Of a stretch of DNA of 64,000 bases, positions 1 to 64,000 are shown one piece after another. Under the pieces are notes generated by a model. It saw nothing but the letters and a program-made list of their open reading frames with translations. It did no database searches and had not been told where the DNA came from. Numbering within the stretch: position 1 is the stretch's first letter; each line of letters opens with the position of its first letter. Source of the DNA: Gemmatirosa kalamazoonensis (GTDB lineage: Bacteria > Gemmatimonadota > Gemmatimonadetes > Gemmatimonadales > Gemmatimonadaceae); assembly GCF_000522985.1 (NCBI RefSeq), contig NZ_CP007128.1:434001-498000 (forward strand), in the 5' to 3' direction. The position numbers were made by a program, and so were the translations under genes.

Positions 1-836
1 AGGTAGATCTCCGTCTGCTCGGGGAACGCGACTCCGGGCGGCATGACGCCGACGACGCGGTGCGGCACGTCGTTCAGCCGCACCTCGCGGCCGATCACCG
101 CGGGGTCGCCGCCGAACTGCCGCCGCCACAGCGCGTCGGACAGCACCGCCGCGCGCGGTCCGTCGGGCGTCGCCTCCTCGACGGTGAAGCCGCGCCCGCG
201 CGCCGGCGCTCGGCCGATCGTCGCGAAGAAGTCGCGCGTCGCGAGCGTGACGCGCACGCGCGCGGGCTCGTCGCCGCCGGTGAGATTGAGCCCACCCGGC
301 GCGTACGCCGCGACCGCCGCGAACACGCCGCGCAGCGCGCGCACGTCGGCGATGTCGGGCGCCGCTTTCGGGACGCCCGCCGGGCGCGCGAACTCGCGCA
401 CGGGGATGTCGACGTCGTCGACCATCACGAGCCGGTCGTCGCGCAGGAACGGCAGCGGCCGCAGGAGCGCGGCGTCGACCGCGCTGAACATCGCGGCGGC
501 GGCGCCGATGCCCAACGCGAGCACGAGCGTCACCGCGCCGGTGAACGCCGGCTGCTGCCACAGCTTGCGCGCGGCGTAGCGCAGGTCCTGCAGGAGCGTC
601 TCCATCGACTCGGCTCTCCTCGCTCGGCGTTGCAGGTCGTGGTCGTGCGTGCGGAGCCAGTCGCGCACGCGGTCGACGTCGCCGAAGCGCGCGCGGGCCA
701 GGCGGCGCGCCTCGTCCGGCGGGTGGCCGCGCGCCACGAGGTCGGCGGCGCACGACTCGAGGTGGAAGCGCAGCTCGTCGTCCACGTCGGCCTCGACGTC
801 GGGGCCCCAGAAGCGGAGCACTCGGCGCAAGCGCAT
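1..836 (-). CDS. ADOP-type FtsX-like ABC permease, N-terminal part
   Basis: This is the N-terminal ~278 residues of a MacB/FtsX-like permease of the ADOP (acidobacterial duplicated orphan permease) type. The C-terminal part lies beyond position 1. The start ATG at 836 gives MRLRRVLRFWGPDVEADVDD, the usual ADOP opening (LRFWGP followed by an acidic DDELRFHLE stretch). One transmembrane helix (roughly residues 80-105, with LALGIGAAAAMFSAVDAALL) and the start of the periplasmic MacB-like domain follow. The gene starts five bases after the PadR stop codon, so the two are surely co-transcribed. No ATPase gene is nearby, as is usual for this orphan family. The substrate cannot be predicted. The same family recurs at 14059, 28010 and 53751. 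Confidence 0.85.
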   Translation of the reverse strand, partial: MRLRRVLRFWGPDVEADVDDELRFHLESCAADLVARGHPPDEARRLARARFGDVDRVRDWLRTHDHDLQRRARRAESMETLLQDLRYAARKLWQQPAFTGAVTLVLALGIGAAAAMFSAVDAALLRPLPFLRDDRLVMVDDVDIPVREFARPAGVPKAAPDIADVRALRGVFAAVAAYAPGGLNLTGGDEPARVRVTLATRDFFATIGRAPARGRGFTVEEATPDGPRAAVLSDALWRRQFGGDPAVIGREVRLNDVPHRVVGVMPPGVAFPEQTEIY

Positions 837-841
837 CGGCG

Positions 842-1186
842 TCAGAGCACCGACGGCTCGGCGCGCAGCACCTGCGTCACCGCGCGCGAGAACTGCAGCC
901 ACGTCGACGCGTCCTCGCGCAGGTGCGCGCGGCCGGCGCGGGTGAGCGCGTACCAGCGCGCGCGCCGATTGTTCTCGGTGATCGCCCAGCGCGACGAGAT
1001 GAGCCCGCGGTCCTCCAGGCGCCGCAGCGCGGGATACAGCGAGCCCTCCTCGATCTGCAGCACGTCGCCGGTGACGTCCTGCACCCACCGCGCGATGCCG
1101 TAGCCGTGCAGCTCCTGCACGACGAGCGCCTTCAGGATCAGCAGTCCGAGCGTGCCCTGGAGCAGCGCTCCCTGGTCGCGTGCCAC
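842..1186 (-). CDS. PadR-family transcriptional regulator
   Basis: A 114-residue PadR-type winged-helix repressor. The sequence contains the family core LLQGTLGLLILKAL, HGYGIARW, EEGSLYPALRRLEDRGLI and ENNRRARWYALT, which correspond to the helix-turn-helix and wing. I chose the GTG at 1186 because GGAGG lies five bases upstream; the open frame continues to 1363 through non-coding repeat sequence. It is the first gene of a two-gene unit with the ADOP permease that begins at 836. The arrangement (small PadR then ADOP) is repeated twice more in the window, so the regulator probably controls its own operon in response to an unknown ligand. Confidence 0.9.
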   Translation of the reverse strand: MARDQGALLQGTLGLLILKALVVQELHGYGIARWVQDVTGDVLQIEEGSLYPALRRLEDRGLISSRWAITENNRRARWYALTRAGRAHLREDASTWLQFSRAVTQVLRAEPSVL

Positions 1187-1213
1187 CCGCGCCTCCAATC
1201 GTGGTTCGCGGGC

Positions 1214-1242
1214 AACGTATCGCCGCTCACATAGTCTTGCAA
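1214..1242 (-). promoter_or_regulatory. Predicted sigma-70-type promoter of the PadR-ADOP unit
   Basis: Reading the minus strand, TTGCAA (1242-1237) and TACGTT (1219-1214) are separated by 17 bases. They lie about 30 bases upstream of the GTG at 1186. The other two PadR genes have an equivalent TTG-box, a 17-base spacer and an A/T-containing -10 (17121-17149 and 56783-56811), which supports the call. Confidence 0.55.
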
Positions 1243-1308
1243 GGTGAACGACCGGTGCGATCCCGACTGCGCCAGCGGCGCGGACGGCGCCGCGCACGCG
1301 GCTGCGAT

Positions 1309-1423
1309 GCGGCGCCGACGATACTGCGCCGTGAAGCGCAAACGACGTTTCACACCGCGGCACTGCGCCATGCCGCGCGGTTGGCGCCGTTTGCGCAGCA
1401 TCGCGCCGTATCGTCGGCGCCGC
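1309..1423. repeat. Long imperfect hairpin 3' of the lipoprotein gene
   Basis: Two 36-base arms (1309-1344 and 1388-1423) are complementary except for an internal mismatch block. The outer 15 bases (GCGGCGCCGACGATA and its complement) and inner nine bases pair perfectly. The 43-base loop repeats fragments of the arms (ACTGCGCC-like units). It lies 29 bases beyond the stop codon of the minus-strand gene ending at 1452 and upstream of the PadR promoter, so a terminator or transcript-stabilising role is likely. It belongs to the set of gene-end hairpins described in the findings. Confidence 0.7.
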
Positions 1424-1451
1424 ACCGCCCGCGCCGTTCCCGGCGCCGTCG

Positions 1452-2429
1452 TCACTCTTCGACGAGCACCAGGTACCGCGACGTCGCCCAGAACCGGTCG
1501 GGATCGGCGATGCGCAGCACCCCGCGCACCACCGGGTTGCCCGGCTGCGCCGGATCGAGCAGCGCCGGGTCGTGCGACGACACGATGCGGTACGGCCGGT
1601 CGCCGTTGGGCAGCCGGATCACGAGGTCGTGTCGACGATCGAGCACCGCGAACAGCCGATCGCGCGGCGCGCGCGCCGGCACGATCACCGTGTTCAGCCG
1701 CCCCACGAGCGGCACGCGCGTGCCGCCCTCCTCCACCACCACGCCGAGCCGCAGCAGCTCCTGGCGCGACGCCGCGATCACGAACACCGAATCGGCGCGC
1801 GCGGTGAGCCGCTGCACCGAGTCGGCGAGCGCGCCACGCTCCGCCGTGAGCTGCGCCTTCTCGCTCTCCAGCGTGTCGACGCGCGCGAGCAGCGACGCGA
1901 TCTGCTCCTGCTGCCCCTGCACGATCTCGCGGAAGCGCACCACGCTCGAGTCGAGCTCCGCGACGCGCGCCTCGAGCACGTCGTTGCGCCGCGCGAGGTC
2001 GCGCAGGCGCTCGGCCCGCTCGCGCGCCTCGGCCTCGTTGCGCGCGAGCCGCTCGGCGACGAGCTGGATGCGGCGCCGCATCAGCTCGCGCACCGGTGGC
2101 TCGGAGTCGACGCCCTCGCCGGCGAGACGGAGCTGCAGCGTGTCGGGGCCGGCGAGGCGCGTGAGGTCCGTGTCGACGCTGTCGATGAAGTCCTGGGTCT
2201 CGCGCACCTGCTGCAGCAGCGTGTCGCGCTCCGCCGACGCCGCGCGCAGATACTCCACCTCGTTGCGCAGCGCGATGAGCGAGTCGACCGCGGCGCGCGA
2301 CCCCTCGGCCCCGACCAGCCGGCGCACGGTGTCGCGCGCGCGACAGCCGGCCGCCGCGGGAAGCGCGGCGAGGGCGACCAACGTCGTTAGGCGTGTCAGC
2401 GCGCGCGGGTACACGGCGTGCCTCCCCAT
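1452..2429 (-). CDS. Coiled-coil lipoprotein, last gene of GTPase/SEDS operon
   Basis: A 325-residue envelope protein. The start ATG at 2429 has GGAGGAG about six bases upstream and overlaps the preceding gene by 34 bases. The N-terminus carries a signal peptide with a lipobox (LPAAAGC, cysteine near residue 28), so a lipid-anchored protein is predicted. Residues ~55-220 are rich in heptad-like leucine, arginine and glutamate (for example RIQLVAERLARNEAEARERA), indicating a long coiled coil. The C-terminal ~100 residues form a beta-rich globular domain ending VLVEE. I recognise no named family. Its position last in the operon suggests a periplasmic partner of the large SEDS-transpeptidase protein encoded just upstream. 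Function is not established. Confidence 0.85.
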   Translation of the reverse strand: MGRHAVYPRALTRLTTLVALAALPAAAGCRARDTVRRLVGAEGSRAAVDSLIALRNEVEYLRAASAERDTLLQQVRETQDFIDSVDTDLTRLAGPDTLQLRLAGEGVDSEPPVRELMRRRIQLVAERLARNEAEARERAERLRDLARRNDVLEARVAELDSSVVRFREIVQGQQEQIASLLARVDTLESEKAQLTAERGALADSVQRLTARADSVFVIAASRQELLRLGVVVEEGGTRVPLVGRLNTVIVPARAPRDRLFAVLDRRHDLVIRLPNGDRPYRIVSSHDPALLDPAQPGNPVVRGVLRIADPDRFWATSRYLVLVEE

Positions 2430-5400
2430 CCGAACTCCTCCCGCAGCGACGGCGCGACGGCATCGGCGAACAGCTTCGCGGCGCGCAGCCGCTCGGCGGC
2501 GCCGGGCTCGAGCTCCACGACGACGATCCCCGCCGCGGCGCACAGGGCGGCGCCCTTCGCCGACGAACGGCCCGCCCACAGGAACGCCGACAGCGGCTCC
2601 AGCGCGTCGCTCTCCAGCGTCCCGGTCTTGCCGACGAGGTCGAGCGTCGGCGCGGCGAACAGCGGCGCGACGTCGCGCGCGGTGCCGCGGTGCACGACGC
2701 CGCGCATCCCTTCCAGCACCGCGTCGCGGCCCGGCCCGAACGGCAGCGTGTCGAACGCCGGCGCCGGCAGCGACACCGCGCCCATGCGGCGCACGATGCG
2801 CAGCTCCACGGCGCGCCCCGTCGCGATGCGGCTCACCGCCTGCGCGAGCGCCGCGTTGCTCCACCGGTTGTCGGTCTCGCCGATGAGGAATCCCGCGACG
2901 TGCCGCAGGTCGGCGAACGCGCGGTCGTCGAGCGGCATCTCGGGGAGCGCCGGCGACACGCGCTGCCACGCCGCGCCGCCGCGGACGAGCCCCGAGTCGC
3001 GCGCCGCGCGCCACAGCGCGTCGTCGAACGCGCCCGGCGTCTGCCGGCCGGCGCGCGCGCCGAACAGCAGCGCGAGATTGCGCGCCAGCGGCGACGCGAG
3101 ATACGCCGCCGGCCGTTTCGCGGGGAGCGCCGGACGCCGATCGAGCCGCGTGCCGCGCACCGTCATCGGCGGGCCTTCGGCCGCCGCGCCCAGCACCGGC
3201 AGCCCGCCCGTCGCCGGCTCCTCGGCGAGACCGAACAGGCCTAACGTCACCGCGAAGCGGTTGTTCGAGTTCGGGAGGAAGCAATGCCAGGTGATGACGG
3301 GATCGTCGCAGCCGTTGCGCGCGGCGTGCATGGCGCGCCCGCCGAGCGGCCACCCCGCCGCGTCGGAGAACGTGTCCGACGGCTGCGCGACTTCGAGCGT
3401 GGTGAGCGCGGGATAGCGCGCGAGCACCGCGCTGGCGAGGATCGGCTTGATGACGGAACCGGGCCGGTGCGCACGCAAGTTCGCGTCGATCGGCTCGTAC
3501 GGCGGCCGCGCGAGCCCTGGCCGCTGCCACGACGCGACCGCGAGCACGTCGCCGCGCTCGGGATCGACGACGATCGCGCTGCACCGTCGCACCTCGCCGG
3601 CCGGCGCGCCGAGCGCCGCGCACCGCTCGGCGAGGCGGGCCGACAGGGCGTGCGAGAGCGACGGGTCGAGCGTGAGCGCGACGTCGGCGTCGTCCCCGGC
3701 GCGCGCGGTGACGATCGTGCGCGCGAGCACCGAGTCGAGCGCGGCGAGCAGCGGCGGCGCGCCGTCGGTCACGCGCTCCACGGCGCCGTTGCGCCACCGC
3801 GCGAAGCCCAGCGCGCCGCCCGGCAGCGAGTCCACGACGAGCGTCGCCGTGGCGCCCAACGAGAGCACGGCACCGCGAGCGAGCGCCCGGTGCGCGCGGC
3901 CGAGCGGCGTGCCGTCGAGCGACGCGAGCGATCCGGCCGTGAGCCGCGCCGTTGGATGCGCGCCGCCCTGCACCTCCACCGCCACGTCGCCGCACGTCAG
4001 CTCGACGGCGAGCGCGCGGATCGTATCGGCGGGACCGCCGCAGCGCGCGACGGCGCGCGCCGCACCCCCCGGGCCGAGCACGATCGGCGCGGCGAGGCCG
4101 GTGAGGACGATCTGTCCCGACGCCGCGCCGGCGACGAGCGCGCCGCGCCACCGCTCGCCGGCCGCGGGCCCACCGAGCCGACAGCCGGCGTCGTTCACGC
4201 GCACCGCGGCCTCGCCGCTCCACGTGAGCCACGGCACGCGGTCCAGGCACGTCGCGCGGGGCGCCGCCGTGCCGCGCGCGAACGCGTTGCTGCGCTGCAC
4301 GAGCGCGCGCACGAGGTCCCCGTCGCGCAGCCCGGCCTTGCCTGACGACGCCGTCGCCACCGCGAGCGTGTCGCCCTGCCGCACGAGATCACCGCGCCGC
4401 ACCAGCTCGCGCAGGTCGTCGGCCAGCGCGTCGAGCCCGAACGTCGGCACTTCCGCGTGCGTCGCGCGCCACGCCGCGGCGGAGACGCTCACCGCGGCCG
4501 CGACGACGAGCGCCCCCACGGTGCCTAACGTGAGCCGCAGCCGCCGCAGGTCGCCGCGCCGCACCTCCTCGCGCTCCGGATCGTCGTCGCGCGGCGCGGC
4601 GGGCAGCGCCACGACGGCGAGCGCGGCGAGCCACGACACGAACGCGACGTCGGCGCCCGAGCGGAGGCCGAGCAGCGGGAAGTTCTGTCCGGTGAGCGGG
4701 AGCAGCTCCACGTTCGCCGCCGCCATGTACAGCGCGGGCAGCACGACGTACGCGGCGATGCCGGCGAGCAGCAGCGCGAGGTGCGCCGTCTCCACGCGAC
4801 GCGCCGCGACGCGCGCGGCGAGCAGCAGCACGAGCCCGAACGCGACGAACGCGGCGAGCACCGCGACCCCGCCGACGAAGCCGTGCTCGCCGAGCACGAA
4901 CACCGAGAACGCGTTGTCGGTGAGCGCGACTTCCTCGGGGATCGCCGCGCCGTCGAACGGCAGCGAGAACAGCCCGCCGCCCGCGGTGCCGCCGTTCGCC
5001 GCGTGGGCGCGCATGCCCCACGTCTGCTGCAGCGTGTTCACGGTCTCGCGCCCCGTCTCCTCGCGGGCGAGCGCGAGCTGGTGGCCGAGCGCGTCCGGCG
5101 CGCGCACCGCGGCGTAGCGGATCTGCGGCGTGGCGAGCGACATCGGCCGCGTCGCCAGCGCGCTCGCGTCGACCGACACCGCGCGCGGCACGAGCACGCC
5201 GAGCACGAGGACGACTGCCGTCGCCGCCGCGGCGAGCGCCGCGCGTCCCACGGTCGCCGCGGCCACGGTCCCGGCGACGAGCACCGCCGCGAGCAGCAGG
5301 AGCAGCAGACCGCGGTCGACCACGCCGTACGCGAGGTACACGACGAGCGGCGCGAGCAGCGGCCCGAAAAGCAGCATGCGCGACAGCCGCTCCGGCGCGG

Positions 5401-7666
5401 CGCCGAGCTGCTGCCGCACGCGCAGTCCCGTCTCGCGGTGCCACCACGCGGCGAACACGCGCACGACGAGCAGCAGCGCGGCGACGGCGAGCGCGTAGCC
5501 CACGGTGATCGCGACGCGCCGCAGCCCGGTCCATCCGGCGACGAAGATGAGCCCCACCGGCAGCAGCGCGAAGCCTAACGGCGGCAGCACGTCGGCGCGG
5601 CGATACGGCCACCCGCGCAGCGGACGCGCGAGCGGCAGCAGCGCCGCCGCACCCGCCGCCGCCGTCGCCGCGCCGACCATGCCGGCGACGAGCAGCGGCA
5701 GCGCCACGGCGTGCGGTCGCACCACGCTCGTCGCGAGGAACGCGACCACCGCCGCGCCGAGCGACGCGCCGCCCACCCACGTCGCGAGCCGACGCGGCTC
5801 GACGCGCGGACGCACCCGCTCGCGCGCCCACACGAACGCGTACGCGAGCGCGGCCCCCGCGGCGTAGCCGACGGCGAGCAGCGGCGACGGCACGCCGCGG
5901 ATCGACCACGCGAGCGCGACGTAGAGCCCGAGCACGACGAGCAGCGCGGTGAAGGCGCGCCACATCTGCCGCGCGCCGAAGCCGCGCTCCGCGCGCGGCG
6001 ACAGCATCCCCACCGGCGACGCGTGCACGAACGCGCCGGCTTCGCCGGCGACGAGCACGCGCTGCAGCAGCAGGAGCCCCACGGTGCCGGCGCCGAGCAC
6101 GAACAGGCCGAGCATGAGGTGCGTCCCGGCGAGGCGCAGCGGCCCGGCCGCGACGACGAGCGCGCCGACGACCGCCGCGAGCGCGAGCAGCGCCGCGACC
6201 GCCGCGGCCGGACGCGCGCCGAGCACGCCTAACGGATTGCCGCCCGCCGGCGTCAGCGCGCGGGCGATCCGCTCGCGTCCGCGCCCCACCGCGCTCGGCC
6301 ACCGCTCGAGCAGGAACACGAGCAGCGGGAACGTCGCCAGGAACAGCGCCGCCCACGGCAGCGCTTCGGCGTTGTACGGCGGCGCGGCGCTCACGCGCCA
6401 TGCGAGCGCCATGCGCACGAGTGCGAGCAGGTACGCGAGGCCGAGCACCGCGACGCGCAACGCGCCGCCGGGCGCCGCGAGGGCCAGCAGCAGCGCGCCC
6501 GCGGCCCAGATCGCCCCAGCGGCGAGCAGCGCTCCACGGGCCGCGCCCGGCGCCTCGATCCGGACGAGGTGTCCGCGCTCGGCCACCGGCGCACCGACGC
6601 CGGGGAAGCGTTCCACCGCGTTGGGCCGCAGGACGCGCGACGATCCGGCGACGTGCCAGCGGAACTCGCGGCCCGTCCACTCCAGGGCGCCGGCGTACGG
6701 GCGGGCGCGTGGGCCTAACGGCGCCGCGGCGTCGAGGTCGAGCAGCCGGAGCGTTCCCGGGCCAGCGCGCGTCGCCGCGACGACGCGGTGCACGACGCGC
6801 CCGCTCGACGTGCCGAGCGACCACCGGTCGCCGCGCGTGCGCCCCACGAAGTCGAGCGACACCCGGTTCGCGAGCGTGTCCGGATGCACGCGCAGCCCCT
6901 CGGCGAGCATGCCGACGCCGACGCGCAGCTCGGGCCACCGGCCGTCGCCGGCGCGCGCCGAGGCGGCGCCGGGCACCGGGTGTCCGTTCACGCGCACGGG
7001 GCCCGCGGGGCTCGCGACGATCCACACGCGACGCGCCGCCGTCACGAGCGCGAACGGCGCGCGCGACAGGCGACGGTCGCCGAGGGCGCCCGCCGGCACG
7101 CCCGCGCGCCCGACGCGCACCGGGATCCGCGCGACGTTCGCGCCGTCGTGCACGATCAGCGTACGCTCGCCGCACAGCCGCTCGACGCGCAGCAGACAGC
7201 CGGCGGGCCACATCGGCATCGCCGCGGTGACGACGAGTCGCGGCGCGGACGTCAGCGTGACGCGCGTGCCGTGCGCGAGCGGCGCCGCGTTCACCGGCGC
7301 GCCGTCGAGCGACACCGGCGCGACGCCGGAGTCGACGCGCACGCGAACGGCGTGCGCTGCATGGTCGTACCAGAGCCGCACGAGCGCTCCGCCCACGCCG
7401 GGTGTCGACACCGGCAGCCGCACGTCGGCGGCCGGCGTGCCGCCCACGAGCACCGTGTCCGCGATCGGCGCGTACTGGCCAGTGACGCGCAGCGCCCATC
7501 CGGCGCGCGGCGGCGCCTGGCGCACGAGCAGCGCCAGCGCGGCGAGCGGCGCGAGCGCGACGACGAGCGTCTGCAGCGGGCGCCAGCGCGCGCCGCTGCG
7601 CGCCGCCCACAGCGCGGCGAGCGCGGTGATCGTGAGGCAGGCGAGGATCGCGAGGGCGAGCGTCAC
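2396..7666 (-). CDS. Fused SEDS (FtsW/RodA) and penicillin-binding transpeptidase with FHA-like region
   Basis: A 1756-residue polypeptide that fuses the two halves of a peptidoglycan synthase. Residues ~1-60 hold two membrane segments. Residues ~60-390 form beta-rich, FHA-like soluble segments. Roughly 390-1150 is a polytopic membrane region ending in the SEDS signature, LTDNAFSVFVLGEHG, with the probable catalytic Asp917, followed by PLTGQNFPLLG. The C-terminal ~600 residues are a periplasmic penicillin-binding domain with all three active-site motifs: SVIK (Ser1404, Lys1407), SNN (1467-1469) and KTG (1680-1682). The GTG start at 7666 has a GGAGGT ribosome site five bases upstream and overlaps the previous stop by four bases (GTGA). 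SEDS proteins polymerise glycan and class B PBPs cross-link it, so one chain may do both. The FHA-like call is tentative; the SEDS and PBP calls are firm. Confidence 0.88.
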   Translation of the reverse strand: MTLALAILACLTITALAALWAARSGARWRPLQTLVVALAPLAALALLVRQAPPRAGWALRVTGQYAPIADTVLVGGTPAADVRLPVSTPGVGGALVRLWYDHAAHAVRVRVDSGVAPVSLDGAPVNAAPLAHGTRVTLTSAPRLVVTAAMPMWPAGCLLRVERLCGERTLIVHDGANVARIPVRVGRAGVPAGALGDRRLSRAPFALVTAARRVWIVASPAGPVRVNGHPVPGAASARAGDGRWPELRVGVGMLAEGLRVHPDTLANRVSLDFVGRTRGDRWSLGTSSGRVVHRVVAATRAGPGTLRLLDLDAAAPLGPRARPYAGALEWTGREFRWHVAGSSRVLRPNAVERFPGVGAPVAERGHLVRIEAPGAARGALLAAGAIWAAGALLLALAAPGGALRVAVLGLAYLLALVRMALAWRVSAAPPYNAEALPWAALFLATFPLLVFLLERWPSAVGRGRERIARALTPAGGNPLGVLGARPAAAVAALLALAAVVGALVVAAGPLRLAGTHLMLGLFVLGAGTVGLLLLQRVLVAGEAGAFVHASPVGMLSPRAERGFGARQMWRAFTALLVVLGLYVALAWSIRGVPSPLLAVGYAAGAALAYAFVWARERVRPRVEPRRLATWVGGASLGAAVVAFLATSVVRPHAVALPLLVAGMVGAATAAAGAAALLPLARPLRGWPYRRADVLPPLGFALLPVGLIFVAGWTGLRRVAITVGYALAVAALLLVVRVFAAWWHRETGLRVRQQLGAAPERLSRMLLFGPLLAPLVVYLAYGVVDRGLLLLLLAAVLVAGTVAAATVGRAALAAAATAVVLVLGVLVPRAVSVDASALATRPMSLATPQIRYAAVRAPDALGHQLALAREETGRETVNTLQQTWGMRAHAANGGTAGGGLFSLPFDGAAIPEEVALTDNAFSVFVLGEHGFVGGVAVLAAFVAFGLVLLLAARVAARRVETAHLALLLAGIAAYVVLPALYMAAANVELLPLTGQNFPLLGLRSGADVAFVSWLAALAVVALPAAPRDDDPEREEVRRGDLRRLRLTLGTVGALVVAAAVSVSAAAWRATHAEVPTFGLDALADDLRELVRRGDLVRQGDTLAVATASSGKAGLRDGDLVRALVQRSNAFARGTAAPRATCLDRVPWLTWSGEAAVRVNDAGCRLGGPAAGERWRGALVAGAASGQIVLTGLAAPIVLGPGGAARAVARCGGPADTIRALAVELTCGDVAVEVQGGAHPTARLTAGSLASLDGTPLGRAHRALARGAVLSLGATATLVVDSLPGGALGFARWRNGAVERVTDGAPPLLAALDSVLARTIVTARAGDDADVALTLDPSLSHALSARLAERCAALGAPAGEVRRCSAIVVDPERGDVLAVASWQRPGLARPPYEPIDANLRAHRPGSVIKPILASAVLARYPALTTLEVAQPSDTFSDAAGWPLGGRAMHAARNGCDDPVITWHCFLPNSNNRFAVTLGLFGLAEEPATGGLPVLGAAAEGPPMTVRGTRLDRRPALPAKRPAAYLASPLARNLALLFGARAGRQTPGAFDDALWRAARDSGLVRGGAAWQRVSPALPEMPLDDRAFADLRHVAGFLIGETDNRWSNAALAQAVSRIATGRAVELRIVRRMGAVSLPAPAFDTLPFGPGRDAVLEGMRGVVHRGTARDVAPLFAAPTLDLVGKTGTLESDALEPLSAFLWAGRSSAKGAALCAAAGIVVVELEPGAAERLRAAKLFADAVAPSLREEFGWGGTPCTRAR

Positions 7667-9126
7667 GGCGCACCTCCCGCGTCGAGCGTCGCGAGCCGGA
7701 GCCGCGCCTCGCGCCGCATCGGCGGCGGGCCTAACAGCGCCCACGTGAAGTCGGCGCGCACGTCGGCGAGCGGGCACGCGAGCCCGCCGTCGACGCACGC
7801 GACGCCGCGCGCGAAGCGGAGACCGACGAGCCGGCGGCTCCCTGCCGGCCCGCGCCGCACGGCGTCGGTCGCCCGCGCGCGCGCCGCCTCGCGCAGCCCG
7901 CGCGCCACCGTCGCGTCGCTCTCGTCGGCCGCGGCCTGCAGCGCGGCGACGACGTACAGCGAGTCCCACGCGAAGCGCAGCGCCGGCGGCGGCACCCGGT
8001 TGGCGAGCGCGTCGACCGCGTCGCGCCACTCGCCACGGTTCGCGGCGCCGCGCGCGTCGCGGAGTCGCGCGAGCGCCTGGCCGTCGGGAAGCGCCGCGCG
8101 CGCGACTTCGCCCGTCGCGGTGCGTGCGACCGCGCCGCCCGCACTGTCACGCGGCAGCGACTCGAGCGCGCGTACCGGCCGCGCGAGCATGTGCTTCGCC
8201 ACCGGCACGAGCTGCACGGCGGCCGCGCCGACCGTCACCGCCGCGGCGGCGACGAGCACGACCTGCACGACGCGGTTCCGCAGGGCGAGCGCGACCGACG
8301 CGCGCACGACGGGACGAGCGGTGCCTAACAGTTCCTTCGCGCGCGCGACACGGTCGCGCACCGTCGGATGCGGCGTCGACAGCTCGGCGAGCCAGTCGAA
8401 CACCGGATCGAGCCCCTCGGGCTGGACGCGGCCCTCCACGCTTCCCGCGGAGGTGACGGCGAAGCACCGCATCGCGGGACACGCCGCCTCGAACCACGTG
8501 AACGTCGTCTCGCCGAGATGCGCGCGGAGCGCGGCGGCCGGATCCGCGCGCGCCGCGGCGCGCTCGGCGTCGGGCAGCTGGTCGACCTTGCTGAGGCACA
8601 GCGCGACCGGGATGCCGAGCTGTCGGCCGCCGCTCGCCTCGAGCAGCGCGACGAGGTGCTGCAGCGCGAGCATGCGTGCGCCCACGTCGTGCGGCCGCTG
8701 CCCCGGCTCGACGAGCCACACGACGCCGCCGCCGCGCGCGATCCGCGCGAACAGCGAGCGCCCCTCGCGTGTCGTCCCGAGCTCGAGCTGCGTGGAGAAC
8801 TCGCCCGCCGGGTCGACGAGCGCGACGCGCATCGCGCCGACCTGCCGCCCGCCGCGACGACGGCGCAGCAGCACCCGCAGCGGCGGATACTCGCCGGCGG
8901 CCGGCATGCCGGTCTTCGTGTTCGTGCGCCCGCGCAGACCGAGGTACGCGTCCTTCAGCCGCTCCTGCGTGAGCGCGTCCTCGGCGTCCTTCGGGTGCGC
9001 CGACCAGCCGTCGGCATCCGGGGCGAGCGACGCGGCGTAGAGCGCGCCTAACAGTCCGCTCTTGCCCGCCCCGGGCGCGCCCCACAGGGTGACGCCGTGC
9101 TCCAGCGTCGCGTCGGGGAGCGTCAT
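7663..9126 (-). CDS. Membrane-anchored P-loop GTPase, double-GTPase (DO-GTPase) type
   Basis: A 487-residue protein. The N-terminal half is a P-loop GTPase: Walker A GAPGAGKSG near residue 20, a G3-like DPAGEF, and SKVD as the base-recognition NKxD-type motif. A single transmembrane helix (VVQVVLVAAAAVTVG, around residue 305) follows, then a small C-terminal domain that would lie across the membrane. The ATG at 9126 overlaps the upstream stop (ATGA) and is preceded by GGGAGGA. The other GTPase of the operon (11576-12511) and the GAP1-like protein between them match the arrangement of 'double-GTPase' systems described for NTP-dependent conflict or signalling loci. That assignment is an inference from motif pattern and order. 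What is seen directly is the G-domain, the membrane helix and the tight coupling to the wall-synthase gene. Confidence 0.8.
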   Translation of the reverse strand: MTLPDATLEHGVTLWGAPGAGKSGLLGALYAASLAPDADGWSAHPKDAEDALTQERLKDAYLGLRGRTNTKTGMPAAGEYPPLRVLLRRRRGGRQVGAMRVALVDPAGEFSTQLELGTTREGRSLFARIARGGGVVWLVEPGQRPHDVGARMLALQHLVALLEASGGRQLGIPVALCLSKVDQLPDAERAAARADPAAALRAHLGETTFTWFEAACPAMRCFAVTSAGSVEGRVQPEGLDPVFDWLAELSTPHPTVRDRVARAKELLGTARPVVRASVALALRNRVVQVVLVAAAAVTVGAAAVQLVPVAKHMLARPVRALESLPRDSAGGAVARTATGEVARAALPDGQALARLRDARGAANRGEWRDAVDALANRVPPPALRFAWDSLYVVAALQAAADESDATVARGLREAARARATDAVRRGPAGSRRLVGLRFARGVACVDGGLACPLADVRADFTWALLGPPPMRREARLRLATLDAGGAP

Positions 9127-11579
9127 CGTCCGTCCTCCCGGCCTCGGCGCCCGAGCAGCGCACGCCACCACGGGCGCGCATCGTCCGGCGCGCCGAGGAA
9201 CGCGCGCAACAGCGCGCGCTGCGCGGGAAGCAGTTCGTCGCTGCGGCGGAGCGTGCGCAGCGCCGCGCGCCGCACGGCCCACGCGCTCGGCTCGCGTGTC
9301 GCCTCCACCTCGGCCGCGCTCGCGGCGAGCCGTCGGAGCTGCACGAGCGAGCGCAGCGCCTCGGGCGCGTCGTGCACGACGGCGGCGGCCAGCGACGACG
9401 CCGCGTCGGCGTCGGCGAGCTCACCGAGCAGCGCGAGCGCGGCGCCGAGCTTTGCGGCGCCGGCGCGCGTCGGCGGCAGCGTCGCCGCCCAACGGGCCAG
9501 TGACGGCGCCGCGGCATCGGCCGCCGCGGCATCGAGGCGGTAGTCGAGGTCCGCGAGCGCCGCACACGTCGCCGCGAGCTCGTCGAGCGCGATCGGATCG
9601 GTCGTCGCGCGTGCGAGCGACCGCGCGAGGAGCACGCGCCGCGCATCGACGTCGACGTGCGCGAGCAGCGCCGGCCACCGTCCGCCGAGTGGGGGCCCAT
9701 CGAGCGCGGCACGCCCGAGCAGCGCGCCGAGCACGGTGCCTAACGTCGCGTCGGCGGGCAGCGACTCGGCGACCGCGACGACGGCGCCGACGTCGGTGCC
9801 GTGGGCGAGCGCGCGCAGCGTCGCGGCGCCGAGCCATCCCGCGCGCTCGTCGCGCGGTGCGCTCGTGAGCGAGCGCATCGCGGCGCCCTCGTCGTGCGGG
9901 GAAAGCGCGCGCGTGTCCGCATCGTCGAGCAGCCAGCGCACCGCCTCGCCGCGCGCATCGCCGGGCGCCACGCGCGCCCAGAAGCCGAGCAGCGACTCGG
10001 CGAGCCTGCGCAGTCGGTCCGGTGTGCCAGAGTCCGAGGCTGCGCGCGCGCACGTCGCCACGGCGCGTGCCGCGACGGCGAGCGCGAGCCCCGCGGCGTC
10101 GCGGCGCGCGGGTCCGGCGAGCGTCGTCGCCAGCGCGCCGATCGCGTCGAGCGCGGCGACGGCCGCCTCGGCGTCGCCGTCGCGCGCGTGGACGAGCGCG
10201 GTCACCACGGTGCCGGTGAGCCGGGACGCGGCGCTTCCGCGCCACGGCGTCGTCCCTACCTCGTACGAGGCGTCCACGTCGGCGAGCTGCACCAGCCGCT
10301 CGCCGTCGCCGCGCCGCGCGGCCACCACGGCGACGGCCGCCCGCGCGTCGCGCGCCGCCGTGTCGCCTGCCCAGCGCAGCCGATCGCATCCGCCGAGCAC
10401 CGCATCGAGCACGCGCGACGCGACCGCGCCGTCGGCGCCGGCCTCCTCGCGCAGCAGCTCCGTCACGAGTCGCGCGCCGAGCGCGTACGCGTCGGCGCTC
10501 CGCTCGGCCAGCACGGCCACGAGCGCGGCGCCTAACGCCTCGGGCGCGAACGCGGCGAGCGTCGCGCGGGCGAGCCGCTCGCGCTCGCGCGCATCGTCGG
10601 CGCGCGCCGCCGCGCGCAGCGCCCCGGCCGCGTCGCCGCGACTGCGGGCCGTCGCGTGCGCGCCGAGACGCGCGACGCGCTCCACCTCGACGAGCAGGGC
10701 GCGCGGCTGCGGTGTCGCCGGCGCGAGGTCCTCGTACAGCGCGTGCGCGGCGAGCAGCGCGTCGCCGTCGAGCGCGAGCAGCGCGTCGGCCGCGGCGTCG
10801 GCGCGCGCGTCGGCCAGGCCGATCTCGCGCGGCAGCTCGCGCGTCCATTCGACCGTGCCCAGCTCCGCGTAGCGCCGGTCGGCGCCGGTGAGGCGCGGCA
10901 TGCTGCGAGGCGCGCGCGTGGCCGCAGTCTGGAACGTCACGAGCGTGCGGAGCGTCGGCGGGAGCAGCAGCACCACGCACTGCAGCAGCCCCACGAGCGG
11001 CGCGGCGGGCGACACCCACAGCACGCGGTCGCCGGCGAGCAGCGCGGCGAGCAGCGGCCGCAGCTCGTGCATCTCGTCCACCGCGCGCCGCGCCTCGGCC
11101 AGCCGCGCCATCTCGGCGGCCGGGGTGCTCGGCGCGAAGCGCGGCACGTCCAGCGCACGCGGCGCGTCGACACCGGCGAGCTCCTGGCGGCGCGGCATGC
11201 ACCGGAACGGATCGGCGCGCAGGGCGAGGAACGTCGCGCGGTCGATCGCCACGCTGTCGGACACGAGCGCGAGGCGCCCGCGCGCGTCGTGCAGCGTCGC
11301 GTAGCGCGTGCAGACGATCCCCCACCCCGGCACGTCGAGGCACGACAGCGCGCCGTCGATCGGCACGGTCGGGTCGCCGATGCTCACCGCGCGACAGAGC
11401 GCGTGCGCCGCCTCCGGCGTCAGGTTCGGCGAGTGCGCGACGACGGCGTACTGGTCGTCGACGAGGCCGAACACGGCGCGCGCGGTGCCGGCGAACGGGG
11501 GCGCCTCGTTCGGCCCGTTAGGCGCGCCGGGCGCGGACGGCGCGTAGTCGGGCGCTCCGGCCAGCGGGACCGTCGTCAT
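9123..11579 (-). CDS. Large GTPase-associated (GAP1-like) protein
   Basis: An 818-residue, mostly alpha-helical protein encoded between two GTPases. The N-terminal ~120 residues contain a conserved-looking block (VFGLVDDQYAVVAHSPNLT, then VPGWGIVCTRYATL) resembling the N-terminal domains of GTPase-associated GAP1 proteins. A middle region with WVSPAAPLVGLLQCVVLLLPP and LRTLVTFQT follows, then ~450 residues of Ala/Leu/Arg-rich helical repeats. It has no signal peptide and no clear transmembrane segment, so it is probably cytoplasmic. The ATG at 11579 has GGAGGT upstream; both ends overlap neighbouring genes in ATGA. The likely role is to link or regulate the two GTPases. The family name is my inference from order and pattern and needs a profile search. 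Confidence 0.65.
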   Translation of the reverse strand: MTTVPLAGAPDYAPSAPGAPNGPNEAPPFAGTARAVFGLVDDQYAVVAHSPNLTPEAAHALCRAVSIGDPTVPIDGALSCLDVPGWGIVCTRYATLHDARGRLALVSDSVAIDRATFLALRADPFRCMPRRQELAGVDAPRALDVPRFAPSTPAAEMARLAEARRAVDEMHELRPLLAALLAGDRVLWVSPAAPLVGLLQCVVLLLPPTLRTLVTFQTAATRAPRSMPRLTGADRRYAELGTVEWTRELPREIGLADARADAAADALLALDGDALLAAHALYEDLAPATPQPRALLVEVERVARLGAHATARSRGDAAGALRAAARADDARERERLARATLAAFAPEALGAALVAVLAERSADAYALGARLVTELLREEAGADGAVASRVLDAVLGGCDRLRWAGDTAARDARAAVAVVAARRGDGERLVQLADVDASYEVGTTPWRGSAASRLTGTVVTALVHARDGDAEAAVAALDAIGALATTLAGPARRDAAGLALAVAARAVATCARAASDSGTPDRLRRLAESLLGFWARVAPGDARGEAVRWLLDDADTRALSPHDEGAAMRSLTSAPRDERAGWLGAATLRALAHGTDVGAVVAVAESLPADATLGTVLGALLGRAALDGPPLGGRWPALLAHVDVDARRVLLARSLARATTDPIALDELAATCAALADLDYRLDAAAADAAAPSLARWAATLPPTRAGAAKLGAALALLGELADADAASSLAAAVVHDAPEALRSLVQLRRLAASAAEVEATREPSAWAVRRAALRTLRRSDELLPAQRALLRAFLGAPDDARPWWRALLGRRGREDGR

Positions 11580-12511
11580 GCGCTGACCTCCGGGCGGACG
11601 GCGCGCGCGACCTCGATCGTCGGTGCGGCGCTCGGATCGGGAAGCGGCGCGGCGGGGCGCGGGGCGCCGTGCTCGAGCACCCACCGCAGCGGGCGCAGCG
11701 CATTCCACGGCTCGGGGTCGCCGACGAGCACGTCGCGCCCGTCGCGCTTCTCGAGCGCGCGGCCGAGCGCGCTGATAGCGATCACGGTGTGCGTGGTGAG
11801 CGACGTCTCGAGCAGTCCCGCGCTCTCGCCGACGATCTCGCGGAGCTGCACGCGCCGGCTCTCGTCGGCGCGCAGCATCTCGTGCTCGTCCGCTTTCGTG
11901 AGGCACACCGCGACCGGGATGCGCAGCCGATTCTGCTCGTCGAGGCGCGGATCGGGGCGCCCGCCGGCGCGCGCGCGCAGGCGCAGCACGAGCGCGCCGA
12001 GCGTGCTCTGGAAGAACGACGTGTAATACGCCGCCGCATCGTCGACGGCCCGGCGTCCGTCGCCGCGCTCGGCATGACGGCCGGGATCGACGAGCAGCAC
12101 GATCCCGGCCGCGTCGAGCATCGCGTCGAGCATCTCGGGCGGCGGCGCGCCGTCGTACGTCGCGCCGGGCACGTCCCACACCGCGAGCTCGCCGAGTCGC
12201 CGCGACGGTCGCCGTGCGGCATCGTGGAAGCGAGACGCGGCGCGCGCCGGCAGGTCGTAGAGCTGGAAGCGCAGCTCGCGCGCCTCGCGGGTCTGTGCGC
12301 GCGCGTCGGGGCCGTCGCCGCGCAGCGCGCGCACCTGGCGCGTGACCCATTCCGCGGTCACGGCGTCGGCCGGCAGCACACACAGCCGCCGCTCGTCGGC
12401 GGGCTGCCGGTGGTAGAACACGAGCGTCGAGAGGTACGTCGACTTCCCCGCGCCCGTCGCGCCCCAGAGCACGATCCGGCGCGGGACGTCGGGCTGGTAC
12501 GACTCCGTCAT
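11576..12511 (-). CDS. P-loop GTPase, first gene of the double-GTPase/SEDS operon
   Basis: A 311-residue soluble GTPase. Walker A is GATGAGKST near residues 18-26, the G3-like motif is WDVPGATY and the base-recognition motif is TKAD. After the G-domain comes a short proline/alanine-rich tail (APRPAAPLPDPSAAP). I chose the ATG at 12511, which has GGAG six bases upstream; a GTG twelve bases earlier lacks a ribosome site. It overlaps the next gene in ATGA. It is the promoter-proximal member of the five-gene operon 12511-1452. Like the GTPase at 7663 it fits the DO-GTPase pattern, but it lacks a membrane helix, so the pair may act as soluble and membrane-bound partners. Confidence 0.8.
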   Translation of the reverse strand: MTESYQPDVPRRIVLWGATGAGKSTYLSTLVFYHRQPADERRLCVLPADAVTAEWVTRQVRALRGDGPDARAQTREARELRFQLYDLPARAASRFHDAARRPSRRLGELAVWDVPGATYDGAPPPEMLDAMLDAAGIVLLVDPGRHAERGDGRRAVDDAAAYYTSFFQSTLGALVLRLRARAGGRPDPRLDEQNRLRIPVAVCLTKADEHEMLRADESRRVQLREIVGESAGLLETSLTTHTVIAISALGRALEKRDGRDVLVGDPEPWNALRPLRWVLEHGAPRPAAPLPDPSAAPTIEVARAVRPEVSA

Positions 12512-12582
12512 CAGCCTCTCCACTGGAGTGACGGATTCCCTTACGGCGGTGGGCGGGCGGAAGTGCCAGTCGCGCCCGTCGG

Positions 12583-12698
12583 GACTCCACGTACGTGTTC
12601 TTGGAGGACTGAAGAAGGACCAACGACTCGTTGGTGTTCTCCTTCTTCAGTCCTCCTTCAGTCCTTCTTCAGTCCCACGGAAACTCGTCCGTGGAGTC
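12583..12698. repeat. Dispersed hairpin element, copy 1 (second copy at 38191)
   Basis: An outer stem (GACTCCAC and its complement GTGGAGTC, 12583-12590 and 12691-12698) encloses a core stem (12603-12626 with 12629-12656) made of GGACTGAAG-type units. The right arm carries extra copies of the unit. The stop codon and last ~17 codons of the symporter gene lie inside it. About 45 bases of the right arm (12630-12674) recur identically at 38259-38303. Confidence 0.85.
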
Positions 12699-13936
12699 GC
12701 CCCGCCCCTGCCCCCCACGATCGTCGCCGCCACGAGGTCGCCGGTGACGTTCGTCGTCGTGCGGAACATGTCCGGGATCGTGTCCACGCCGATGAGGATG
12801 CCGAGCCCCTCGACCGGAATGCCCGCCGCGAGCAGCACCGGCACGATCGCGATGACCGAGCCCGCGGGCACGCCGGGGATGCTGAACGTCATCACCACGA
12901 CCGTCGCGACGATCGCGAGCATGGCCTCGACGTCGAGCGTGACGCCGTAGAGGCGCGCGAGGAACAGCGCGCCGATCGTCTGCCCGACCGCGCCGCCCAC
13001 GCGGAACGTCGCCGCGGCGAGCGGCAGCAGGAACGTCGTCACCGCCTCGGGCAGCGCGAGCCGAGTGCGCGCCGTCTCGATCATCGCCGGCAACGCGGCG
13101 AGCGACGACCGCGAGCTGAACGCCACCGCCTGCGCGGGAAGCGCCGCGCGCGCGAAGCGGCCGAGCGGCACGCGCCCGAGCACGACCGCGGCGGGGTACA
13201 GCACGAGCAGCATGAACAGCGTCGTCGCCGCGGCGGTGATCACGACGTACGACGCCACCGCGCCCGCCGCCGCGGCACCCAACCGCGCGGCGAGCGGCAG
13301 CGCGAGCGCGAACACGCCGATCGGCGCCACCGCGAGCACCCACCGCACGAGCACGAGCGACGCGTCGGCCACCGCATGGAAGAAGCCGACGAGTGGCGCC
13401 CGCCGCTCCGCCGTTAGGCGCGACGCGGCGAGCGCGAACAGCAGCGTGAACACGATGAGCGGCAGCATCGCGCCGTCGGCCGCGGCTTTCACGGGATTCG
13501 GGGGCACGAGATCCACGAGCCACTGCGCGGCCGTAGGGATCTTCGTCGCGCCCTCGCGCGCGACCGCGGCCGTCGACGCGGCGCTCGCCCGCAGCGCCGA
13601 CGTCGCGGCCGGCGACAACGGCACGAGCCGCAGCAGCGGCGTGGCGACAAGCACCGCGTACACGCCGCCGACGAGCAGCGCGACGACGAACACCACGAGC
13701 GCGCGCCCTCCGATCCGTCCCACCGACCGCGTGTCCGACGACGACGCCACGCCCACCACGAGGCTCGCGACGACGAGCGGGATCACGACCATCCGGATGG
13801 CGTTGATCCACAACGTGCCGAGCGGCTCGATCGCCCCCGCCGCGCGCACGAGCGCCGGCGAGCCCACCGCGGAGACGAGGACGCCGAGCGCGAGACCGAG
13901 GACGAGCGCGACGAGCACGCGGGTCGTGAGCGACAT
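12647..13936 (-). CDS. Dicarboxylate/amino acid:cation symporter (DAACS family)
   Basis: A 429-residue inner-membrane transporter of the GltP/DctA type. Visible hallmarks are the serine-rich hairpin motif SSRSSLAALPA, the transmembrane-7-like TLFALA region preceded by PPNPVKAAADG, and the TM8 motif DTIPDMFRTTTNVTGD, whose Asp, Arg and Asn bind substrate carboxylate and cation. About eight hydrophobic helices cover the protein. It would import C4-dicarboxylates, aspartate or glutamate with sodium or protons; the substrate is not decided by the sequence. The ATG at 13936 lacks a strong ribosome site. The final ~17 residues are encoded by a dispersed hairpin element rather than by family sequence, so the natural C-terminus has been replaced or extended. 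Confidence 0.9.
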   Translation of the reverse strand: MSLTTRVLVALVLGLALGVLVSAVGSPALVRAAGAIEPLGTLWINAIRMVVIPLVVASLVVGVASSSDTRSVGRIGGRALVVFVVALLVGGVYAVLVATPLLRLVPLSPAATSALRASAASTAAVAREGATKIPTAAQWLVDLVPPNPVKAAADGAMLPLIVFTLLFALAASRLTAERRAPLVGFFHAVADASLVLVRWVLAVAPIGVFALALPLAARLGAAAAGAVASYVVITAAATTLFMLLVLYPAAVVLGRVPLGRFARAALPAQAVAFSSRSSLAALPAMIETARTRLALPEAVTTFLLPLAAATFRVGGAVGQTIGALFLARLYGVTLDVEAMLAIVATVVVMTFSIPGVPAGSVIAIVPVLLAAGIPVEGLGILIGVDTIPDMFRTTTNVTGDLVAATIVGGRGGATPRTSFRGTEEGLKED

Positions 13937-13950
13937 GGCTGTCAACTTAC

Positions 13951-14065
13951 GACCTGACAGCGGGAGTCGGGACTCGGGACTCGGGACTCGGAACTCGTCC
14001 CCCCCGAGTCCCGAGTCCCGAGTCCCGAGTCCCGAGTCCCGAGTCCCGAGTCCCGCCGTCAGGTC
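13951..14065. repeat. GGGACTC-unit hairpin 3' of the ADOP gene
   Basis: Tandem 7-base units (GGGACTC) on the left (13961-13997) face complementary CGAGTCC units on the right (14005-14056). They are bracketed by an outer stem GACCTGAC/GTCAGGTC that includes the ADOP stop codon at 14059. The left arm holds about four units and the right arm about seven, so alternative pairings are possible. The same unit reappears at 49861-50010. Confidence 0.8.
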
Positions 14066-16731
14066 TCGCGAATGACCGCCGCCGGATCCGTGCGTGCCGC
14101 GCGCATCGCCGGCACGAGCGCCGCCACCACGGCCACAGCGGCGAGCAGCACCGCCACCGCGACGAACACCGGCGGGTCGGTCGGACGCACCTCGTAGAGC
14201 AGCGACGCGAGGACGCGCCCCGACGCGTACGCCGCCGCCGCGCCGATCGCGATGCCGACGACCGTCAGCCGGAGCGACTGGCCGACCACCCACCGCACCA
14301 CGCTGCGCGGGCGCGCGCCGAGCGCGATACGCACGCTGATCTCGCGCTGCCGCTGCGCGACGCCGGTCGCGATCACGCCGTACAGCCCCACCGCGGCGAG
14401 CAGCAGCGCGGCGCCGGCGAAGATCGTGAGCATGAGCATCGAGAAGCGCGGCTGCGACACCGTGCGCGACAGCGCGTCCTCCAGCGTCTGCACCTCCGAC
14501 AGCGGCAGGTCCCGGTCGATCGCCGCGAGCTCGCGCCGCAGCGCCGGCACCACGCGCCCCGCCGGCAGCGTCGTGCGCACGATGACCCACGACGAGCTCC
14601 CGGGCGACTGATCGAACGGGAAGTACAGCGTGCCGCGCGGCTCCGTCGCGAGGCCGTCGTTGCGCACGTCGTCCACCACGCCGACGATCGTGATCCACGG
14701 CGCGTCCGACTCGCGTGGCCCCTGCTTGATGCGACGCCCCACCGCGCTCGATGCGCCGAACACCCGCCGCGCCACGCGCGCGCTCACCACCGCGACGCGC
14801 GGGTGCGACGCATCGTCGGCCGGCTCGAACGTGCGGCCCTCGAGCAGCTTCACCCGGAGCGCGCGGAAGAAGCCCGTCGACGCCAGCGTCGCGTCGAGCA
14901 GCGGCGGGTTCCCCTCGCGGAACGTCACGCCCTCGAACGTCACCGTCGTCTGCCACCCGCTGTTCACCGGGAGGTCGCTGCCTAACGCCGCCACCTCCAC
15001 GCCCGGCACCGCGGCCGCGCGCCGCAGCAGCTCGTCGAACGCGCGACGCCGCGACGCGTCGTCGGGATAGCGCGCCTTCGGCAGCTCCACGAGCCCGGCC
15101 ACGACGTGCCGCGGGTCGAATCCCGGCGCGACGCCGGTGAGCTTCGCGAAGCTGCGGAGCAGCAGCCCCGCGCCCACGAGCAGCACGAGCGCGAGCGCCA
15201 CCTCGGTCACCGTGAGCCCCGCGGCGAGCCCGCGCCGCCGGCCGGTGCCCACCGCGCCGCGCCCCGCCTCGCGCAGCGTGCCGATCGGATCGCTCCGCGC
15301 CAGCATGCGCGCCGGCACCACGCCGAACAGCAGCCCCGTGACGAGCGACACGCCGAGCGCGAACGCGAGCACCACGCCGTCCACGCGGATCGCGGAGAGC
15401 CGCGGCAGGTTCGCGGGCTCCAGCGCGAGCAGCAGCTTCACGCCGGCCCACGCGAGCGCGACGCCGAGCGCGCCGCCCAACAGCGCGAGCACCACGCTCT
15501 CCGTGAGCGCCTGCCGCACGAGCCGCCGCCGCCCCGCGCCGATCGCCGCGCGCAGCGCGAAGTCGTGCCGCCGCTCGGCCACGCGGCCGAGCATCAGGTT
15601 CGCGACGTTCGCGCAGGCGATGAGCAGCACGAGCCCGACGGCCGCCCACAGCATGCGCAGCGCGGGGCGCACGCCGCCGACGGTGATCTCCTCGAGCGAC
15701 GTGCCGGCGGCGCCGATGCCGTCCGTCTCGGGATGCTCCTTGTGGATCTGCGCCGACACGCGCGCCAGGTCGGCGTTCATCGCGTCGAGCGTGACGCCCG
15801 GCCGCAGCCGCCCGATGCCGGTGAGCCCCGGGTGGTTGCTGCGCGACGCGAAGCGCTCCTCGTGCGCGAACTGCCCGATCGGCACCCACACGTCGACGCC
15901 GCCGAAGCGGAACGACGGCGGCATCACGCCGACGATCGTGTAGCTCCGCCCGTCGAGCAGGATGGTGCGGCCGACGACGCGCTCGTCGCCGGCGAAGCGA
16001 CGCCGCCAGAACTTGTCGGTGAGCACCGCGACCGGCTCGGCCCCCGCGGCCTCGTCAGCCGGCGTGAGCGTGCGGCCATGCGCGGCGCTCACGCCGAGCA
16101 CGCGGAACATGTTCCCCGTCGTCAGCGCGCCCGAGAGGCGCTCCGGCTCGGCCACGCCGGTGAGCGTGAACGACTCGTAGCCGTTCACGGCGGCGAGGCC
16201 CGCGCCACCGCCCTCGAAGCTCCGCGTGCGCTGCTGCCAGTCGAGGAAGTCCTGATACGACACCGCGATCTGCGGCACGTCGCGCGCCGTCTGCCAGAGC
16301 AGCACGAGCCGGTCGGGATCACGGTAGCCCGGGTCGCTCAGCAGCACGCCGTTCACGACGCTGAAGATCGCGGTGTTCGCGCCGATGCCGATGGCGAGCG
16401 TGAGCACCGCGGCGGCGAGGAAGCGCGGGCGCCGTCGGAACGACCGCCACGTGTGCTTCACGTCCTGGCGCAGCACGTCGAGCGACGCGGCCCGTTGGGC
16501 GCGCGCCTCGCGCCGCTCGTCCGACGCGCGGCAATCGGCGCGCGCCGCTTCCACGTCGCCGAACTTCGCGAGCGCGGCGGCCCGCGCGCGCTCCGGCGAC
16601 ATCCCGGCCGCGACCAGCTCCTCGATCTCGGTGTCGAGGTGGAAGCGGAACTCGTCGTCGAGATCCTGCGCCGGGTTCGCGCCCCAGAAGCGGAGATAGC
16701 GTCGCCAGAGCGGCGGCTTGGGCGTGGGCAT
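14059..16731 (-). CDS. ADOP-type FtsX-like ABC permease
   Basis: An 890-residue inner-membrane protein. Residues 1-60 carry the ADOP opening (LWRRYLRFWG, then DLDDEFRFHLD). One transmembrane helix (LTLAIGIGANTAIFSVVNGVL, near residue 100) precedes a large periplasmic MacB-like domain. A central four-helix FtsX block, a second periplasmic domain and a three-helix C-terminal FtsX block follow, ending PAAVIRET. The ATG at 16731 has GGGAG about six bases upstream. It follows a PadR gene by 12 bases. ADOP proteins lack a dedicated ATPase gene and their transported substrate is unknown. The stop codon lies in the outer stem of a repeat-armed hairpin. Confidence 0.9.
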   Translation of the reverse strand: MPTPKPPLWRRYLRFWGANPAQDLDDEFRFHLDTEIEELVAAGMSPERARAAALAKFGDVEAARADCRASDERREARAQRAASLDVLRQDVKHTWRSFRRRPRFLAAAVLTLAIGIGANTAIFSVVNGVLLSDPGYRDPDRLVLLWQTARDVPQIAVSYQDFLDWQQRTRSFEGGGAGLAAVNGYESFTLTGVAEPERLSGALTTGNMFRVLGVSAAHGRTLTPADEAAGAEPVAVLTDKFWRRRFAGDERVVGRTILLDGRSYTIVGVMPPSFRFGGVDVWVPIGQFAHEERFASRSNHPGLTGIGRLRPGVTLDAMNADLARVSAQIHKEHPETDGIGAAGTSLEEITVGGVRPALRMLWAAVGLVLLIACANVANLMLGRVAERRHDFALRAAIGAGRRRLVRQALTESVVLALLGGALGVALAWAGVKLLLALEPANLPRLSAIRVDGVVLAFALGVSLVTGLLFGVVPARMLARSDPIGTLREAGRGAVGTGRRRGLAAGLTVTEVALALVLLVGAGLLLRSFAKLTGVAPGFDPRHVVAGLVELPKARYPDDASRRRAFDELLRRAAAVPGVEVAALGSDLPVNSGWQTTVTFEGVTFREGNPPLLDATLASTGFFRALRVKLLEGRTFEPADDASHPRVAVVSARVARRVFGASSAVGRRIKQGPRESDAPWITIVGVVDDVRNDGLATEPRGTLYFPFDQSPGSSSWVIVRTTLPAGRVVPALRRELAAIDRDLPLSEVQTLEDALSRTVSQPRFSMLMLTIFAGAALLLAAVGLYGVIATGVAQRQREISVRIALGARPRSVVRWVVGQSLRLTVVGIAIGAAAAYASGRVLASLLYEVRPTDPPVFVAVAVLLAAVAVVAALVPAMRAARTDPAAVIRET

Positions 16732-16743
16732 GGCGGGCTCCCG

Positions 16744-17094
16744 TTAGGCGGGTTGGGCGACGGCGCCGAGCATCTTGCCCACGGCGACCGCGTACTTCTG
16801 CCACGCCGAGACCTCGGCCCGGAGCTGCTGCCGGCCGGACGCGGTGAGGCGGTAGAACTTCGCGCGCTTTCCCCGGTCGCTGAGTCCCCACTCCGCCTCC
16901 ACCCACCCGCGCTCCTCCATGCGGTGGAGCGCGGCGTAGAGCGAGCCGTCGAGCACCTCGAACGCGCCGTCGGTGGAGCTGCGGATCAGGCGCGCGACGG
17001 CGTGGCCGTGCTGCGGGCCCCACGACAGCGCCTTGAGCACGAGCACGTCGAGCGTGCCCTGGAGGAGGCCGAGCTGGGTGGCGGTGGTCGGCAT
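16744..17094 (-). CDS. PadR-family transcriptional regulator
   Basis: A 116-residue winged-helix regulator with the PadR core LLQGTLDVLVLKALSWGPQHGHAVARLI, DGSLYAALHRMEERGWVEAEW and GKRAKFYRLT. (The first motif is quoted in overlapping pieces: LLQGTLDVLVLKAL and HGHAVARLI.) The ATG at 17094 has AGGGA seven bases upstream. It heads the unit PadR-ADOP (14059-16731). Its promoter (17121-17149) shares layout with those of the other two PadR genes, which suggests common autoregulation. Confidence 0.92.
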   Translation of the reverse strand: MPTTATQLGLLQGTLDVLVLKALSWGPQHGHAVARLIRSSTDGAFEVLDGSLYAALHRMEERGWVEAEWGLSDRGKRAKFYRLTASGRQQLRAEVSAWQKYAVAVGKMLGAVAQPA

Positions 17095-17120
17095 GCGTCA
17101 TTCCCTAGAAGTTTGAGGAC

Positions 17121-17149
17121 ACGATGCGACGCATTTCCTCGAATGTCAA
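17121..17149 (-). promoter_or_regulatory. Predicted promoter of the second PadR-ADOP unit
   Basis: On the minus strand TTGACA (17149-17144) and CATCGT (17126-17121) are 17 bases apart. A GTCCTCAAACTTCTAGGGA block follows before the start codon. The third PadR promoter has the closely similar order TTGCCG, 17 bases, TATCGT, GTCCCCC and ACTAGGGGA, so the GTCC...CTAGGG portion may hold the regulator's operator. Confidence 0.6.
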
Positions 17150-17231
17150 GGGAATGACCGTCCTGGACGCGGGCTGTCGCGGCACCGCCGCCCGGTGCAG
17201 CTTTCGGATCGCACCCGCGATCGGATCCACC

Positions 17232-17771
17232 ATGCGCATCGCCCCGCTCGACCTCGACCACGCGCCCACCGACGCCCGCGCCGCCGCGGACGACCACGCG
17301 GCCCACGTCGGACGCATCACGAACATGAAGCGTACGCTGCTCCACTCCGTGCCGGCGTTCCGCGCGCTCATGACGTGGTACGACCTCCGCGACACCGTGC
17401 GCCCGTTCCTCGGCGACCGCCTCACGACGATCTTCGCGCACGCCGTGTCGGCGGAGACCGACTGCCTGATCTGCTCCACGTTCTTCCGCCGCATCCTCAT
17501 CGACTCCGGCGAGGATCCCGACCGGCTCGCGCTCTCCGACGCGGAGGCCGAGATCGTCGCGTTCGGGCGCGCGATGGCCCGCGACCAGCACCGCGTCCCG
17601 GACGACGTGTTCGCGCCGCTCCGCGCGCGCTACACCGACGCGCAGCTCGTCGCGCTCACCGCGTTCGGCGCGCTCATGATCGCGACGAACGTCGTCAACA
17701 ACGCGCTCGGCGTGCCGCTCGACGGCTACCTCGAGCCCTACCGGCGGGAGCGCGCACATGCCGGCGCCTGA
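17232..17771 (+). CDS. AhpD-like/carboxymuconolactone decarboxylase-family protein
   Basis: A 179-residue helical protein with the AhpD-type redox motif CLIC (in SAETDCLICSTFFRR, near residues 80-83). The AhpD and CMD family includes thiol-dependent hydroperoxidases. The histidine that usually follows the CxxC is replaced by Phe/Arg, so peroxidase activity is uncertain. I use the ATG at 17232 because the frame upstream lies in the divergent PadR promoter. Its end overlaps the next gene by 14 bases, so the two are translationally coupled and may act on the same small molecule. Confidence 0.75.
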   Translation: MRIAPLDLDHAPTDARAAADDHAAHVGRITNMKRTLLHSVPAFRALMTWYDLRDTVRPFLGDRLTTIFAHAVSAETDCLICSTFFRRILIDSGEDPDRLALSDAEAEIVAFGRAMARDQHRVPDDVFAPLRARYTDAQLVALTAFGALMIATNVVNNALGVPLDGYLEPYRRERAHAGA

Positions 17772-18588
17772 CATGCCGGCGCCTGAGGGTCGCTTCCGCG
17801 ACCGCGTGCTGTTCGTCACCGGCGCGGCGCACGGGCAGGGGCGCGCCACGGCGCTCGCGTTCGCGCGCGAGGGCGCCAGCGTCGCGGCGTTCGACGTCGC
17901 GAAGCCCCTCGCCTACCCCGGCTACGGCATGGGGACGTCCGACGATCTGCGATCGCTCGCCGCGGAGTGCGAGGCGTTAGGCGCACGCTGCCTGACGTTC
18001 GCCGGCGACGTGCGCGACGACGCCGCGGTCACTGCCGCGGTCGACGAGACGGTGCGCACCCTGGGCACCATCGACGTCCTGTTCAACAACGCCGGCATCT
18101 GCGCCTACGGCCTCGCCCACGAGCTCACCGAGGACGCGTGGGACGCGATGCTCGACATCAACCTCAAGGGCGCGTGGCTCGTCGCGCGGCGGGTCATCCC
18201 CGTGATGATCCGCCAGCGGCGCGGCGTCATCGTCAACAACTCCTCCGTCGCCGGGCTGCGCGGCATGGGACGGCTGTCGCACTACGCGGCGTCGAAATGG
18301 GGACTCACCGGGCTCACGAAGTCGTGGGCCATCGAGCTCGCGCCGCACGGCGTGCGCGTGAACGCGATCCATCCCACCGGCGTCAACACGCCGATGAACG
18401 ACGGCCTCGCCGAGCTCGAAGGCACGACGCCGCAGGCGATCGCCGAGCGCTCGGCCGGCAACCTGCTGCCCGTGCCGTGGATCGAGCCGCAGGACGTCGC
18501 CGCGGCAGTGCTCTACCTCGCCTCCGACGAGGCGCGATACGTGACGGGCGCGTCACTCGTCCTCGACGCGGGATTGCTGACCCGGTAG
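17758..18588 (+). CDS. Short-chain dehydrogenase/reductase, mycofactocin-coupled-like subgroup
   Basis: A 276-residue classical SDR. It shows the cofactor motif TGAAHGQG (near residue 20), NNAG, the catalytic Ser in NSSVAG and YAASK. The segment HPTGVNTPM and the long insert after the first beta-alpha unit (KPLAYPGYGMGTSDDL) resemble the carveol-dehydrogenase/mycofactocin-associated SDR subgroup, in which the nicotinamide cofactor is held tightly. That subgroup placement is by eye. The start region is a perfect-to-one-base 15-base tandem duplication (17758-17787) giving MPAPD MPAPE. The GGGAG ribosome site is seven bases before the first ATG. Confidence 0.88.
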   Translation: MPAPDMPAPEGRFRDRVLFVTGAAHGQGRATALAFAREGASVAAFDVAKPLAYPGYGMGTSDDLRSLAAECEALGARCLTFAGDVRDDAAVTAAVDETVRTLGTIDVLFNNAGICAYGLAHELTEDAWDAMLDINLKGAWLVARRVIPVMIRQRRGVIVNNSSVAGLRGMGRLSHYAASKWGLTGLTKSWAIELAPHGVRVNAIHPTGVNTPMNDGLAELEGTTPQAIAERSAGNLLPVPWIEPQDVAAAVLYLASDEARYVTGASLVLDAGLLTR

Positions 18589-18670
18589 CGCGCGCCCGCG
18601 GCATTGACACGCGCGTGCATGGGAGCCAAATCAGCACAGCGTCTCCACGACCGCTGCCTCCCGCCTAACC

Positions 18671-19018
18671 GTGCCGATGATCGCCGCCGAGCTGAACGAG
18701 CCGCTGCAGGTGCTCCGCCTCGAGTTCATCAAGATCATGCAGCGGGGCACCGGCGTGCCGACGGTGGAGGCGGTGCTCGACGCGGAGCCGGCGATCGTGC
18801 GGGTGTGCGCCGCGGTCGTGCGACTCGGGCGTCACTGCGCGCTCGACGGGCGGCTCATCATCGGGACGGTGATGCACGGCGTCGCGTCGGGATCGAACGT
18901 GCCCGTGGCGGCCGACTGGCTCGCCGCGCGGTGGATGCGCGTCGCGATGGATGCGGTGGACCACATCGGCGTCCCCTGCGGGCCGGTGACGACGGACGCC
19001 ACCCGGCCGACGGCCTAA
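18671..19018 (+). CDS. Hypothetical protein
   Basis: A 115-codon frame beginning GTG CCG ATG (18671 or, as ATG, 18677). Codon third positions are almost all G or C, as in neighbouring genes, which supports coding. The product is acidic to neutral, with an alpha-helical N-terminus (ELNEPLQVLRLEFIKIMQ) and no clear membrane segment. I recognise no family. No good ribosome site is visible; a GCCTAAC heptamer lies directly upstream. Its TAA stop overlaps the TAG stop of the convergent small membrane protein. Confidence 0.55.
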   Translation: MPMIAAELNEPLQVLRLEFIKIMQRGTGVPTVEAVLDAEPAIVRVCAAVVRLGRHCALDGRLIIGTVMHGVASGSNVPVAADWLAARWMRVAMDAVDHIGVPCGPVTTDATRPTA

Positions 19019-19158
19019 CGCGGCCGCGCCCGACGCCGCGTGCCGCGCGGCGGATGCAAGAGCATCAGTGCGTACAGCGGCAGCGATCCGATCACCACCA
19101 CCCCGTAGACGACCCCGGCCTCGACCCAGCCGGCGACCGTGCTCAGCAGCGTGCCCAT
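19015..19158 (-). CDS. 47-residue single-pass membrane protein
   Basis: A short gene with a strong ribosome site (GGGAGG, seven bases before the ATG at 19158). The product has one hydrophobic helix (AGVVYGVVVIGSLPLYALML, residues ~14-33) and a basic tail (HPPRGTRRRARPR), so the C-terminus is probably cytoplasmic. I do not recognise a family. Size and shape recall small accessory subunits of respiratory or transport complexes, which is only a possibility. Its promoter carries a CRP-like palindrome placed for class II activation. Confidence 0.7.
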   Translation of the reverse strand: MGTLLSTVAGWVEAGVVYGVVVIGSLPLYALMLLHPPRGTRRRARPR

Positions 19159-19192
19159 ACCGCGGCCTCCCGATCCCCTCTGAAGACGCGAG

Positions 19193-19236
19193 AGAATACC
19201 CGGATCGCCGGCCGGCTTATGTGAGCCGCGTCACAT
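19193..19236 (-). promoter_or_regulatory. CRP/FNR-family site with -10 box (class II geometry)
   Basis: ATGTGA, six bases (GCCGCG), TCACAT at 19219-19236 is a perfect match to the CRP-type consensus TGTGA-N6-TCACA. On the minus strand a TATTCT -10 box lies at 19198-19193. A start site about seven bases beyond would place the palindrome centre near -41.5, the standard class II activator position. A further ATGTGA half-site lies at 19245-19250. The controlled gene is the 47-residue membrane protein. Confidence 0.7.
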
Positions 19237-19251
19237 CGGAACGCATGTGAC

Positions 19252-20913
19252 TCAGTCCATTGGGGTAGCGGCCGGGAGCGTCAGCGTGAACGTGCTCCCC
19301 TGCCCCGGCGTGCTCTCCGCCGTCAGGTCGCCGTCCATGCCGCGGGCGAGGTCGCGGCTGATCGCCAGACCGAGTCCGACGCCCTGCTGGCTCGCGGGGG
19401 TGCGGTGCCGGTCCACCTGCACGAACGGCTCGAAGATGCGCGCCAGGTGCTCGGCCTCGATCCCGCGCCCGGTGTCGCGCACGACGAGCCGCACCACCCC
19501 CGCGTCGGCGTCCGACTCGCACACGAGCATCACCTGCCCACCCGGCTCCGTGAACTTGATGGCGTTCGTGAGGAGGTTGAGGAGAAGCTGCCGCAGCTTC
19601 TCCGCGTCGGCCCGCACCACCCACGGCGGCGCCGGGGGTGCCGGCGCGCATGCGTGGTGAACGAACGCGAGCCCCTTCGCCGCGAGCTGCGGGGCGAGCA
19701 GTGCCTCCAGGTCGTCGACGACGGTCGCGAGCGCCACGTCGGCCCGCTCGAACGCGACCTGCCCCGACTCCAGCCGCGCGAAGTTCAGCAGGTCGGTCAC
19801 GAGCCCCGTCAGGTGCTGGTTCGCGCGCCGGATGCGTGAGATGTCCTCGCGCTGCGCGTCGGTGAGCGGGCCGCGGAGCCCGAGCTCGAGCAGCTCCGCG
19901 TAGCCGCCGATCGCGTTCAGCGGGGTGCGCAGCTCGTGGCTCACGGTCGAGAGCAGCTGCCCCTTCACCCGGCTCGCCGATTCGGCCTCCTCCCGCGCCC
20001 GCTCGGCCTCGGCGCCGCGCGCCTCGAGCGCCTCCGCCTGCTCGTGGAGCTCCAGGTTCAGCGCCTCGAGCTCGATCGCCTGCTCCTGCAGCCGCTCCGC
20101 GGCGTCCTCGGCCTCGACCCGCGCCGCGTGCTCGGCCTCGGCGTGACGCTCCTGGGCGCGCTCGGCGGCCGCGAGCAGCAGGGCGACGACCAGCACGCAC
20201 ACGGCGGCGGCGAGCGTCTCGCCGAAGACGGCCAGACCCATCAGCTCATCGAGCCGGCGGTCGGCGGCGGTGCGCGCGGCGAGGAGCCGCCGCTCCTCGG
20301 CGCCCACGGCCGCCACCGCCACGCGCACGGCGTCCATCTCCGCCTTGCCGCCGGCGAACAGCGCCGTGACCTCCGGCGCGGACATCTGCGCCGGCGCGCG
20401 GGCGCGCACGAGCGCCACCGCGGAGTCCAGGTGCGAGAAGACCCGCGTGAGCCGGGCCTCGAGGGTGTCGAGCCGCCGCTGCTGCCCGGGGTTGTCGACC
20501 GTCAGGCGCCGGAGCCGCTGGAGCTCGCGGCGGGCGTCGCCCTCGGCGCTGGCGTACGGGTCGAGGAAGCGCGGCACGCCCGTCGCCGCGAAGCCGCGCA
20601 CGCCCGTCTCGGCATCCACGGCCCGACCCTGCGCGGCCTCCAGCGAGGCGAGCACTTCATAGGTATGCCCGACCCACGCGGTCGATTCCCGCCCCCGCTG
20701 CGTCGTGCCGAACGTCAACAGCCCGAGGAGCACCACGGCGGCCACCCCGAAGGCGACAGCAGCGGCACGCCGCCCTGGCGTCAGCGCCGGCGCCGCGGCG
20801 CGGGGGGCGGAATGCCGATCGGTCCGGTCTCGGGAGGTGAAGGCCAGAGTTCGAGGACGTTGGAGGGGCGGGAGGCGCCGGGAGGCGCCCGACGGGTCCG
20901 GGCCGGGGGGCAA
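19252..20913 (-). CDS. CHASE3-domain sensor histidine kinase
   Basis: A ~553-residue membrane kinase. A first transmembrane helix (AAVAFGVAAVVLLGLLTFG) precedes a CHASE3-like extracytoplasmic four-helix sensor with the typical AETGVRGFAATG. A second helix (ETLAAAVCVLVVALLLAA) leads into a coiled coil. The HisKA motif is STVSHELRTPLNAI, and the HATPase domain has NLLTNAIKF, DTGRGI and GVGLGLAIS. No receiver domain or adjacent response regulator is present, so the partner is elsewhere. The furthest upstream start is TTG at 20913 with no ribosome site; a shorter start is possible as long as the first helix is kept. Confidence 0.88.
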   Translation of the reverse strand: MPPGPDPSGASRRLPPLQRPRTLAFTSRDRTDRHSAPRAAAPALTPGRRAAAVAFGVAAVVLLGLLTFGTTQRGRESTAWVGHTYEVLASLEAAQGRAVDAETGVRGFAATGVPRFLDPYASAEGDARRELQRLRRLTVDNPGQQRRLDTLEARLTRVFSHLDSAVALVRARAPAQMSAPEVTALFAGGKAEMDAVRVAVAAVGAEERRLLAARTAADRRLDELMGLAVFGETLAAAVCVLVVALLLAAAERAQERHAEAEHAARVEAEDAAERLQEQAIELEALNLELHEQAEALEARGAEAERAREEAESASRVKGQLLSTVSHELRTPLNAIGGYAELLELGLRGPLTDAQREDISRIRRANQHLTGLVTDLLNFARLESGQVAFERADVALATVVDDLEALLAPQLAAKGLAFVHHACAPAPPAPPWVVRADAEKLRQLLLNLLTNAIKFTEPGGQVMLVCESDADAGVVRLVVRDTGRGIEAEHLARIFEPFVQVDRHRTPASQQGVGLGLAISRDLARGMDGDLTAESTPGQGSTFTLTLPAATPMD

Positions 20914-21027
20914 CCGTCGTGCCGCCCGCCCGGACTCAAGTTCTCGCGCGAGGTGCCGATACCCGACCGCAAGCTGGTCCGCGCTCGCGCGGGCCCGTGC
21001 ACGTCACCGGAACCTCACGGAGCTTTC

Positions 21028-21684
21028 ATGATCACCGCCCGTCGTCTTCGTTTACGCTTCGCCCTGAGCCGCCGCCGTCCCGGCCGCGCGCTCGTGCTGC
21101 TTCCGCTCGTGGCCATGATGGCGCTCGTGACGGCGTGCTCCGACTCGCCGACCGAGGCCGCCGGCACCTCCCGCCCCCGCGCCACGAGCGCGTTCGACAA
21201 GACCGGTGCGGCGACGGACCCCAAGACCGAGACGTTCGTCTACGACGGCCGCGCCCGGACCCAGTCGTTCGGCGACGGTCACAGCGTCCGGTTCGACGCG
21301 AACAGCGTCTGCGACCCGAAGACCTCCGGCTATGGCCCCGGCACCTGGGACCAGCCGTGCACGCCGGCCACGCAGCCGATCACGTTCACCGTGACCTCGT
21401 GGCGCAACGCCGACGGCCGCGTCCAGGTCGTGTTCTCCCCCGACGTGCGCTTCGTGCCCGGCACGACGGAGATCCTCTTCCTCGGTGACGCCGCGCCCGG
21501 CGCGGGCAAGAAGGCGACGATCGAGTGGTGCTCGCCGCTCCTCGCGACCGGCTGCATCGACGAGTCGGTCGACGACCCGACGCTCACGACGTACGTGACG
21601 AGCGGCAAGGTGGCGCGCCGCATCAAGCACTTCAGCGGCTACAACGTGGTCTTCGGACTCACCGACACGGCGGGTGCCCTGTGA
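21028..21684 (+). CDS. Secreted lipoprotein of unknown function
   Basis: A 218-residue protein with a lipoprotein signal peptide (LLPLVAMMALVTACSDSP; lipid-bearing cysteine near residue 37). The ATG at 21028 has GGAG seven bases upstream. The mature part is polar and contains two likely disulphide pairs (CDPKTSG...PCTP and WCSPLLATGC). No family is recognised. It is transcribed divergently from the histidine kinase, with 114 bases between. A strong palindrome 88 bases downstream probably terminates transcription. Confidence 0.8.
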   Translation: MITARRLRLRFALSRRRPGRALVLLPLVAMMALVTACSDSPTEAAGTSRPRATSAFDKTGAATDPKTETFVYDGRARTQSFGDGHSVRFDANSVCDPKTSGYGPGTWDQPCTPATQPITFTVTSWRNADGRVQVVFSPDVRFVPGTTEILFLGDAAPGAGKKATIEWCSPLLATGCIDESVDDPTLTTYVTSGKVARRIKHFSGYNVVFGLTDTAGAL

Positions 21685-21746
21685 CCGATTCCTACGTCGA
21701 TCAGCCGAGCGCGCACGACGCGGGGTACATCGTCACGACCTCCTGA
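21681..21746 (+). CDS. Possible 21-residue coupled peptide
   Basis: A GTG overlapping the lipoprotein stop in GTGA opens a 22-codon frame (VTDSYVDQPSAHDAGYIVTT and Ser) ending at TGA 21746, before the terminator. The only evidence is the overlap and the lack of anything else there, so it may be chance. Confidence 0.2.
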   Translation: MTDSYVDQPSAHDAGYIVTTS

Positions 21747-21771
21747 ACGACTCCACGCTGCGAATCGCGGC

Positions 21772-21813
21772 GCGCGACGGGGCGGCTTCCACGTGGAAGC
21801 CGCCCCGTCGCGC
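21772..21813. terminator. Perfect 42-base palindrome, likely terminator
   Basis: Two 21-base arms meet without a loop (GCGCGACGGGGCGGCTTCCA plus C, then its exact complement). It lies downstream of the lipoprotein gene and upstream of the nitrite-reductase operon. No T-run follows, as usual in very G+C-rich genomes. Confidence 0.75.
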
Positions 21814-21913
21814 TCGCCCATGCCGCATGCCGATGTGCGGAACGCGCGTCCGGGAAACCCGCACGGGATTTCCACCGTTCCGCCGACGGAGCAAGCCACG
21901 GCCACCGACGAAA

Positions 21914-21929
21914 CTCATATGCACATGAG
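21914..21929. promoter_or_regulatory. Inverted repeat upstream of the nir operon
   Basis: CTCAT (21914-21918), six bases ATGCAC, ATGAG (21925-21929) lies in the only A/T-rich stretch before the operon, 24 bases upstream of the Rrf2-like start. It may be the operator for an Rrf2/NsrR-type or FNR/NnrR-type regulator; it is not a good match to a known consensus. Confidence 0.35.
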
Positions 21930-21952
21930 AAACTCGTCTGGAGGTCGTCCCG

Positions 21953-22102
21953 GTGCTCTCGCACACGGCTGACTACGCGCTCCGCGCCATCCTCGTCCTC
22001 GCTCGCGCGTCGAGCGAGCAGCGCGCGACCGCCCTGCACGCCGACGAGACGATCGCGCAGCTCCTCGGCGCTCCCGGCCAGCCGGCATCGGCCGCCGCCT
22101 GA
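21953..22102 (+). CDS. Truncated Rrf2-family regulator (N-terminal half only)
   Basis: A 49-residue product whose start (LSHTADYALRAILVLARASS) matches the Rrf2 family opening. It continues through the helix-turn-helix entry (LHADETIAQLLGAP), then stops after a short Ala/Gly/Pro tail. Family members are usually 130-160 residues with three iron-sulphur cysteines; the dimerisation helix and cysteines are missing here. GTG at 21953 has GGAGGT seven bases upstream, so it is probably translated. It sits 24 bases before nirK, where an NsrR-like NO sensor would be expected. It may be a remnant, or a small protein that interferes with a full-length homologue. Confidence 0.65.
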   Translation: MLSHTADYALRAILVLARASSEQRATALHADETIAQLLGAPGQPASAAA

Positions 22103-22126
22103 GCATCCCCCAACCGGACTCCTATC

Positions 22127-23251
22127 ATGACTCGCTCGACGCTCTCCGTCGCCGTCGTCGCCACACCGACCCGCCGCGTGCTGTTCGGCTCCCTGCTCGC
22201 CGGCGCCGCCGTGCTCGCGTCGGCGACGCTCACCGGCTGCGGCACGCCGTCGGCCGACGCCGCCGAAGCGCCGGGCGCGGTGCCGGTGCGGACGCCCGCC
22301 GAGCGCATCGTCGGCGAGGAGGTCGCGGTGCTCACCGACGCGCCTAACGTTCCGCCGCCGATCACCCGCCGCCACGCGACGAAGGTGATCGTGAACCTCG
22401 AGGTGATCGAGAAGGTCGCGCGCATCGCCGACAGCGTCGACTACCCGATCTGGACGTTCGGCGGCTCGGTGCCCGGGAAGTTCATCCGCGTCCGCGAGGG
22501 TGACCTCGTCGAGCTGCACCTCAAGGTCGATCCGAAGGCGACCATGCCGCACAACATCGACCTGCACGCGGTGACCGGCCCCGGCGGCGGCGCGAAGGCG
22601 TCGCTCACGATCCCCGGCCACGAGTCGGTGTTCACGTTCACGGCGATGAACGCGGGCCTCTTCGTCTATCACTGCGCGACGTCGCCGGTGCCGATGCACA
22701 TGGCGAACGGCATGTACGGCATGATCCTCGTCGAGCCCAAGGGCGGGCTGCCGAAGGTCGACCGCGAGTTCTACGTCATGCAGTCCGAGTTCTACACGAA
22801 AGGCAAGTTCGGCGAGCACGGGCTGCAGACGCTCGACATGGACAAGGGCGTCGACGAGCGCCCGACGTACGTGGTCTTCAACGGCGCGGTCGGCGCGCTC
22901 ACCGGCGACGGGGCGCTCCAAGCGAACGTCGGCCAGCGCGTGCGCATCTTCTTCGGCGACGCGGGCCCGAACCTCACGAGCTCCTTCCACGTGATCGGCG
23001 AGGTGTTCGACAACGTCTACGCCGACGGCGGCACCGAGGTCACGCAGCACGGCGTGCAGACGACGGCGGTGCCGGCGGGCGGCTCGGTGATCGTGGAGTT
23101 CGGCGTCGAGAAGCCGGGCGACCTGGTGCTCGTCGACCACGCGATCTTCCGCGCCTTCAACAAGGGAGCGTTAGGCATCCTGAAGGTCACGGGCCCCGAC
23201 AACCCGAAGGTGTTCGCGTCGATCAAGGGCCTCGTCTCGACGGGTGAGTGA
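22127..23251 (+). CDS. nirK: Copper-containing nitrite reductase
   Basis: A 374-residue NirK that reduces nitrite to nitric oxide on the outer face of the membrane. The leader ends in a lipobox-like ATLTGC (near residue 37), so it is probably a lipoprotein. All copper ligands can be seen. Type 1 copper: His142 (in MPHN), Cys183 (in HCATSP), His191 and Met196 (in MHMANGM). Type 2 copper: His147, His182 and His288 (in SFHVIG). The Asp of NIDLH (145) corresponds to the usual catalytic aspartate. Length fits a two-cupredoxin NirK plus an N-terminal extension. No strong ribosome site precedes the ATG. The 3' end overlaps nirV by eight bases. Confidence 0.95.
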
Positions 23252-24005
23252 CGTGCTCGCGAACGCGCTCGGCCACCTGCTCGTCGCCGCGACGCTCGCC
23301 GGGATGGTGCGCCTCCCGGCGGGATCGTACGAGCCGCTCTACCGGCGCGCCGGCGAGGGGCGAGTGGCCGTCGCCGCGTTCGCGCTCGACATCGAGCCGG
23401 CGACGAACGCCGACTACCTCGCGTTCGTCCGCGCGAACCCGCAGTGGCGGCGCGGCGCCGTGAAGCCGCTGTTCGCCGAGCGCGGGTATCTCGCGACGTG
23501 GCGCGACGCGCTCGCGCCGGGCGACGCCTACGCGCTGCGTCGCCCCGTCACCGACGTCTCGTGGTTCGCCGCGAAGGCGTACTGTGCGTGGCGCGGCAAG
23601 CGCCTGCCGACGGTGGACGAGTGGGAGTACGCCGCCGCGGCGAGCGAGACGCGGCGCGACGCGGCGCGCGAGCCGGACTTCGTGCGCCGGCTGTTGAGCC
23701 TCTACGCGCGCCGCTCGGCGCATGCGCTGCCCGTCGGCGGCGCCGCGCGCAACGCGTACGGCGTGCGCGACCTGCACGAGCTGGCGTGGGAGTGGACGCT
23801 CGACTTCAACGGGATCCTCGTCTCCGACGACTCGCGCGACGGCGGCAGCGGCGTGGCGGCGAGCGACCACGCGCTGTTCTGCGCGAGCGCCGCCGTCGGC
23901 GCGACCGATCCCACGAACTATCCGGCGTTCATGCGCTACGCGGTGCGCGCCGGCCTCACCGGACGCTCGACGCTCCGCACGCTCGGCGTGCGCTGCGCCG
24001 TGTGA
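23244..24005 (+). CDS. nirV: NirV-like formylglycine-generating-enzyme fold protein
   Basis: A 253-residue protein of the SUMF1/FGE-sulfatase fold, with [49 protein letters not shown] and a C-terminal [10 protein letters not shown]. (The second motif may be read as [16 protein letters not shown].) NirV is the FGE homologue often encoded next to nirK. Its exact role in NirK maturation is not settled. It begins with GTG inside the nirK end (eight-base overlap). One cysteine of the FGE copper site is not obvious by eye. Confidence 0.85.
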
Positions 24006-24007
24006 CG

Positions 24008-24592
24008 ATGGCCCTCGCCATGACGCCTCGCCTTGCACTCCTCATCGCCGCCGCGCTGTCAGGCGCCGCCGCGTGCACCCGTCCGGAGCGCGCCGCGCCG
24101 CGGGCACCGGTCGAGAGCGTGGATGCGTACTCGGTCTACGACCTCGGATCGACGTGGCGCGACCAGCGCGGCGCCGAGCGCACGCTCGCCTCGCTGCGCG
24201 GCCGGCCGCAGGCGGTGGCGATGGTTTACACGCACTGCACGAGCACGTGCCCGCTCATCATCGGGGAGCTGAGGCGCATCGCCGCGTCGACGACGGCGGG
24301 GATCGTGCTCGTGTCGCTCGATCCCGAGCGCGACACGGCCGGCCGCCTCGCCGCATATGCGGCCGAGCATGACCTCGACGCGTCGCGGTGGACGCTGCTG
24401 AGCGGCAGCGACGGCGACGTGCGCGATCTCGCCGCGACGCTCGGCGTGCGCTACCGCCGGCTGTCGGCGGAGGAGCTCGCGCACTCGAACGCGATCACGC
24501 TGCTCGACGCCGACGGCGCCGTGGTGCACCAGCAGGCGACGCTGGCCGGCACGCCGGAGACGATCCGGCTCGCGCGGCGCCTCGCGCGTTGA
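24008..24592 (+). CDS. SCO1/SenC-family copper chaperone lipoprotein
   Basis: A 194-residue thioredoxin-fold protein with a lipoprotein leader (AALSGAAACTRP). It has the copper-binding motif CTSTC (Cys77 and Cys81) and the distal His of AHSNAITLLD. SCO proteins deliver copper to CuA or other sites outside the membrane; next to nirK it probably serves copper insertion into nitrite reductase. It starts two bases after the nirV stop (ATG 24008; a second ATG at 24020 is possible). Confidence 0.9.
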   Translation: MALAMTPRLALLIAAALSGAAACTRPERAAPRAPVESVDAYSVYDLGSTWRDQRGAERTLASLRGRPQAVAMVYTHCTSTCPLIIGELRRIAASTTAGIVLVSLDPERDTAGRLAAYAAEHDLDASRWTLLSGSDGDVRDLAATLGVRYRRLSAEELAHSNAITLLDADGAVVHQQATLAGTPETIRLARRLAR

Positions 24593-24608
24593 CCCGACCA
24601 ACGACATC

Positions 24609-24836
24609 ATGAATCAGTCATCCATTCGCATCCCGCGCGTCGACGAGGCGCGCAGCGTGAACGAGCTGCTCCGCGACCATCCGGAAACGGCGGTGGTCTT
24701 CAATGCGTTCGGCATCGACGCGTGCTGCGGCGGCGCGCGCTCCCTCCGGGACGCCGCCGCGGACGACGGCGCCGACCTGGCGATCCTCCTCGGCACCCTC
24801 GAGCGGACGATCCACCAATCGCAGGTGCGGCCGTGA
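24609..24836 (+). CDS. Stand-alone Ric/ScdA N-terminal (DUF542) domain protein
   Basis: A 75-residue protein consisting only of the DUF542/ScdA_N domain: VNELLRDHPETAVVFNAFGI followed by DACCGG. In RIC (repair of iron centres) proteins this domain precedes a hemerythrin-like di-iron domain, which is absent here. RIC proteins answer nitric-oxide stress, which suits the nir operon. The stop overlaps the next start (GTGA). Confidence 0.85.
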   Translation: MNQSSIRIPRVDEARSVNELLRDHPETAVVFNAFGIDACCGGARSLRDAAADDGADLAILLGTLERTIHQSQVRP

Positions 24837-25177
24837 TCCGGCTCGATCCCATCCGCGCCGCGCGCGACGCGGCCGCCCCGCACCCCTCGCGCCCGGCGAC
24901 CGCGATCGTGCACGACTCACCCGACGCGCGGCTCGTCGTGTTCCGGCTCGGGCCGGGGCAGCACGTACCGCCACACCGCAACGCGTCGTCGGTGCACCTC
25001 GTGGTCCTTGCCGGACGCGGCGTGCTCACCGGCGAGAAGGACGGCACACCGGTGGACGCGGCGTGCGCCGCCGGCGACATGGTCGTCTACGCGCCTAACG
25101 AGCTGCACGCCATGCGCGCCGAATCCGAGGAGCTGCTGCTGCTCGCGGCGATCACGCCGCGACCGGGGACACGCTGA
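24833..25177 (+). CDS. Cupin-domain protein
   Basis: A 114-residue single-domain cupin with metal-site motif 1 (GQHVPPHRN, then HLVVLAGRGVLTGE) and motif 2 (GDMVVYAPNELHAM). The start is GTG at 24833, overlapping the DUF542 gene by four bases; the stop overlaps the next ATG in TGATG. Small cupins of this kind are frequent in denitrification loci. A role in metal or NO sensing is a guess. Confidence 0.8.
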   Translation: MIRLDPIRAARDAAAPHPSRPATAIVHDSPDARLVVFRLGPGQHVPPHRNASSVHLVVLAGRGVLTGEKDGTPVDAACAAGDMVVYAPNELHAMRAESEELLLLAAITPRPGTR

Positions 25178-25674
25178 TGGAATGGTTCGTCAAGGCGTTC
25201 CTGAAGGCGAGCCTCGCGTGGCTCGCGCTCGGCGTCACGTTCGGCGTGGCGATGGCGGCGTACCCGCCGTGGACGATCTATCGGCTCGCCCACGTGCACA
25301 TGGTGCTGCTCGGCTTCGTGACGATGATGATCTACGGCGTCGCGTACCACGTGATCCCGCGCTTCAGCGGCAATCCGCTGCGCAGCCGGCGCGCCGCGGC
25401 GTGGCACTGGTGGGGATCGAACGCGGGACTCGCGCTCATGGTGTCGGGGTTCATCGTCCGGGCCCACGATCCGTCGGTCGGCACGCCGCTGCTCGCGACC
25501 GGCGGCACGCTGTCCGCGTTAGGCGCGTACGTGTTCGTCTATCTCGTGTGGCGCACGATCGACGGCAGCCCGGCGCATCGTCGCGCGGCGCGTCGGATCG
25601 ACGAGCGCATGGCAGTGGCGCCCGCCCGCGCTCGGCCGCCGGTCGTCGGTGCCGCGCCGCACGCGCCGTCGTGA
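25177..25674 (+). CDS. Small CcoN/NorB-like membrane protein A
   Basis: A 165-residue integral membrane protein with four predicted helices. The block HVHMVLLGFVTMMIYGVAYH and VIPRFSGNPL recalls the histidine-bearing helices of cytochrome oxidase/NO reductase subunit I (CcoN, NorB). It has only part of that architecture, so it may bind haem b or copper without being an oxidase. The C-terminal 35 residues are basic and Pro/Ala-rich. It overlaps both neighbours by one to four bases. Confidence 0.75.
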   Translation: MEWFVKAFLKASLAWLALGVTFGVAMAAYPPWTIYRLAHVHMVLLGFVTMMIYGVAYHVIPRFSGNPLRSRRAAAWHWWGSNAGLALMVSGFIVRAHDPSVGTPLLATGGTLSALGAYVFVYLVWRTIDGSPAHRRAARRIDERMAVAPARARPPVVGAAPHAPS

Positions 25675-26144
25675 CGTTCGTCATGCACAGCCTCGTCCGC
25701 CGCTACCTCAAGACCGCGATCGGCTTCCTCGCCGTCGGACTGCTCATCGGCCTCTGGCTCGTCACGGCCCGTGAGCTGGGCTGGGGTCACGTGACGCCGC
25801 ACGCGGTGAGCGCCCACACGCACGCGATCCTCGTCGGGTTCGTGATGCTGATGATCCTCGGCGTGGCGCTGTGGCTCTTCCCGCGGCCGGCGAAGGAGGA
25901 CGCGCGCTACCAGCCGCGCCTCGCCGAGGCGGCGTACTGGCTCGTGACGCTCGGCACGGCGGGGCGCGTCGCCGGCGAGCTCGCGCGCGCGCTGAGCGGT
26001 TCGGCCGCGGCGTGGCTGCGATGGTCGATCGTGTTAGGCGGCGCGATGCAGGTCGCGGGGCTCGGCATCTTCTTCTACACGATGTGGTCGCGCATCCGGC
26101 CCGTGGGGAGCGCGGGGCGCGAGGCGCGGGGCGAGCGGTTCTGA
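25671..26144 (+). CDS. Small CcoN/NorB-like membrane protein B
   Basis: A 157-residue four-helix membrane protein that pairs with the preceding gene (GTGA overlap). It carries SAHTHAILVGFVMLMILGVA and WLFPRP, again like subunit I histidine helices, but otherwise differs in sequence. The two may form a heterodimeric haem-binding membrane module. GTG at 25671 is chosen for the overlap; ATG at 25683 is an alternative. It ends the nir operon, converging on the gene that stops at 26154. Confidence 0.75.
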   Translation: MTFVMHSLVRRYLKTAIGFLAVGLLIGLWLVTARELGWGHVTPHAVSAHTHAILVGFVMLMILGVALWLFPRPAKEDARYQPRLAEAAYWLVTLGTAGRVAGELARALSGSAAAWLRWSIVLGGAMQVAGLGIFFYTMWSRIRPVGSAGREARGERF

Positions 26145-26153
26145 GCGCTGTCG

Positions 26154-27899
26154 TCAGCCCGGCGGATCGAGCACCGCGGCCACGTGCCTAACGGGCGTGT
26201 CCGGCGCGTGGTTCGCATCGACGAGGTTCAGCAGGATCTGCCCGCGCTCGTTCACGCCCACGAGCTGCTCCAGCTGCCAGCCGGGCGCCGAGAACACGAC
26301 GCGTCGGGTCGTGTGATCGGCCACCCGCCAACGGAGGAGCTCGAGCGGCTGCGCCGTGTCGAGCGCCGTGCGCGCGACCACCCACGTGCCGCGCTGGTCC
26401 ATCACCGCGCTGGTTGGGACGATCGGACTCCGACCGAGGAAGTCGCTGAGCAGCAGCCCGTCCTGCCCCGGCGTCGACAGCGCGAGCCGTCCGTCGATGG
26501 TCATCAGCACGTGCCCCGCGTCGCTCAGCGCGAGGGGCGCGGTGAGGAACCGGTCCTGCGCGCTCAGTACGGGCGGCCGGACATCGAGCGGCGGACCCCA
26601 GATGACGAGACCCGAGGCCAAGTTGCCGAGGACCTGGCCCCGGTTGTTCAGCGCCACGACGTGCTCGATCGGCGGGATCAGTGTGGTGAGGAACTGCGCC
26701 TGCTCCGCGTGGATGTCGTACAGAAAGACCCCGTTGCCGACGACGAGCGCCATCCCCGCGTCGTTCAATCCAACGGACAGTCCGCAGCAGAGTCCATCGG
26801 TGAACCACCCCGGCGTCGGCACGCCCTTCGGACTGATCCGGACGAGTGGACCGTGCGCCACCCACGCGTGCGTTACACCGCCGAGCGTTCCGAGCACGTC
26901 ACCGACCGCGTTCACGCGATCGGCGAAGCCCGGTCCGTTCTGGCCACGCGGCAGCAACTCGGGGACGCCGGCGTGCCACACAACCGGGTACGGTTGACCG
27001 TCGAGTGAGATCACGCCGCCGGCCACCGTGCCGTCGCTCGCCAGGTACCGCGCGACGGTACCGCCAGGTGCGTCCGCCGGCGCGGGGAGCAGCCTGACGG
27101 AGTACGCCACGTCGTCGATCCTGGGCTCGTACACGCGAGTGAAGCTCGCGCGGCCCTCGTGCGCCGAGAGGTCCGTGACGCTCACCGTGATGGTGTGCCG
27201 CCCCGCGGGCAGCGGCCCGTCGATCACGATGCGCGCGGTGTCCTGCACGACGGGTAGCTCGGTCGCGGGCCACGATTTCAGGATCCGCTCGCCCGGCGTG
27301 CCTGCGTCGAGCGTCGCGGTCATCAGGGACACGCCGCCCGCGACGGCATAGAAGGCCTTGAACGAGACGCCCCGCTGCCGCAGCGTGTCCGCGCTCTCCA
27401 GGACGTTGCCGCCCGGCAGGCCGAACAGCCGGACGCGCGGATCGAGGTCGTCGAACCACGCCGGCGGGCCCGCGGTGACGTTCCCCGCGCTGTCGCGCGC
27501 GGTCACGTAGGCCGCGTACGTCATGAGCCGGCCGTCGCGCGGCAGGAGGAAGCGGAACGTGATCTGCCGCGCCGGCACGACGATGCCGACGCTGCCACGG
27601 AGAGTGTCCGGCCGGCCCCCGCCGAGCGCCGGCCGCACGAAGATCCAATCGGCGGCCGTGACGGCGCGGTCGTCCGTCGCCGTGCCGGCCAGCTCGAGCG
27701 TGTCGTCCCCGAGCGGCCGCAGCGTGTAGCTGACCGTCGGCGGCGTGCCGTCCGCGACCTGGATCGGTCGGGTCGGCTCTGGCGGCGACTCCCGCGAGGC
27801 GTCCGGCGAGCCGCCGCACGCCAGGACGGCGGCGAGCAGCAGCATCCCAGCGAGAGCCGGGATCGCGCGAGCGGCGGCGTGTGAAGATGCGAGCGACAT
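26154..27899 (-). CDS. Secreted lipoprotein with HAF-like repeats
   Basis: A 581-residue protein with a lipoprotein leader (PALAGMLLLAAVLACGGSP). Residues ~50-270 are beta-rich, Ig-like segments (DRAVTAADWIFVRPAL, ITVSVTDLSAHEG). The C-terminal half has HAF-type repeats of the pattern vNAvGdVlG, GLNDAGMALVVG, ALNNRGQVLG and VNERGQILLN, typical of extracellular proteins of soil bacteria. It is probably displayed on the cell surface; the ligand is unknown. Confidence 0.8.
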   Translation of the reverse strand: MSLASSHAAARAIPALAGMLLLAAVLACGGSPDASRESPPEPTRPIQVADGTPPTVSYTLRPLGDDTLELAGTATDDRAVTAADWIFVRPALGGGRPDTLRGSVGIVVPARQITFRFLLPRDGRLMTYAAYVTARDSAGNVTAGPPAWFDDLDPRVRLFGLPGGNVLESADTLRQRGVSFKAFYAVAGGVSLMTATLDAGTPGERILKSWPATELPVVQDTARIVIDGPLPAGRHTITVSVTDLSAHEGRASFTRVYEPRIDDVAYSVRLLPAPADAPGGTVARYLASDGTVAGGVISLDGQPYPVVWHAGVPELLPRGQNGPGFADRVNAVGDVLGTLGGVTHAWVAHGPLVRISPKGVPTPGWFTDGLCCGLSVGLNDAGMALVVGNGVFLYDIHAEQAQFLTTLIPPIEHVVALNNRGQVLGNLASGLVIWGPPLDVRPPVLSAQDRFLTAPLALSDAGHVLMTIDGRLALSTPGQDGLLLSDFLGRSPIVPTSAVMDQRGTWVVARTALDTAQPLELLRWRVADHTTRRVVFSAPGWQLEQLVGVNERGQILLNLVDANHAPDTPVRHVAAVLDPPG

Positions 27900-28009
27900 C
27901 GGCGACGGCGGGCTGGGACGACGACTCGACCGTGATCGGTCGGGACGAGCGTCTCGCAGAGACGATGCCGACCGTCACCACGGCCGCCGCCGCGCCGACC
28001 ACGCGGCGC

Positions 28010-30421
28010 TCACCCCTCCGCGCGCAGCGCCACGACCGGATCGATGCGCGACGCGCGCCGGGCCGGAATCCACGTCGCGAGCAGGGCCACCGCCGCGAGC
28101 GCGGCCGACATCGCGCCATAGGTGAGCGGGTCCATCGGGCCGACGCCGAACAGCAGCGCCGAGAGGACGCGGGTGAGCGCCAGCGACGCGACGACGCCGA
28201 CCGCGATGCCCGCGCCCGTCAGCACGAGCCCGTGGCGGAGGAACTGCCGCCGCACCGCGCCGGCCTGCGCGCCTAACGCCATGCGCAGCCCGATCTCGCG
28301 CGTCCGCTGCGCCGCGACGTACGCGAGCACGCCGTAGATGCCCACCACGCCGAGCAGCAGCGCGACCGTCGCGGCGCCGGCGAGCATCACCATCGCGAAC
28401 GACGTCTGCGCCATGGAGCGCGACTCGATCTCCGCCAGCGTCTGCGCGGCGGCGACGGGCAGGTTCGGGTTCACCGACCACACCGCATGCTGCAGCTCCC
28501 GCACGAACCCCGCCGTGCCGACGCGGCTCGACCGCACCGCGTACGCCATCGTCCGCTCCGGATAGCTGTCGTTCAGCAGCGGCCAGTACACGATCGCCGT
28601 CGGCGGCCGATCCAGACCGTCGTCGCGCTCGTCGCCGGTGACGCCGACGATCTCGCGCCACGGGTTGTCCGGGCTGCTCCGCACGCGCTGGCCGATGGCG
28701 CGCGCCGGATCCTTCCAGTACTCGCGCGCGAGCGTCTCCGAGACGATGGCGACGAGCCGGCGCTCGTGCACGTCGCTCCACGTGATGGGCCGTCCCGCCA
28801 CCAGACGGATCCCCATCGTCTCGAAGAACGCGGGCGCGACGCTCTTGAAGCGTCGGAGCGGCGGCATCGTCCCCTCCGCGACGGGGACGCCGTCGACGTA
28901 GAGCGGATTGCCGTTGTCCTCGCCGTCCATCGTGATGTGCGACGCGAGGCCGACCGAGGTCACGCCGGGCACCGCAGCGAGACGCTCCGCGATCTGCTGA
29001 TGCGTGCTCGCGAGCTGCGCATCGTCGTCGATCACGCCCGGCGCGACGGCGACGCGGAACGTCTGCACCTGCGCCGGTCGCACGAAGCCGGGATCGACGT
29101 GCCGCAGCGCGACGAACGTCCGGATCATCAATCCCGAGACGACGAGCAGCACGAGCGCCATCGCGACCTCCGCGACGACGAGCGCATGACGCGTCCGCTG
29201 CCGCCCGGGCCCGTCGCTCGTCGCGCGGCGACCGTCCCTCAGCGCCGCGGCGTTAGGCGCGCCGAACCGGAGCAGCGTGACGACGCCGGACAGGAGACCG
29301 GCCGACACGGAGATCGCTCCGGTGAACAGCAGCACCGTCGGATCGATCGCGATCTCGTCGACGCGCGGGAGCTGCGCCGGCGCCATCCACCGCAGCAGCA
29401 GGATGGCGCCGTGCGCGAGCACGAGCGCGAGCGCGCCGGCGCCGAGCGCGAGCAGCACGCCCTCCGCCAGCACCGCGCGCGCGACGCGCCCGCGGCTCGC
29501 GCCGAGCGCCGCGCGCAGCGCGAACTCCTGCTGGCGCCCCTCGGCGCGGATGAGCAGCAGGTTCGCGACGTTCGCGCACGCGATGAGCAGCACGACGCCG
29601 ACCGCGGCGAGCAGCACCCAGAGCAGCTGGCCGACGTTGCCGATCACGTCGTCGGCGAGCGGCCGGACGTTAGGCTCCAGCCGCAGCACGTCGAACGCAT
29701 GCGGCAGCATCGGGATCATGCGCGCGACGTCGGCGTTCGCCTGGGCGAGCGTCACGCCGGGCTTCAGGCGGCCGAGTGCCTGGAACCCGAAGCTCATGCC
29801 GCGCGCCGCGTCCGCCGGGTCGAGCTGGAGCGGCAGGATCACGGCCGGGTCGGTGCGCAGGAACCGGAACGACGGCGGCAGCACGCCGACCACCTCGGCC
29901 ACCCGCCCGCCGATTTCGATCGGCTTCCCCACGACGTCAGGGGCGCCGCCGAACCGGCGCTGCCAGTAGCCGTAGGTCAGGATCGTCCGCAGCGCCGCGC
30001 CCGGCGCATCCTCCTCCGCCGTGAACAGTCGGCCGAGCGCGGGATGCACCCGCAGCAGCGGCAGCGTGGCAGCGGAGACGGCGAGCCCCTGCACCCGCTC
30101 CGGGTCGCCCCGCCCGACGATCGAGACCTCCTTCGTGTCCCAGGCGCCGATGTCCTGGAAGACGCGCTGGTGGTCGACGTACGTGAAGTACGTCGCGGGG
30201 CCCTGGTTCATCAGCGGGATGTTCATCCCCGGCCCGCGGTGCATGAGGCTCACGAGCCGCTCCGGCTCGGCGAACGGCAGGGGCTTCAGCAGCACGCCGT
30301 AGACGACGCTGAAGATCGCGGTGGTGGCGCCGATGCCGAGGGCCAGCGTCAGGAGCGCGACGGTCGTGAAGCCGGGCGCCCTCGTGAGCGTGCGGCGAGC
30401 GAGCCGGAGATCGGCGAGCAT
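28010..30421 (-). CDS. ADOP-type FtsX-like ABC permease (no PadR partner)
   Basis: An 803-residue permease using the ATG at 30421 ([20 protein letters not shown], the usual form of members without the long N-terminal domain). A GTG at 30460 would add 13 residues. The order is helix 1 ([20 protein letters not shown]), periplasmic domain, four-helix FtsX block (with [20 protein letters not shown]), second periplasmic domain and C-terminal FtsX block ending PVVALRAEG. Unlike the other three ADOPs in the window it has no adjacent PadR. The nearest regulator is the fused LysR gene 200 bases upstream on the same strand. Confidence 0.88.
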
Positions 30422-30621
30422 GGGCGGGTCGGTAGGGGGGACCTCGGCGGCGGGAGGCACCGCCGGGCACCCTGGTGCGAAGGAAGTCGCATGCCACCAC
30501 GCCGACTCGCGAGATGCGACAGAATCCGTTGCGGCACAACGAGTTGGCGGTGAACGTCCGGCGCCACGAGAAGCCGTCGTGCGCGCTCGTGGGAAGGCGG
30601 TGTCCGGATGCGGACAGGTGC

Positions 30622-32553
30622 TCAGGATCGTGCGCCGGAAGCGAGAGCCGCGCTCGCCTCGGCGGCGCCGGCGCGGATCGCGGCGATCGCCCGCAGCACC
30701 GGTTCACGCGACTCGTCGCGGTGCGACACGAGCTCGACCCCGAAGGCGACCGACAGGTCGGCCACGTGCAGCAGCGCGAGCCCCGGCGGCGGCGCGATGC
30801 GGTACGATCGGAAACCGAGGCACCAACCGAGCCCCGCGCGCGCCCGCATCCACTGCGTCTGGAGCCCGTCCGCCGCCGGCCCGAGCTTGGGAGTGAAAGC
30901 GGCCCGCGCGAACGCGTCGAACACGCGGTCGTAGACAGACGGCGACAGCTCGCGCGGGATGAAGAGCAGCGGCAGATCGTGCAGGTCGGCGAGCCGAATC
31001 TCGTCGCGGCCGGCGAGTGGATGCGACGGCGACACGAGCGCGAGCTCGCCCACATCGTCGAGCAGGAACTCGCGGCGGAGGCGCGCCGAGACCGCGGGCA
31101 GCGAGGTCGGCGATGGATGGCCGAGCGCGAGGTCGCATCGCCCGTCGAGCAGCGCGGTGGGCTGCATCGGCGACGCGACGTCGATCACGTCGAGCGTCAA
31201 CGGCGGCGATGCCGCCACGCATGCGCGCAGCGCGTTCGCCGAGATGTGCTGCACGATCGGCGTGCTCGCGCACGCGAGGACGCAGCGGCCCGGCGCGCCT
31301 AACGCGGCAGCGCGCACGTCGTCGGGAAAACGCTCCGCGGCGGCGAGCAGCGGCGCGCACCGCTCGTGCAGCGCGCGTCCCGCCGCCGTCGGCGCCACGC
31401 CGCGCGCGCCACGCGCGAGCAGCGGTACGCCGACGGCGCGCTCCAGCGCCCGGATCTGCCGCGAGAGCGCCGGCTGCGTCAGGCCGAGCCACGCGGCGGC
31501 GCCGCTCGTGCTTCCCTGCTCGACGATGGCCCGGAAGTACCGAAAGTGGCGCAGCTCCGTCTCGCGCAGCGTGCGCTCCGGTGCGTCCTCGTCGGCGAGC
31601 GCCGCGTCGCTCGCGGCCGGGCCGTTAGGCGCCGACGAGGTGCCCGTGTGCGTCACCGGCGCACGGGCTTCCTGCGCGATGAGGGCGATCACCGCGCGGA
31701 CCGTCTCGTCCCGCTCGTCGACACGATGCGCCGCCCACAGCGGCATCGGCGCGCGGCAGTCGGCGAGCGGGACGAGGACCATGCCGGGCAGCGTCCAGTG
31801 CGTCCAGTGCGTGGAGAACGGCAGCCATCCACGCCCCAGCGTGAGCTGCGTGCGCGCGTCCTCGTACGTCCGCACGCTGAGCGACTCGTGCCATGCCGCG
31901 CGGAGCGGCGACCGGCCGAAGGCGCGTCGCGCCGCCGGCTCCAGCCACTCGACGAGCACCATCGGATACGGGCGAAGCTCGTGCGCCGCGATCGCGGTCC
32001 GCCCGGCGAGGGGGTGCTCGGCGCCGAGCAGCACGCCGTCGATCTCGCTGCATGGGCCCGCGATCATCTCGAGCCCGTCGTCGCCGGAGGCGTCGCCGGG
32101 CGGGTGTGCGAACCCGAGCGCGATGTCCGCCTTTCCCTCGCGGACCGCGCTCCACTGATCGGGACCGTCCGCCTCCGAGATGACGAGCTCCACACGCGGC
32201 AGCGCGCGCGCCGCCGCGGTCACGATGCGCGCGACGAGCTCGCTCCAGATCGCGATGCGCGACACGCAGAGGTGGCACGCGCCGGCGACGCCGCGATCCG
32301 CGACCCGCGCCGCCGTCGTCGCGTCGCGCAGGGCCGTGCACAACGCGCCGGCGAGCCGCACCGCGGCCACACCGGCCGGCGTGGGCGTCACCGTGCGCGG
32401 CCCGCGCTCGAGCAGCGACACGCCGAGCTCCGCCTCCAGACGCGCCACCTGACGCGAGAGCGCCGGCTGCGCGACCCGCAGCCGGCGTGATGCGGCGAGG
32501 AATGACCCCTCGGACGCGACGGTCAGCAGATAACGAAGCTGGCGCAGCTCCAT
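30622..32553 (-). CDS. Tandem fusion of two LysR-type regulators
   Basis: A 643-residue single frame containing two complete LysR-type regulators. The first (residues 1 to ~310) begins [20 protein letters not shown] with [16 protein letters not shown]. The second (about 333-643) begins [16 protein letters not shown] with [16 protein letters not shown]. Each has its own winged helix-turn-helix and a periplasmic-binding-like effector domain. A ~25-residue Ala/Asp/Glu-rich linker joins them. LysR proteins are normally ~300 residues and act as tetramers, so this could be a pre-linked pseudo-dimer. There is no frameshift or stop at the junction. ATG 32553 has GGAG eight bases upstream. It diverges from the hybrid kinase at 32682. 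Confidence 0.9.
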
Positions 32554-32681
32554 GCGGTGCGCTCCGCCGGCGCGATGGTCGCGCCATGCCGACCAGGCAT
32601 GGCTGTGGTGCCCACGAAGTATTCGCTCCCGCACGCCATCCCGTCTATCCTGCTCGCTTATGCACACGAGGCAGCCGTGAC

Positions 32682-34262
32682 ATGACCGATTCGTCGCATC
32701 CGACCGACGCCGCACGGCAGTGCGACGAGCGCCTGGGACTCGCGTTGGAGCTCGTCGGCATGGTCGTCTGGGAGCGCGACCTGCGGACCGACCGCGTCCA
32801 GGTGGCCGCGCGACCGAGCGCCGGCGCGGCGGCGTCGATCCCGATGGTCGAGTTCGAGGACTTCACCGCGTTTCTCGCCGCCGTGTTGCCGGCCGATCGC
32901 GAGAAGGTCGCGCAGGCGAGTGCCGAGGCCGTGCGGCGCGGTGAGGAGTTCACGGTCGAGTATCGGATCCTCGACGCCGAGGGCGCGACACGATTCCAGC
33001 GCTTGCACGGCCGCGTGATACCGGACGCCGCCGGAACGCCGTGCCGGATGATCGGCGTCACGCTCGACGTGACCGAGCGGCACCAGCTCGACACGCAGCT
33101 CCGGCACGCGCAGAAGCTGGAGGTCGTCGGCCGCCTCGCCGGCGGCATCGCGCACGACTTCAACAACCTCCTCACGGTGATCGGCGCGGCGACGCAGTTC
33201 GCGCGCGAGACGCTGCCGTCCGACGCGCCGGCGCGCCAGGAGATCGTGGACATCGAGGCGGCGGCGAAGCGAGCCGGCGCGCTGACGCAGCAGCTGCTCG
33301 CCTACAGTCGCCAGCAGGTGCTCCGTCCCGAGCGCCTCGACCTGAACCGCGTCGTCGCCAACGTCGAGCGCATGCTCCGTCGAGTGCTGGGCGAGGACGT
33401 CGCGCTGGTGATCGCGCTCGCTCCCGACCTCGCGCCGGTGGACGCCGACGTCGGTCAGCTCGAGCAGGTGCTGATGAACCTCGCGCTGAACGCGCGCGAC
33501 GCGATGCCTAACGGTGGGACGCTCACGCTCTCGACCGAGAACGTCACCCTGCATGCGCGCGCGGCCGCGGCGCACGAGGGCGTGGCGGCGGGCGCGTACG
33601 TCGCGCTGCGCGTGCGCGACACCGGCGTCGGGATCGACGCGCCCGCGCAGGCGCTGATCTTCGAGCCGTTCTTCACCACCAAGGCGCCGGGCGAGGGCAC
33701 CGGCCTCGGGCTGGCGACCGTGGACGGCATCGTCAGGCAGTCCGGCGGCGTCGTGTACGTGGAGAGCGCGCCCGGAGCGGGGTCGACGTTCACCGTGCTG
33801 CTGCCGCAGGCCGCGCGCGGCGACGTCGCCGAGCAGCCGGCGCCGACCGGGACGATCACCGGTGGGCGGGAGACCGTGCTGCTGGTGGAGGACGAGGCGC
33901 CGGTGCGCGCGGCCGTGCGGCGGATGCTGGAGCGCGGCGGCTACCGCGTCCTCGCGGCGAGAGACGCGCAGGATGCCTTGGCGACCGCCGAGCAGCACGC
34001 GGGAGCGATCGACCTCGTCCTCACCGACGTGGTGATGCCCGGGGTGAGCGCTGGTTCGCTCATCGAGCGTCTGCGGTCCGCGCGGCCGCGTCTGCGAGCG
34101 TTGCTCATGTCGGGCTACAGCGCGCATGCCGTCGCGGCGCGCGGTACGTTCGCGGAAGGCGCAGCGCTGCTCGCGAAGCCGTTCGGGCCCGAGACGCTCC
34201 TCCGCCATGTCCGCGACGTGCTCGACGACGCGTCGCGAACGTCGTCCTCCGGCCGGCGCTAG
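32682..34262 (+). CDS. Hybrid sensor histidine kinase with receiver domain
   Basis: A 526-residue cytoplasmic kinase. A PAS-like domain covers residues ~20-140 (ending MIGVTLDVTERHQL). The phosphoacceptor region is LAGGIAHDFNNLLTVIGAAT with His158. The HATPase domain has NLALNARDAM, DTGVGI and GTGLGLATV. The receiver domain has Asp449 in LVLTDVVMP and the conserved Lys of LLAKPFGP. There is no transmembrane segment. The ATG at 32682 has GAGG upstream. It is probably co-transcribed with the small gene at 34285. Confidence 0.92.
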   Translation: MTDSSHPTDAARQCDERLGLALELVGMVVWERDLRTDRVQVAARPSAGAAASIPMVEFEDFTAFLAAVLPADREKVAQASAEAVRRGEEFTVEYRILDAEGATRFQRLHGRVIPDAAGTPCRMIGVTLDVTERHQLDTQLRHAQKLEVVGRLAGGIAHDFNNLLTVIGAATQFARETLPSDAPARQEIVDIEAAAKRAGALTQQLLAYSRQQVLRPERLDLNRVVANVERMLRRVLGEDVALVIALAPDLAPVDADVGQLEQVLMNLALNARDAMPNGGTLTLSTENVTLHARAAAAHEGVAAGAYVALRVRDTGVGIDAPAQALIFEPFFTTKAPGEGTGLGLATVDGIVRQSGGVVYVESAPGAGSTFTVLLPQAARGDVAEQPAPTGTITGGRETVLLVEDEAPVRAAVRRMLERGGYRVLAARDAQDALATAEQHAGAIDLVLTDVVMPGVSAGSLIERLRSARPRLRALLMSGYSAHAVAARGTFAEGAALLAKPFGPETLLRHVRDVLDDASRTSSSGRR

Positions 34263-34284
34263 CCGACGCACGGGAACACGTCAC

Positions 34285-34689
34285 ATGGCGTTCGCACTCT
34301 GGATGGAAGGCGATCTGATTCGGATCCGCATCCATGACACGATCACGCCGCGCGATCTGCGCGCGCTCGCCGACGCCGTGCTCGAGGCGGAGGCGCGCGT
34401 GCTCCCGATGCCCAACCGCCTCACCGACATGACGGACGTGACCGGCGTGGAGGTCGGCTTCGCGGAGTTCCTCGCGTTCACCGAGCGGCGACTGGGGATG
34501 GTGCTGCCGAACCCCATCAAGTCGGCGCTCGTGGTCGCGAGCCGGGTGCAGTTAGGCATCGCGCGCATGTTCCAGACGCTGAACGATCATCCGCAGGTGA
34601 CGGTGGAGATCTTTCACGAGCTCGGCGATGCCCTGTCGTGGCTCGCGACGCCGCCGTCGGCCGATGCGCAGAACGGCCCCCGAGGGTGA
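34285..34689 (+). CDS. Hypothetical protein, SpoIIAA/STAS-like fold possible
   Basis: A 134-residue soluble protein (LWMEGDLIRIRIHDTITPRD, then LTDMTDVTGVEVGFAEFLAF, and VEIFHELGDALSWL). The alternating strand-helix pattern resembles the SpoIIAA-like/STAS superfamily. That is a fold guess without a defining motif. It lies 22 bases after the hybrid kinase, so it may be an accessory or output partner. Confidence 0.6.
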   Translation: MAFALWMEGDLIRIRIHDTITPRDLRALADAVLEAEARVLPMPNRLTDMTDVTGVEVGFAEFLAFTERRLGMVLPNPIKSALVVASRVQLGIARMFQTLNDHPQVTVEIFHELGDALSWLATPPSADAQNGPRG

Positions 34690-34710
34690 GCTCGGGGGCC
34701 GTTCGCGAGG

Positions 34711-34782
34711 AGGCACCGGCGGGAATCGAACCCGCGAATAGCGGTTTTGCAGACCGCTGCCTTACCACTTGGCTACGGTGCC
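34711..34782 (-). tRNA. tRNA-Cys (GCA)
   Basis: The minus strand folds as a cloverleaf: acceptor GGCACCG/CGGTGCC, D arm around AAGTGGTAA, anticodon stem GCGGT/ACCGC with loop CTGCAAA (anticodon GCA), T arm GCGGG-TTCGAAT-CCCGC, and discriminator U, which is characteristic of tRNA-Cys. The CCA end is not encoded. Confidence 0.95.
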
Positions 34783-34869
34783 TGACCGGACCGTCGTCCA
34801 GGCCGGGCTCGCAAGTTCGCTGTCCCGCCCCCCTTTCTCAACCCCTCGCGCGGCGCCGACGAGGGCGCC

Positions 34870-35361
34870 TCACGCCTCGCGCGTCACGAGCTGCTCGAAC
34901 AGCCGCTCGTAGTACGTCACCTCGTCCGCCGCCGGCTCGTCGGTGCTCGCGCGCGGCTCCTCGGCGCGCGCCAGCCGCGCCGCGGCGCGGGCGCACGCGG
35001 CCTCGTTCTCCACGAACAGGCGCGTCAGCGCGTCGGCCCGGTCGCGCACGAGCGAGTCGCCGGCCCGCGAGTCGGCGTCGGCGCGCGCGGTGATCTCGTC
35101 CACCAGCTCGCGCAGCGCGGTCACGCTCGTGCCGGCGAGCAGCAGCTGCATGAGCGCGGCCTGCCCCGACAGCTCGCCGTCGAGGCACCGCACGAGACTG
35201 CGCCGCGTGCTCTCCGACCCGAGGCCGGCGGTGAGGCGGCTCACGAGCTCCGCCTCGATCCCCTCGCGTCCGGGCTGGTCGCGATGCAGCTCGCGCCGCG
35301 CGCCGTGACGCGCGTCGGGGAACGGCACCGTCATGCCTCCCCCCAGCGTGCCGTACGCCAT
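34870..35361 (-). CDS. Hypothetical helical protein downstream of the chemoreceptor
   Basis: A ~163-residue, highly charged, all-helical protein (EAELVSRLTAGLGSESTRRS, ELVDEITARADADSRAGDSL, ending YERLFEQLVTREA). ATG 35361 is used; ATG 35334 (MTVPFPDARHG) is an alternative with a G-rich ribosome site. No family is recognised. It starts 98 bases after the chemoreceptor gene on the same strand and may belong to its transcript. Confidence 0.6.
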   Translation of the reverse strand: MAYGTLGGGMTVPFPDARHGARRELHRDQPGREGIEAELVSRLTAGLGSESTRRSLVRCLDGELSGQAALMQLLLAGTSVTALRELVDEITARADADSRAGDSLVRDRADALTRLFVENEAACARAAARLARAEEPRASTDEPAADEVTYYERLFEQLVTREA

Positions 35362-35459
35362 CCTCGCATCGACCTCTCCTCCCCGGTGGATGCGAGCTTG
35401 CGCGCACAGCCTGTGCCGCGCTCGTCGCGATCCGCGTCGCCCGTCACACTCGAGGCCGA

Positions 35460-37568
35460 TCAGAACCCGTGCAGCGCCTCGTCGTCCTCGTCGCCGAACG
35501 GGATCACGCGCGCCGGATCCGGGCGCCACCGCGACACCCGCGGAGCGGGCGTGGGGCGCGGCCGCACGATCGGCGCGACCGGCGCGACCGGCGCCTCCGG
35601 GGTGGAGGCCTGCGGCGGCCCGTCGAGCGCGTCGCCGAGTCGGAACGTCGCCACCAGCTCGCGCATCTGCTCCGCCTGCCCGGAGAGCTCCACCGACGCG
35701 CTCGACGACTGCTGCGCGTTCGCCGCGACCTGCTGCGTGATCGCGTTCATCTCCTCGAGCCCGACGTTGATGTGCGACACGCTGCCGTCCTGCTGCTCGC
35801 TCGCCGCCGCGATCTCCGCCATCACGTCGCTCACGCGCTCGATGTCGCCGTGGATCCCCTCGAGCTGCTTCAGCACTTCGGCGTTCGCCGTGACGCCGCG
35901 CTCCGCGTTCTGCACGCCGTCCTCGATGAGCGCCGCGGTCTCGCGCGCCGCGGCGGCCGAGCGCTGCGCGAGCGCGCGCACCTCGTCGGCGACGACGGCG
36001 AAGCCGCGGCCCGCGTCGCCGGCGCGCGCCGCTTCCACGGCCGCGTTCAGCGCGAGGAGGTTCGTCTGGAACGCGATCTCGTCGATCGTCTTCACGATCC
36101 TCGCCGTCGCGTCGCTCGACTGCTTGATGCGCGTCACCGCGTCGCTCAGGCGCGACATCCCCGCGACGCCCAACGCGGCGCCGGCGCGCGCGCGCTCCGC
36201 CATGCCCTGCGCGCGCCGCGCGTGCGCCGCGTTCTGCTTCGCCGTCGCGGCTAGCTCGTGCAGGCTCGCCGACACCTCCTGGAGCGCGCTCGCCTGACGC
36301 GACGCGCCCTCGGCGAGCGTGGCGCCGCCGGCGGCGATCTCGCCGCTCGCGCCGGCGACGCGCGACGACGCCGACGCGACCTGCGCGAGCGCGTCACCGA
36401 GCGTGTCGAGCGTCGCGTTCACCTTCGCCTGCATCGCGGCGTACTCGCCCGCGCAGTCGACCGACGTGCGCGCGCCGAGGTCGCGCGCCGACACGCGGTC
36501 GAGCACCGCGTTCGTCTCGGCGATCGGCGACGCGACGGCGGCGAGCACGTCGTTCATGCCCTGCACCAGCTCGCGATACGCGCCGCGGAAGTGCGCCGCG
36601 TCGCCGCGCACCTGCAGCGTCCCCGCCTTCGCCGCCTCGACGAGCGTGTTGCCCTCGCCGATGAGCGCCGCGAGCGTCGTCTGCACTTCCGCGAACGACC
36701 GCACCAGCACGTCCTGCTCGCTGCGCGGCGTGAGCGGCACGCTGAGATCGCCCTCCGCCAGGCGGCGCGCGGCGTCGGCGAGCTGCTGCTGCGACGCCAC
36801 GATGTCGCGCAGCGACTCGAGCAGCCGTCCGACCTCGTCGCGGCTCTTCGGCACGATCTCGTGGTCGGTGTCGCCGAGCGCGAGGCGGCGCATCTTCTCC
36901 GTCATCATCCGGATCGGACGCGCGATGCTCCGCGTGAGGCTCACCGCGACGACGAGGCCGAGCACGATGCACGACACGATCGCGACCACGACGCGCTGCT
37001 GCGTCACGTCGTACGTGCGCATGCCTAACGCGACCTGCTGCTTCGTGCCCTCCTCCGCGGCGTCCACCACGCGCGCCAGCGCGGCGCTCGCCTCGTCGAA
37101 CTGCGACTGCGACTCGCCGCTCAGCAGGTCGAACGCCGCGGAGTCGTCGCGGGCCTTCACGAACGCCGCGATCCGCGCGCTCGTCGCCTCGTACTGCGAC
37201 CACGCGTGCTGGAAGTCGCGGAACGTGGCCGAGTCGTCCTTCGTGCGGATGGTGGCGGCGAGCTTGTCGAGCTGCTCGGTGAGCTCCTGCGCGTGCGTCC
37301 CCATCTCCGCCACGTACCCGTCGCGGTCGACCGACGTCTTCGACAGCGCGAGCATCGCCTCCGCGCTCCGGTAGTCGGCGGCCGCGCGGCTCGCGCCGAG
37401 CGAGTAGCGCACGCTCGGCAGCCAGTGCCGCGCGATCTCCTCCGCGGCCCCGTTCACGCGCGAGGTGCCCTGCAGCGCGAGCGCGCCCAGTCCCTCGGTG
37501 AGCAGGACCAGGACGGCGAACGACAGCGCGAGCTTGGTGGAGAGGGCGAGATCGCGGAACCAGCGCAT
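35460..37568 (-). CDS. Methyl-accepting chemotaxis protein
   Basis: A 702-residue transducer. Helix 1 ([20 protein letters not shown]) and helix 2 ([19 protein letters not shown]) bound a ~170-residue four-helix-bundle sensor (4HB_MCP type). HAMP follows ([17 protein letters not shown]), then a long signalling coiled coil with the hairpin tip [20 protein letters not shown] and [15 protein letters not shown]. (The tip is quoted in two pieces.) The proline-rich C-terminus ends DDEALHGF rather than a CheR-binding NWETF-like pentapeptide. No che genes lie in the window. Confidence 0.92.
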
Positions 37569-37712
37569 GAGCGAGCGGAAGGAGGAGAGAGGAGTCCAGA
37601 CTCGGAGTATCGACCCCTCCCGCGGGCGGCTTGAGATGGCGCGGGACGGTGACGCGCGCCCGACCCAGGGACGCCGCGCGGGGTACATTGCCTCGTCTCC
37701 CACCGCCTCCCG

Positions 37713-38171
37713 ATGCGCCCACGCCACCTGCTGCTCGCCCTCGCCGTCCCGCTCTCCGCCGCGCGGGCGCAGTTCCTGTCGGCCGGCGTCGGCGGGGGCA
37801 CGGGCGTGGGCCACCGCAGCGGCGCCCGGGCCGCCGAGACGCACACCCACGCGCTCGGCTACGTCCAGCTCGGGCTCCCGCTGTTCCCGGTCGCGGTGCG
37901 CGGCGACGCGCTCGTCGTCGGCAAGAGCACCGGCGGCGGGCCGCTGGCGCTCTCGGTGAACGCGGTCGCGCAGCTGCCCGTGCCGATCGTGACGCCGTAC
38001 GTCACCGCCGGCTGGGGCGAGTACGGCGTCGGCGGCGACGAGAAGACGCGCGGGTGGAGCGCCGGCGCCGGCGTGCGGGCGAAGCTCCCGCTGCTCCCCG
38101 GGCTGTTCGCCGAGGTGCGCCGCCACCAGCGCCTCGGCCGCGACCTGGCGACCGTGGGACTCGTGTTCTAG
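37713..38171 (+). CDS. Secreted outer-membrane-like beta-barrel protein
   Basis: A 152-residue protein with a signal peptide ([15 protein letters not shown], cleavage after ARA). The mature part has alternating short beta strands ([35 protein letters not shown]) and a terminal aromatic (TVGLVF), typical of small eight-strand barrels. Function unknown. It diverges from the chemoreceptor gene. Confidence 0.75.
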
Positions 38172-38190
38172 CGCGGTGCGCGCCGGGGAC

Positions 38191-38327
38191 GACTCCACGT
38201 ACGAGTGGTCGTTGGACCTCGGCGGACTGAAGGAGGACTGAAGAAGGACCAACTTCTTGTTGGTGTTCTCCTTCTTCAGTCCTCCTTCAGTCCTTCTTCA
38301 GTCCTTCAGAAACTCGTACGTGGAGTC
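38191..38327. repeat. Dispersed hairpin element, copy 2
   Basis: Same plan as 12583-12698: outer stem GACTCCACGTACG with CGTACGTGGAGTC, and a core of GGACTGAAG-type units (38225-38253 with 38259-38293). It lies between convergent genes (stops at 38171 and 38306) and encodes the last seven codons of the minus-strand one. The right-arm block 38259-38303 is identical to 12630-12674. Confidence 0.85.
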
Positions 38328-39802
38328 GTGCCGGGCGCACCGCCCGGCGCGGGCATGCCGGCGAGCCGTCCCGGCACGCCGACGCGCTCGATCGCCCACC
38401 CGCGGCGCCGGATCGCGTCGGCCACGAGCTGCACGTCGGACGGCGCCGACACCGCGGCCGAGTACGCCCAGCGCTGCGCGGGCGCGTAGAGCAGCAGTCC
38501 GCCGCCGTTCGCGAGGCCGATCGGCTCGATCCACAGCGAGTCGCGCGCGCCGGCGCCGAGCCACTGCCCGCGTGCGACGACCTGCAGGCCGGTGGTCGGC
38601 GCGCCGAACCGTCGCAGCGCCTGCCGCACCGGCTCCGCGCCCGCCGGGCTCACGTAGGTGCGCTTGCCCGCGCGCGCCGCCCACAGCGCCACGCTCGCCG
38701 GCCGGTTCGACGTCACGATCGCCGCCGCGGTGCCCTTCGCGTCGCCCGGCGCGTTCGCGGCCAGCCACGCCGCCGCGCGCTCCGCGTTCAGCGCGAGGTT
38801 GCCGCCGTCGACGAGATGCCACGCGTCGCCGACGCGCACGGCGCCGGCCGGCGACGGCGCGCCGTAGAACTGCACCACCGCGCCGTTCGCCACCACGACG
38901 CCGGAGTCGATCGGCAGGTCGCCCATCGGCTTCCTGCCTAACGTGAGCGCGAGCGTGCGGACCGTGTCGGGGAACGCGAGCGAGTCAGCCGCCATCGGCG
39001 CGTTGAACGTGGCGCCGAGCACGGTCATGCGCTTGTACGGCTTGCCGACGCGCTTCGTGTCCCACTGCCGTGGCAGCGTGGCGCGCGCCGACGCGTTCGG
39101 CGCCCACATCGAGTACCAGATCTCGACCTCCATCGGCCCGAACGGTGCGAGCCCGAAGTCGTTCGTCTCGTCGGCGCGGAAGCGCACCGCGGTGGGGAGG
39201 CCGCTCGCGCGACGGACGAACGCCGTGAACGGAAGCCCATCGATCGTCGCCGTGAGGACCGCATGGCGGTCGCCGCCGATCGTGGTGTCCGCGCGCGCCG
39301 CGAGATCGCGCGCCGCCGCGAGCTCCAGCACCACGCGCTCCGGCGCCCACGCGAACAGCTCGCGCCGCTCGTCGACGTACGCGACGTTGAGCGGCACCCA
39401 GCGGTCGATCGCCGCGGCCGGCGTGGCGATGGTCGGGGTGCCGGGCATGCCGGGCGGGAGCCGGCGCGCGCCCACGGTGTCGGTCACGACGTCGACGACC
39501 TCCGGCGACGAGAGCGCCGGGCCGGCGAAGCGCCGCACGTTGCGCCACGTGCGGCTGCGGTAGTCGCGCCACTCCGACTGGCGCTCGTAGCTCGGCCGGT
39601 CGCGCATCGGCTGGCCGTCGGCGGCGAGGTTGAGCCACTGCGTCATGATCTCGTACTGCACGGTGCGCAGCGAGTCGAGCGCGGCGCGGCCGCCCATGCG
39701 CGCGATGGCCGTGTCGATCACGGCGCGGGCGGACGTCGGCTGTGCGGCGAGTGGGGTCGCGAGCAGGGATGCGAGCAGGGCGTGGCGGAGCGGGCGTGAC
39801 AT
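38306..39802 (-). CDS. Exported protein of unknown function
   Basis: A 498-residue periplasmic protein with a signal peptide (LRHALLASLLATPLAAQ). The N-terminal ~250 residues are beta-rich (SEWRDYRSRTWRNVRRFAGP, FGPMEVEIWYSMW) and resemble lipoprotein-carrier-like domains of exported hydrolases. The C-terminal half (VVVANGAVVQFYGAPSPAGA, DAWHLVDGGNLALNAERAAA) resembles the back half of a metallo-beta-lactamase fold, but no HxHxDH metal motif is present. Catalytic function is therefore doubtful. The stop lies inside a dispersed hairpin element. Confidence 0.7.
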   Translation of the reverse strand: MSRPLRHALLASLLATPLAAQPTSARAVIDTAIARMGGRAALDSLRTVQYEIMTQWLNLAADGQPMRDRPSYERQSEWRDYRSRTWRNVRRFAGPALSSPEVVDVVTDTVGARRLPPGMPGTPTIATPAAAIDRWVPLNVAYVDERRELFAWAPERVVLELAAARDLAARADTTIGGDRHAVLTATIDGLPFTAFVRRASGLPTAVRFRADETNDFGLAPFGPMEVEIWYSMWAPNASARATLPRQWDTKRVGKPYKRMTVLGATFNAPMAADSLAFPDTVRTLALTLGRKPMGDLPIDSGVVVANGAVVQFYGAPSPAGAVRVGDAWHLVDGGNLALNAERAAAWLAANAPGDAKGTAAAIVTSNRPASVALWAARAGKRTYVSPAGAEPVRQALRRFGAPTTGLQVVARGQWLGAGARDSLWIEPIGLANGGGLLLYAPAQRWAYSAAVSAPSDVQLVADAIRRRGWAIERVGVPGRLAGMPAPGGAPGTTPRTSF

Positions 39803-39958
39803 GGGCGGCAGGTCGAGGGAGGGTGCGGCGGGTCCTCGGTGGACCCCCGCCGTACCTCGGCAGTCTGCCGCGTCGCGTCCTCGGATCGCACGCCCGGTGG
39901 GGCGAATCGCGGTACGGCGCCGCGGGTGACGGGCTTGGTTCGTGCGACCGATCGGGGC

Positions 39959-40675
39959 ATGGCCACCCGCTCCGCCAAGCGTCGCTCGACACCGGGCACG
40001 ACGCCCGACAAGCGCCCGTTCCGGTTCGGCGTCGCGCTGCCGCGCATCCGCCGCGAGCTGAAGGCGCTCGACGTCGCCGACGCCGCGATGTTCGACCTCA
40101 AGGATCGCGGCCACGGCAGCGTGTTCGAGCAGCTCGTCGCGTGCGTGATCTCCATCCGCACGCTCGACGAGACGATGCTTCCCACCGCGCTCGCCCTGTT
40201 CGAGGCCGCGCCGACGCCGGCGGCGATGGCGCGCCTGACGGACGCGCAGATCGACCGCCTGATCCACGCTGCCACGTTCCACGAGGGGAAGGCGCGCACC
40301 ATCCGCGAGATCGCGCGCCGCACGCACGAGGAGTTCGGCGGCACGCTGCCGTGCGACTTCGACGTGCTGACGTCGTTCCACGGCGTGGGGCCGAAGTGCG
40401 CGAACCTCGCGTTAGGCATCGCGTGCGGCCAGACGCGCATCGGCGTCGACGTGCACGTGCACCGCGTCACGAACCGGTGGGGCGTGATCGCGACGCGCAC
40501 GCCCGAGCAGTCGATGGTCGCGCTCGAGGAGATCCTCCCGAAGCGCTACTGGGTGGAGATCAACCGGCTGCTCGTGCCGTTCGGCAAGCACGTCTGCACC
40601 GGCGTGAGGCCGAAGTGCTCGACGTGCCCGGTGCTCGACATGTGTCGGCAGGTCGGGGTGACGTCGCACCGGTGA
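39959..40675 (+). CDS. nth: Endonuclease III-like DNA glycosylase
   Basis: A 238-residue HhH-GPD base-excision glycosylase. It has the helix-hairpin-helix FHGVGPKCANLAL with the catalytic Lys position kept, and the catalytic Asp in GVDVHVHRVTNRWG. The iron-sulphur cluster cysteines follow the pattern C-x6-C-x2-C-x5-C (CTGVRPKCSTCPVLDMC). It removes oxidised pyrimidines. ATG 39959 gives a start close to the family length; the frame runs further upstream without a ribosome site. The leading ~25 residues are basic and probably disordered. Confidence 0.9.
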   Translation: MATRSAKRRSTPGTTPDKRPFRFGVALPRIRRELKALDVADAAMFDLKDRGHGSVFEQLVACVISIRTLDETMLPTALALFEAAPTPAAMARLTDAQIDRLIHAATFHEGKARTIREIARRTHEEFGGTLPCDFDVLTSFHGVGPKCANLALGIACGQTRIGVDVHVHRVTNRWGVIATRTPEQSMVALEEILPKRYWVEINRLLVPFGKHVCTGVRPKCSTCPVLDMCRQVGVTSHR

Positions 40676-40682
40676 TGCCGTG

Positions 40683-40848
40683 CTGATGCGGCGGTTCTGA
40701 AACGGCGGTTCTGATGAGGCGGTTCTGAAACGGCGGTTCTGAAACGGCGACTGAAAAGGCGACTGCCCGCCGTTTCAGAACCGCCCCATCAGAACCGCCT
40801 CATCAGAACCGCCGTTTCAGAACCGCGCTATCGGAACCGCCGCATCGG
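40683..40848. repeat. GGCGGTTCTGAAAC-unit hairpin between convergent genes
   Basis: The left arm (40683-40765) holds four or five 14-base units alternating GGCGGTTCTGAAAC and GGCGGTTCTGATGA. The right arm (40766-40848) holds their complements. Together they could form an ~80-base-pair imperfect stem with almost no loop. It separates endonuclease III (stop 40675) from the hydrolase that stops at 40853. Confidence 0.85.
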
Positions 40849-40852
40849 ACGG

Positions 40853-41614
40853 TCACGCCGCCGCGTGCGCGATGAACTCGTCGAACAGCGACTGCACGGC
40901 GGGGGCGTTGCGCTCGAACACCTCGGGGTGCCACTGCACGCCGACGACGAACTTCGCCGGGTCGGCCACCTCCACCGCCTCCACCACCCCGTCCGGCGCC
41001 ACCGCGGACACCACGAGCCCATCGCCGAGCCGCTTCACCGACTGGTGGTGCATGCTGTTCACCGGCGCGGTCGCGGCGCCGAACGCATCGCGCAGCCGGG
41101 TCCCCTCGGTCAGGTCGACGGGGTGGGCGAGGTGCGTGCGCGCGAATCCCCTCGTCGGATACAGGTCGTGCGGCTGGGCCCCCGGGATCTCGGCCGCGAT
41201 GTCCTGGAACAGCGTGCCGCCGGCGGCGACGTTGATGACCTGCGCGCCCCGGCAGAGGCCGAGCACCGGCAGCCCGTCGGCGATCGACCAGCGGGTGAGC
41301 TGCAGCTCGGTCGCGTCGCGCGCCGGGTCGAGCACGCCGAGGTGCGGCGACGGCGACTCGCCGTAGGTGCGGGGATCCATGTCCACCCCGCCGGGGATGA
41401 GCAGCCCGTCGAGGTGCTCGTAGATCGCGCGCAGCGTGTCCGGATCTTCCGGGATCAGCGGGATCATCCACGGCACGCCGCCGAGCTCCATGATCGCCCG
41501 GAAGTAGCGCTGGTTCATCACCCAGCTCTCGGGAAGCCCCTCGGGGATTCCCTGGATGGCGTGCAGCGTCTGGGTGGTGACCCCGATGACCGGGCGTCGG
41601 GAAAGCTCGCTCAT
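40853..41614 (-). CDS. Gamma-glutamyl hydrolase-like class I glutamine amidotransferase (peptidase C26)
   Basis: A 253-residue protein of the PuuD-like C26 family, which cleaves gamma-glutamyl amides. The nucleophile elbow is GLCRGAQ, the oxyanion region is LLIPGGVDMDP, and the catalytic His-Glu is HPEVFE. The ATG at 41614 has GAGAGG upstream. It starts 58 bases after the GCS2 ligase gene on the same strand, so a ligase forming gamma-glutamyl-like bonds is next to a hydrolase able to cut them. It may be the last gene of the ligase cluster. Confidence 0.88.
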   Translation of the reverse strand: MSELSRRPVIGVTTQTLHAIQGIPEGLPESWVMNQRYFRAIMELGGVPWMIPLIPEDPDTLRAIYEHLDGLLIPGGVDMDPRTYGESPSPHLGVLDPARDATELQLTRWSIADGLPVLGLCRGAQVINVAAGGTLFQDIAAEIPGAQPHDLYPTRGFARTHLAHPVDLTEGTRLRDAFGAATAPVNSMHHQSVKRLGDGLVVSAVAPDGVVEAVEVADPAKFVVGVQWHPEVFERNAPAVQSLFDEFIAHAAA

Positions 41615-41672
41615 TGACCTCTCATCTACGGAAGATCGTCCCGTACTATACCCCTGGACGACCATATACGCA

Positions 41673-43022
41673 CTACGGTTCCGTTCGGCTGGCCTGGATG
41701 CCCGGCGGGGCCGCCGTGAGGTCGAAGCCGTCGGAGGCGCGGCGGCCGGGGCGCGGCGACTGGCGCCGGTCGAGCGGCCCGTCCACGGTCGGCGGAGCGC
41801 TCGAGCCGCCGTCGCCCTCCTGGACAGGTTCCGTGCCGGCCGACGCGACCGCGTGCCGCTCGCGGGCGGCGGTGAGCGCGTCGGGGGCCACCTCGTCGGG
41901 CCGCGCCAGCAGCGGCTCGCGCACCCCCTCGGCCGTCTCGACGATGAGCTGGTCGACGACCGCGCGCAGGTCGCCCGTGCGGCGCCACGTCGCGATCTGG
42001 CGGTCGGCGCTCGAGCCCTCGGCGAGGATGCGGTAGGCGTACTCGATCTCCTTCCGCGTCCCCAGCTCGTCGGCCGCGTCGCCGCAGAACCAGTCGCACA
42101 TCTCGCGGATCAGGTCCGCGGCCGGCTGCTCCTGCTCCTTGCCGAAGTCGATGAGCTTTCCCTCGAGGCCGAAGCGCATCGCGCGCCACTTGTTCTCCTC
42201 GATGAGTGGCGACGCGTAGTTGCGCAGCGTGATGTTGTCCCGGCGCATCTTCCAGAGCTTGAACACCATCGCCTGGATGATGGCGGCGATGCACACCGCC
42301 TCGTCGACGCGCGTGCAGATGTCGCAGACGCGGAACTCGAGGGTCGGGAACTTGTGGTGGGGCCGCACGTCCCACCAGATCTTGCCGCCGTGCGGGATGG
42401 AGCCCGTGGCGACCATCGTATCGACGTACTGCTGATACTCCCCCCACCCCGTCATGCGGGCCGGGATGCCGGTGCGCGGGAAGCCGCGGAACACCGCGCT
42501 GCGGTACGACTTGAGCCCCGTCTCGCGGCCCAACCAGAACGGCGAGCTGGTCGTGAGGCAGAGGATGTGCGGCAGCAGGTAGCGCGAGACGTTCATCGCG
42601 TCGATGAGGAACTCGCGGTCCTCGATCGCGATGTGGACGTGCATGCCGAAGATGAGGAGTCGCTGCGCGAGGTCGCCCATGTCGCGCCGCACGCCGATGT
42701 AGTGCTCGAGCGGCGTGATTTCCTGCTCCATCCAGTTCGCGAACGGATGCGCGCCGGCGGCGGCGATGGTGAGGCCGTCCTCGCGCAGCGCGTCCATCAC
42801 GCCGCCGCGCAGCCGCACGAGCTCCGCGCGCACCTCGGCCGGCGTGCGGCACACCTCGGTGCCCACCTCGACGATCGACTGGTGGAGCTCCGGCTTCAGC
42901 TCCCCCACGCCCGGGATGTCGCGCCCGAGGAGCCGACTGATGTGGCTCTGCAGGTTGCGCGTCTCGGGGTTGATGATCTGGTACTCTTCCTCGACGCCTA
43001 ACGTCAGGCTTGGTTGCTTCAT
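41673..43022 (-). CDS. GCS2-family carboxylate-amine ligase (YbdK-like)
   Basis: A 449-residue member of the glutamate-cysteine ligase type 2 family, recognised by LTLGVEEEYQIINPETRNL, HQSIVEVGTEVC, GMHVHIAIED, RMTGWGEYQQYVD and KIWWDVRPHHKFPTLEFRVCD. The enzymes join a carboxylate (often glutamate gamma-carboxyl) to an amine using ATP; the substrate here is unknown. The ATG at 43022 has GGAGGG a few bases upstream. The last ~70 residues (from ~380) are a low-complexity, probably disordered tail. It follows the circularly permuted ATP-grasp gene by 31 bases. Confidence 0.92.
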   Translation of the reverse strand: MKQPSLTLGVEEEYQIINPETRNLQSHISRLLGRDIPGVGELKPELHQSIVEVGTEVCRTPAEVRAELVRLRGGVMDALREDGLTIAAAGAHPFANWMEQEITPLEHYIGVRRDMGDLAQRLLIFGMHVHIAIEDREFLIDAMNVSRYLLPHILCLTTSSPFWLGRETGLKSYRSAVFRGFPRTGIPARMTGWGEYQQYVDTMVATGSIPHGGKIWWDVRPHHKFPTLEFRVCDICTRVDEAVCIAAIIQAMVFKLWKMRRDNITLRNYASPLIEENKWRAMRFGLEGKLIDFGKEQEQPAADLIREMCDWFCGDAADELGTRKEIEYAYRILAEGSSADRQIATWRRTGDLRAVVDQLIVETAEGVREPLLARPDEVAPDALTAARERHAVASAGTEPVQEGDGGSSAPPTVDGPLDRRQSPRPGRRASDGFDLTAAPPGIQASRTEP

Positions 43023-43053
43023 AACCCTCCGAGAACGCTGCGCGGCAGCCGCG

Positions 43054-44427
43054 TTATCGCGGTTCCACGACGAATGCCGGCACTTGCGATCCACCGCCCG
43101 CCGTGACGTTCAGCAGCGCCGCCGTGGACAGCCGCGTGAGCAGACCGTCGGCGTGCGCGCCGTAGGAGACGAAGGGAGCGGTGTCGATCATGCGGTCGAT
43201 GATGTGCACGCGGCCGCCGGCGAGGCTCGGGTACGGCTCCGACGGGATCGGCACGCGCTCCTGCACGATGTACGGCTCGGCGAGCGCCCGCGCGAGGGCC
43301 CCTTCCCACTCGGCCGCGTCCACCGTCCAGCCGAGGACGATGCCGGCGCCGCCGTAGTCGTCGTTCGGCTTCAGCACCAGCCGCTCACGCTCCCGGCGGA
43401 TGAACTCCACGAGGTCCACGTCGCGCCCGCCGTGCGTCGTGCGCCGCTCCTCCACCACACGCGTCCACGGGATGAACGCGTCCACGGCGGCCGCGGCGTC
43501 GGCGTCGAGCAGGCGGCGGTTGCGTTCGTCGGAGAGCACGGCGAGGCTCGCCTTCTTGTGCAGGATCTTGGAGCGCGGCGAGTTCACCATGCACACCGCC
43601 CGATCGCGCACGGCGCGCAGCACCGGGTTGTCGAGCCCCATCTCCTCGACGAGCTCGGACAGCAGCACGCGCTTGTACACGAGGTCCACGGGCTGCCCCT
43701 CGCACCACAGCTTCCCGTCGCGGTACTCGGCGAGTCGCGGGTCGGAGATCACCGACTCGATGCCCAGCGCGGTGAAATGGTCGCGGTAGAGCACGAACTC
43801 GGAGTACGTCGGCACGCTCGGCCAGTCGAGGATCGCGATCCGCGGCTTCGCGGTGCCGCCCGAGAACTGGCGCCACGCGTCGAGCAGCACGTGGATCACG
43901 CCGTTGTGCGAGCGGATCGGCCACACGCGCCACGTCCGCGCGAGCTCGCGCATCGCGGGCAGGTCGAGGAACGCGTCGCCGAGCGCGTCGGCGTACGCCG
44001 CGCCCGCCGGCACCTCGGCGTTGTACTCGGTGAGCGCCATGGAGCCGGGGTCGTCGAGGCGCTGCGGATCCATGACGAACAGATCGAGCCGCGACGTGGG
44101 GCTCGGCGCGTCGAACCCGGAGTCGATGTCGAGCAGCGCCTCCTCCCACTCCGCGAGCCGGAACTGCGCGCGCAGCGACGCGTCCTCCATCGCCGCGCGG
44201 AACGCCTGGTCGAACGCGCGCATGAGCGGCTTCACGCGGTCGCCGAGGAGGCGGAACTGCGCCGGCGCGTAGAAGCGCGGGCGGAGCACGGTGCACAGCG
44301 CGCGCTCGCCGAACACGAGCCCGCGCCGCGCGAGCTGCTCGTCGAGCGCACCCTGCGTGTCGGCCGCGAGCTGCTCCCCGGTCGTGCCGCCCAACAGATC
44401 GTGGTACGCGTCGACGGCCTGCCGCAT
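43054..44427 (-). CDS. Circularly permuted ATP-grasp protein
   Basis: A 457-residue protein of the CP-ATP-grasp family. Diagnostic segments are ALTEYNAEVPAGAAYADALG, DWPSVPTYSEFVLYRDHF, VYKRVLLSELVEEMG, VNSPRSKILHKKASLAVLSD, LVLKPNDDYGGAGIVLGW and YIVQERVPIPSEPYP, ending with GGGSQVPAFVV. These proteins are thought to be peptide/amide ligases and often sit beside GCS2-type ligases, as here. The ATG overlaps the upstream stop by one base (TGATG). Confidence 0.9.
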   Translation of the reverse strand: MRQAVDAYHDLLGGTTGEQLAADTQGALDEQLARRGLVFGERALCTVLRPRFYAPAQFRLLGDRVKPLMRAFDQAFRAAMEDASLRAQFRLAEWEEALLDIDSGFDAPSPTSRLDLFVMDPQRLDDPGSMALTEYNAEVPAGAAYADALGDAFLDLPAMRELARTWRVWPIRSHNGVIHVLLDAWRQFSGGTAKPRIAILDWPSVPTYSEFVLYRDHFTALGIESVISDPRLAEYRDGKLWCEGQPVDLVYKRVLLSELVEEMGLDNPVLRAVRDRAVCMVNSPRSKILHKKASLAVLSDERNRRLLDADAAAAVDAFIPWTRVVEERRTTHGGRDVDLVEFIRRERERLVLKPNDDYGGAGIVLGWTVDAAEWEGALARALAEPYIVQERVPIPSEPYPSLAGGRVHIIDRMIDTAPFVSYGAHADGLLTRLSTAALLNVTAGGGSQVPAFVVEPR

Positions 44428-45635
44428 CAGCGCCCCATCGCGAACAGGGACGCCCACCCGACCTCGCGCGGGAGCTGCCGCGGGTGCTGCACGAGCCGCA
44501 CCGCGAGGTCGGCCATCTTCTCCACCGCCCACTTGAAGTACTCGGGCGTGAGCGAGTTGATGTCCATGTCGGGCGCGGGGTTCATGAAGTCGATCGCGTA
44601 CGGCACGCCGCCGCGGATCGCGAACTCCATGGAGTTCATGTCGTAGCCGAGCGCGTTGCACAGCTTGCGCGCGTCGCCGACGATGCGCGCGCCGAGCTCC
44701 GGCGAGAGGTGCGCGTGCTCGACGATGTACTTCCGCGCCTTCGGGTCGTACTTCATCGGCAGCACCTCGTGGCGCCCGATGACGAGGCAGCGCACGAAGT
44801 GCTCCCATTCGATGAACTCCTGCACGACCATCGTGAGGAGCCCGGTCTCGTTGTAGTTCTCGATCAGCTCCTCGACCGTGCGGCAGATGTAGACGTCCTT
44901 CCATCCGCCGCCGTGGGCGTCCTTCAGCACGCACGGCAGGCCGACGTAGTCGACGATCCCCTGCCAGTCGAGTGGGTACTCGAGGTTGCGGAGGCTCTCC
45001 GTCGGCACGATGCCGGGGACGTACGATCTGTTAGGCAGCACGACGGTCTTCGGGCTCGCGACGCCCAAGCGGTGCGCGAGCGCGGCCCCGAAGAACTTGT
45101 CGTCGGCGCTCCACATGAACGGGTTGTTGACGACCGTGGAGCCCTGGAGCGCGGCCTGCTTCAGGTACGAGCGGTACATCGGCACCTCGTGCGAGATGCG
45201 GTCGATGCACACGTCGTACGGGCACGGCTCGTCGAAGTGCGGCGCGCCGATCTTCGCGAACTCGGCGACGACGCCCGCGTCGCGCGCGTTCACCGCCTCG
45301 ATGAACGCCGGGGGCCACGACCACTCGCGGCCGACGAACAGCCCGATGCGCCCCGTGCGCGTGCGCTCCACGACGGCGGGCGCGCCGGCGGCGGCGAGGT
45401 TCGCGTCCACCGCGCCGGCCGCGGCGGCGTCGCCCGTCCCCGTCCGCGCGATCGCCCTCGCCGACGACGACACGTCCGACGGCGACGCCTTCGACGGCGC
45501 CCGTGTCGCCTTCGACGTGGTCGCCTTCGGCTTGGCCGTCGCCTCGGTCGGCGCCGCCGCCGGGAGACCCTTCTTCGGGCGGAGTCCGCCCGTCTTCGCC
45601 GCAGGACGCGGCGGCTCGTCGCTCTTGTCAGTCAT
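44427..45635 (-). CDS. ATP-grasp protein with Lys/Ala/Pro/Thr-rich N-terminal tail
   Basis: A 402-residue protein (ATG 45635; a GTG at 45641 is possible). Residues ~1-90 are a disordered Lys/Ala/Pro/Ser-rich tail, reminiscent of histone-H1-like tails. The rest is an ATP-grasp ligase: RIGLFVGREWSWPPAFIEAV as pre-ATP-grasp strand, then LPCVLKDAHGGGWKDVYIC, VVQEFIEWEHFVRCLVIG, and YDMNSMEFAIRGGVPYAIDF with MNPAPDMD for Mg-binding residues. It overlaps the hydrolase gene upstream by eight bases and the CP-ATP-grasp downstream by one. The substrate is unknown. Confidence 0.88.
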   Translation of the reverse strand: MTDKSDEPPRPAAKTGGLRPKKGLPAAAPTEATAKPKATTSKATRAPSKASPSDVSSSARAIARTGTGDAAAAGAVDANLAAAGAPAVVERTRTGRIGLFVGREWSWPPAFIEAVNARDAGVVAEFAKIGAPHFDEPCPYDVCIDRISHEVPMYRSYLKQAALQGSTVVNNPFMWSADDKFFGAALAHRLGVASPKTVVLPNRSYVPGIVPTESLRNLEYPLDWQGIVDYVGLPCVLKDAHGGGWKDVYICRTVEELIENYNETGLLTMVVQEFIEWEHFVRCLVIGRHEVLPMKYDPKARKYIVEHAHLSPELGARIVGDARKLCNALGYDMNSMEFAIRGGVPYAIDFMNPAPDMDINSLTPEYFKWAVEKMADLAVRLVQHPRQLPREVGWASLFAMGR

Positions 45636-46344
45636 GTCCACGAAGGTAGAGGCGAATCATGCGCTCCCACCAGGGCCAGTCGTGCGCCCAGCCATCCCAG
45701 ATGCGCAGGGCGTTGCCGACACCCTTCTCCCACAGGGCGCCGGACATCGCGCGGTTGTCCTCGATCGACGGGTCGGTCTCGCCGATCGCGATGATGATGT
45801 CCTGCTGCTGCCACGCGCGGACCTGCCACGGCTGCGCGGTGCGCACGAACGCCTGCGGGTTCACCGCGTGCACGTTCTGGTCGACGTACCCGCCGGTCAT
45901 GAACGTGATGTCGTACTTCCCGCTCATGCCGATGATGCGCCGCACGACGTCGGGGTGGCGCAGCCCGAACGTCATCGCGTGGTAGGCGCCGAAGCTCGCG
46001 CCGGCGGCGATGATGAAGTCGTTGCGGTTCCGCGCGTAGGTGAGCGGCACCACCTCGCGATACACGTACTCGTCGTACTGCAGCTGCCGCCACGCGCGCG
46101 CGCCGGGGTGGCGCATGTCGTCGTACCAGCTCTCGTGGTGCACCTGGTCGAGCGTGTACATCTGCAGCCACCCGTTCTCGAGGTGGTCGCGGAGCACGAG
46201 GTGCATGCGGCGGTCGGGCCACTCGCGGTGCGTGCCGAGCGACGTCGGGAAGACGAGCAGCTTCGCGCCCGCGTGGCCGAAGACCTGGAGCTCCATGTCG
46301 CGGCCGAGCGATGGGCTGTACCAGCGGTGGTATTCGTGGTGCAT
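45628..46344 (-). CDS. Alpha/beta-hydrolase (esterase-like)
   Basis: A 238-residue esterase-fold protein. The nucleophile elbow is GASFGAY, with a likely catalytic Asp in IGETDPS and a His in GWAHDWPWW. The N-terminus (MHHEYHRWYSPSLGRDMELQ) lacks a signal peptide, so the protein is cytoplasmic. It resembles the esterase-D/IroE-like group. Located between ATP-grasp genes, it could release or trim a thioester, ester or amide product, as thioesterases do in peptide synthesis. Its start is 13 bases from a GCTGCGTG-unit hairpin. Confidence 0.85.
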   Translation of the reverse strand: MHHEYHRWYSPSLGRDMELQVFGHAGAKLLVFPTSLGTHREWPDRRMHLVLRDHLENGWLQMYTLDQVHHESWYDDMRHPGARAWRQLQYDEYVYREVVPLTYARNRNDFIIAAGASFGAYHAMTFGLRHPDVVRRIIGMSGKYDITFMTGGYVDQNVHAVNPQAFVRTAQPWQVRAWQQQDIIIAIGETDPSIEDNRAMSGALWEKGVGNALRIWDGWAHDWPWWERMIRLYLRGHD

Positions 46345-46356
46345 GCCTCGAACCTT

Positions 46357-46427
46357 GCTGCGTGGCTGCGTGGCTGCGTACCGCCTGCGTGATCACGCAG
46401 CTACGCAGCTACGCAGCACGCAGCCAC
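46357..46427. repeat. GCTGCGTG-unit hairpin inside the ligase cluster
   Basis: Left units GCTGCGTG, GCTGCGTG, GCTGCGTA (46357-46380) and complementary right units (46401-46427) flank a palindromic centre CTGCGTGATCACGCAG. It lies nine bases beyond the stop at 46436. The same unit forms the hairpin at 48562-48630. Confidence 0.8.
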
Positions 46428-46435
46428 CCGTGGAG

Positions 46436-47290
46436 TTATGCGCTGAGTAGGAACGGTAGTGCCTTCTTGAAGCGTCTGCGCCACGTCGCCTCCGTGTGCC
46501 GCGCGCCCTCCTCCTCGACGTACCGGAAGTTCTCCCCCTCCGTGTAGCCCTTGGCGAGCAACACGTCGCGGAGACGGCGCGCGTCGGCGAGCGTGTGGCC
46601 GCCCTCGCGCGTGCCCATGTCGACGTAGAGGCGGCCCATGCCCGGGGGATTCGGGGTGTGGCGCACCCAGTCGAAGATCCGCCGCTCGCCGAACCAGAGC
46701 GCGGGGGAGAGCGCGCCGGCGAAGCCGAACGCGTGCGGGCGGCGGAAGAACGCGTACAGGCTCACGAGCCCGCCCATCGACGAGCCGACGATGCCCGTCT
46801 GCTCGCGCTCCGGCAGCGTGCGGAACTCGTCGTCGATCTGCGGCTTCAGCGTGTCGAGCAGGAAGTCCACGTACAGGTCGGCGACGCCCCCCGCGCCGAT
46901 CGCCGGCTCGAGGAACGGCCCATACTCGTCGAGCCGCGCGCTCCCCGTGTTCGCCACGCCGACGACGATCGCCTCGAAGCCGAGTCGCGCCGCGGTCGTC
47001 ATCGCGAAGTCGACGCGCCACGAGCCCGAGAACGAGAGCGCGGGGTCGAACAGGTTCTGCCCGTCCTGCATGTAGATGACGGGGAAGCGGAAGTCGCCGC
47101 GCCCGTACGATGGCGGCAGGTACACGTACACGTCGCGCGTGTTGAACAGCTGCGGGCTGAACACCTCGGGGAGCACGTACATGCTTCCCGGCGGCGTGCG
47201 GCGCCGCCGCGCGATCCCCTCGGGGCGCGCGCGGCGGCGGAACGGGGACACGCCGGGGACGCCGCCGACGGGGAGGCTGCCTAACGGCAT
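46436..47290 (-). CDS. Enterochelin-esterase-like alpha/beta-hydrolase
   Basis: A 284-residue hydrolase of the Fes/IroE-like esterase group. It has VYVYLPPSYGRGDFRFPVIY, the substrate-side YMQDGQNLFD, the nucleophile elbow VGSSMGGLVS and a catalytic His in GARHTEATW. There is no signal peptide. The ATG at 47290 has GGAG seven bases upstream, 13 bases after the preceding ATP-grasp stop. It is the second hydrolase of the cluster and is not closely similar to the one at 45628. Confidence 0.87.
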   Translation of the reverse strand: MPLGSLPVGGVPGVSPFRRRARPEGIARRRRTPPGSMYVLPEVFSPQLFNTRDVYVYLPPSYGRGDFRFPVIYMQDGQNLFDPALSFSGSWRVDFAMTTAARLGFEAIVVGVANTGSARLDEYGPFLEPAIGAGGVADLYVDFLLDTLKPQIDDEFRTLPEREQTGIVGSSMGGLVSLYAFFRRPHAFGFAGALSPALWFGERRIFDWVRHTPNPPGMGRLYVDMGTREGGHTLADARRLRDVLLAKGYTEGENFRYVEEEGARHTEATWRRRFKKALPFLLSA

Positions 47291-47303
47291 CCGGTCGCTC
47301 CGC

Positions 47304-48527
47304 TCATCCGGCGTACATGCGGAGGTCGGTGCCCACGAGATCCGCCATCTCCTGCGCGCGCTCGAGGTCGGGGTGGCGCAGCGTCACGTAGCCGTCGGAG
47401 ACGAGCGTGAGGATCCAGTCGCGCCGCGGCGCGCCGACGGGCAGCAGGTCGACGTTCACGATCCACTCGCCGAACAGCTCCCGGATGCGGTCGAGCCCCT
47501 CGATGCGCCGGATGCGCCCCTGCCCCTCGGCGCGCTTGAAGATGTTCACCGAGTTGTACTTCCGCTCCACCTTCTGCGACCACGTGCCCTTGATCTCGGC
47601 CTCGCCGTAGCCGTCGAAGCAGTCGATGTCGTTGCCGTAGTTCATGAGATCCACGGTGTGGGCGCCGGGCGGCCGCGCCGCGATCTCGCCGAACACGACC
47701 TCGCCGTCGGGCTTCTTGTACCACTCCATGTGCGTGAAGCCGGTCTGGAAGTCGAGCGCCTTCAGCACCGCCTGCCCCATCGCGACGCCGCCCGCCACGC
47801 GCTCGCCGTGCACGTCGCGCAGCGTGAGCGTCTGGGGGCTGATCCACTCGTTCTGCCGCGCGATGAGCGGGCGCGGACGGTAGAAGCCGACGTTGAAGAA
47901 CTTGATCTCGCCGTCGACGCAGATCGTGTCGTAGGTGTACTCCTCGCCGTCGATGAACTCCTCGACGTTCACCTCGTCGATGTGCCCCATCTTCGCGAGC
48001 GCCTGCTCCAGCTCGCGCGCGTCGTCGACGCGGAACGTGTCCATGGAGCCGGCGCCCGCGATCGGCTTCACGATCGCCGGATAGCCGACCTGCTCCACGC
48101 CGGCGCGCACCTGGTCGTTCGTCGTCGCGCGCACGTGCTTCGGCACGCGGATGCCGGCCGCGCCGACGGCCTGCTTCATGGCGTCCTTGTCGCGGAACAG
48201 CGTCGCCTGCTCGACACCCATGCCCGGGACGCCGAGGGCGCGGCGCAGCTTCGCGGCGAGGATGACCCCCGGCTCCCACAGGCACACCACCCGCTCGATC
48301 CCGGCGCGGGTGCTGCGCGTCGCCTCGACCACCTGGCGCACGACGGCGTCCTCGTCGGCGAGCGACGCCGTCTGCATGTAGCCGCTCAGGTGCTCGCGGG
48401 CGAGCGGCGGCAGCTCGTGCTGCGGCACGTCGGACAGTCCGTACACCTTCGCCCCGGCGCGCGCGAGCCCGCGCGTGAAGTACGGCATCTCCGCCGGGTA
48501 CCCGGGCGCGATCATGATCACGTTCAT
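47304..48527 (-). CDS. ATP-grasp ligase (L-amino-acid-ligase-like)
   Basis: A 407-residue ATP-grasp enzyme. The N-terminal domain is MNVIMIAPGYPAEMPYFTRG. The ATP-binding part has FRDKDAMKQAVGAAGIRVPK, YPAIVKPIAGAGSMDTFRV, NVEEFIDGEEYTYDT, FTHMEWYKKPDGEVVFGEIA and ARPPGAHTVDLMNYGND. This is the pattern of biotin-carboxylase-like and dipeptide/carnosine-type ligases. GAGGGA lies upstream of ATG 48527. It is a paralogue of the protein at 48634 (shared THMEW and EIAARPPGA blocks), so the two may add successive residues. Confidence 0.88.
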   Translation of the reverse strand: MNVIMIAPGYPAEMPYFTRGLARAGAKVYGLSDVPQHELPPLAREHLSGYMQTASLADEDAVVRQVVEATRSTRAGIERVVCLWEPGVILAAKLRRALGVPGMGVEQATLFRDKDAMKQAVGAAGIRVPKHVRATTNDQVRAGVEQVGYPAIVKPIAGAGSMDTFRVDDARELEQALAKMGHIDEVNVEEFIDGEEYTYDTICVDGEIKFFNVGFYRPRPLIARQNEWISPQTLTLRDVHGERVAGGVAMGQAVLKALDFQTGFTHMEWYKKPDGEVVFGEIAARPPGAHTVDLMNYGNDIDCFDGYGEAEIKGTWSQKVERKYNSVNIFKRAEGQGRIRRIEGLDRIRELFGEWIVNVDLLPVGAPRRDWILTLVSDGYVTLRHPDLERAQEMADLVGTDLRMYAG

Positions 48528-48561
48528 CGAGAGATCCCTCGGACGTTCAAGGTTCGTCCTC

Positions 48562-48630
48562 GCTGCGTGGCTGCGTGCTGCGTGGCTGCGTGACGTGCAG
48601 GCCCCTCACGCAGCCACGCAGCCACGCAGC
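48562..48630. repeat. GCTGCGTG-unit hairpin between the two ATP-grasp paralogues
   Basis: Left arm units GCTGCGTG, GCTGCGT, GCTGCGTG, GCTGCGTGA (48562-48593) pair with TCACGCAGCCACGCAGCCAC and GCAGC (48606-48630). It begins four bases beyond the stop at 48634 and precedes the next gene in the same direction, so it would sit in the middle of the transcript. Confidence 0.8.
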
Positions 48631-48633
48631 ATC

Positions 48634-49860
48634 TCACGCCAGCTCGACTCGGACATTCGAGACCACGTCCCGCAGTGCCTCCACCACGACCTGCGTCTCC
48701 GGGTGCCTAACGAGAATCCAGCCGTCGCCCTCGTACGTCGGCCGCGCCTCGGCGCCGAGCGTCGGGAGCTGCGCGTCGACGACGAGCTCCTTCACGTCGT
48801 GGCGCACCCGCTCCAGTCCGTGCACGGCCCGGATGCGTCCCCCCTGCGGTCCCTGCGCGCGCAGGAACGCGATGCCCGCCGCGTACTTCCGCGCCGGCGG
48901 CGCGAACGTGCCGAACACCATCACCTCCGCCCAGCTCCGCACGAAGTCGGTGTCGGTCGCGCGCGAGACGAGCGTCGTGATCTGCGCGCCGGGCGGGCGC
49001 GCGGCGATCTCGCTCACCGCCACGCTCCCATCGCGCCGCCGGAACCACTCCATGTGCGTCAGCCCCGTCGTCATGCCTAACGCCTGCAGCGCGCGGTCGC
49101 CCACCGCCTTCGCGTCGTCGTAGCGGGGCTCGTCCACCTCGCGCGGCAGCACCACGCACCACTGGATCCACGGGTTGCGCACGACCTCGAGCGGCGTCGG
49201 ATAGTAGTGGGTGAGCGAGTGCCACACCTGCCGGCCGTCGATCGAGATCGTCTCCAGCGAGTGCTCGTCCCCCGTCACGAACTCCTCGACGAGCACCGGG
49301 TTCCCGCCGGACGGCGGCGCCGCCTCGAGCGCGTGCGCGAGCGAGCTCGCGTCGTCCGCCCGGAACGTCGCCACCGAGCCGGCGCCGGCGGGCGGCTTCA
49401 CGACGACCGGGAAACCGACCTCGCGCACGAACGCGTCCGCGTCGGCGACCGTCTCCGCGAGCCGGTGCCGCGCCACCGGCACGCCCGCCGCGCGCAGCAC
49501 GTCCTTCATGCGCGCCTTGTCGCGGAAGTTGCGCGCCGCCTCGCTCGGCAGCCCCGCGATGCCGAGCCGCTCGCGCACCTCGGCCAGCGGCACCTGCAGC
49601 TGCTCGTACGCGCCGAACAGCCGATCGGGGCGTCCCAGTCGATCGGCCAGCGACTCCACGGCCCACGCGAGCTGCCCCGGATCGAGCACGTCGTCCACCC
49701 GCCAGTGCGCCGCGATCGCGCGCCGCACCGCCTCCGGCGCCCGCTCCTGCGGGTCGGTGGAGACGACGCCTAACCGCACGCCGGGCAGCGACGCGATCGC
49801 GGTCACCATGCGCGAGGCATTCTCGCTCAGGAGCGGGGCGGCGAAGAGAACGGTCGGCAT
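48634..49860 (-). CDS. ATP-grasp ligase, paralogue of the downstream gene
   Basis: A 408-residue ATP-grasp enzyme with FRDKARMKDVLRAAGVPVAR, FPVVVKPPAGAGSVATFRAD, PVLVEEFVTGDEHSLETISI, LTHMEWFRRRDGSVAVSEIA and ARPPGAQITTLVSRATD. The N-terminal segment (MPTVLFAAPLLSENASRMVT) suggests a pre-ATP-grasp domain of another specificity than its neighbour at 47304. No ribosome site precedes ATG 49860, because the start codon directly abuts a GGGACTC repeat array. Expression may depend on the repeat or on read-through. Confidence 0.87.
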   Translation of the reverse strand: MPTVLFAAPLLSENASRMVTAIASLPGVRLGVVSTDPQERAPEAVRRAIAAHWRVDDVLDPGQLAWAVESLADRLGRPDRLFGAYEQLQVPLAEVRERLGIAGLPSEAARNFRDKARMKDVLRAAGVPVARHRLAETVADADAFVREVGFPVVVKPPAGAGSVATFRADDASSLAHALEAAPPSGGNPVLVEEFVTGDEHSLETISIDGRQVWHSLTHYYPTPLEVVRNPWIQWCVVLPREVDEPRYDDAKAVGDRALQALGMTTGLTHMEWFRRRDGSVAVSEIAARPPGAQITTLVSRATDTDFVRSWAEVMVFGTFAPPARKYAAGIAFLRAQGPQGGRIRAVHGLERVRHDVKELVVDAQLPTLGAEARPTYEGDGWILVRHPETQVVVEALRDVVSNVRVELA

Positions 49861-50010
49861 TCGGGACTCGGGACTCGGGACTCGGGACTCGAGACTCGGG
49901 GATCCGGTGCTGCCAGCAGGGATCAGGCCGTTGCTTCGCCCGCGTCCGTCCGCTCCATTGGCTCCTCCGCGCCGAGTCCCGAGTCGCGAGTCCCGAGTCC
50001 CGACGACTCG
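49861..50010. repeat. GGGACTC-unit inverted array at the end of the GH57-like gene
   Basis: Five or six GGGACTC-type units (49861-49899) face complementary units (49973-50010) across ~75 bases. The right block is inside the coding region of the GH57-like gene and encodes its SGLGTRDSGLG tail. The unit is the same as at 13951-14065. Confidence 0.8.
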
Positions 50011-52210
50011 AGTTCCGACGACGCCCAGTCGTCCGACCACGCGCGCGGCGAGAATCCCAGCCGGCGGGCCACCGGCGCCAGCCGCGCCGCCGCCTCCGGC
50101 GACGCCGTCGAGCGCACCTGATGGAAGAGCGTCTGCGCGTCGAACGGCGGTACGCCGCGCAGCGAGTCGCGCAGGTCGATGAGGCCGAGCACCCGCGCGA
50201 TCGCCGGCGGCGACGTGTCGGTGGCGAGCGTCTGCACCGCCCGTCGCAGCGCCGACGAGACGAGCGGCGCGAGCTCCGCCTCGCCCGCCTCGAGCTGCTC
50301 GCGCTCCTCCTCGCTCAGCAGCCGGTGCACGACGGCGCGCCGCACCGCGCGCTCCACCGCCTGGCGCGCGCGGTACGGCAGGTCGGGCAGCTTCAGCGCG
50401 GTGCCGAGCGGCGCCGCCTCGGGGGCGCCGTCGTGCGCGGTCTGTCGTACGAGCACCGTGATCGCGCGCGGATCGACGTCCGCCAGCCGCACCGGGACCG
50501 AGCGGCCCTGCACCGGATGCTCCTCGGTGACCACCGGCTGCGAACCAGGCGGGGTGAGGCCGGTGCGCCCGTGCTGCGCGCCGGTCGCGAACCCCGGCAC
50601 GTCGACGAGCACGTCGAACGTCCACTCGCGCCCCGTGCGCCGCTGGACGAGCCGCACGAGATGCCCGTGCTGTCCGTGCACGGTGGCCGACCATGCCTCG
50701 GGCAGCTCCGCGTCCGCGTCGGCGCCGAAGCGGCGAAGCGCGGCGTAGCCGGCGGCCACGCGGATCGCGGGCGGACGCGTCGGGCGCGCGCGGCGCAGGT
50801 AGACGTCGCGGCCCGTTCCCTCGCCGGCGTCGTTGCTCTCCGCGCGCGCGCGAGCCGCTCCAGCAGCCGTCGTTCCATCTCGCGCGCGGCGTCCGCGTCC
50901 ACCAGACCGGCGAGCTCGATGACGCGCGCCGCGGCGCGCAGCACGATGCGCGGCTCGGGACGCGCGAGGTCGTCGAAGAACCACGCGCACGACGTGTTCG
51001 CGCGCAGCACGTGGCGCTCCATCTCGAGCAGCGCGCGGGCGCGCACCTCGGACGCGTCGGGCGTCGGTGCGCCGCGCGGCAGCGGGCCGCGCTCGCCGTT
51101 CTCCCCCGCCTCGTAGCGATCGCGCGCCGCCCACGGGTCGCCGAGCACCGCGGGACCCTCGCGCTCGAACAGCGCGTGCGCGTCGGCGGTGAGGCCGTCC
51201 ACCGCCTCGCGCAGCGGCGCGCGCCAGCGCTGCTGCGTCCCCGGCTCGACGCGGCAGCCGCAGTCGAGCCGCCACCGGTCCACGCCGTGCCCGCAGCTCC
51301 ACGCGCTCGGCGCCACGATCCCCACCGGGCGCGTGGCCGGATGCCGCGCGAGATACGCGGCGAAGTTCTCGAGCCGCACGCGCCGGTCGCGCTCGAGGAT
51401 GTCCACCGCCGCGGCGAGCGCCATGTCGCCGAAGCGGTGGTGATGGCCGTACGTCTCGCCGTCGGTCGCGATGGCCACGAGGCGCCCGCTGTCCGCGGAG
51501 TCGCCGTCCGCCGGCGCCGTCTCCTCGGCGAGCTGCTCGGCCATGCGGCGGCCGTCGCGCAGCAGCCCGCCGAAGGCGACGTCGGCCGACCGCTTGCCGT
51601 CGTAGACGAACAGCGCGATCTCGCGCCCGCTCGCCGTGGTGTAGAGGCCCGGCGCGCCGTCGGGCGGCGCGTCGGTCACCTGGTGCCCGGCGAGCACGGT
51701 GAAGCGGATCCCCTGCTCGGCCAGCACGTCGAGCGTCTCGTCGTCGACCCCGGTCTCGGGGAGCCACATCCCCTCCGGCGCGCGGCCGAACCGCCTAACG
51801 AAATCGGCGATGCCCCACCGCACCGTGGTGACCTTGTCGCGCCGGCCGAGCAGCGGCAGCACGACGTGGTCGTACGGGTGCGCGAGCGCGTTGCCGTGCC
51901 CCACGCGCGCGCGGCTCTCGCGGTCGGCGGCGACGATCGCGTCGTGCACGGTCGGCATGCGCCGCGCGAGCCACGCGAGCAGCGACGGCCCGACGTCGAA
52001 GCTCGTGTACGCGAGCGCGTTGACCACGCGGCGGATGCGCCCCTCGCCGTCGAGCACCCGTGCGGCCACCACGCCGCGATACGACTCCGCGGCCACGCGC
52101 GCCGTCCAGTCGTGATACGGCTCGGCGTCCGGCTCGCGCTCGATCTCCTCGAACCAGGGATCCTCGCGCGGCGGCTGGTAGAAGTGGGCGTGGATGACGA
52201 CCGAGTGCAT
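49923..52210 (-). CDS. GH57-like glycoside hydrolase (DUF3536 type), frameshifted
   Basis: A ~760-residue amylase/mannosidase-like protein split across two frames. Positions 52210 to ~50853 read MHSVVIHAHFYQPPREDPWF, the GH57 opening. They continue with WLPETGVDDETLDVLAEQGI and ATDGETYGHHH, and reach MERRLLERLARA. From ~50840 the second frame continues AESNDAGEGTGRDVYLRRAR and runs to the stop at 49923 with good codon use. The frames would join if one CG unit were removed from the (CG)6 tract at 50841-50852 (or one base were added). The enzyme would act on alpha-glucans in the cytoplasm, since there is no signal peptide. The break may be a sequencing error, a slippage switch or a true lesion. 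Confidence 0.75.
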
Positions 52211-52231
52211 GGATTATGGGGACGGCTTGCT

Positions 52232-52320
52232 TCCACAGATTACACAGAAAAAGAATAGCGATGCGGTTCTAGCTGCGAGCTAGTCCCTCATCGCTGTTCT
52301 TCATCTGTGTAATCTGTGGA
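52232..52320. repeat. TCCACAGATTACACAGA hairpin with nested inner hairpin
   Basis: The left arm TCCACAGATTACACAGA...GCGATG (52232-52264) pairs with the right arm CATCGCTG...TCTGTGTAATCTGTGGA (52289-52320). The loop contains a second hairpin CTAGCTGCGAGCTAG (52269-52283). It is markedly A/T-rich compared with the window. It lies 3' of the gene ending at 52344 and just upstream of the GH57-like start. Confidence 0.85.
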
Positions 52321-52343
52321 CGAACGCTCGTTGCGTTAGGCAC

Positions 52344-52814
52344 TCACGGAGCCGTGGAGTCGGGGACGGCGGCCGGTGCGGCGTCGGCGGGTGTCGGCAG
52401 CGTGACGCCGGCCTTCGCGGCGCGGCGCTCCAGCGTCTCGCGGTCGCGCAGGCTGCGCAGCAGGGCGTCGGTCTCGCGATTCTGCAGGTAGCGGCCGCGC
52501 TCCCACCCTTCGACGATGCCGCGCGGTGTGCCGTAGAGCAGCTCGCCGAGCTGCGCGGGCGTGACGCCGATCGACTCGCGCAGCTGTCGGATCTCCTTCG
52601 GCAGCAGCAGCGCGTGCTCGGCACGGATGCGATCCACCGCGGCGCGCTCGGCGAGCTCGCGCTGCTCCACGGTGCGCTGCTCGTCGTTGCACTTCATGCA
52701 GCGGTACAGCTCGCGCTGCACCTCGGCGCTCATGCCGCTCACGCGGATCGTCACGGTCTCGACGGCGCGCTGATACCGGCCGCCGCAGAAGCGATGCAGA
52801 TGATTGTCCAGCAT
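52344..52814 (-). CDS. MqsA/YgiT-like zinc-finger HTH regulator without a toxin partner
   Basis: A 156-residue protein. The N-terminus has a short zinc-finger-like pattern (FCGGRY, then YRCMKC), followed by VTIRVSG as in MqsA/YgiT antitoxins. An XRE-type helix-turn-helix follows: PKEIRQLRESIGVTPAQLGE, then LLYGTPRGIVEGWERGRY. MqsA normally binds the toxin MqsR through its zinc domain. No small toxin gene is adjacent on either side, so this is an orphan regulator. The C-terminus is Pro/Ala-rich. Confidence 0.8.
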   Translation of the reverse strand: MLDNHLHRFCGGRYQRAVETVTIRVSGMSAEVQRELYRCMKCNDEQRTVEQRELAERAAVDRIRAEHALLLPKEIRQLRESIGVTPAQLGELLYGTPRGIVEGWERGRYLQNRETDALLRSLRDRETLERRAAKAGVTLPTPADAAPAAVPDSTAP

Positions 52815-52959
52815 GCGTGGGAAGCTAACACGATGGGCGCGCCGGTCGGAGCGAGGTGGGCGCGGCGACGGCGGCCTCCGCGTTTCCTTCCGGCGCGATG
52901 ATCGTATGTGGGGTGACGCTCACCGCACCGTCCTCCGGGCGTCCGATTTCCCCTCCCTC

Positions 52960-53670
52960 ATGTCGTCGCAGGATCCCACCTCCGCCCGCGCGGCCGCTCC
53001 CTCGGCGCCCCCCGCCGCGTACACCCTCACGCTGTTCGATCGACAGGGGCCCGACGCCGTGATCGGCATCCGCGCCACCGTGTGGGGCGTCATCGCCGGC
53101 ACGATCACGACCGGGCTCGGGCTCGGCGCGTCGATGATCCCACCGACGCCGGCGCACGCGTTCCTGCGCAGCCTCGCGGCGGGCGTCGTGACCGGCGTGG
53201 CGACCGCGGTGATCGTGCGCTCACTGTCGGACGCGGCGGGCCGCGCGTTCCTGTCGATCGTCCAGCCGAGCGGCGCGAGCTGCCCCGCGGAGCCCGAGTA
53301 CTCGCGGCTCCAAGCGCTCGCCGCGAAGGGGGACGTCGCCGGCGCGCTCGCCGGCTACGAAGCCATCATCCAGGCGCAGCCCGGCGAGTCGATCGCGCGG
53401 CTGCACGCGGCCGAGCTGCTCGTGCTCGCCCGCGATCCGGCGCGCGCCGAAGCGCTGCTGCGCGAGGTGCAGCGTCACCCCGCGCGCACCGAGGCGCACG
53501 ACCTGCGCGCGTCGAACCGTCTCGTGGATCTCTATCTCGGCCCGCTCGGCGAGCCCCGAAAAGCGCTGCGCGAGCTGCGCCGCCTCGCCGACGCGCATGC
53601 CGGCACCGCGGTGGGCGACGGGGCGCGCGAGGCGATCGAGCGGATCAAGGGGGAGCTGGAGCCAGTCTGA
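52960..53670 (+). CDS. Membrane-anchored TPR-like protein
   Basis: A 236-residue protein with two hydrophobic segments (TVWGVIAGTITTGLGLGASM and SLAAGVVTGVATAVIV). A helical C-terminal domain of TPR type follows (YSRLQALAAKGDVAGALAGY, RLHAAELLVLARDPARAEAL). The start ATG 52960 lacks a clear ribosome site. The role is not known; such proteins usually act as scaffolds. Confidence 0.75.
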   Translation: MSSQDPTSARAAAPSAPPAAYTLTLFDRQGPDAVIGIRATVWGVIAGTITTGLGLGASMIPPTPAHAFLRSLAAGVVTGVATAVIVRSLSDAAGRAFLSIVQPSGASCPAEPEYSRLQALAAKGDVAGALAGYEAIIQAQPGESIARLHAAELLVLARDPARAEALLREVQRHPARTEAHDLRASNRLVDLYLGPLGEPRKALRELRRLADAHAGTAVGDGAREAIERIKGELEPV

Positions 53671-53750
53671 GGACGCGTCGTCTGCATCGCGTTACCACGC
53701 TATCCATCGAGCGTATCGAGAGGACGGGAACGCGATGACCGGGATGCGCC

Positions 53751-56426
53751 CTACGATCGCAGCACCGCGTGCGGCTCCACCGCGCTCGCCCGCCGCGCCG
53801 GCACGAGACACGCCGCGAGCGCCACCGCGCCGAGCGCGACGACGACCACGGTGTAGGTGAGTGGGTCGGTCGGCTGCACGCCGAAGAGCAGCGACGCGAG
53901 CGCGCGGCTCCCCGCGGCAGCGAGCGCGAGACCGAGCATCATGCCGACGGCGGCGAGCCGCGCGCCCTGTTGGAGCACGAGCGCCAGCACGTCGCGTCGC
54001 CGCGCGCCGATGGCGAGACGGACCGCGATCTCCGCCGTGCGCTGCGCGACGAGGTACGCGAGCACGCCGTAGATGCCGACCGCGGCGAGCGTCAGCGCGA
54101 GGAGCGCGAACGCCGAGAAGAGCAGCGTCGCGAACCGGTTCTGGGCCGACGCGATGCGCCGCAGGTCGTCGTACGTGCGCAGGTCGTACACCGGAAGCGT
54201 CGGGTCGACGGCGGCGACGGCGCGGCGCACGTTAGGCAGCACCGGCCCGGCGTCGCCGACCGTGCGCGCCACGAGCGTGATGCCGTTGCCGAACCAGATC
54301 CACGTCTGCGGCGGTGTCTGCTCGTACGGCACGTACATCTCGTCGCGCGGCGGGTCGGTGAGGTAGTGCCGCACGTCGCGCGACACGCCGACCACCTCAC
54401 GCCACACGCGCACGCCGTCGCCCACGCAGCACGAGAAGCGCTTGCCGAGCGCGCTCTCGTTCGGCCACAGGCGCCGCGCGAGCGACGCGCTGATGATCGC
54501 GACCGGCGGCGCGCCCGCGCGGTCGTCGGGCGTGAACGTGCGCCCGCGGACGATGGAGATCCCCATCGTCTCGAAGTAGCCGGGCGTCACGATGCGGAAG
54601 TCGGCGTACGGCGCCTGCCCCGCCGGATACTCGCGCCCCTCGACGTGCACCTCGGCGTCGGGGCCGTTGTCGGCGAGCGGCAGCGACGTCGACGCGGCCA
54701 CCGACTGCACGCCGGGCAGCGCGCGCAGGCGATCGAGGAGGCGCGCGGCGCCGGCGGTGAGGTGCTCGGGCGTGTCGTAGCGTGTGCCGGCGAGGGTGAC
54801 GTGCGCCGAGACCAACCGGTCGGCCCGGAAGCCGAGGTCCACGCGACCGAGGTTGCGCGCGCTGCGCACGAACAGCCCCGCGCCGGCGAGCAGCGCGAGC
54901 GCGAGCGCGATCTGCCCCACGACGAGCGCGCTCCGCATGCGGTCGCGCGGCGTCGCCCCCGCGTCGCGCCCACCCGCCCGGAGCGTCTGCGGCGAGCCGC
55001 CGCGCACCCCGCGCGCCGCGGACAGCGCGCCGAGCAGCATGCCGCTCACGAGCGTCGGCACGACGGCGAACAGCAGCGCCGCGGCGGCCGCCGTGCCCTC
55101 GCTCAGCCGCGGCACCCCCGCCGGAGCGACGGCGAGCAGGGCGCGCACCGTGATGCGCGCGACGAGCAGCGCCGCGACGCCGCCGGCCAGCGCGAGCACC
55201 ATCGCCTCGGTGACGAGCTGCCGCATCACGCGCGCGCGCCCCGCGCCTAACGCGACGCGGATCGCCAGCTCCTTGCGGCGCCCGCTCAGCCGCGCGAGGA
55301 GCAGCCCGGCGACGTTGAGGCAGGCCAGCAGCAGGATGAAGCCGACCGCGCCGAGCAGCACCGCGAGCTGTCGCCGGTAGTACTCGGCGAGGTCCTCGCG
55401 GTAGTCGATGACGCGCGCCGAGCGAGCGACCATGTCGGTCGGATGCAGCGCGGCGATCTCGCGCGAGACGCGCTCCATGTCGCGCTGCGCGGCCTCGATC
55501 GACACGCCGGGGCGCAGCGTACCGAAGACCGTGAGCCAGTGGTCGGAGAAGATCGCCTCGTCCTTCGCCGTCAGCACGAGCGGCACCCAGAGCCGCTCCG
55601 CGTCGTCCTGCAGCGTGAAGCCGTCGGGCGCCACGCCGACGACGGTGTACGGCTGGTCGTTCAGACGGATCGCGCGTCCGACGATCTTCGGATCGCCGCC
55701 GAATCGCTCGACGTAGAGCGCGTGGCTGAGGACGACGACGTGATCGCGGCCAGGCTGTGCCTCCTCGGGGAGGAAGTAGCGCCCGGCCTCGGGCTTCATG
55801 ACGTGCGTGCGGAACAGACTCGGCGTCGCGATCGCGCCGACCACGCGCTCCGCGTCGCCCTCCGGCCCCGAGAGGTTGAAGCTCGTCCACGTCTGCGCGG
55901 ACAGCGCCTCGAACGCACGGTTGCGGCGGACCCACTCCGTGTACTGCCCGGGCCCTGCGCCGGTGCGCGAGCCGCCCTGCGTCTCCGTCACCACCGTCAT
56001 GCGATCCGCCGCGACGTAGGGGAGCGGGCGCAGGAGCACCGCGTACACGACCCCGAAGATCGCGGCGTTCGCGCCGATCCCGAGCGCGAGCGTGAGCACG
56101 GAGACGAGCGCCACGATCGGGTTGCGGCGGAGCCCACGGAGCGCGAGGCGCGCGTCGGCGCCCACGGTGCCTAACAGCTCGAGCGCGCGGCGGCGCGGCG
56201 CGTCCGACTCGTCGATCGCGACGACCGACCGCTTCAGCGCGTCGAGGTCGCCGATGCGCTGCGCGGCCTCGCGGCGCGCGGCGTCGGGCGCGAGCCCCGC
56301 GGCAACGAGATCGGCGACGCGCTGCTCGAGGTGGAACGCGAGCTCGTCGTCGACGTCGGCGGCTGCGTCGGGGCCCCAGAAGCGGCGATAGCGTCGCCAG
56401 AGCGGGACCTTCGACTCCGCGCTCAC
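53751..56426 (-). CDS. ADOP-type FtsX-like ABC permease
   Basis: An 891-residue permease starting at GTG 56426, which overlaps the PadR stop in GTGA. It opens with VPLWRRYRRFWGPDAAADVD and DDELAFHLEQRVADLVAAG. Helix 1 ([20 protein letters not shown]) precedes the first periplasmic domain. Then come a central FtsX block (LLGAVGFILLLACLNVAGLL), a second periplasmic domain containing the pair CC (in KRFSCCVGDG), and a C-terminal block ending EPHAVLRS. The family is the same as at 14059 and 28010. Substrate unknown. Confidence 0.9.
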   Translation of the reverse strand: MSAESKVPLWRRYRRFWGPDAAADVDDELAFHLEQRVADLVAAGLAPDAARREAAQRIGDLDALKRSVVAIDESDAPRRRALELLGTVGADARLALRGLRRNPIVALVSVLTLALGIGANAAIFGVVYAVLLRPLPYVAADRMTVVTETQGGSRTGAGPGQYTEWVRRNRAFEALSAQTWTSFNLSGPEGDAERVVGAIATPSLFRTHVMKPEAGRYFLPEEAQPGRDHVVVLSHALYVERFGGDPKIVGRAIRLNDQPYTVVGVAPDGFTLQDDAERLWVPLVLTAKDEAIFSDHWLTVFGTLRPGVSIEAAQRDMERVSREIAALHPTDMVARSARVIDYREDLAEYYRRQLAVLLGAVGFILLLACLNVAGLLLARLSGRRKELAIRVALGAGRARVMRQLVTEAMVLALAGGVAALLVARITVRALLAVAPAGVPRLSEGTAAAAALLFAVVPTLVSGMLLGALSAARGVRGGSPQTLRAGGRDAGATPRDRMRSALVVGQIALALALLAGAGLFVRSARNLGRVDLGFRADRLVSAHVTLAGTRYDTPEHLTAGAARLLDRLRALPGVQSVAASTSLPLADNGPDAEVHVEGREYPAGQAPYADFRIVTPGYFETMGISIVRGRTFTPDDRAGAPPVAIISASLARRLWPNESALGKRFSCCVGDGVRVWREVVGVSRDVRHYLTDPPRDEMYVPYEQTPPQTWIWFGNGITLVARTVGDAGPVLPNVRRAVAAVDPTLPVYDLRTYDDLRRIASAQNRFATLLFSAFALLALTLAAVGIYGVLAYLVAQRTAEIAVRLAIGARRRDVLALVLQQGARLAAVGMMLGLALAAAGSRALASLLFGVQPTDPLTYTVVVVALGAVALAACLVPARRASAVEPHAVLRS

Positions 56427-56752
56427 GGCGTGCTGGCCTCGAGGACCCGGCCGATCGAGGCGACGAGATACGACCAGCGCTGCGTCTGGCTGGCGAGCTG
56501 TCGACGTCCCTCGTCGGTGAGCACGTAGTACTTCGCGCGGCGGTTGTTCTCGGTCTGCCGCCAGTCGGGGGCGATCCAGCCGCGCTTCTCCATGCGGTGG
56601 AGCGCGGGGTAGAGCGACCCTTCCTCGACGATGAGCGAGTCGTCGCTGGTGCGCTCGATCCATCGGCCGACGCCGTAGCCGTGCATCGGCCCCCAGGTGA
56701 GGGTCTTGAGGACGAGGGTCTCGAGGGTGCCCTGCGGCAGGTCGACGCGCAT
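56423..56752 (-). CDS. PadR-family transcriptional regulator
   Basis: A 109-residue winged-helix protein with PQGTLETLVLKTL, HGYGVGRWIE, EEGSLYPALHRMEKRGWIAP and ENNRRAKYYVLTDEG. The ATG at 56752 has GGGGAG seven bases upstream. It is translationally coupled to the ADOP gene (GTGA overlap). Upstream, CCCTAGTT occurs twice as a direct repeat (56763-56770 and 56798-56805), flanking the -10 region, and may be its operator. Confidence 0.92.
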   Translation of the reverse strand: MRVDLPQGTLETLVLKTLTWGPMHGYGVGRWIERTSDDSLIVEEGSLYPALHRMEKRGWIAPDWRQTENNRRAKYYVLTDEGRRQLASQTQRWSYLVASIGRVLEASTP

Positions 56753-56782
56753 CGCCGTTCTCCCCTAGTTGAACTGGGGGAC

Positions 56783-56811
56783 ACGATAGGGCCGCTACCC
56801 TAGTTCGGCAA
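56783..56811 (-). promoter_or_regulatory. Predicted promoter of the third PadR-ADOP unit
   Basis: On the minus strand TTGCCG (56811-56806) and TATCGT (56788-56783) are 17 bases apart. They are flanked by the direct repeat CCCTAGTT. Layout and downstream GTCC...CTAGGG block match the promoter at 17121-17149. Confidence 0.6.
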
Positions 56812-56950
56812 GGGTAAGCCGCGGCCGGGACTAGGTACTGGGGGGCTCCCCCCCCTTCGCCCAGAGTACGCTGCCGCGAGCGTCGCCGCCGTACCATTCG
56901 AGCGCAACATCCTGCCAGCCCGACGCGGTGCGTCACGTTAGGTTCGCGGC

Positions 56951-58114
56951 ATGCCCCACATCGAGACCCTCGCCGTCCACGCCGGTGCCCCCGCGTCGCG
57001 CGACGCGGGCGCCGTCACCGCCCCGATCCACCTCACGACCACGTTCGAGCGGGAGCCCGACGGGAGCTACCCCGCCGGCCACGTCTACGCCCGCACGACG
57101 AACCCGAACCGCGCGGAGCTGGAGCGGTGCCTCGCGGCGCTCGACGGCGGCGCCGACGCCGCGGCGTTCGCCTCCGGCCAGGCGGCGACGACGGCGGTGT
57201 TCCAGGCGCTGGGCCCCGACGCTCACGTCGTCGCGGCGGCGGACACGTACTTCGGCACGGGGCTCGTGCTGCGCGAGATCTTCGCGCGGTGGGGCCTGTC
57301 GGTGGCGTTCGTCGACGCGACCGACCTCGACGCGGTGAGCGCCGCGCTCGGGCGCGCGCCGGAACGCGCCCGCCGGCTCGTGTGGATCGAGACGCCGTCG
57401 AACCCGCTGCTCCGCATCACCGACATCGCGGCGGTCGTCGAGCGCGCGCGGCGCGCCGGCGCGCTCGTGGCGTGCGACAACACGTGGGCGACGCCGGTGC
57501 TCTCGCGTCCGCTCGCGTTCGGCGCCGACCTCGTGATGCACTCGACGACGAAGTACCTCGGTGGCCACTCCGACCTCACGGGCGGCGTGATCGTGACGCG
57601 CACGCTCGCCGGCGACGCCGGCGCGCTGTTCGCCGCCGTGCGTGCCGTGCAGCAGCGCGCCGGCGCGGTGCCGTCGCCGTTCGACTGCTGGCTGCTGCTG
57701 CGCGGCGTGCGCACGGTCGCGCTCCGCGTCCGCGCGCAGTCGGCGAACGCGCTCGCGGTCGCGCGCTTCCTCGCGGACCACCCGGCGGTGGAGGCGGTGC
57801 ACTATCCGGGTCTCCCGACGCACCCGGGCCACGCGATCGCCGAGCGCCAGATGTGCGCCGACGGCGAGCCGCGCTTCGGCGGCATGCTCTCGGTGCAGAT
57901 CCGAGGCGGCCGCGACGCGGCGATGCGCCTCGCCGCACGCTGCCGCGTCTTCACGCGCGCCACGAGCCTCGGCGGCGTCGAGAGCCTCATCGAGCACCGC
58001 GCGTCGAACGAGCACCCGGAGACGACGACGCCGCAGAACCTGCTGCGGGTCTCGATCGGGATCGAGCACGCGGACGATCTCGTCGCGGATCTCGCGCAGG
58101 CGCTGGAGATGTGA
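56951..58114 (+). CDS. Cystathionine gamma-lyase/synthase family PLP enzyme
   Basis: A 387-residue member of the Cys/Met-metabolism PLP family. It shows ETLAVHAGAPASRDAGAVTA, PIHLTTTFEREPDGSY, the YARTTNPNR cofactor-neighbour motif, ASGQAATTAVFQALG, the PLP-binding Lys201 in MHSTTKYLGGHSD and SLGGVESLIEHRAS near the end. It acts in transsulfuration or methionine synthesis; gamma-lyase, beta-lyase and gamma-synthase cannot be separated by eye. It stands alone, diverging from the PadR unit. Confidence 0.92.
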   Translation: MPHIETLAVHAGAPASRDAGAVTAPIHLTTTFEREPDGSYPAGHVYARTTNPNRAELERCLAALDGGADAAAFASGQAATTAVFQALGPDAHVVAAADTYFGTGLVLREIFARWGLSVAFVDATDLDAVSAALGRAPERARRLVWIETPSNPLLRITDIAAVVERARRAGALVACDNTWATPVLSRPLAFGADLVMHSTTKYLGGHSDLTGGVIVTRTLAGDAGALFAAVRAVQQRAGAVPSPFDCWLLLRGVRTVALRVRAQSANALAVARFLADHPAVEAVHYPGLPTHPGHAIAERQMCADGEPRFGGMLSVQIRGGRDAAMRLAARCRVFTRATSLGGVESLIEHRASNEHPETTTPQNLLRVSIGIEHADDLVADLAQALEM

Positions 58115-58128
58115 CGACACCGGTCGGG

Positions 58129-58210
58129 GTCTCACGCGGAGGCGCGGAGGACGCGGAGAACTACCAGAGCAGTTGGTGTTCTCCGCGTGCTCCGCGCCTC
58201 CGCGTGAGAC
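58129..58210. repeat. CGCGGAGG-unit hairpin between convergent genes
   Basis: The left arm GTCTCACGCGGAGGCGCGGA...ACTACCA (58129-58166) pairs with the right arm TTGGTGTTCTCCGCG...GTGAGAC (58173-58210). It is built from 8-9-base CGCGGAGG(A) units. It lies between the stops at 58114 and 58214. The loop-side box GTTGGTGTTCTCC (58172-58184) is shared with the elements at 12583 and 38191. Confidence 0.85.
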
Positions 58211-58213
58211 GGA

Positions 58214-59383
58214 TCAGCCCCGGACCTGCGCCGCGACGCGGTCCAGGTCCGCCACGTTAGGCACCTTGCCCTGCGCGAGCCGCAGCGACCCGCCGCCCTT
58301 CCCGCCCACTTGCGCGAGCGCCTCCTTCAGCACCGCGCCCGCGTCCACCCCACTGTCCGCCGCCGCGGCCACGAGCACCGCCGGCGGCTCCGCGCCTAAC
58401 GCGACGAACACCCCGCCCGGCCGCTCCGCCACCGCGAGCGCGAGCGCCCGTAGCTCGTCCACCTTCCCCGGCACGCGCTGCACGATCCACCGTGCGCCGC
58501 GCGCGTCGGGCACCGCCGCGGCGACGAGCGACTCGGCGCGCAGCGCGGCGAGATCCTTCGTGAGCCGCTCGACGCTGCCCAGCGCATCGCGCAGCGCCTC
58601 GGCCTGCGCGCGCGCCGTCGCCGGTGCCTGGTCCACGCTGGTGGAGAACGCGGCCGCGACGTCGGCGAGCGCGTCGTAGTCGGCGCGCGCGCGGCGCGCG
58701 GCGCGCAGGCCACACACGAACTCCACCCGCGCGTTCTGTCGGATGCGCTCCACGCGTCGCAGCAGCACCGCGCCGATGCGTGCCGTCGAGCGCACGTGGG
58801 TGCCGCCGCACGCGCTCCGGTCCACGCCGTCGATCGACACGACGCGGATCTCCCCGGTGCGCCCGGTCGGCTTGCGCAGCCCGGTCGCCGCGGCCGCATC
58901 CTCGAACGTCACCGCCACGGGCACGTCGGCGGCGACGAGCGCGTTCGCGCGCGCCTCCACGGCGACCAGCCCGTCGCGATCCACCGTGCCGCCGGCGAGC
59001 TCGATCGTCGACAGTGCGGGCCCGAAGTGCACGCTCGCGGTCTCGGCGCCTAACAGATCCGCGAACACGGCGCTCAGCAGGTGCTGCCCCGTGTGCTGCT
59101 GCATGTGATCGACGCGTCGCGCGGCGTCCACCGCGCCGTCGACCGTCGCGCCGACGTCGAGGGCGAGCGGCGCCGCGAGCACGTGCGCCACGCGCTCGTC
59201 CTCGTCCACCACGTCGACGACCGGCACGTCGCCGAGCGTGCCGACGTCGTGCGGCTGGCCGCCGGAGGTCGGATAGAAGGCCGTGCGGTCGAGGTAGACG
59301 CGCCGCCCGTCCTCCGCGAGGTCCACGACGCGAGCCGAGAACGCGACGCACTCGGCGTCGGTGTAATAGATGCGAGTCGTCAT
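58214..59383 (-). CDS. AlaX-type alanyl-tRNA editing protein with DHHA1 domain
   Basis: A 389-residue homologue of the editing half of alanyl-tRNA synthetase. The N-terminus has the second-additional-domain-like YYTDAECVAFSARVVDL and FYPTSGGQPHDVGTL. Zinc/editing motifs are HTGQH and CGGTH; AARIGAVLL-type linker segments follow. A C-terminal DHHA1-like domain (residues ~270-389, with GGKGGGSLRLAQGK) completes it. There is no aminoacylation domain. Such proteins deacylate Ser- or Gly-tRNA(Ala) in trans. The length fits the long AlaX-L class. Confidence 0.9.
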   Translation of the reverse strand: MTTRIYYTDAECVAFSARVVDLAEDGRRVYLDRTAFYPTSGGQPHDVGTLGDVPVVDVVDEDERVAHVLAAPLALDVGATVDGAVDAARRVDHMQQHTGQHLLSAVFADLLGAETASVHFGPALSTIELAGGTVDRDGLVAVEARANALVAADVPVAVTFEDAAAATGLRKPTGRTGEIRVVSIDGVDRSACGGTHVRSTARIGAVLLRRVERIRQNARVEFVCGLRAARRARADYDALADVAAAFSTSVDQAPATARAQAEALRDALGSVERLTKDLAALRAESLVAAAVPDARGARWIVQRVPGKVDELRALALAVAERPGGVFVALGAEPPAVLVAAAADSGVDAGAVLKEALAQVGGKGGGSLRLAQGKVPNVADLDRVAAQVRG

Positions 59384-59435
59384 GCGGCAGAATGTAAGAC
59401 GTGCCTCTCGGCGCGCCTCGCCTGCAGCGTGAGTC

Positions 59436-59510
59436 GACCGCAGCGGACGCAGAGGGCCGCAGAGGACACCGAGTGCAGTCCTCCGCGGCCCTCTGCGTCC
59501 GCTGCGGTTC
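59436..59510. repeat. CGCAGAGG-unit hairpin 3' of the SWIM gene
   Basis: The left arm GACCGCAGCGGACGCAGAGG...GAGGAC (59436-59467) pairs with the right arm GTCCTCCGCGGCCCTCTGCG...GCGGTTC (59478-59510). The arms are made of ~9-base CGCAGAGGG-type units. It lies 50 bases beyond the minus-strand stop at 59560. Confidence 0.85.
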
Positions 59511-59559
59511 GATCCCAGGAGGGAGTGCCCGACGTCGCCGCGTGCGGCGTCTTAGCTTG

Positions 59560-59913
59560 TCATGCGGCCTGCTTCCGCGTGGCGCTCGGCGCGAGCGCCC
59601 GCCACTTCCCGGCGAGTGCCGCGAGCGCCCGCACCACACGCTCGTCGCCCTCGCGGAGCAGTGCTGCGAGGATGTGCTTGCAGATCTGCTCGCGCCACAG
59701 ATGGTCGCCGCAGTCGCAGCGGGGGTGGGTACCGTCGTGCAGGTCGACCCAGTGCTCGGAGGAGCCGCCGAACACGCGATAGCGCCCCTGGCCCACCCGC
59801 TCGGCCCGCAGGTCGAGGCTCCGCTCGAGTCGATCCAGATCGATGCCGCCGAGGGCATCGAAGTCGATGAGCACTCCCACCGTGGATGGGATGCTCGAGA
59901 ACACCTGTGCCAC
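59560..59913 (-). CDS. SWIM zinc-finger protein
   Basis: A 117-residue protein with the SWIM motif CxCx(n)CxH (CDCGDHLWREQICKH, residues ~67-81), which binds one zinc and usually mediates DNA or protein contacts. The N-terminal ~60 residues (IDLDRLERSLDLRAERVGQG, YRVFGGSSEHWVDL) form the usual small beta domain. There is no helicase partner as in SWI2-linked SWIM proteins. The start is GTG 59913 with GGAGGT five bases upstream. Confidence 0.85.
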   Translation of the reverse strand: MAQVFSSIPSTVGVLIDFDALGGIDLDRLERSLDLRAERVGQGRYRVFGGSSEHWVDLHDGTHPRCDCGDHLWREQICKHILAALLREGDERVVRALAALAGKWRALAPSATRKQAA

Positions 59914-60091
59914 GTCCTACCTCCAGTCCAGGCTTAATCGTATGTCCGACAACACGTTGGCACGCCCTCTAGGTACCCCGCGGCGCGCTCCGGGTTCATC
60001 CGTCGGGGGACCGGCGGGAGGCACGAACGCTGCAGCCCGGAAAGCGCGGACAGGGCACGCGGGCCAGCCAACGGCAGGGGAGGGACGGCGG

Positions 60092-60688
60092 ATGCGGATG
60101 GACGTCGGGCGGATCGCCGCCCTTTCGGCGGTGCTCCTGGCGCTCGCGCCGGCGGGCGCGCAGGCGCAGCGTCGCCTGCTGGAGCGGCGGTCGCTGGAGG
60201 TGTTCGGCGCCCGCTACGCGCTGGCCGACAAGATCGGCACGGACAAGTCGAGCCTCGACGGAGTCGGCGCACGGCTCCAGTTCGAGCGCTACGATCCCGA
60301 CCGGCCGGCACGCAGTCTGTGGGGACGGACACGCGGCGGCCTGTTCGCCGCCTACACCACGAGCCAGGGCAGGCCCGAGCTCAGCACGCTGCACGTCGGC
60401 GTGCAGACCGATGCGAGCGTCCTGCCGCAGCCACTGGGCGGCGCGGTCGACCCGTTCATCTCGTTCGGGATCGGCGTCTTCCACACGTCGCGCCAGAACC
60501 TGCTGACGCAGATCGGCAACGGCCGCCGGATCAGGCGCACCGATTTCGCGTTCACGCCGGCGGTCGGCACCCGCATCGGCATGGTGGACCGGTTCGGGGC
60601 GCGGGTCGACCTGCGGGCCCCGTTCGTGTTCGGCACGTCCACGACGGCGAACTTCGTCGCCGAGGGCGGCATCTACTTCAGCTTCTGA
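60092..60688 (+). CDS. Exported outer-membrane beta-barrel-like protein
   Basis: A 198-residue protein with a signal peptide (IAALSAVLLALAPAGAQAQ). The mature part has alternating amphipathic strands and a terminal Phe (GGIYFSF), typical of outer-membrane barrels (VDPFISFGIGVFHT, AVGTRIGMVDRFGARVDL). The ATG at 60092 has GGAGGG about seven bases upstream. Function unknown. It starts a small plus-strand group with the next two genes. Confidence 0.75.
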   Translation: MRMDVGRIAALSAVLLALAPAGAQAQRRLLERRSLEVFGARYALADKIGTDKSSLDGVGARLQFERYDPDRPARSLWGRTRGGLFAAYTTSQGRPELSTLHVGVQTDASVLPQPLGGAVDPFISFGIGVFHTSRQNLLTQIGNGRRIRRTDFAFTPAVGTRIGMVDRFGARVDLRAPFVFGTSTTANFVAEGGIYFSF

Positions 60689-60701
60689 TCACGGAGACGC
60701 G

Positions 60702-60908
60702 ATGACGGAGCGACCGGAGAACGCGGCATCGGAGACGGCGGGATCGGATACCGCGGCAGCGGACACGGCGGCCGATACGGCGGCCGGCACGTCGGGGGCG
60801 CACGAGCCGCCGCATCCGCCGTTCGCCCGTTCGCCGGACGACTACACCGACCCGCCGGGACACCACCGGCGCGGCCCGCACGGCCCGGCGCTCGACGTCG
60901 GCGCATGA
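60702..60908 (+). CDS. Small disordered hypothetical protein
   Basis: A 68-residue low-complexity protein: an Ala/Thr/Asp repeat (DTAAADTAADTAAGTSG), then a Pro/His-rich tail (EPPHPPFARSPDD). GGAG precedes ATG 60702 and the stop overlaps the next start in ATGA, which supports translation. There is no signal peptide or helix. It may be only a spacer or regulator of the lipoprotein that follows. Confidence 0.5.
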   Translation: MTERPENAASETAGSDTAAADTAADTAAGTSGAHEPPHPPFARSPDDYTDPPGHHRRGPHGPALDVGA

Positions 60909-61420
60909 CCCGACCGCGCGCGATCGTCGCCGCCGTCGCCCTCGCGGCGTCGTGCGGCGGCGGCGGGAAGCCGGGCGACGACGCGCAGGCCGCCCCGCCG
61001 CCCATCCGGCCGGCCGCGCGCGCGACGACCGACGCGAAGGGATGCGTGCACGACGGCCGCTGGCGTCCATGCGCGCTCGTCGACCGCCTCGAGAAGGCGG
61101 GGCTCGTGGTGAAGCCGCAGGCGGACACCGTCCGCTACGAGTTCCTCGCCGTGCCCGGGCTGCACTACTCGGTGGGGCGGGGCGAGGTCCAAGCATTCTT
61201 CTACGACGACACCACGCGGCTGGCCCGCGACGTGGCAGCGCTCGACACGGTGCGCGTGACCCCCACCGGTACGCTCAGGCACTGGGACGTGCATCCCACG
61301 TTCGTGCGCTCGGGGAACCTCGTCGTGATCCTGCTGACGCTCAGCGAGACGCTCATGGAGCGGGTGCAGTTCGCCGTGCAGGCAGGGGCGCCGCAGCCCG
61401 AGCAGGCGGCCGTGCCGTAG
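60905..61420 (+). CDS. Lipoprotein of unknown function
   Basis: A 171-residue protein with a short lipoprotein leader (IVAAVALAASCGGGG, cysteine near residue 17). The mature domain is small and mixed alpha/beta (GCVHDGRWRPCALVDRLEKA, VPGLHYSVGRGEVQAFFYDD), with two cysteines that could pair. It overlaps the upstream gene by four bases. No family is recognised. Confidence 0.75.
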   Translation: MTRPRAIVAAVALAASCGGGGKPGDDAQAAPPPIRPAARATTDAKGCVHDGRWRPCALVDRLEKAGLVVKPQADTVRYEFLAVPGLHYSVGRGEVQAFFYDDTTRLARDVAALDTVRVTPTGTLRHWDVHPTFVRSGNLVVILLTLSETLMERVQFAVQAGAPQPEQAAVP

Positions 61421-61500
61421 CACAGAATTGCACAAAACGCAGCACGAGCGCGACAGTAGCACACAACAAATGCCGAATTCTGCGGAACGTCGTTCCGGCC

Positions 61501-61530
61501 TTGCCGAATCTGCACGGTAGCCGGTACGTT
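61501..61530 (+). promoter_or_regulatory. Predicted promoter of glutamine synthetase III
   Basis: TTGCCG (61501-61506), an 18-base spacer and TACGTT (61525-61530) lie 72 bases before the start codon, in the most A/T-rich stretch of the region (61421-61500). The hairpin CGGAAC-GTC-GTTCCG just upstream may end transcription of the lipoprotein gene or act as an operator. Confidence 0.5.
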
Positions 61531-61601
61531 ACGCCGTTCCCCAGCGGGTCCGGTCGTGCCCCCGTTCCCCGCCCTCACCGCCCCACCCGGAGCCACACTC
61601 C

Positions 61602-63830
61602 ATGGCCACCGCGCCTGCCGCCCCCCGCAAGGCCGCCCTGCACGACATGACCGTCAAAGCTCCCGCCCTCGCGCGCCTGAACGGCGACGCCAAGGGGGGA
61701 ACGCAGACGTCGCAGTACTTCGGTCAGAACACCTTCGGCGCGCGACAGATGCGCGACAAGCTGCCGAAGAAGGTCTTCCAGAAGCTCCAGGCGACGATCC
61801 GCCTCGGAAAGAAGCTCGACTCCGAGATCGCCGCGCCGATCGCCGAGGCGATCAAGGAGTGGGCGGTCTCGAAGGGGGTGACGCACTACACGCACTGGTT
61901 CCAGCCGCAGACGGGGCTCACCGCGGAGAAGCACGACGCCTTCCTGTCGTTCGACGACGAGGGGACGCCGATCGAGGCGTTCAGCGCCGCGCAGCTCATC
62001 CAGAGCGAGCCGGACGCGTCGAGCTTCCCGAGCGGCGGGCTGCGCGCGACGTGGGAGGCGCGCGGCTACACGGCGTGGAACCCGGCGAGCCCGGTGTTCG
62101 TGGTCGAGGGGCCGGGGACGCGCACGCTGTGCATCCCGTCGGTGTTCATCGGCTACAACGGCGAGGCGCTCGACGAGATGACGCCGCTGCTCCGCAGCTC
62201 CGACGTCCTCTCCGAGAAGGCGATCGCGCTGCTCGAGCTGCTCGGCGACTCGGGGGTGCAGCGCGTCATCACGACGCTCGGGCCGGAGCAGGAGTACTTC
62301 CTCATCGACCGCACGCAGTTCGCGCTGCGCCCCGACCTCGTGATGGCGGGCCGCACGCTCGTCGGCGCCGCGCCGCCGCGCGGGCAGCAGCTCGAGGACC
62401 ACTACTTCGGCAACATCCCGGAGCGCATCGCGGCGTGCATCGCCGAGGTGGAGCACGAGCTGTACAAGCTCGGCGTGCCGATCGTCACGCGGCACAACGA
62501 GGTCGCGCCGAGCCAGTTCGAGATGGCGCCGCGCTTCGAGGAGACCGACCTCGCCGTCGACCACAACCAGCTCGTGATGTCGACGCTGCGCCGCGTGGCG
62601 CTCCGCCACGGGCTGCAGGCGCTGCTGCACGAGAAGCCGTTCGCCGGCATCAACGGCTCGGGCAAGCACTGCAACTGGTCGATGTCGCTCGCCGCCGACA
62701 GCGCGGACCTCGACGGGCTGAACCTGCTGAAGCCGGGGAAGACGCCGCATCAGAACGTGCGCTTCCTCATCTTCCTCGCCGCCGTGCTGCAGGCCGTGCA
62801 CAAGCACGCCGGGCTGCTGCGCGCCGGCATCGGCACCTCGGGCAACGAGCACCGCCTGGGCGCGAACGAGGCGCCGCCGGCGATCATCTCTGTGTTCATG
62901 GGGCAGACGCTGTCGCAGATGATCGACGACATCAGCGCCGGCCGGTCGCGCGAGAAGCACGCGTCGCAGCAGCTCATCGACCTCGGCGTCGCGAAGCTCC
63001 CCGACATCGAGAAGGACAACACCGACCGCAACCGCACGTCGCCGTTCGCGTTCACGGGGAACAAGTTCGAGTTCCGCGCCGTGGGCTCGAGCCAGTCGAT
63101 CGCGTTCCCGGTGATGCTGCTGAACGTCGCCGTGGCCGAGGCGATCGAGGACCTCACGAACAAGCTGCGGAAGCAGCTCGAGACGACGAAGGAGATCGAC
63201 GACGCCGTGCTGGAGGTCGTGCGGCCGTCGTTCAAGGCGTCGGCGTCGGTGCTGTTCGAGGGGAACAACTACTCCGACGAGTGGGTGCAGGAGGCGGAGC
63301 GCCGCGGGCTGCTCAACCTGCGCCGCACCCCCGAGGCACTCGCGCAGCTCACCACGGAGTCGACGCGCAAGCTGTTCGCGAGCACCGGCGTGCTGAGCGA
63401 GGCCGAGCTCGAGAGCCGCTACCATGTGCGCGTCGAGCGGTACGTGAAGGACATGCTCATCGAGCTGCACACGCTGCAGCAGATCGTGGACACGCTGGTG
63501 CTGCCGGCGGCGTACTCGTACGCGAACGAGCTCGCGACGGGCGCCGCGCACGCGAAGTCGGCCGGCGTCGGCACGATCCCGCAGGTCGCCGCGGCGGACC
63601 GCGTCGGCAAGCTGATCGTCGCGCTCGAGGAGGCCCGCGGCGCGCTCGGCGAGGTGGTCACCCGTGCGGAGCACTCGCACGAGTCGCCGGACACCTGCGC
63701 GAAGCTGCTCACGAGCGAGGGTGCCGACGCGATGGCCGCCGTGCGCGCGGCGAGCGACGCGCTGGAGCTCGGCCTCCCCGACGACCACTGGCCGCTGCCG
63801 AAGTACCGGGAGATGCTGTTCCCGGTCTGA
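61602..63830 (+). CDS. glnN: Glutamine synthetase type III
   Basis: A 742-residue GSIII enzyme, the long form found in Bacteroidota, cyanobacteria and others. It makes glutamine from glutamate, ammonia and ATP. It shows THYTHWFQPQTG, the GSIII marker FPSGGLRATWEARGYTAW, LGPEQEYFL in the active site, VTRHNEVAPSQFEMAP and INGSGKHCNWSMS for nucleotide and glutamate binding, then a long helical C-terminus. The length and the absence of an adenylylation-site motif fit GSIII. GGAG lies ~10 bases before ATG 61602. Confidence 0.95.
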   Translation: MATAPAAPRKAALHDMTVKAPALARLNGDAKGGTQTSQYFGQNTFGARQMRDKLPKKVFQKLQATIRLGKKLDSEIAAPIAEAIKEWAVSKGVTHYTHWFQPQTGLTAEKHDAFLSFDDEGTPIEAFSAAQLIQSEPDASSFPSGGLRATWEARGYTAWNPASPVFVVEGPGTRTLCIPSVFIGYNGEALDEMTPLLRSSDVLSEKAIALLELLGDSGVQRVITTLGPEQEYFLIDRTQFALRPDLVMAGRTLVGAAPPRGQQLEDHYFGNIPERIAACIAEVEHELYKLGVPIVTRHNEVAPSQFEMAPRFEETDLAVDHNQLVMSTLRRVALRHGLQALLHEKPFAGINGSGKHCNWSMSLAADSADLDGLNLLKPGKTPHQNVRFLIFLAAVLQAVHKHAGLLRAGIGTSGNEHRLGANEAPPAIISVFMGQTLSQMIDDISAGRSREKHASQQLIDLGVAKLPDIEKDNTDRNRTSPFAFTGNKFEFRAVGSSQSIAFPVMLLNVAVAEAIEDLTNKLRKQLETTKEIDDAVLEVVRPSFKASASVLFEGNNYSDEWVQEAERRGLLNLRRTPEALAQLTTESTRKLFASTGVLSEAELESRYHVRVERYVKDMLIELHTLQQIVDTLVLPAAYSYANELATGAAHAKSAGVGTIPQVAAADRVGKLIVALEEARGALGEVVTRAEHSHESPDTCAKLLTSEGADAMAAVRAASDALELGLPDDHWPLPKYREMLFPV

Positions 63831-63857
63831 CGCGCGCACGGATCGTCATGCATGATA

Positions 63858-63886
63858 GGGCCCCGGGGTCGTCGACCCCGGGGCCC
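63858..63886. terminator. Palindromic terminator of the glutamine synthetase gene
   Basis: GGGCCCCGGGGTCG, one T, then the exact complement (14-base arms). It lies 28 bases after the stop codon. No U-tract follows. Confidence 0.75.
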
Positions 63887-64000
63887 TCGCGCGTTCGGAC
63901 CCGGAAATGACGACGGGATGAGAGCGGGATGACGGACGGCTGAAGGGTCCTGCGCACTGTCCCTCCGATCCGATTCTCGTAACCGCATCAGGAGGTCTCG
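63887..64000 (+). other. Likely 5' region of a gene starting beyond the window
   Basis: No coding frame is visible. AGGAGG at 63990-63995 is an almost perfect ribosome-binding sequence at the very end, so a plus-strand gene probably starts within a few bases of 64000. No clear promoter is seen upstream. Confidence 0.4.

Follow-up and report, generated by a model that had tools for sequence, protein, structure and literature searches.

Gene content of the locus

The window analysed here is the whole stretch of 64,000 nucleotides at positions 434001-498000 of contig C2 of the Gemmatirosa kalamazoonensis genome (G000:C2:434001-498000); the contig has 5,311,527 bases, and the genome comprises 7,479,215 bases in four contigs. 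The genome of strain KBS708 has been reported as a 5,312-kb chromosome with three further elements of 1,106, 1,041 and 21 kb (PMC3974934). Five genes, all on the minus strand, form an operon in the order GTPase A, GAP1-like protein, GTPase B, SEDS-PBP fusion and lipoprotein (Table 1). They were found where the earlier note had placed them, GTPase A having been started there at ATG 12511. That note had described all of the genes as overlapping by four bases; this is correct for the first three junctions (ATGA, ATGA and GTGA), but the lipoprotein gene overlaps the fusion gene by 34 bases, counted from the first ATG of the lipoprotein. Among the neighbours, which were named from sequence alone, genes for a dicarboxylate-type symporter and an ABC permease lie upstream of the operon, and a PadR-like regulator gene lies downstream. 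The region is flanked by two sets, each of a large ABC permease and a PadR-like regulator (window 1-1198 and 14059-17094, likewise named from sequence).

Table 1. Features of the five-gene operon, in window coordinates.
Feature	Coordinates	Strand	Evidence
GTPase A, soluble DO-GTPase2-like P-loop GTPase, 315 aa; start GTG 12523 or ATG 12511	11576..12523	-	PF19993 E 5.9e-4, motifs, orthologues in G015, G215, G345, G325
GAP1-like protein, 818 aa; alpha/beta N-terminal part, GAP1-M-like part, all-helical C-terminal part (predicted)	9123..11579	-	Low-confidence model, GAP1-M match, orthologues
GAP1-M-like segment, residues about 177-226	10902..11051	-	PF20014, best match of whole genome, E 0.020
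GTPase B, DO-GTPase2 of 487 aa; a single C-terminal transmembrane helix, followed by a final ~180 residues	7663..9126	-	PF19993 E 1.6e-5, motifs, TM scan
GTPase B predicted transmembrane helix, residues 286-304	8215..8271	-	Hydropathy
SEDS-class B PBP fusion, 1756 aa, about 20 predicted TM helices	2396..7666	-	PF00905, PF01098, TM scan
N-terminal domain of the fusion between TM2 and TM3, residues 50-379; conserved Cys157/Cys165	6530..7519	-	Alignments, TM scan
SEDS region, residues about 571-1025	4592..5956	-	PF01098 match at residues 890-999; alignment with the genome's own RodA
Asp917 (LTDN), at the position of the SEDS catalytic Asp (D297 in E. coli FtsW)	4916..4918	-	Alignment; FtsW D297 from PMC8765783
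Class B PBP transpeptidase domain, residues about 1330-1751; SxxK 1404-1407, SNN 1467-1469, KTG 1680-1682	2414..3679	-	PF00905, motifs, fold
Coiled-coil lipoprotein, 325 aa	1452..2429	-	NF052320 E 1.1e-11

Two DO-GTPase2-like proteins

The two P-loop GTPases that had been noticed on either side of the 818-residue protein were confirmed, with the P-loops GATGAGKST and GAPGAGKSG and the motifs TKAD and SKVD. Profile searches placed both in DO-GTPase2 (PF19993) rather than in unrelated ATPase families, in agreement with the proposed DO-GTPase membership. Against a cut-off of 27 bits, GTPase B scored 25.1 bits alone and 27.4 bits in a genome search together with its neighbours, whereas GTPase A scored 20 bits, and the orthologues were also below the cut-off. 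GTPase A has its P-loop (GATGAGKS) at 12440-12463 and TKAD as its G4 motif, and its Walker B motif is WDVPGA, in which the glutamate is lost; the orthologues in G015, G215 and G325 have WDVPGE. The G4 lysine of GTPase A is missing in four of the five genomes, and the window copy lacks the Walker B glutamate instead, so that GTPase A is, judged by its motifs, degenerate.

In GTPase B, the P-loop, VDPAGE and SK[VI]D motifs are kept in G000, G015 and G325. Its transmembrane helix was also predicted by hydropathy in the G325 and G019 orthologues; none was detected in the G015 orthologue at the threshold used. A pair of cysteines that follows the helix was seen by eye in the window, G325 and G019 proteins, and because of this pair the part after the helix would suit the periplasm. 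No relative of GTPase B was found among PDB sequences or on plasmids. The gene order in both the window and G015 comprises two paralogous DO-GTPase copies with the GAP1-like gene downstream of the first.

A divergent GAP1-like protein

Pfam and NCBIfam scans of the 818-residue protein found nothing, with no match to GAP1-N or GAP1-C. When whole genomes were searched with GAP1-M (PF20014) at a lax limit, the best genome-wide match fell in this gene in G345 (E = 7.5e-4), G000 (0.020) and G015 (0.117), all three matches being below the Pfam cut-off and within model positions 8-72; the GAP1-like genes of G325 and G215 were not picked up by the same search. Though each match alone is weak, three genomes pointing to one gene at one position make chance hard to credit. 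The signal, weak but repeated, suggests a GAP1-like protein, as the earlier note had supposed. Alignment by hhalign with one canonical Myxococcota GAP1 recovered the same segment weakly (E = 0.05). The structure model had a pLDDT of 51, fold comparison returned generic helical repeats only, and PDB sequences contained no relative that was found.

FNIII repeats, which are part of described GAP1-N2 systems, had no match in the five operon proteins, and the GASH helical protein had none among them at E up to 5 in a profile library not confirmed to hold a GASH model. GAP1-M searches were also made in the phyla of two metagenome-assembled genomes (MAGs): the 189 genomes of the phylum of a Myxococcota MAG gave one match, and the 395 genomes of the phylum of a Prevotellaceae MAG gave none. 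Three weak GAP1-M matches in Gemmatimonadota looked like chance and were set aside.

A SEDS-class B PBP fusion

The fusion begins with TM1 and TM2, joined by an Arg-rich loop; a domain of ~330 residues and numerous TM helices come next, and the SEDS region is then separated by another TM helix from the class B PBP. The N-terminal domain (residues 50-379) had no Pfam match and is probably periplasmic. A reading of this part as FHA domains was dropped, as no Pfam FHA match was found and the position and conserved cysteines favour the periplasm.

The PBP half is certainly a class B PBP. It scored 22.9 bits against PF00905 (cut-off 22.1), its transpeptidase motifs are complete (S1404xxK, S1467NN and K1680TG), and the modelled domain matched class B PBPs with Z of about 30 (rmsd 2.7-3.4 over 303-340 residues in the top three rows). 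No GT51 domain was matched in the fusion.

The SEDS half is more divergent by sequence. Its PF01098 match (21.5 bits, cut-off 26.4) covers the C-terminal third of the model only; the fusion also matches TIGR02210 and TIGR02614 at E = 1e-3 or better, and the AlphaFold model of this part was of low confidence. In E. coli FtsW, D297 is the catalytic aspartate, and the Y379A and G380A substitutions in the SYGG motif of loop 5 abolish function (PMC8765783). D917 of the fusion, in extracellular loop 4, aligns with TDFIF of the genome's own RodA, so the putative catalytic aspartate is kept. The SYGG motif is gone, being replaced by LRSG (GLRSG) in the window and by GLN[SA]W in others, and polymerase activity is for this reason not assured. 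The SEDS-transpeptidase fusion described in the earlier note was upheld by the profile matches and the PBP fold; its statement that every catalytic motif is present applies to the PBP half, but not to a SEDS half in which the aspartate is kept and SYGG has become LRSG. No relative of the fusion was found among PDB sequences or on plasmids.

The lipoprotein

The lipoprotein resembles the Cbp1 family (NF052320) in being a coiled-coil lipoprotein, with a match that starts at the coiled coil and extends to the C-terminus. It differs in scoring 44.8 bits, below the cut-off of 90, and in being encoded with wall synthase or GTPase genes; by this profile match it is a distant relative of the family. 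Relatives follow the PBP in G345, G019 and G332, and one follows a GTPase B in G019. The lipoprotein had been counted as a member of the operon, which holds for the window, but it belongs to the set in some lineages only. In G019, the GTPase B orthologue and the Cbp1-like lipoprotein after it (L035:7604-9966) lie apart from that genome's SEDS-PBP-lipoprotein genes (L028).

Conservation of the gene set

The same four genes (the two GTPases, the GAP1-like protein and the fusion) recur in G015 in the same order with 42-47% identity; there the first junction is a gap of 5 bases, and the other two are ATGA overlaps. In G325 the four genes are again in order, and the contig ends within the PBP. Pieces were found in G345 (GTPase A and GAP1 at one contig end, PBP and lipoprotein on another contig) and in G215 (GTPase A and GAP1 at one contig end, the fusion on another). 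Since the set recurs in this manner, the gene block is not a chance association, and the gene order is present in relatives. Within the family, 5 of 179 genomes have an orthologue of the GAP1-like protein, and the same five carry the fusion, which was searched among 99; G345 is counted as a carrier on a contig that has no more of the fusion than the PBP half and a short stretch preceding it. A conserved association is borne out by this co-occurrence. GTPase B was found in three of 298 phylum genomes.

A second GTPase-synthase arrangement, in another genus and with SEDS and PBP split, is found in G092, where one run of genes (L032:1188-12546) encodes SEDS, PBP, two P-loop GTPases, two small membrane proteins and a 941-residue protein. 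The last may be a GAP1 analogue. It was not called GAP1, as direct profile comparison with the GAP1-like protein found nothing.

A third SEDS-PBP family

A scan of 84,980 species for the synthase gave 14 loci, mostly in Gemmatimonadota. Outside the GTPase-linked clade, SEDS and PBP are almost always separate neighbours with no GTPase gene nearby. In the tree, the GTPase-linked clade is monophyletic (support 1.0), and the synthase family is separate from the FtsW and RodA of its own genomes (support 0.8); the genome of the window also has a separate FtsW and RodA. The synthase forms a SEDS family of its own, a third beside FtsW and RodA, which in Gemmatimonadota is widespread and as a rule split. 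It predates the GTPase linkage and has a broader distribution, and because most Gemmatimonadota with the synthase have no GTPases nearby, the enzyme family in itself can do without the GTPase switch.

Among the scored sequences, the SEDS catalytic position holds Asp (TDN) in the linked clade, represented by four fusions, and Glu (AEN) in all others (L028-L030, L032, L038, L040, L042-L046 and L048). L038 carries a single-frame SEDS-PBP with Glu (L038:1-3684) outside the GTPase-linked clade, which is either a second, independent fusion or an assembly error. The contig of L043, from a Myxococcota MAG, is probably misbinned, because its SEDS gene nests within Gemmatimonadota and the neighbouring transporter is the same as in L046.

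Comparison with described systems

SEDS and class B PBP act as a pair in RodA-PBP2 and FtsW-FtsI. The operon's enzyme likewise combines a putative SEDS polymerase with a class B PBP and has its putative catalytic Asp in extracellular loop 4. In contrast to those pairs, it is one polypeptide with an extra N-terminal domain and TM helices and with SYGG replaced, it is additional to the genome's own FtsW and RodA, and GTPases are encoded in its operon. LpoA/LpoB and CpoB are outer-membrane lipoprotein activators of PBPs, and by analogy the operon's lipoprotein could reach the PBP from outside.

The GTPase part of the operon resembles the DO-GTPase/GAP1 systems of Kaur et al. (2020), two copies being present in 38% of the systems described (PMC7159879). 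As in those systems, there are two DO-GTPase paralogues, of which one is membrane-bound and the first is followed by a GAP1-like protein; a further likeness is that GAP1-N2 systems are membrane-linked, some with wall-binding domains (PMC7159879). Unlike those systems, the operon has a wall synthase as its constant partner, no FNIII protein was found, and its GAP1 is too divergent for Pfam. The main text of that paper makes no mention of FtsW, RodA, penicillin, transpeptidase or Gemmatimonad (PMC7159879), and the family's terms are used by only two papers in the literature searched, a body that leaves most subscription journals outside. Its titles, abstracts and passages, so far as looked at, yielded no natural SEDS-PBP fusion. 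The parts are of known kinds, and the combination is new as far as searched, which accords with the statement of the earlier note that no such system is known to have been described.

A GTPase-controlled peptidoglycan synthase as the preferred reading

The reading we favour, with a probability of roughly 0.5, is that the operon specifies a dedicated peptidoglycan synthase of a third SEDS-class B PBP type, made in one polypeptide and controlled by a membrane-anchored DO-GTPase/GAP1 switch. What the sequence gives directly is the gene set with its conservation, the enzyme motifs and a single predicted TM helix in GTPase B; from these we infer gating by the GTPases. GTPase A, soluble and degenerate, would pair with GTPase B in the manner proposed for DO-GTPases. 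GTPase B, with all motifs kept, would be tethered to the membrane with its C-terminal part on the far side, and GAP1 would serve as a platform linking the nucleotide state with the effector. Through the helix of GTPase B, its GTP state could then be relayed to the fusion, and wall synthesis would thereby be switched on or off. Where present, the coiled-coil lipoprotein may be a PBP-activating or positioning partner on the outer side. Likely occasions would be envelope stress or unusual morphogenesis, such as polar spherical appendages or asymmetric division. DO-GTPases have been linked to membrane stress and occur in membrane-stress operons (PMC11237479), GAP1-N2 systems carry peptidoglycan-binding domains (PMC7159879), and Gemmatimonadota divide by asymmetric fission and bear spherical appendages whose role is unknown (PMC11271474); a tie between the third synthase and the appendages or asymmetric fission is a guess.

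Several observations suggest such a switch: the four-base overlaps, the gene order in G015 and G325, the co-occurrence in the same five genomes and the G092 arrangement; the DO-GTPase2 matches, the GAP1-M signal, the TM helix of GTPase B, and the PBP motifs and fold; the SEDS Asp, kept only in the monophyletic GTPase-linked clade; and the Cbp1-like lipoproteins that adjoin both synthase and GTPase B in G019. Counted against it are a synthase mostly without GTPases nearby, the missing SYGG, a GAP1 match below cut-off and a low-confidence SEDS model.

The missing SYGG, together with the Glu that replaces the catalytic Asp in related split SEDS proteins, would also suit a fusion that acts as a sensor and not as a working synthase, binding lipid II or wall fragments and passing wall status inwards to the GTPase/GAP1 relay. 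The ~330 extra, probably periplasmic residues near its N-terminus could serve such a role, and growth would be served by the separate FtsW and RodA. However, all three transpeptidase motifs are kept, the SEDS Asp is retained precisely in the GTPase-linked clade, and conservation around the enzyme motifs is strong, so that we regard a sensor as unlikely.

DO-GTPase/GAP1 sets have been proposed as conflict systems (PMC7159879), and the operon's patchy distribution (5 of 179 genomes) would fit an anti-phage or inter-bacterial system of this kind in which wall synthesis is the effector, either in repair or in self-damage on infection. This is quite improbable in our estimation, as the partner is constant across the genera found instead of being a variable effector, the linked synthases are one clade, PADLOC gave no defence match beyond one weak P-loop match, the neighbours are transporters, and plasmids gave no match. 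That the GTPases have a different target, such as secretion or the lipoprotein, and are tied to the synthase by nothing more than the operon would agree with the separate GTPase B-lipoprotein pair of G019 and with the split SEDS-PBP pairs, most of which have no GTPase nearby, but is very unlikely given that fusion and GAP1 occur in the same five genomes, that G092 has a second arrangement and that the genes overlap translationally.

A bolder form of the GTPase-controlled synthase, which we offer tentatively and consider rather doubtful, is that this is the first peptidoglycan synthase controlled by a GTP switch, a DO-GTPase/GAP1 relay having captured a third SEDS-class B PBP family, which was fused into one chain and put to a special wall task such as polar appendages or asymmetric division. 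The roles of DO-GTPase/GAP1 sets are, as far as we found, predictions; a constant enzyme partner with known assays (penicillin binding and lipid II polymerisation) makes their function testable. The family adds a third SEDS-PBP type, mostly split and wide in Gemmatimonadota, to a phylum with unexplained cell division and appendages, for which a shortage of genetic tools has been noted (PMC11271474). The evidence suggests a GTP-controlled wall-building machine, in a few soil Gemmatimonadota, that would be unlike any described.

Repeats near the operon

Upstream of the operon, at window 12583-12698, lies a hairpin repeat with GGACTGAAGAAGGAC-type arms that recurs at 38224-38304; this GGACTGAAGAAGGAC-type hairpin is either a dispersed repeat family or a terminator. 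Repeats of the heptamer GGGACTC are found at window 13961-14065, where they form a long hairpin, and at 49863-50001. A GGGACTC-type repeat hairpin, elsewhere intergenic, lies in frame within the GTPase A gene of G325 (L033, about 5830-5960).

Follow-up and report, generated by a model that had tools for sequence, protein, structure and literature searches.

We propose, with moderate confidence, that a class II-like CRP-type promoter behind a sensor histidine kinase gene of the soil bacterium Gemmatirosa kalamazoonensis drives the expression of a lineage-restricted, single-pass membrane microprotein of 47 amino acids (aa). The locus lies within a 64-kb stretch of DNA that we analyzed whole and refer to as the window. 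The proposal names a CRP-type target that could be tested at little cost in the Gemmatimonadota, a phylum for which a limited literature search brought up no study of start sites or of a cAMP regulon. It also defines a microprotein family that is unnamed and known so far only from the genome of this species, and the presence of four distinct members in one cultured genome makes their expression and effect directly testable. The features of the locus, in window coordinates and with the basis for each, are as follows.

18671-19018, plus strand: convergent 115-aa ORF that shares 4 bp with the end of the small ORF and is without a Pfam match (ORF list, Pfam)
19015-19158, minus strand: 47-aa ORF, a predicted single-pass membrane microprotein, MGTLLSTVAGWVEAGVVYGVVVIGSLPLYALMLLHPPRGTRRRARPR (homology, structure model, architecture scan)
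19159-19186, minus strand: 28-nt leader running from the predicted +1 at 19186 up to the start codon (+1 inferred from the -10 box)
19166-19171, minus strand: Shine-Dalgarno (SD)-like GGGAGG, 7 nt before the ATG (sequence)
19193-19198, minus strand: -10-like box TATTCT (sequence)
19219-19236, no strand assigned: CRP-type palindrome ATGTGA-N6-TCACAT, centered at 19227.5, or -41.5 (sequence, genome-wide count)
19245-19250, plus strand: lone extra half-site ATGTGA just past the stop codon of the histidine kinase gene (sequence)
19252-20913, minus strand: sensor histidine kinase gene (CHASE3-HisKA-HATPase) upstream of the small ORF (domain matches)

Promoter layout and candidate regulator

Read along the minus strand, the end of the kinase gene at 19252 is followed by the lone half-site, which there reads TCACAT (19250-19245), the palindrome, which reads ATGTGACGCGGCTCACAT (19236-19219), the TATTCT box, the leader with its GGGAGG, and finally the 47-aa ORF, which begins 93 bp after the kinase gene. 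Class II CRP promoters are defined by the position of their site. The position of TATTCT sets the +1 at 19186, and the center of the palindrome, a TGTGA-N6-TCACA dimer site of the kind found at class II CRP-dependent promoters, falls exactly at -41.5 from this predicted start. TATTCT matches four of the six positions of TATAAT, a generic hexamer that may not be the -10 element of this phylum. The original prediction had described a perfect palindrome, a TATTCT box at class II spacing, and a ribosome site ahead of a tiny ORF, and all three are present. A generic sigma-70 scan detected no promoter at the locus; such a scan needs a -35 box, the element whose place a class II site takes. A hairpin or terminator reading of the leader was set aside, since its predicted fold is no better than that of shuffled sequences and a terminator scan came back empty.

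The layout is like that of the class II CRP promoters of Escherichia coli, as in the semi-synthetic CC(-41.5) promoter, in placing a TGTGA-N6-TCACA inverted repeat at -41.5 from the predicted start, before a -10-like box; it differs in belonging to a Gemmatimonadota genome and in having a start that is predicted from the sequence. The report on CC(-41.5) describes that promoter as CRP-dependent, with a TGTGA-N6-TCACA motif, and E. coli CRP sites in general as inverted TGTGA repeats separated by 6 bp (PMC12360894).

The 7.48-Mb genome (7,479,215 bases) contains a single exact copy of the 12-base palindrome, against a third-order Markov expectation (model trained on 1.2 Mb of the genome) of 0.017 copies per genome and 0.00015 per window; the observed frequency of half-sites leads to an expectation of 0.004 palindromes per genome. 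Hexamers resembling a -10 box, defined as matching at least four of six positions with A2 and T6, occur at 0.0012 per position, and thus one is expected at a single exact spacing on either strand with a frequency of ~0.002. Three of the seven ATGTGA/TCACAT hexamers in the 64-kb window cluster within 32 bp. When as many as two mismatches are allowed, the genome holds 41 sites versus 2 for the reversed pattern, a control that misleads because it contains TA-bearing words in a genome of 72.5% G+C. Spacing was a better guide: in 1.264 Mb, GTGA-Nk-TCAC occurs 50, 34, 53, and 45 times at k = 3, 6, 9, and 12, 26 times at k = 0, and 2 to 9 times at all other spacings, and its intergenic occurrences in the same sample number 9 for N6 versus 10, 11, and 12 for N3, N9, and N12. 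These counts follow the codon period with no N6 excess and so do not reveal a large CRP regulon, and a regulon drawn from the 41 near-matches was dropped on the strength of this control. The palindrome at 19219-19236 stands out singly, not within a visible regulon.

A search of the genome with PF13545 returned 12 matches, 8 of them above the cut-off, and we read the helix-turn-helix (HTH) sequences of five. The protein encoded at G000:C2:3407075 combines a cyclic-nucleotide domain and a Crp-type HTH with the helix GASRETVSR; among the five, it alone carries the GASRETV recognition helix. Its best bacterial matches in the PDB are 4byy and 4cyd (E 2.3e-34), labeled there as CRP/FNR family regulators, which we take to be GlxR of Corynebacterium; GASRETV is common to both proteins in the alignment with 4byy. 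The genome also holds two class III cyclase-domain loci. Given this GlxR/CRP-like protein and the two cyclase-domain loci, a factor that reads TGTGA, namely a cAMP/CRP-type activator with a matching recognition helix, is encoded in the genome. GlxR of Corynebacterium glutamicum, to which the closest solved bacterial CRP-family structures belong, is described as mostly an activator that binds sites of the form TGTGANNTANNTCACA (PMC4254451). The Gemmatirosa system departs from GlxR in its GC-rich spacer, CGCGGC, where the GlxR consensus has NNTANN, and in the absence of a detectable large regulon of the palindrome word. The quality of the site, its spacing, and the regulator that the genome offers make a CRP-type, activated promoter probable, in keeping with the class II-like architecture that had been predicted.

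We regard it as possible, if on balance unlikely, that the small gene is real and that its palindrome is read by another CRP/FNR-family protein or by an unrelated dimeric regulator, possibly a repressor or one that also engages the half-site at 19245. The dozen PF13545 matches supply other candidates, the core of the site is common to Rex-type TTGTGA sites, and the third half-site, ATGTGA at 19245-19250, is only 8 bp from the palindrome. The flanks of the site (ATGTGA.. ..TCACAT), however, misfit the Rex consensus (PMC2883068), the helix shared with GlxR occurs in only one of the five HTH sequences read, and the -41.5 spacing fits activation.

A family of predicted small membrane proteins in one genome

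Searched with tblastn against its own genome, the 47-aa protein has relatives at C3:125512 (E 3.1e-5), C3:17350 and C3:70410 (E 2.1e-4 each), and C2:1928164 (E 0.0038), while the best match among 98 other genomes of the bacterial family has an E of 0.031. The C3:17350 and C3:70410 copies, 53,060 bp apart, show no difference across the 6,041 bases compared; the microprotein family thus has four distinct members, the window copy and three others, at five loci. Each of the six pairs of members outscores every one of 2000 full and 2000 block shuffles, and the alignment has seven invariant residues (A9, E13, Y18, V21, P27, Y29, and R41 in the numbering of the window protein). Homology starts at the ATG in three of the four members, and a clear SD sequence precedes only the window copy and the C3:17350/C3:70410 copy. 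In codon composition, GC3 is 0.90 and GC2 is 0.54. Substitution counts between paralogs, such as the 7 synonymous versus 18 nonsynonymous codons between the window member and the member at L022, carry little weight either way. Taking together the four members, the start shared by three, the SD sequence, and the contrast of GC3 with GC2, the 47-aa ORF is very probably a gene.

The spacing of the two identical copies (G000:C3:14400-20500 and 67400-73500) agrees with the 53-kb tandem repeat published for the 1,106-kb element of G. kalamazoonensis KBS708 (PMC3974934).

A single-sequence AlphaFold model of the 47-aa protein consists of one helix spanning residues 2 to 34 (mean pLDDT, 87), and with the paralogs it upholds the expectation of a small membrane protein that has one helix and a basic tail. 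We scanned the window and 60 blocks of 20 kb (1,044 ORFs of the relevant length in the blocks) for ATG-initiated ORFs of 35 to 60 aa that have a membrane-like segment and carry four or more basic residues among the last 15, and the small membrane-like, basic-tailed ORFs recovered were exactly the five family loci (5/5); four of the 60 blocks had been picked as paralog bearing, and the other 56 yielded none. Pfam, NCBIfam, and PHROGs gave no match to the window protein, and for the other members they gave only single weak matches (best E, 0.033).

A profile search of 178 other genomes of the bacterial family and 394 other genomes of the phylum, two sets that overlap, found no convincing member. 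The search scored part of the first-look candidates in each genome (38 of 85 in the Gemmatirosa genome itself), so that a very divergent member could escape it, and the genus Gemmatirosa is represented in the searched set by one genome. Profile matches outside that genome reached at most 22 bits, the strongest lying within ORFs of ~460 codons; a tblastn match in genome G087 was rejected since a stop just precedes it and no start codon occurs at the match. No relative came up among plasmid records or in GTDB and viral contigs.

The neighborhoods of the paralogs are unrelated to one another. One copy (C3:17350/C3:70410) adjoins the toxin-antitoxin pair BrnT/BrnA in a region repeated in tandem, another has an enolase-like gene on one side and, on the other, a PAS-type kinase gene ~1 kb off, and a third follows a nuclease-like gene (labels for the latter two were assigned by eye). 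No CRP-like site occurs within 300 bp upstream of the three other distinct members, where the best candidate has five mismatches, as random 300-bp stretches most often do. We also compared 11 loci bearing homologues of the kinase, of which eight were readable past the kinase stop; the kinase could not be located by motif in two, and the stop fell outside the locus in one. None of the eight has a membrane-type small ORF of the kind sought in the 500 bp after the kinase stop, and the best palindrome there has three mismatches, a comparison that is weak because the kinases are paralogous and not proven orthologues.

The proximity of one copy to BrnT/BrnA bears on an improbable alternative in which the 47-aa ORF encodes a toxin that acts on the membrane, as part of a type I-like module for addiction or stress. 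Its small size, hydrophobicity, basic tail, single helix, and restriction to one lineage would suit such a toxin, as would the scatter of four distinct copies over the chromosome and the 1.1-Mb element, a megaplasmid. Type I toxins, however, have structured leaders, unlike the leader here, which is short and SD bearing and folds no better than its shuffles (z-score, -0.79); an antisense RNA, sought by means of Rfam only, was not seen, the Rfam search having returned no matches. We give slightly less credence still to the view that the palindrome is nonfunctional and the ORF spurious: GTGA-N6-TCAC is not enriched, but chance would have to account for an exact consensus, an exact spacing, an SD sequence, and a paralogous family with a shared start codon at one locus. 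Finally, although subunits of the CydX/CcoQ type are similar to the 47-aa protein in size and topology and one family member weakly matches Cyt_c_ox_IV (E 0.14), it is highly improbable that the protein is a respiratory oxidase accessory subunit, as that match is at noise level in one of four members and no oxidase gene was recognized next to any of the four copies in the neighborhoods listed, where most of the neighboring genes were judged by eye. The suggested link to respiration or carbon supply accordingly finds no backing in adjacent oxidase or transport genes, in Pfam, NCBIfam, or PHROGs matches, or in the unrelated settings of the paralogs.

Proposed mechanism and meaning

Under our preferred reading of a CRP-type promoter serving a membrane microprotein, the GlxR/CRP-like regulator would bind the palindrome at -41.5, where it would stand in for the -35 contact and bring RNA polymerase to TATTCT. 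Initiation there would yield a short transcript that carries a strong ribosome site, and its 47-aa product would be a single-pass inner-membrane protein with a helix at residues 2 to 34 and a basic C-terminal tail, on account of which the C terminus is probably inside. We infer this sequence of binding, activation, transcription, translation, and topology for the 47-aa gene. Transcription may also run on from the kinase gene into the small gene, since no terminator-like site was found between the two; the CRP-type promoter would permit production of the microprotein independently of the kinase gene.

MgrB and AzuC of E. coli are small single-helix membrane regulators under the control of a global or sensor-linked regulator. 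The Gemmatirosa protein is like them in its size, its one helix, its lack of an enzymatic domain, and its predicted control, and unlike them in matching no sequence family. By analogy, the conserved Glu/Tyr/Pro-x-Tyr face might dock onto a larger membrane protein and modulate it, a tentative suggestion for which the adjacent CHASE3 kinase is possibly the first candidate partner of the window copy. The kinase-modulator reading is weak because only the window copy, and none of the others, lies directly after a sensor kinase. Doubtful as we consider it, the fullest version of the idea would make these proteins a new Gemmatirosa-specific family of cAMP-tuned single-helix membrane regulators, with the chromosomal copy behind the CHASE3 kinase gene as a CRP-induced modulator of that kinase; if true, it would establish a microprotein link between cyclic-nucleotide and two-component signaling in the Gemmatimonadota.

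Other TGTGA sites and a Rex-type group

The genome contains eight exact TGTGA-N6-TCACA sites. Two of these, at G000:C2:610010 and C3:209316, both begin TGTGACGCG and lie shortly upstream of genes, the former of an APH-M23-aminotransferase fusion and the latter of a gene for a xylose-isomerase-like TIM barrel, which diverges from another ORF; they are possible further targets of the same regulator. The 16-mer TGTGAGCCGCGTCACA occurs once more, at G000:C2:3422247, where long open frames overlap it on both strands, so that it is probably inside a gene.

Three of the eight are of the Rex type, TTGTGA-N6-TCACAA (G000:C2:3054956, C2:3986215, and C2:4184656), and the core word alone consequently has no power to name the factor. 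The Rex consensus is TTGTGAAW4TTCACAA (PMC2883068). We considered a Rex operator (TTGTGAA-N4-TTCACAA) for 19219-19236 and rejected it, given that the site reads as shown above and the three genomic Rex-type sites fit better. These three lie upstream of atpA, a Rex-like gene (Put_DNA-bind_N and CoA_binding domains), and a multiheme cytochrome/molybdopterin oxidoreductase pair, an arrangement suggesting that energy metabolism in Gemmatirosa is under a Rex regulon.
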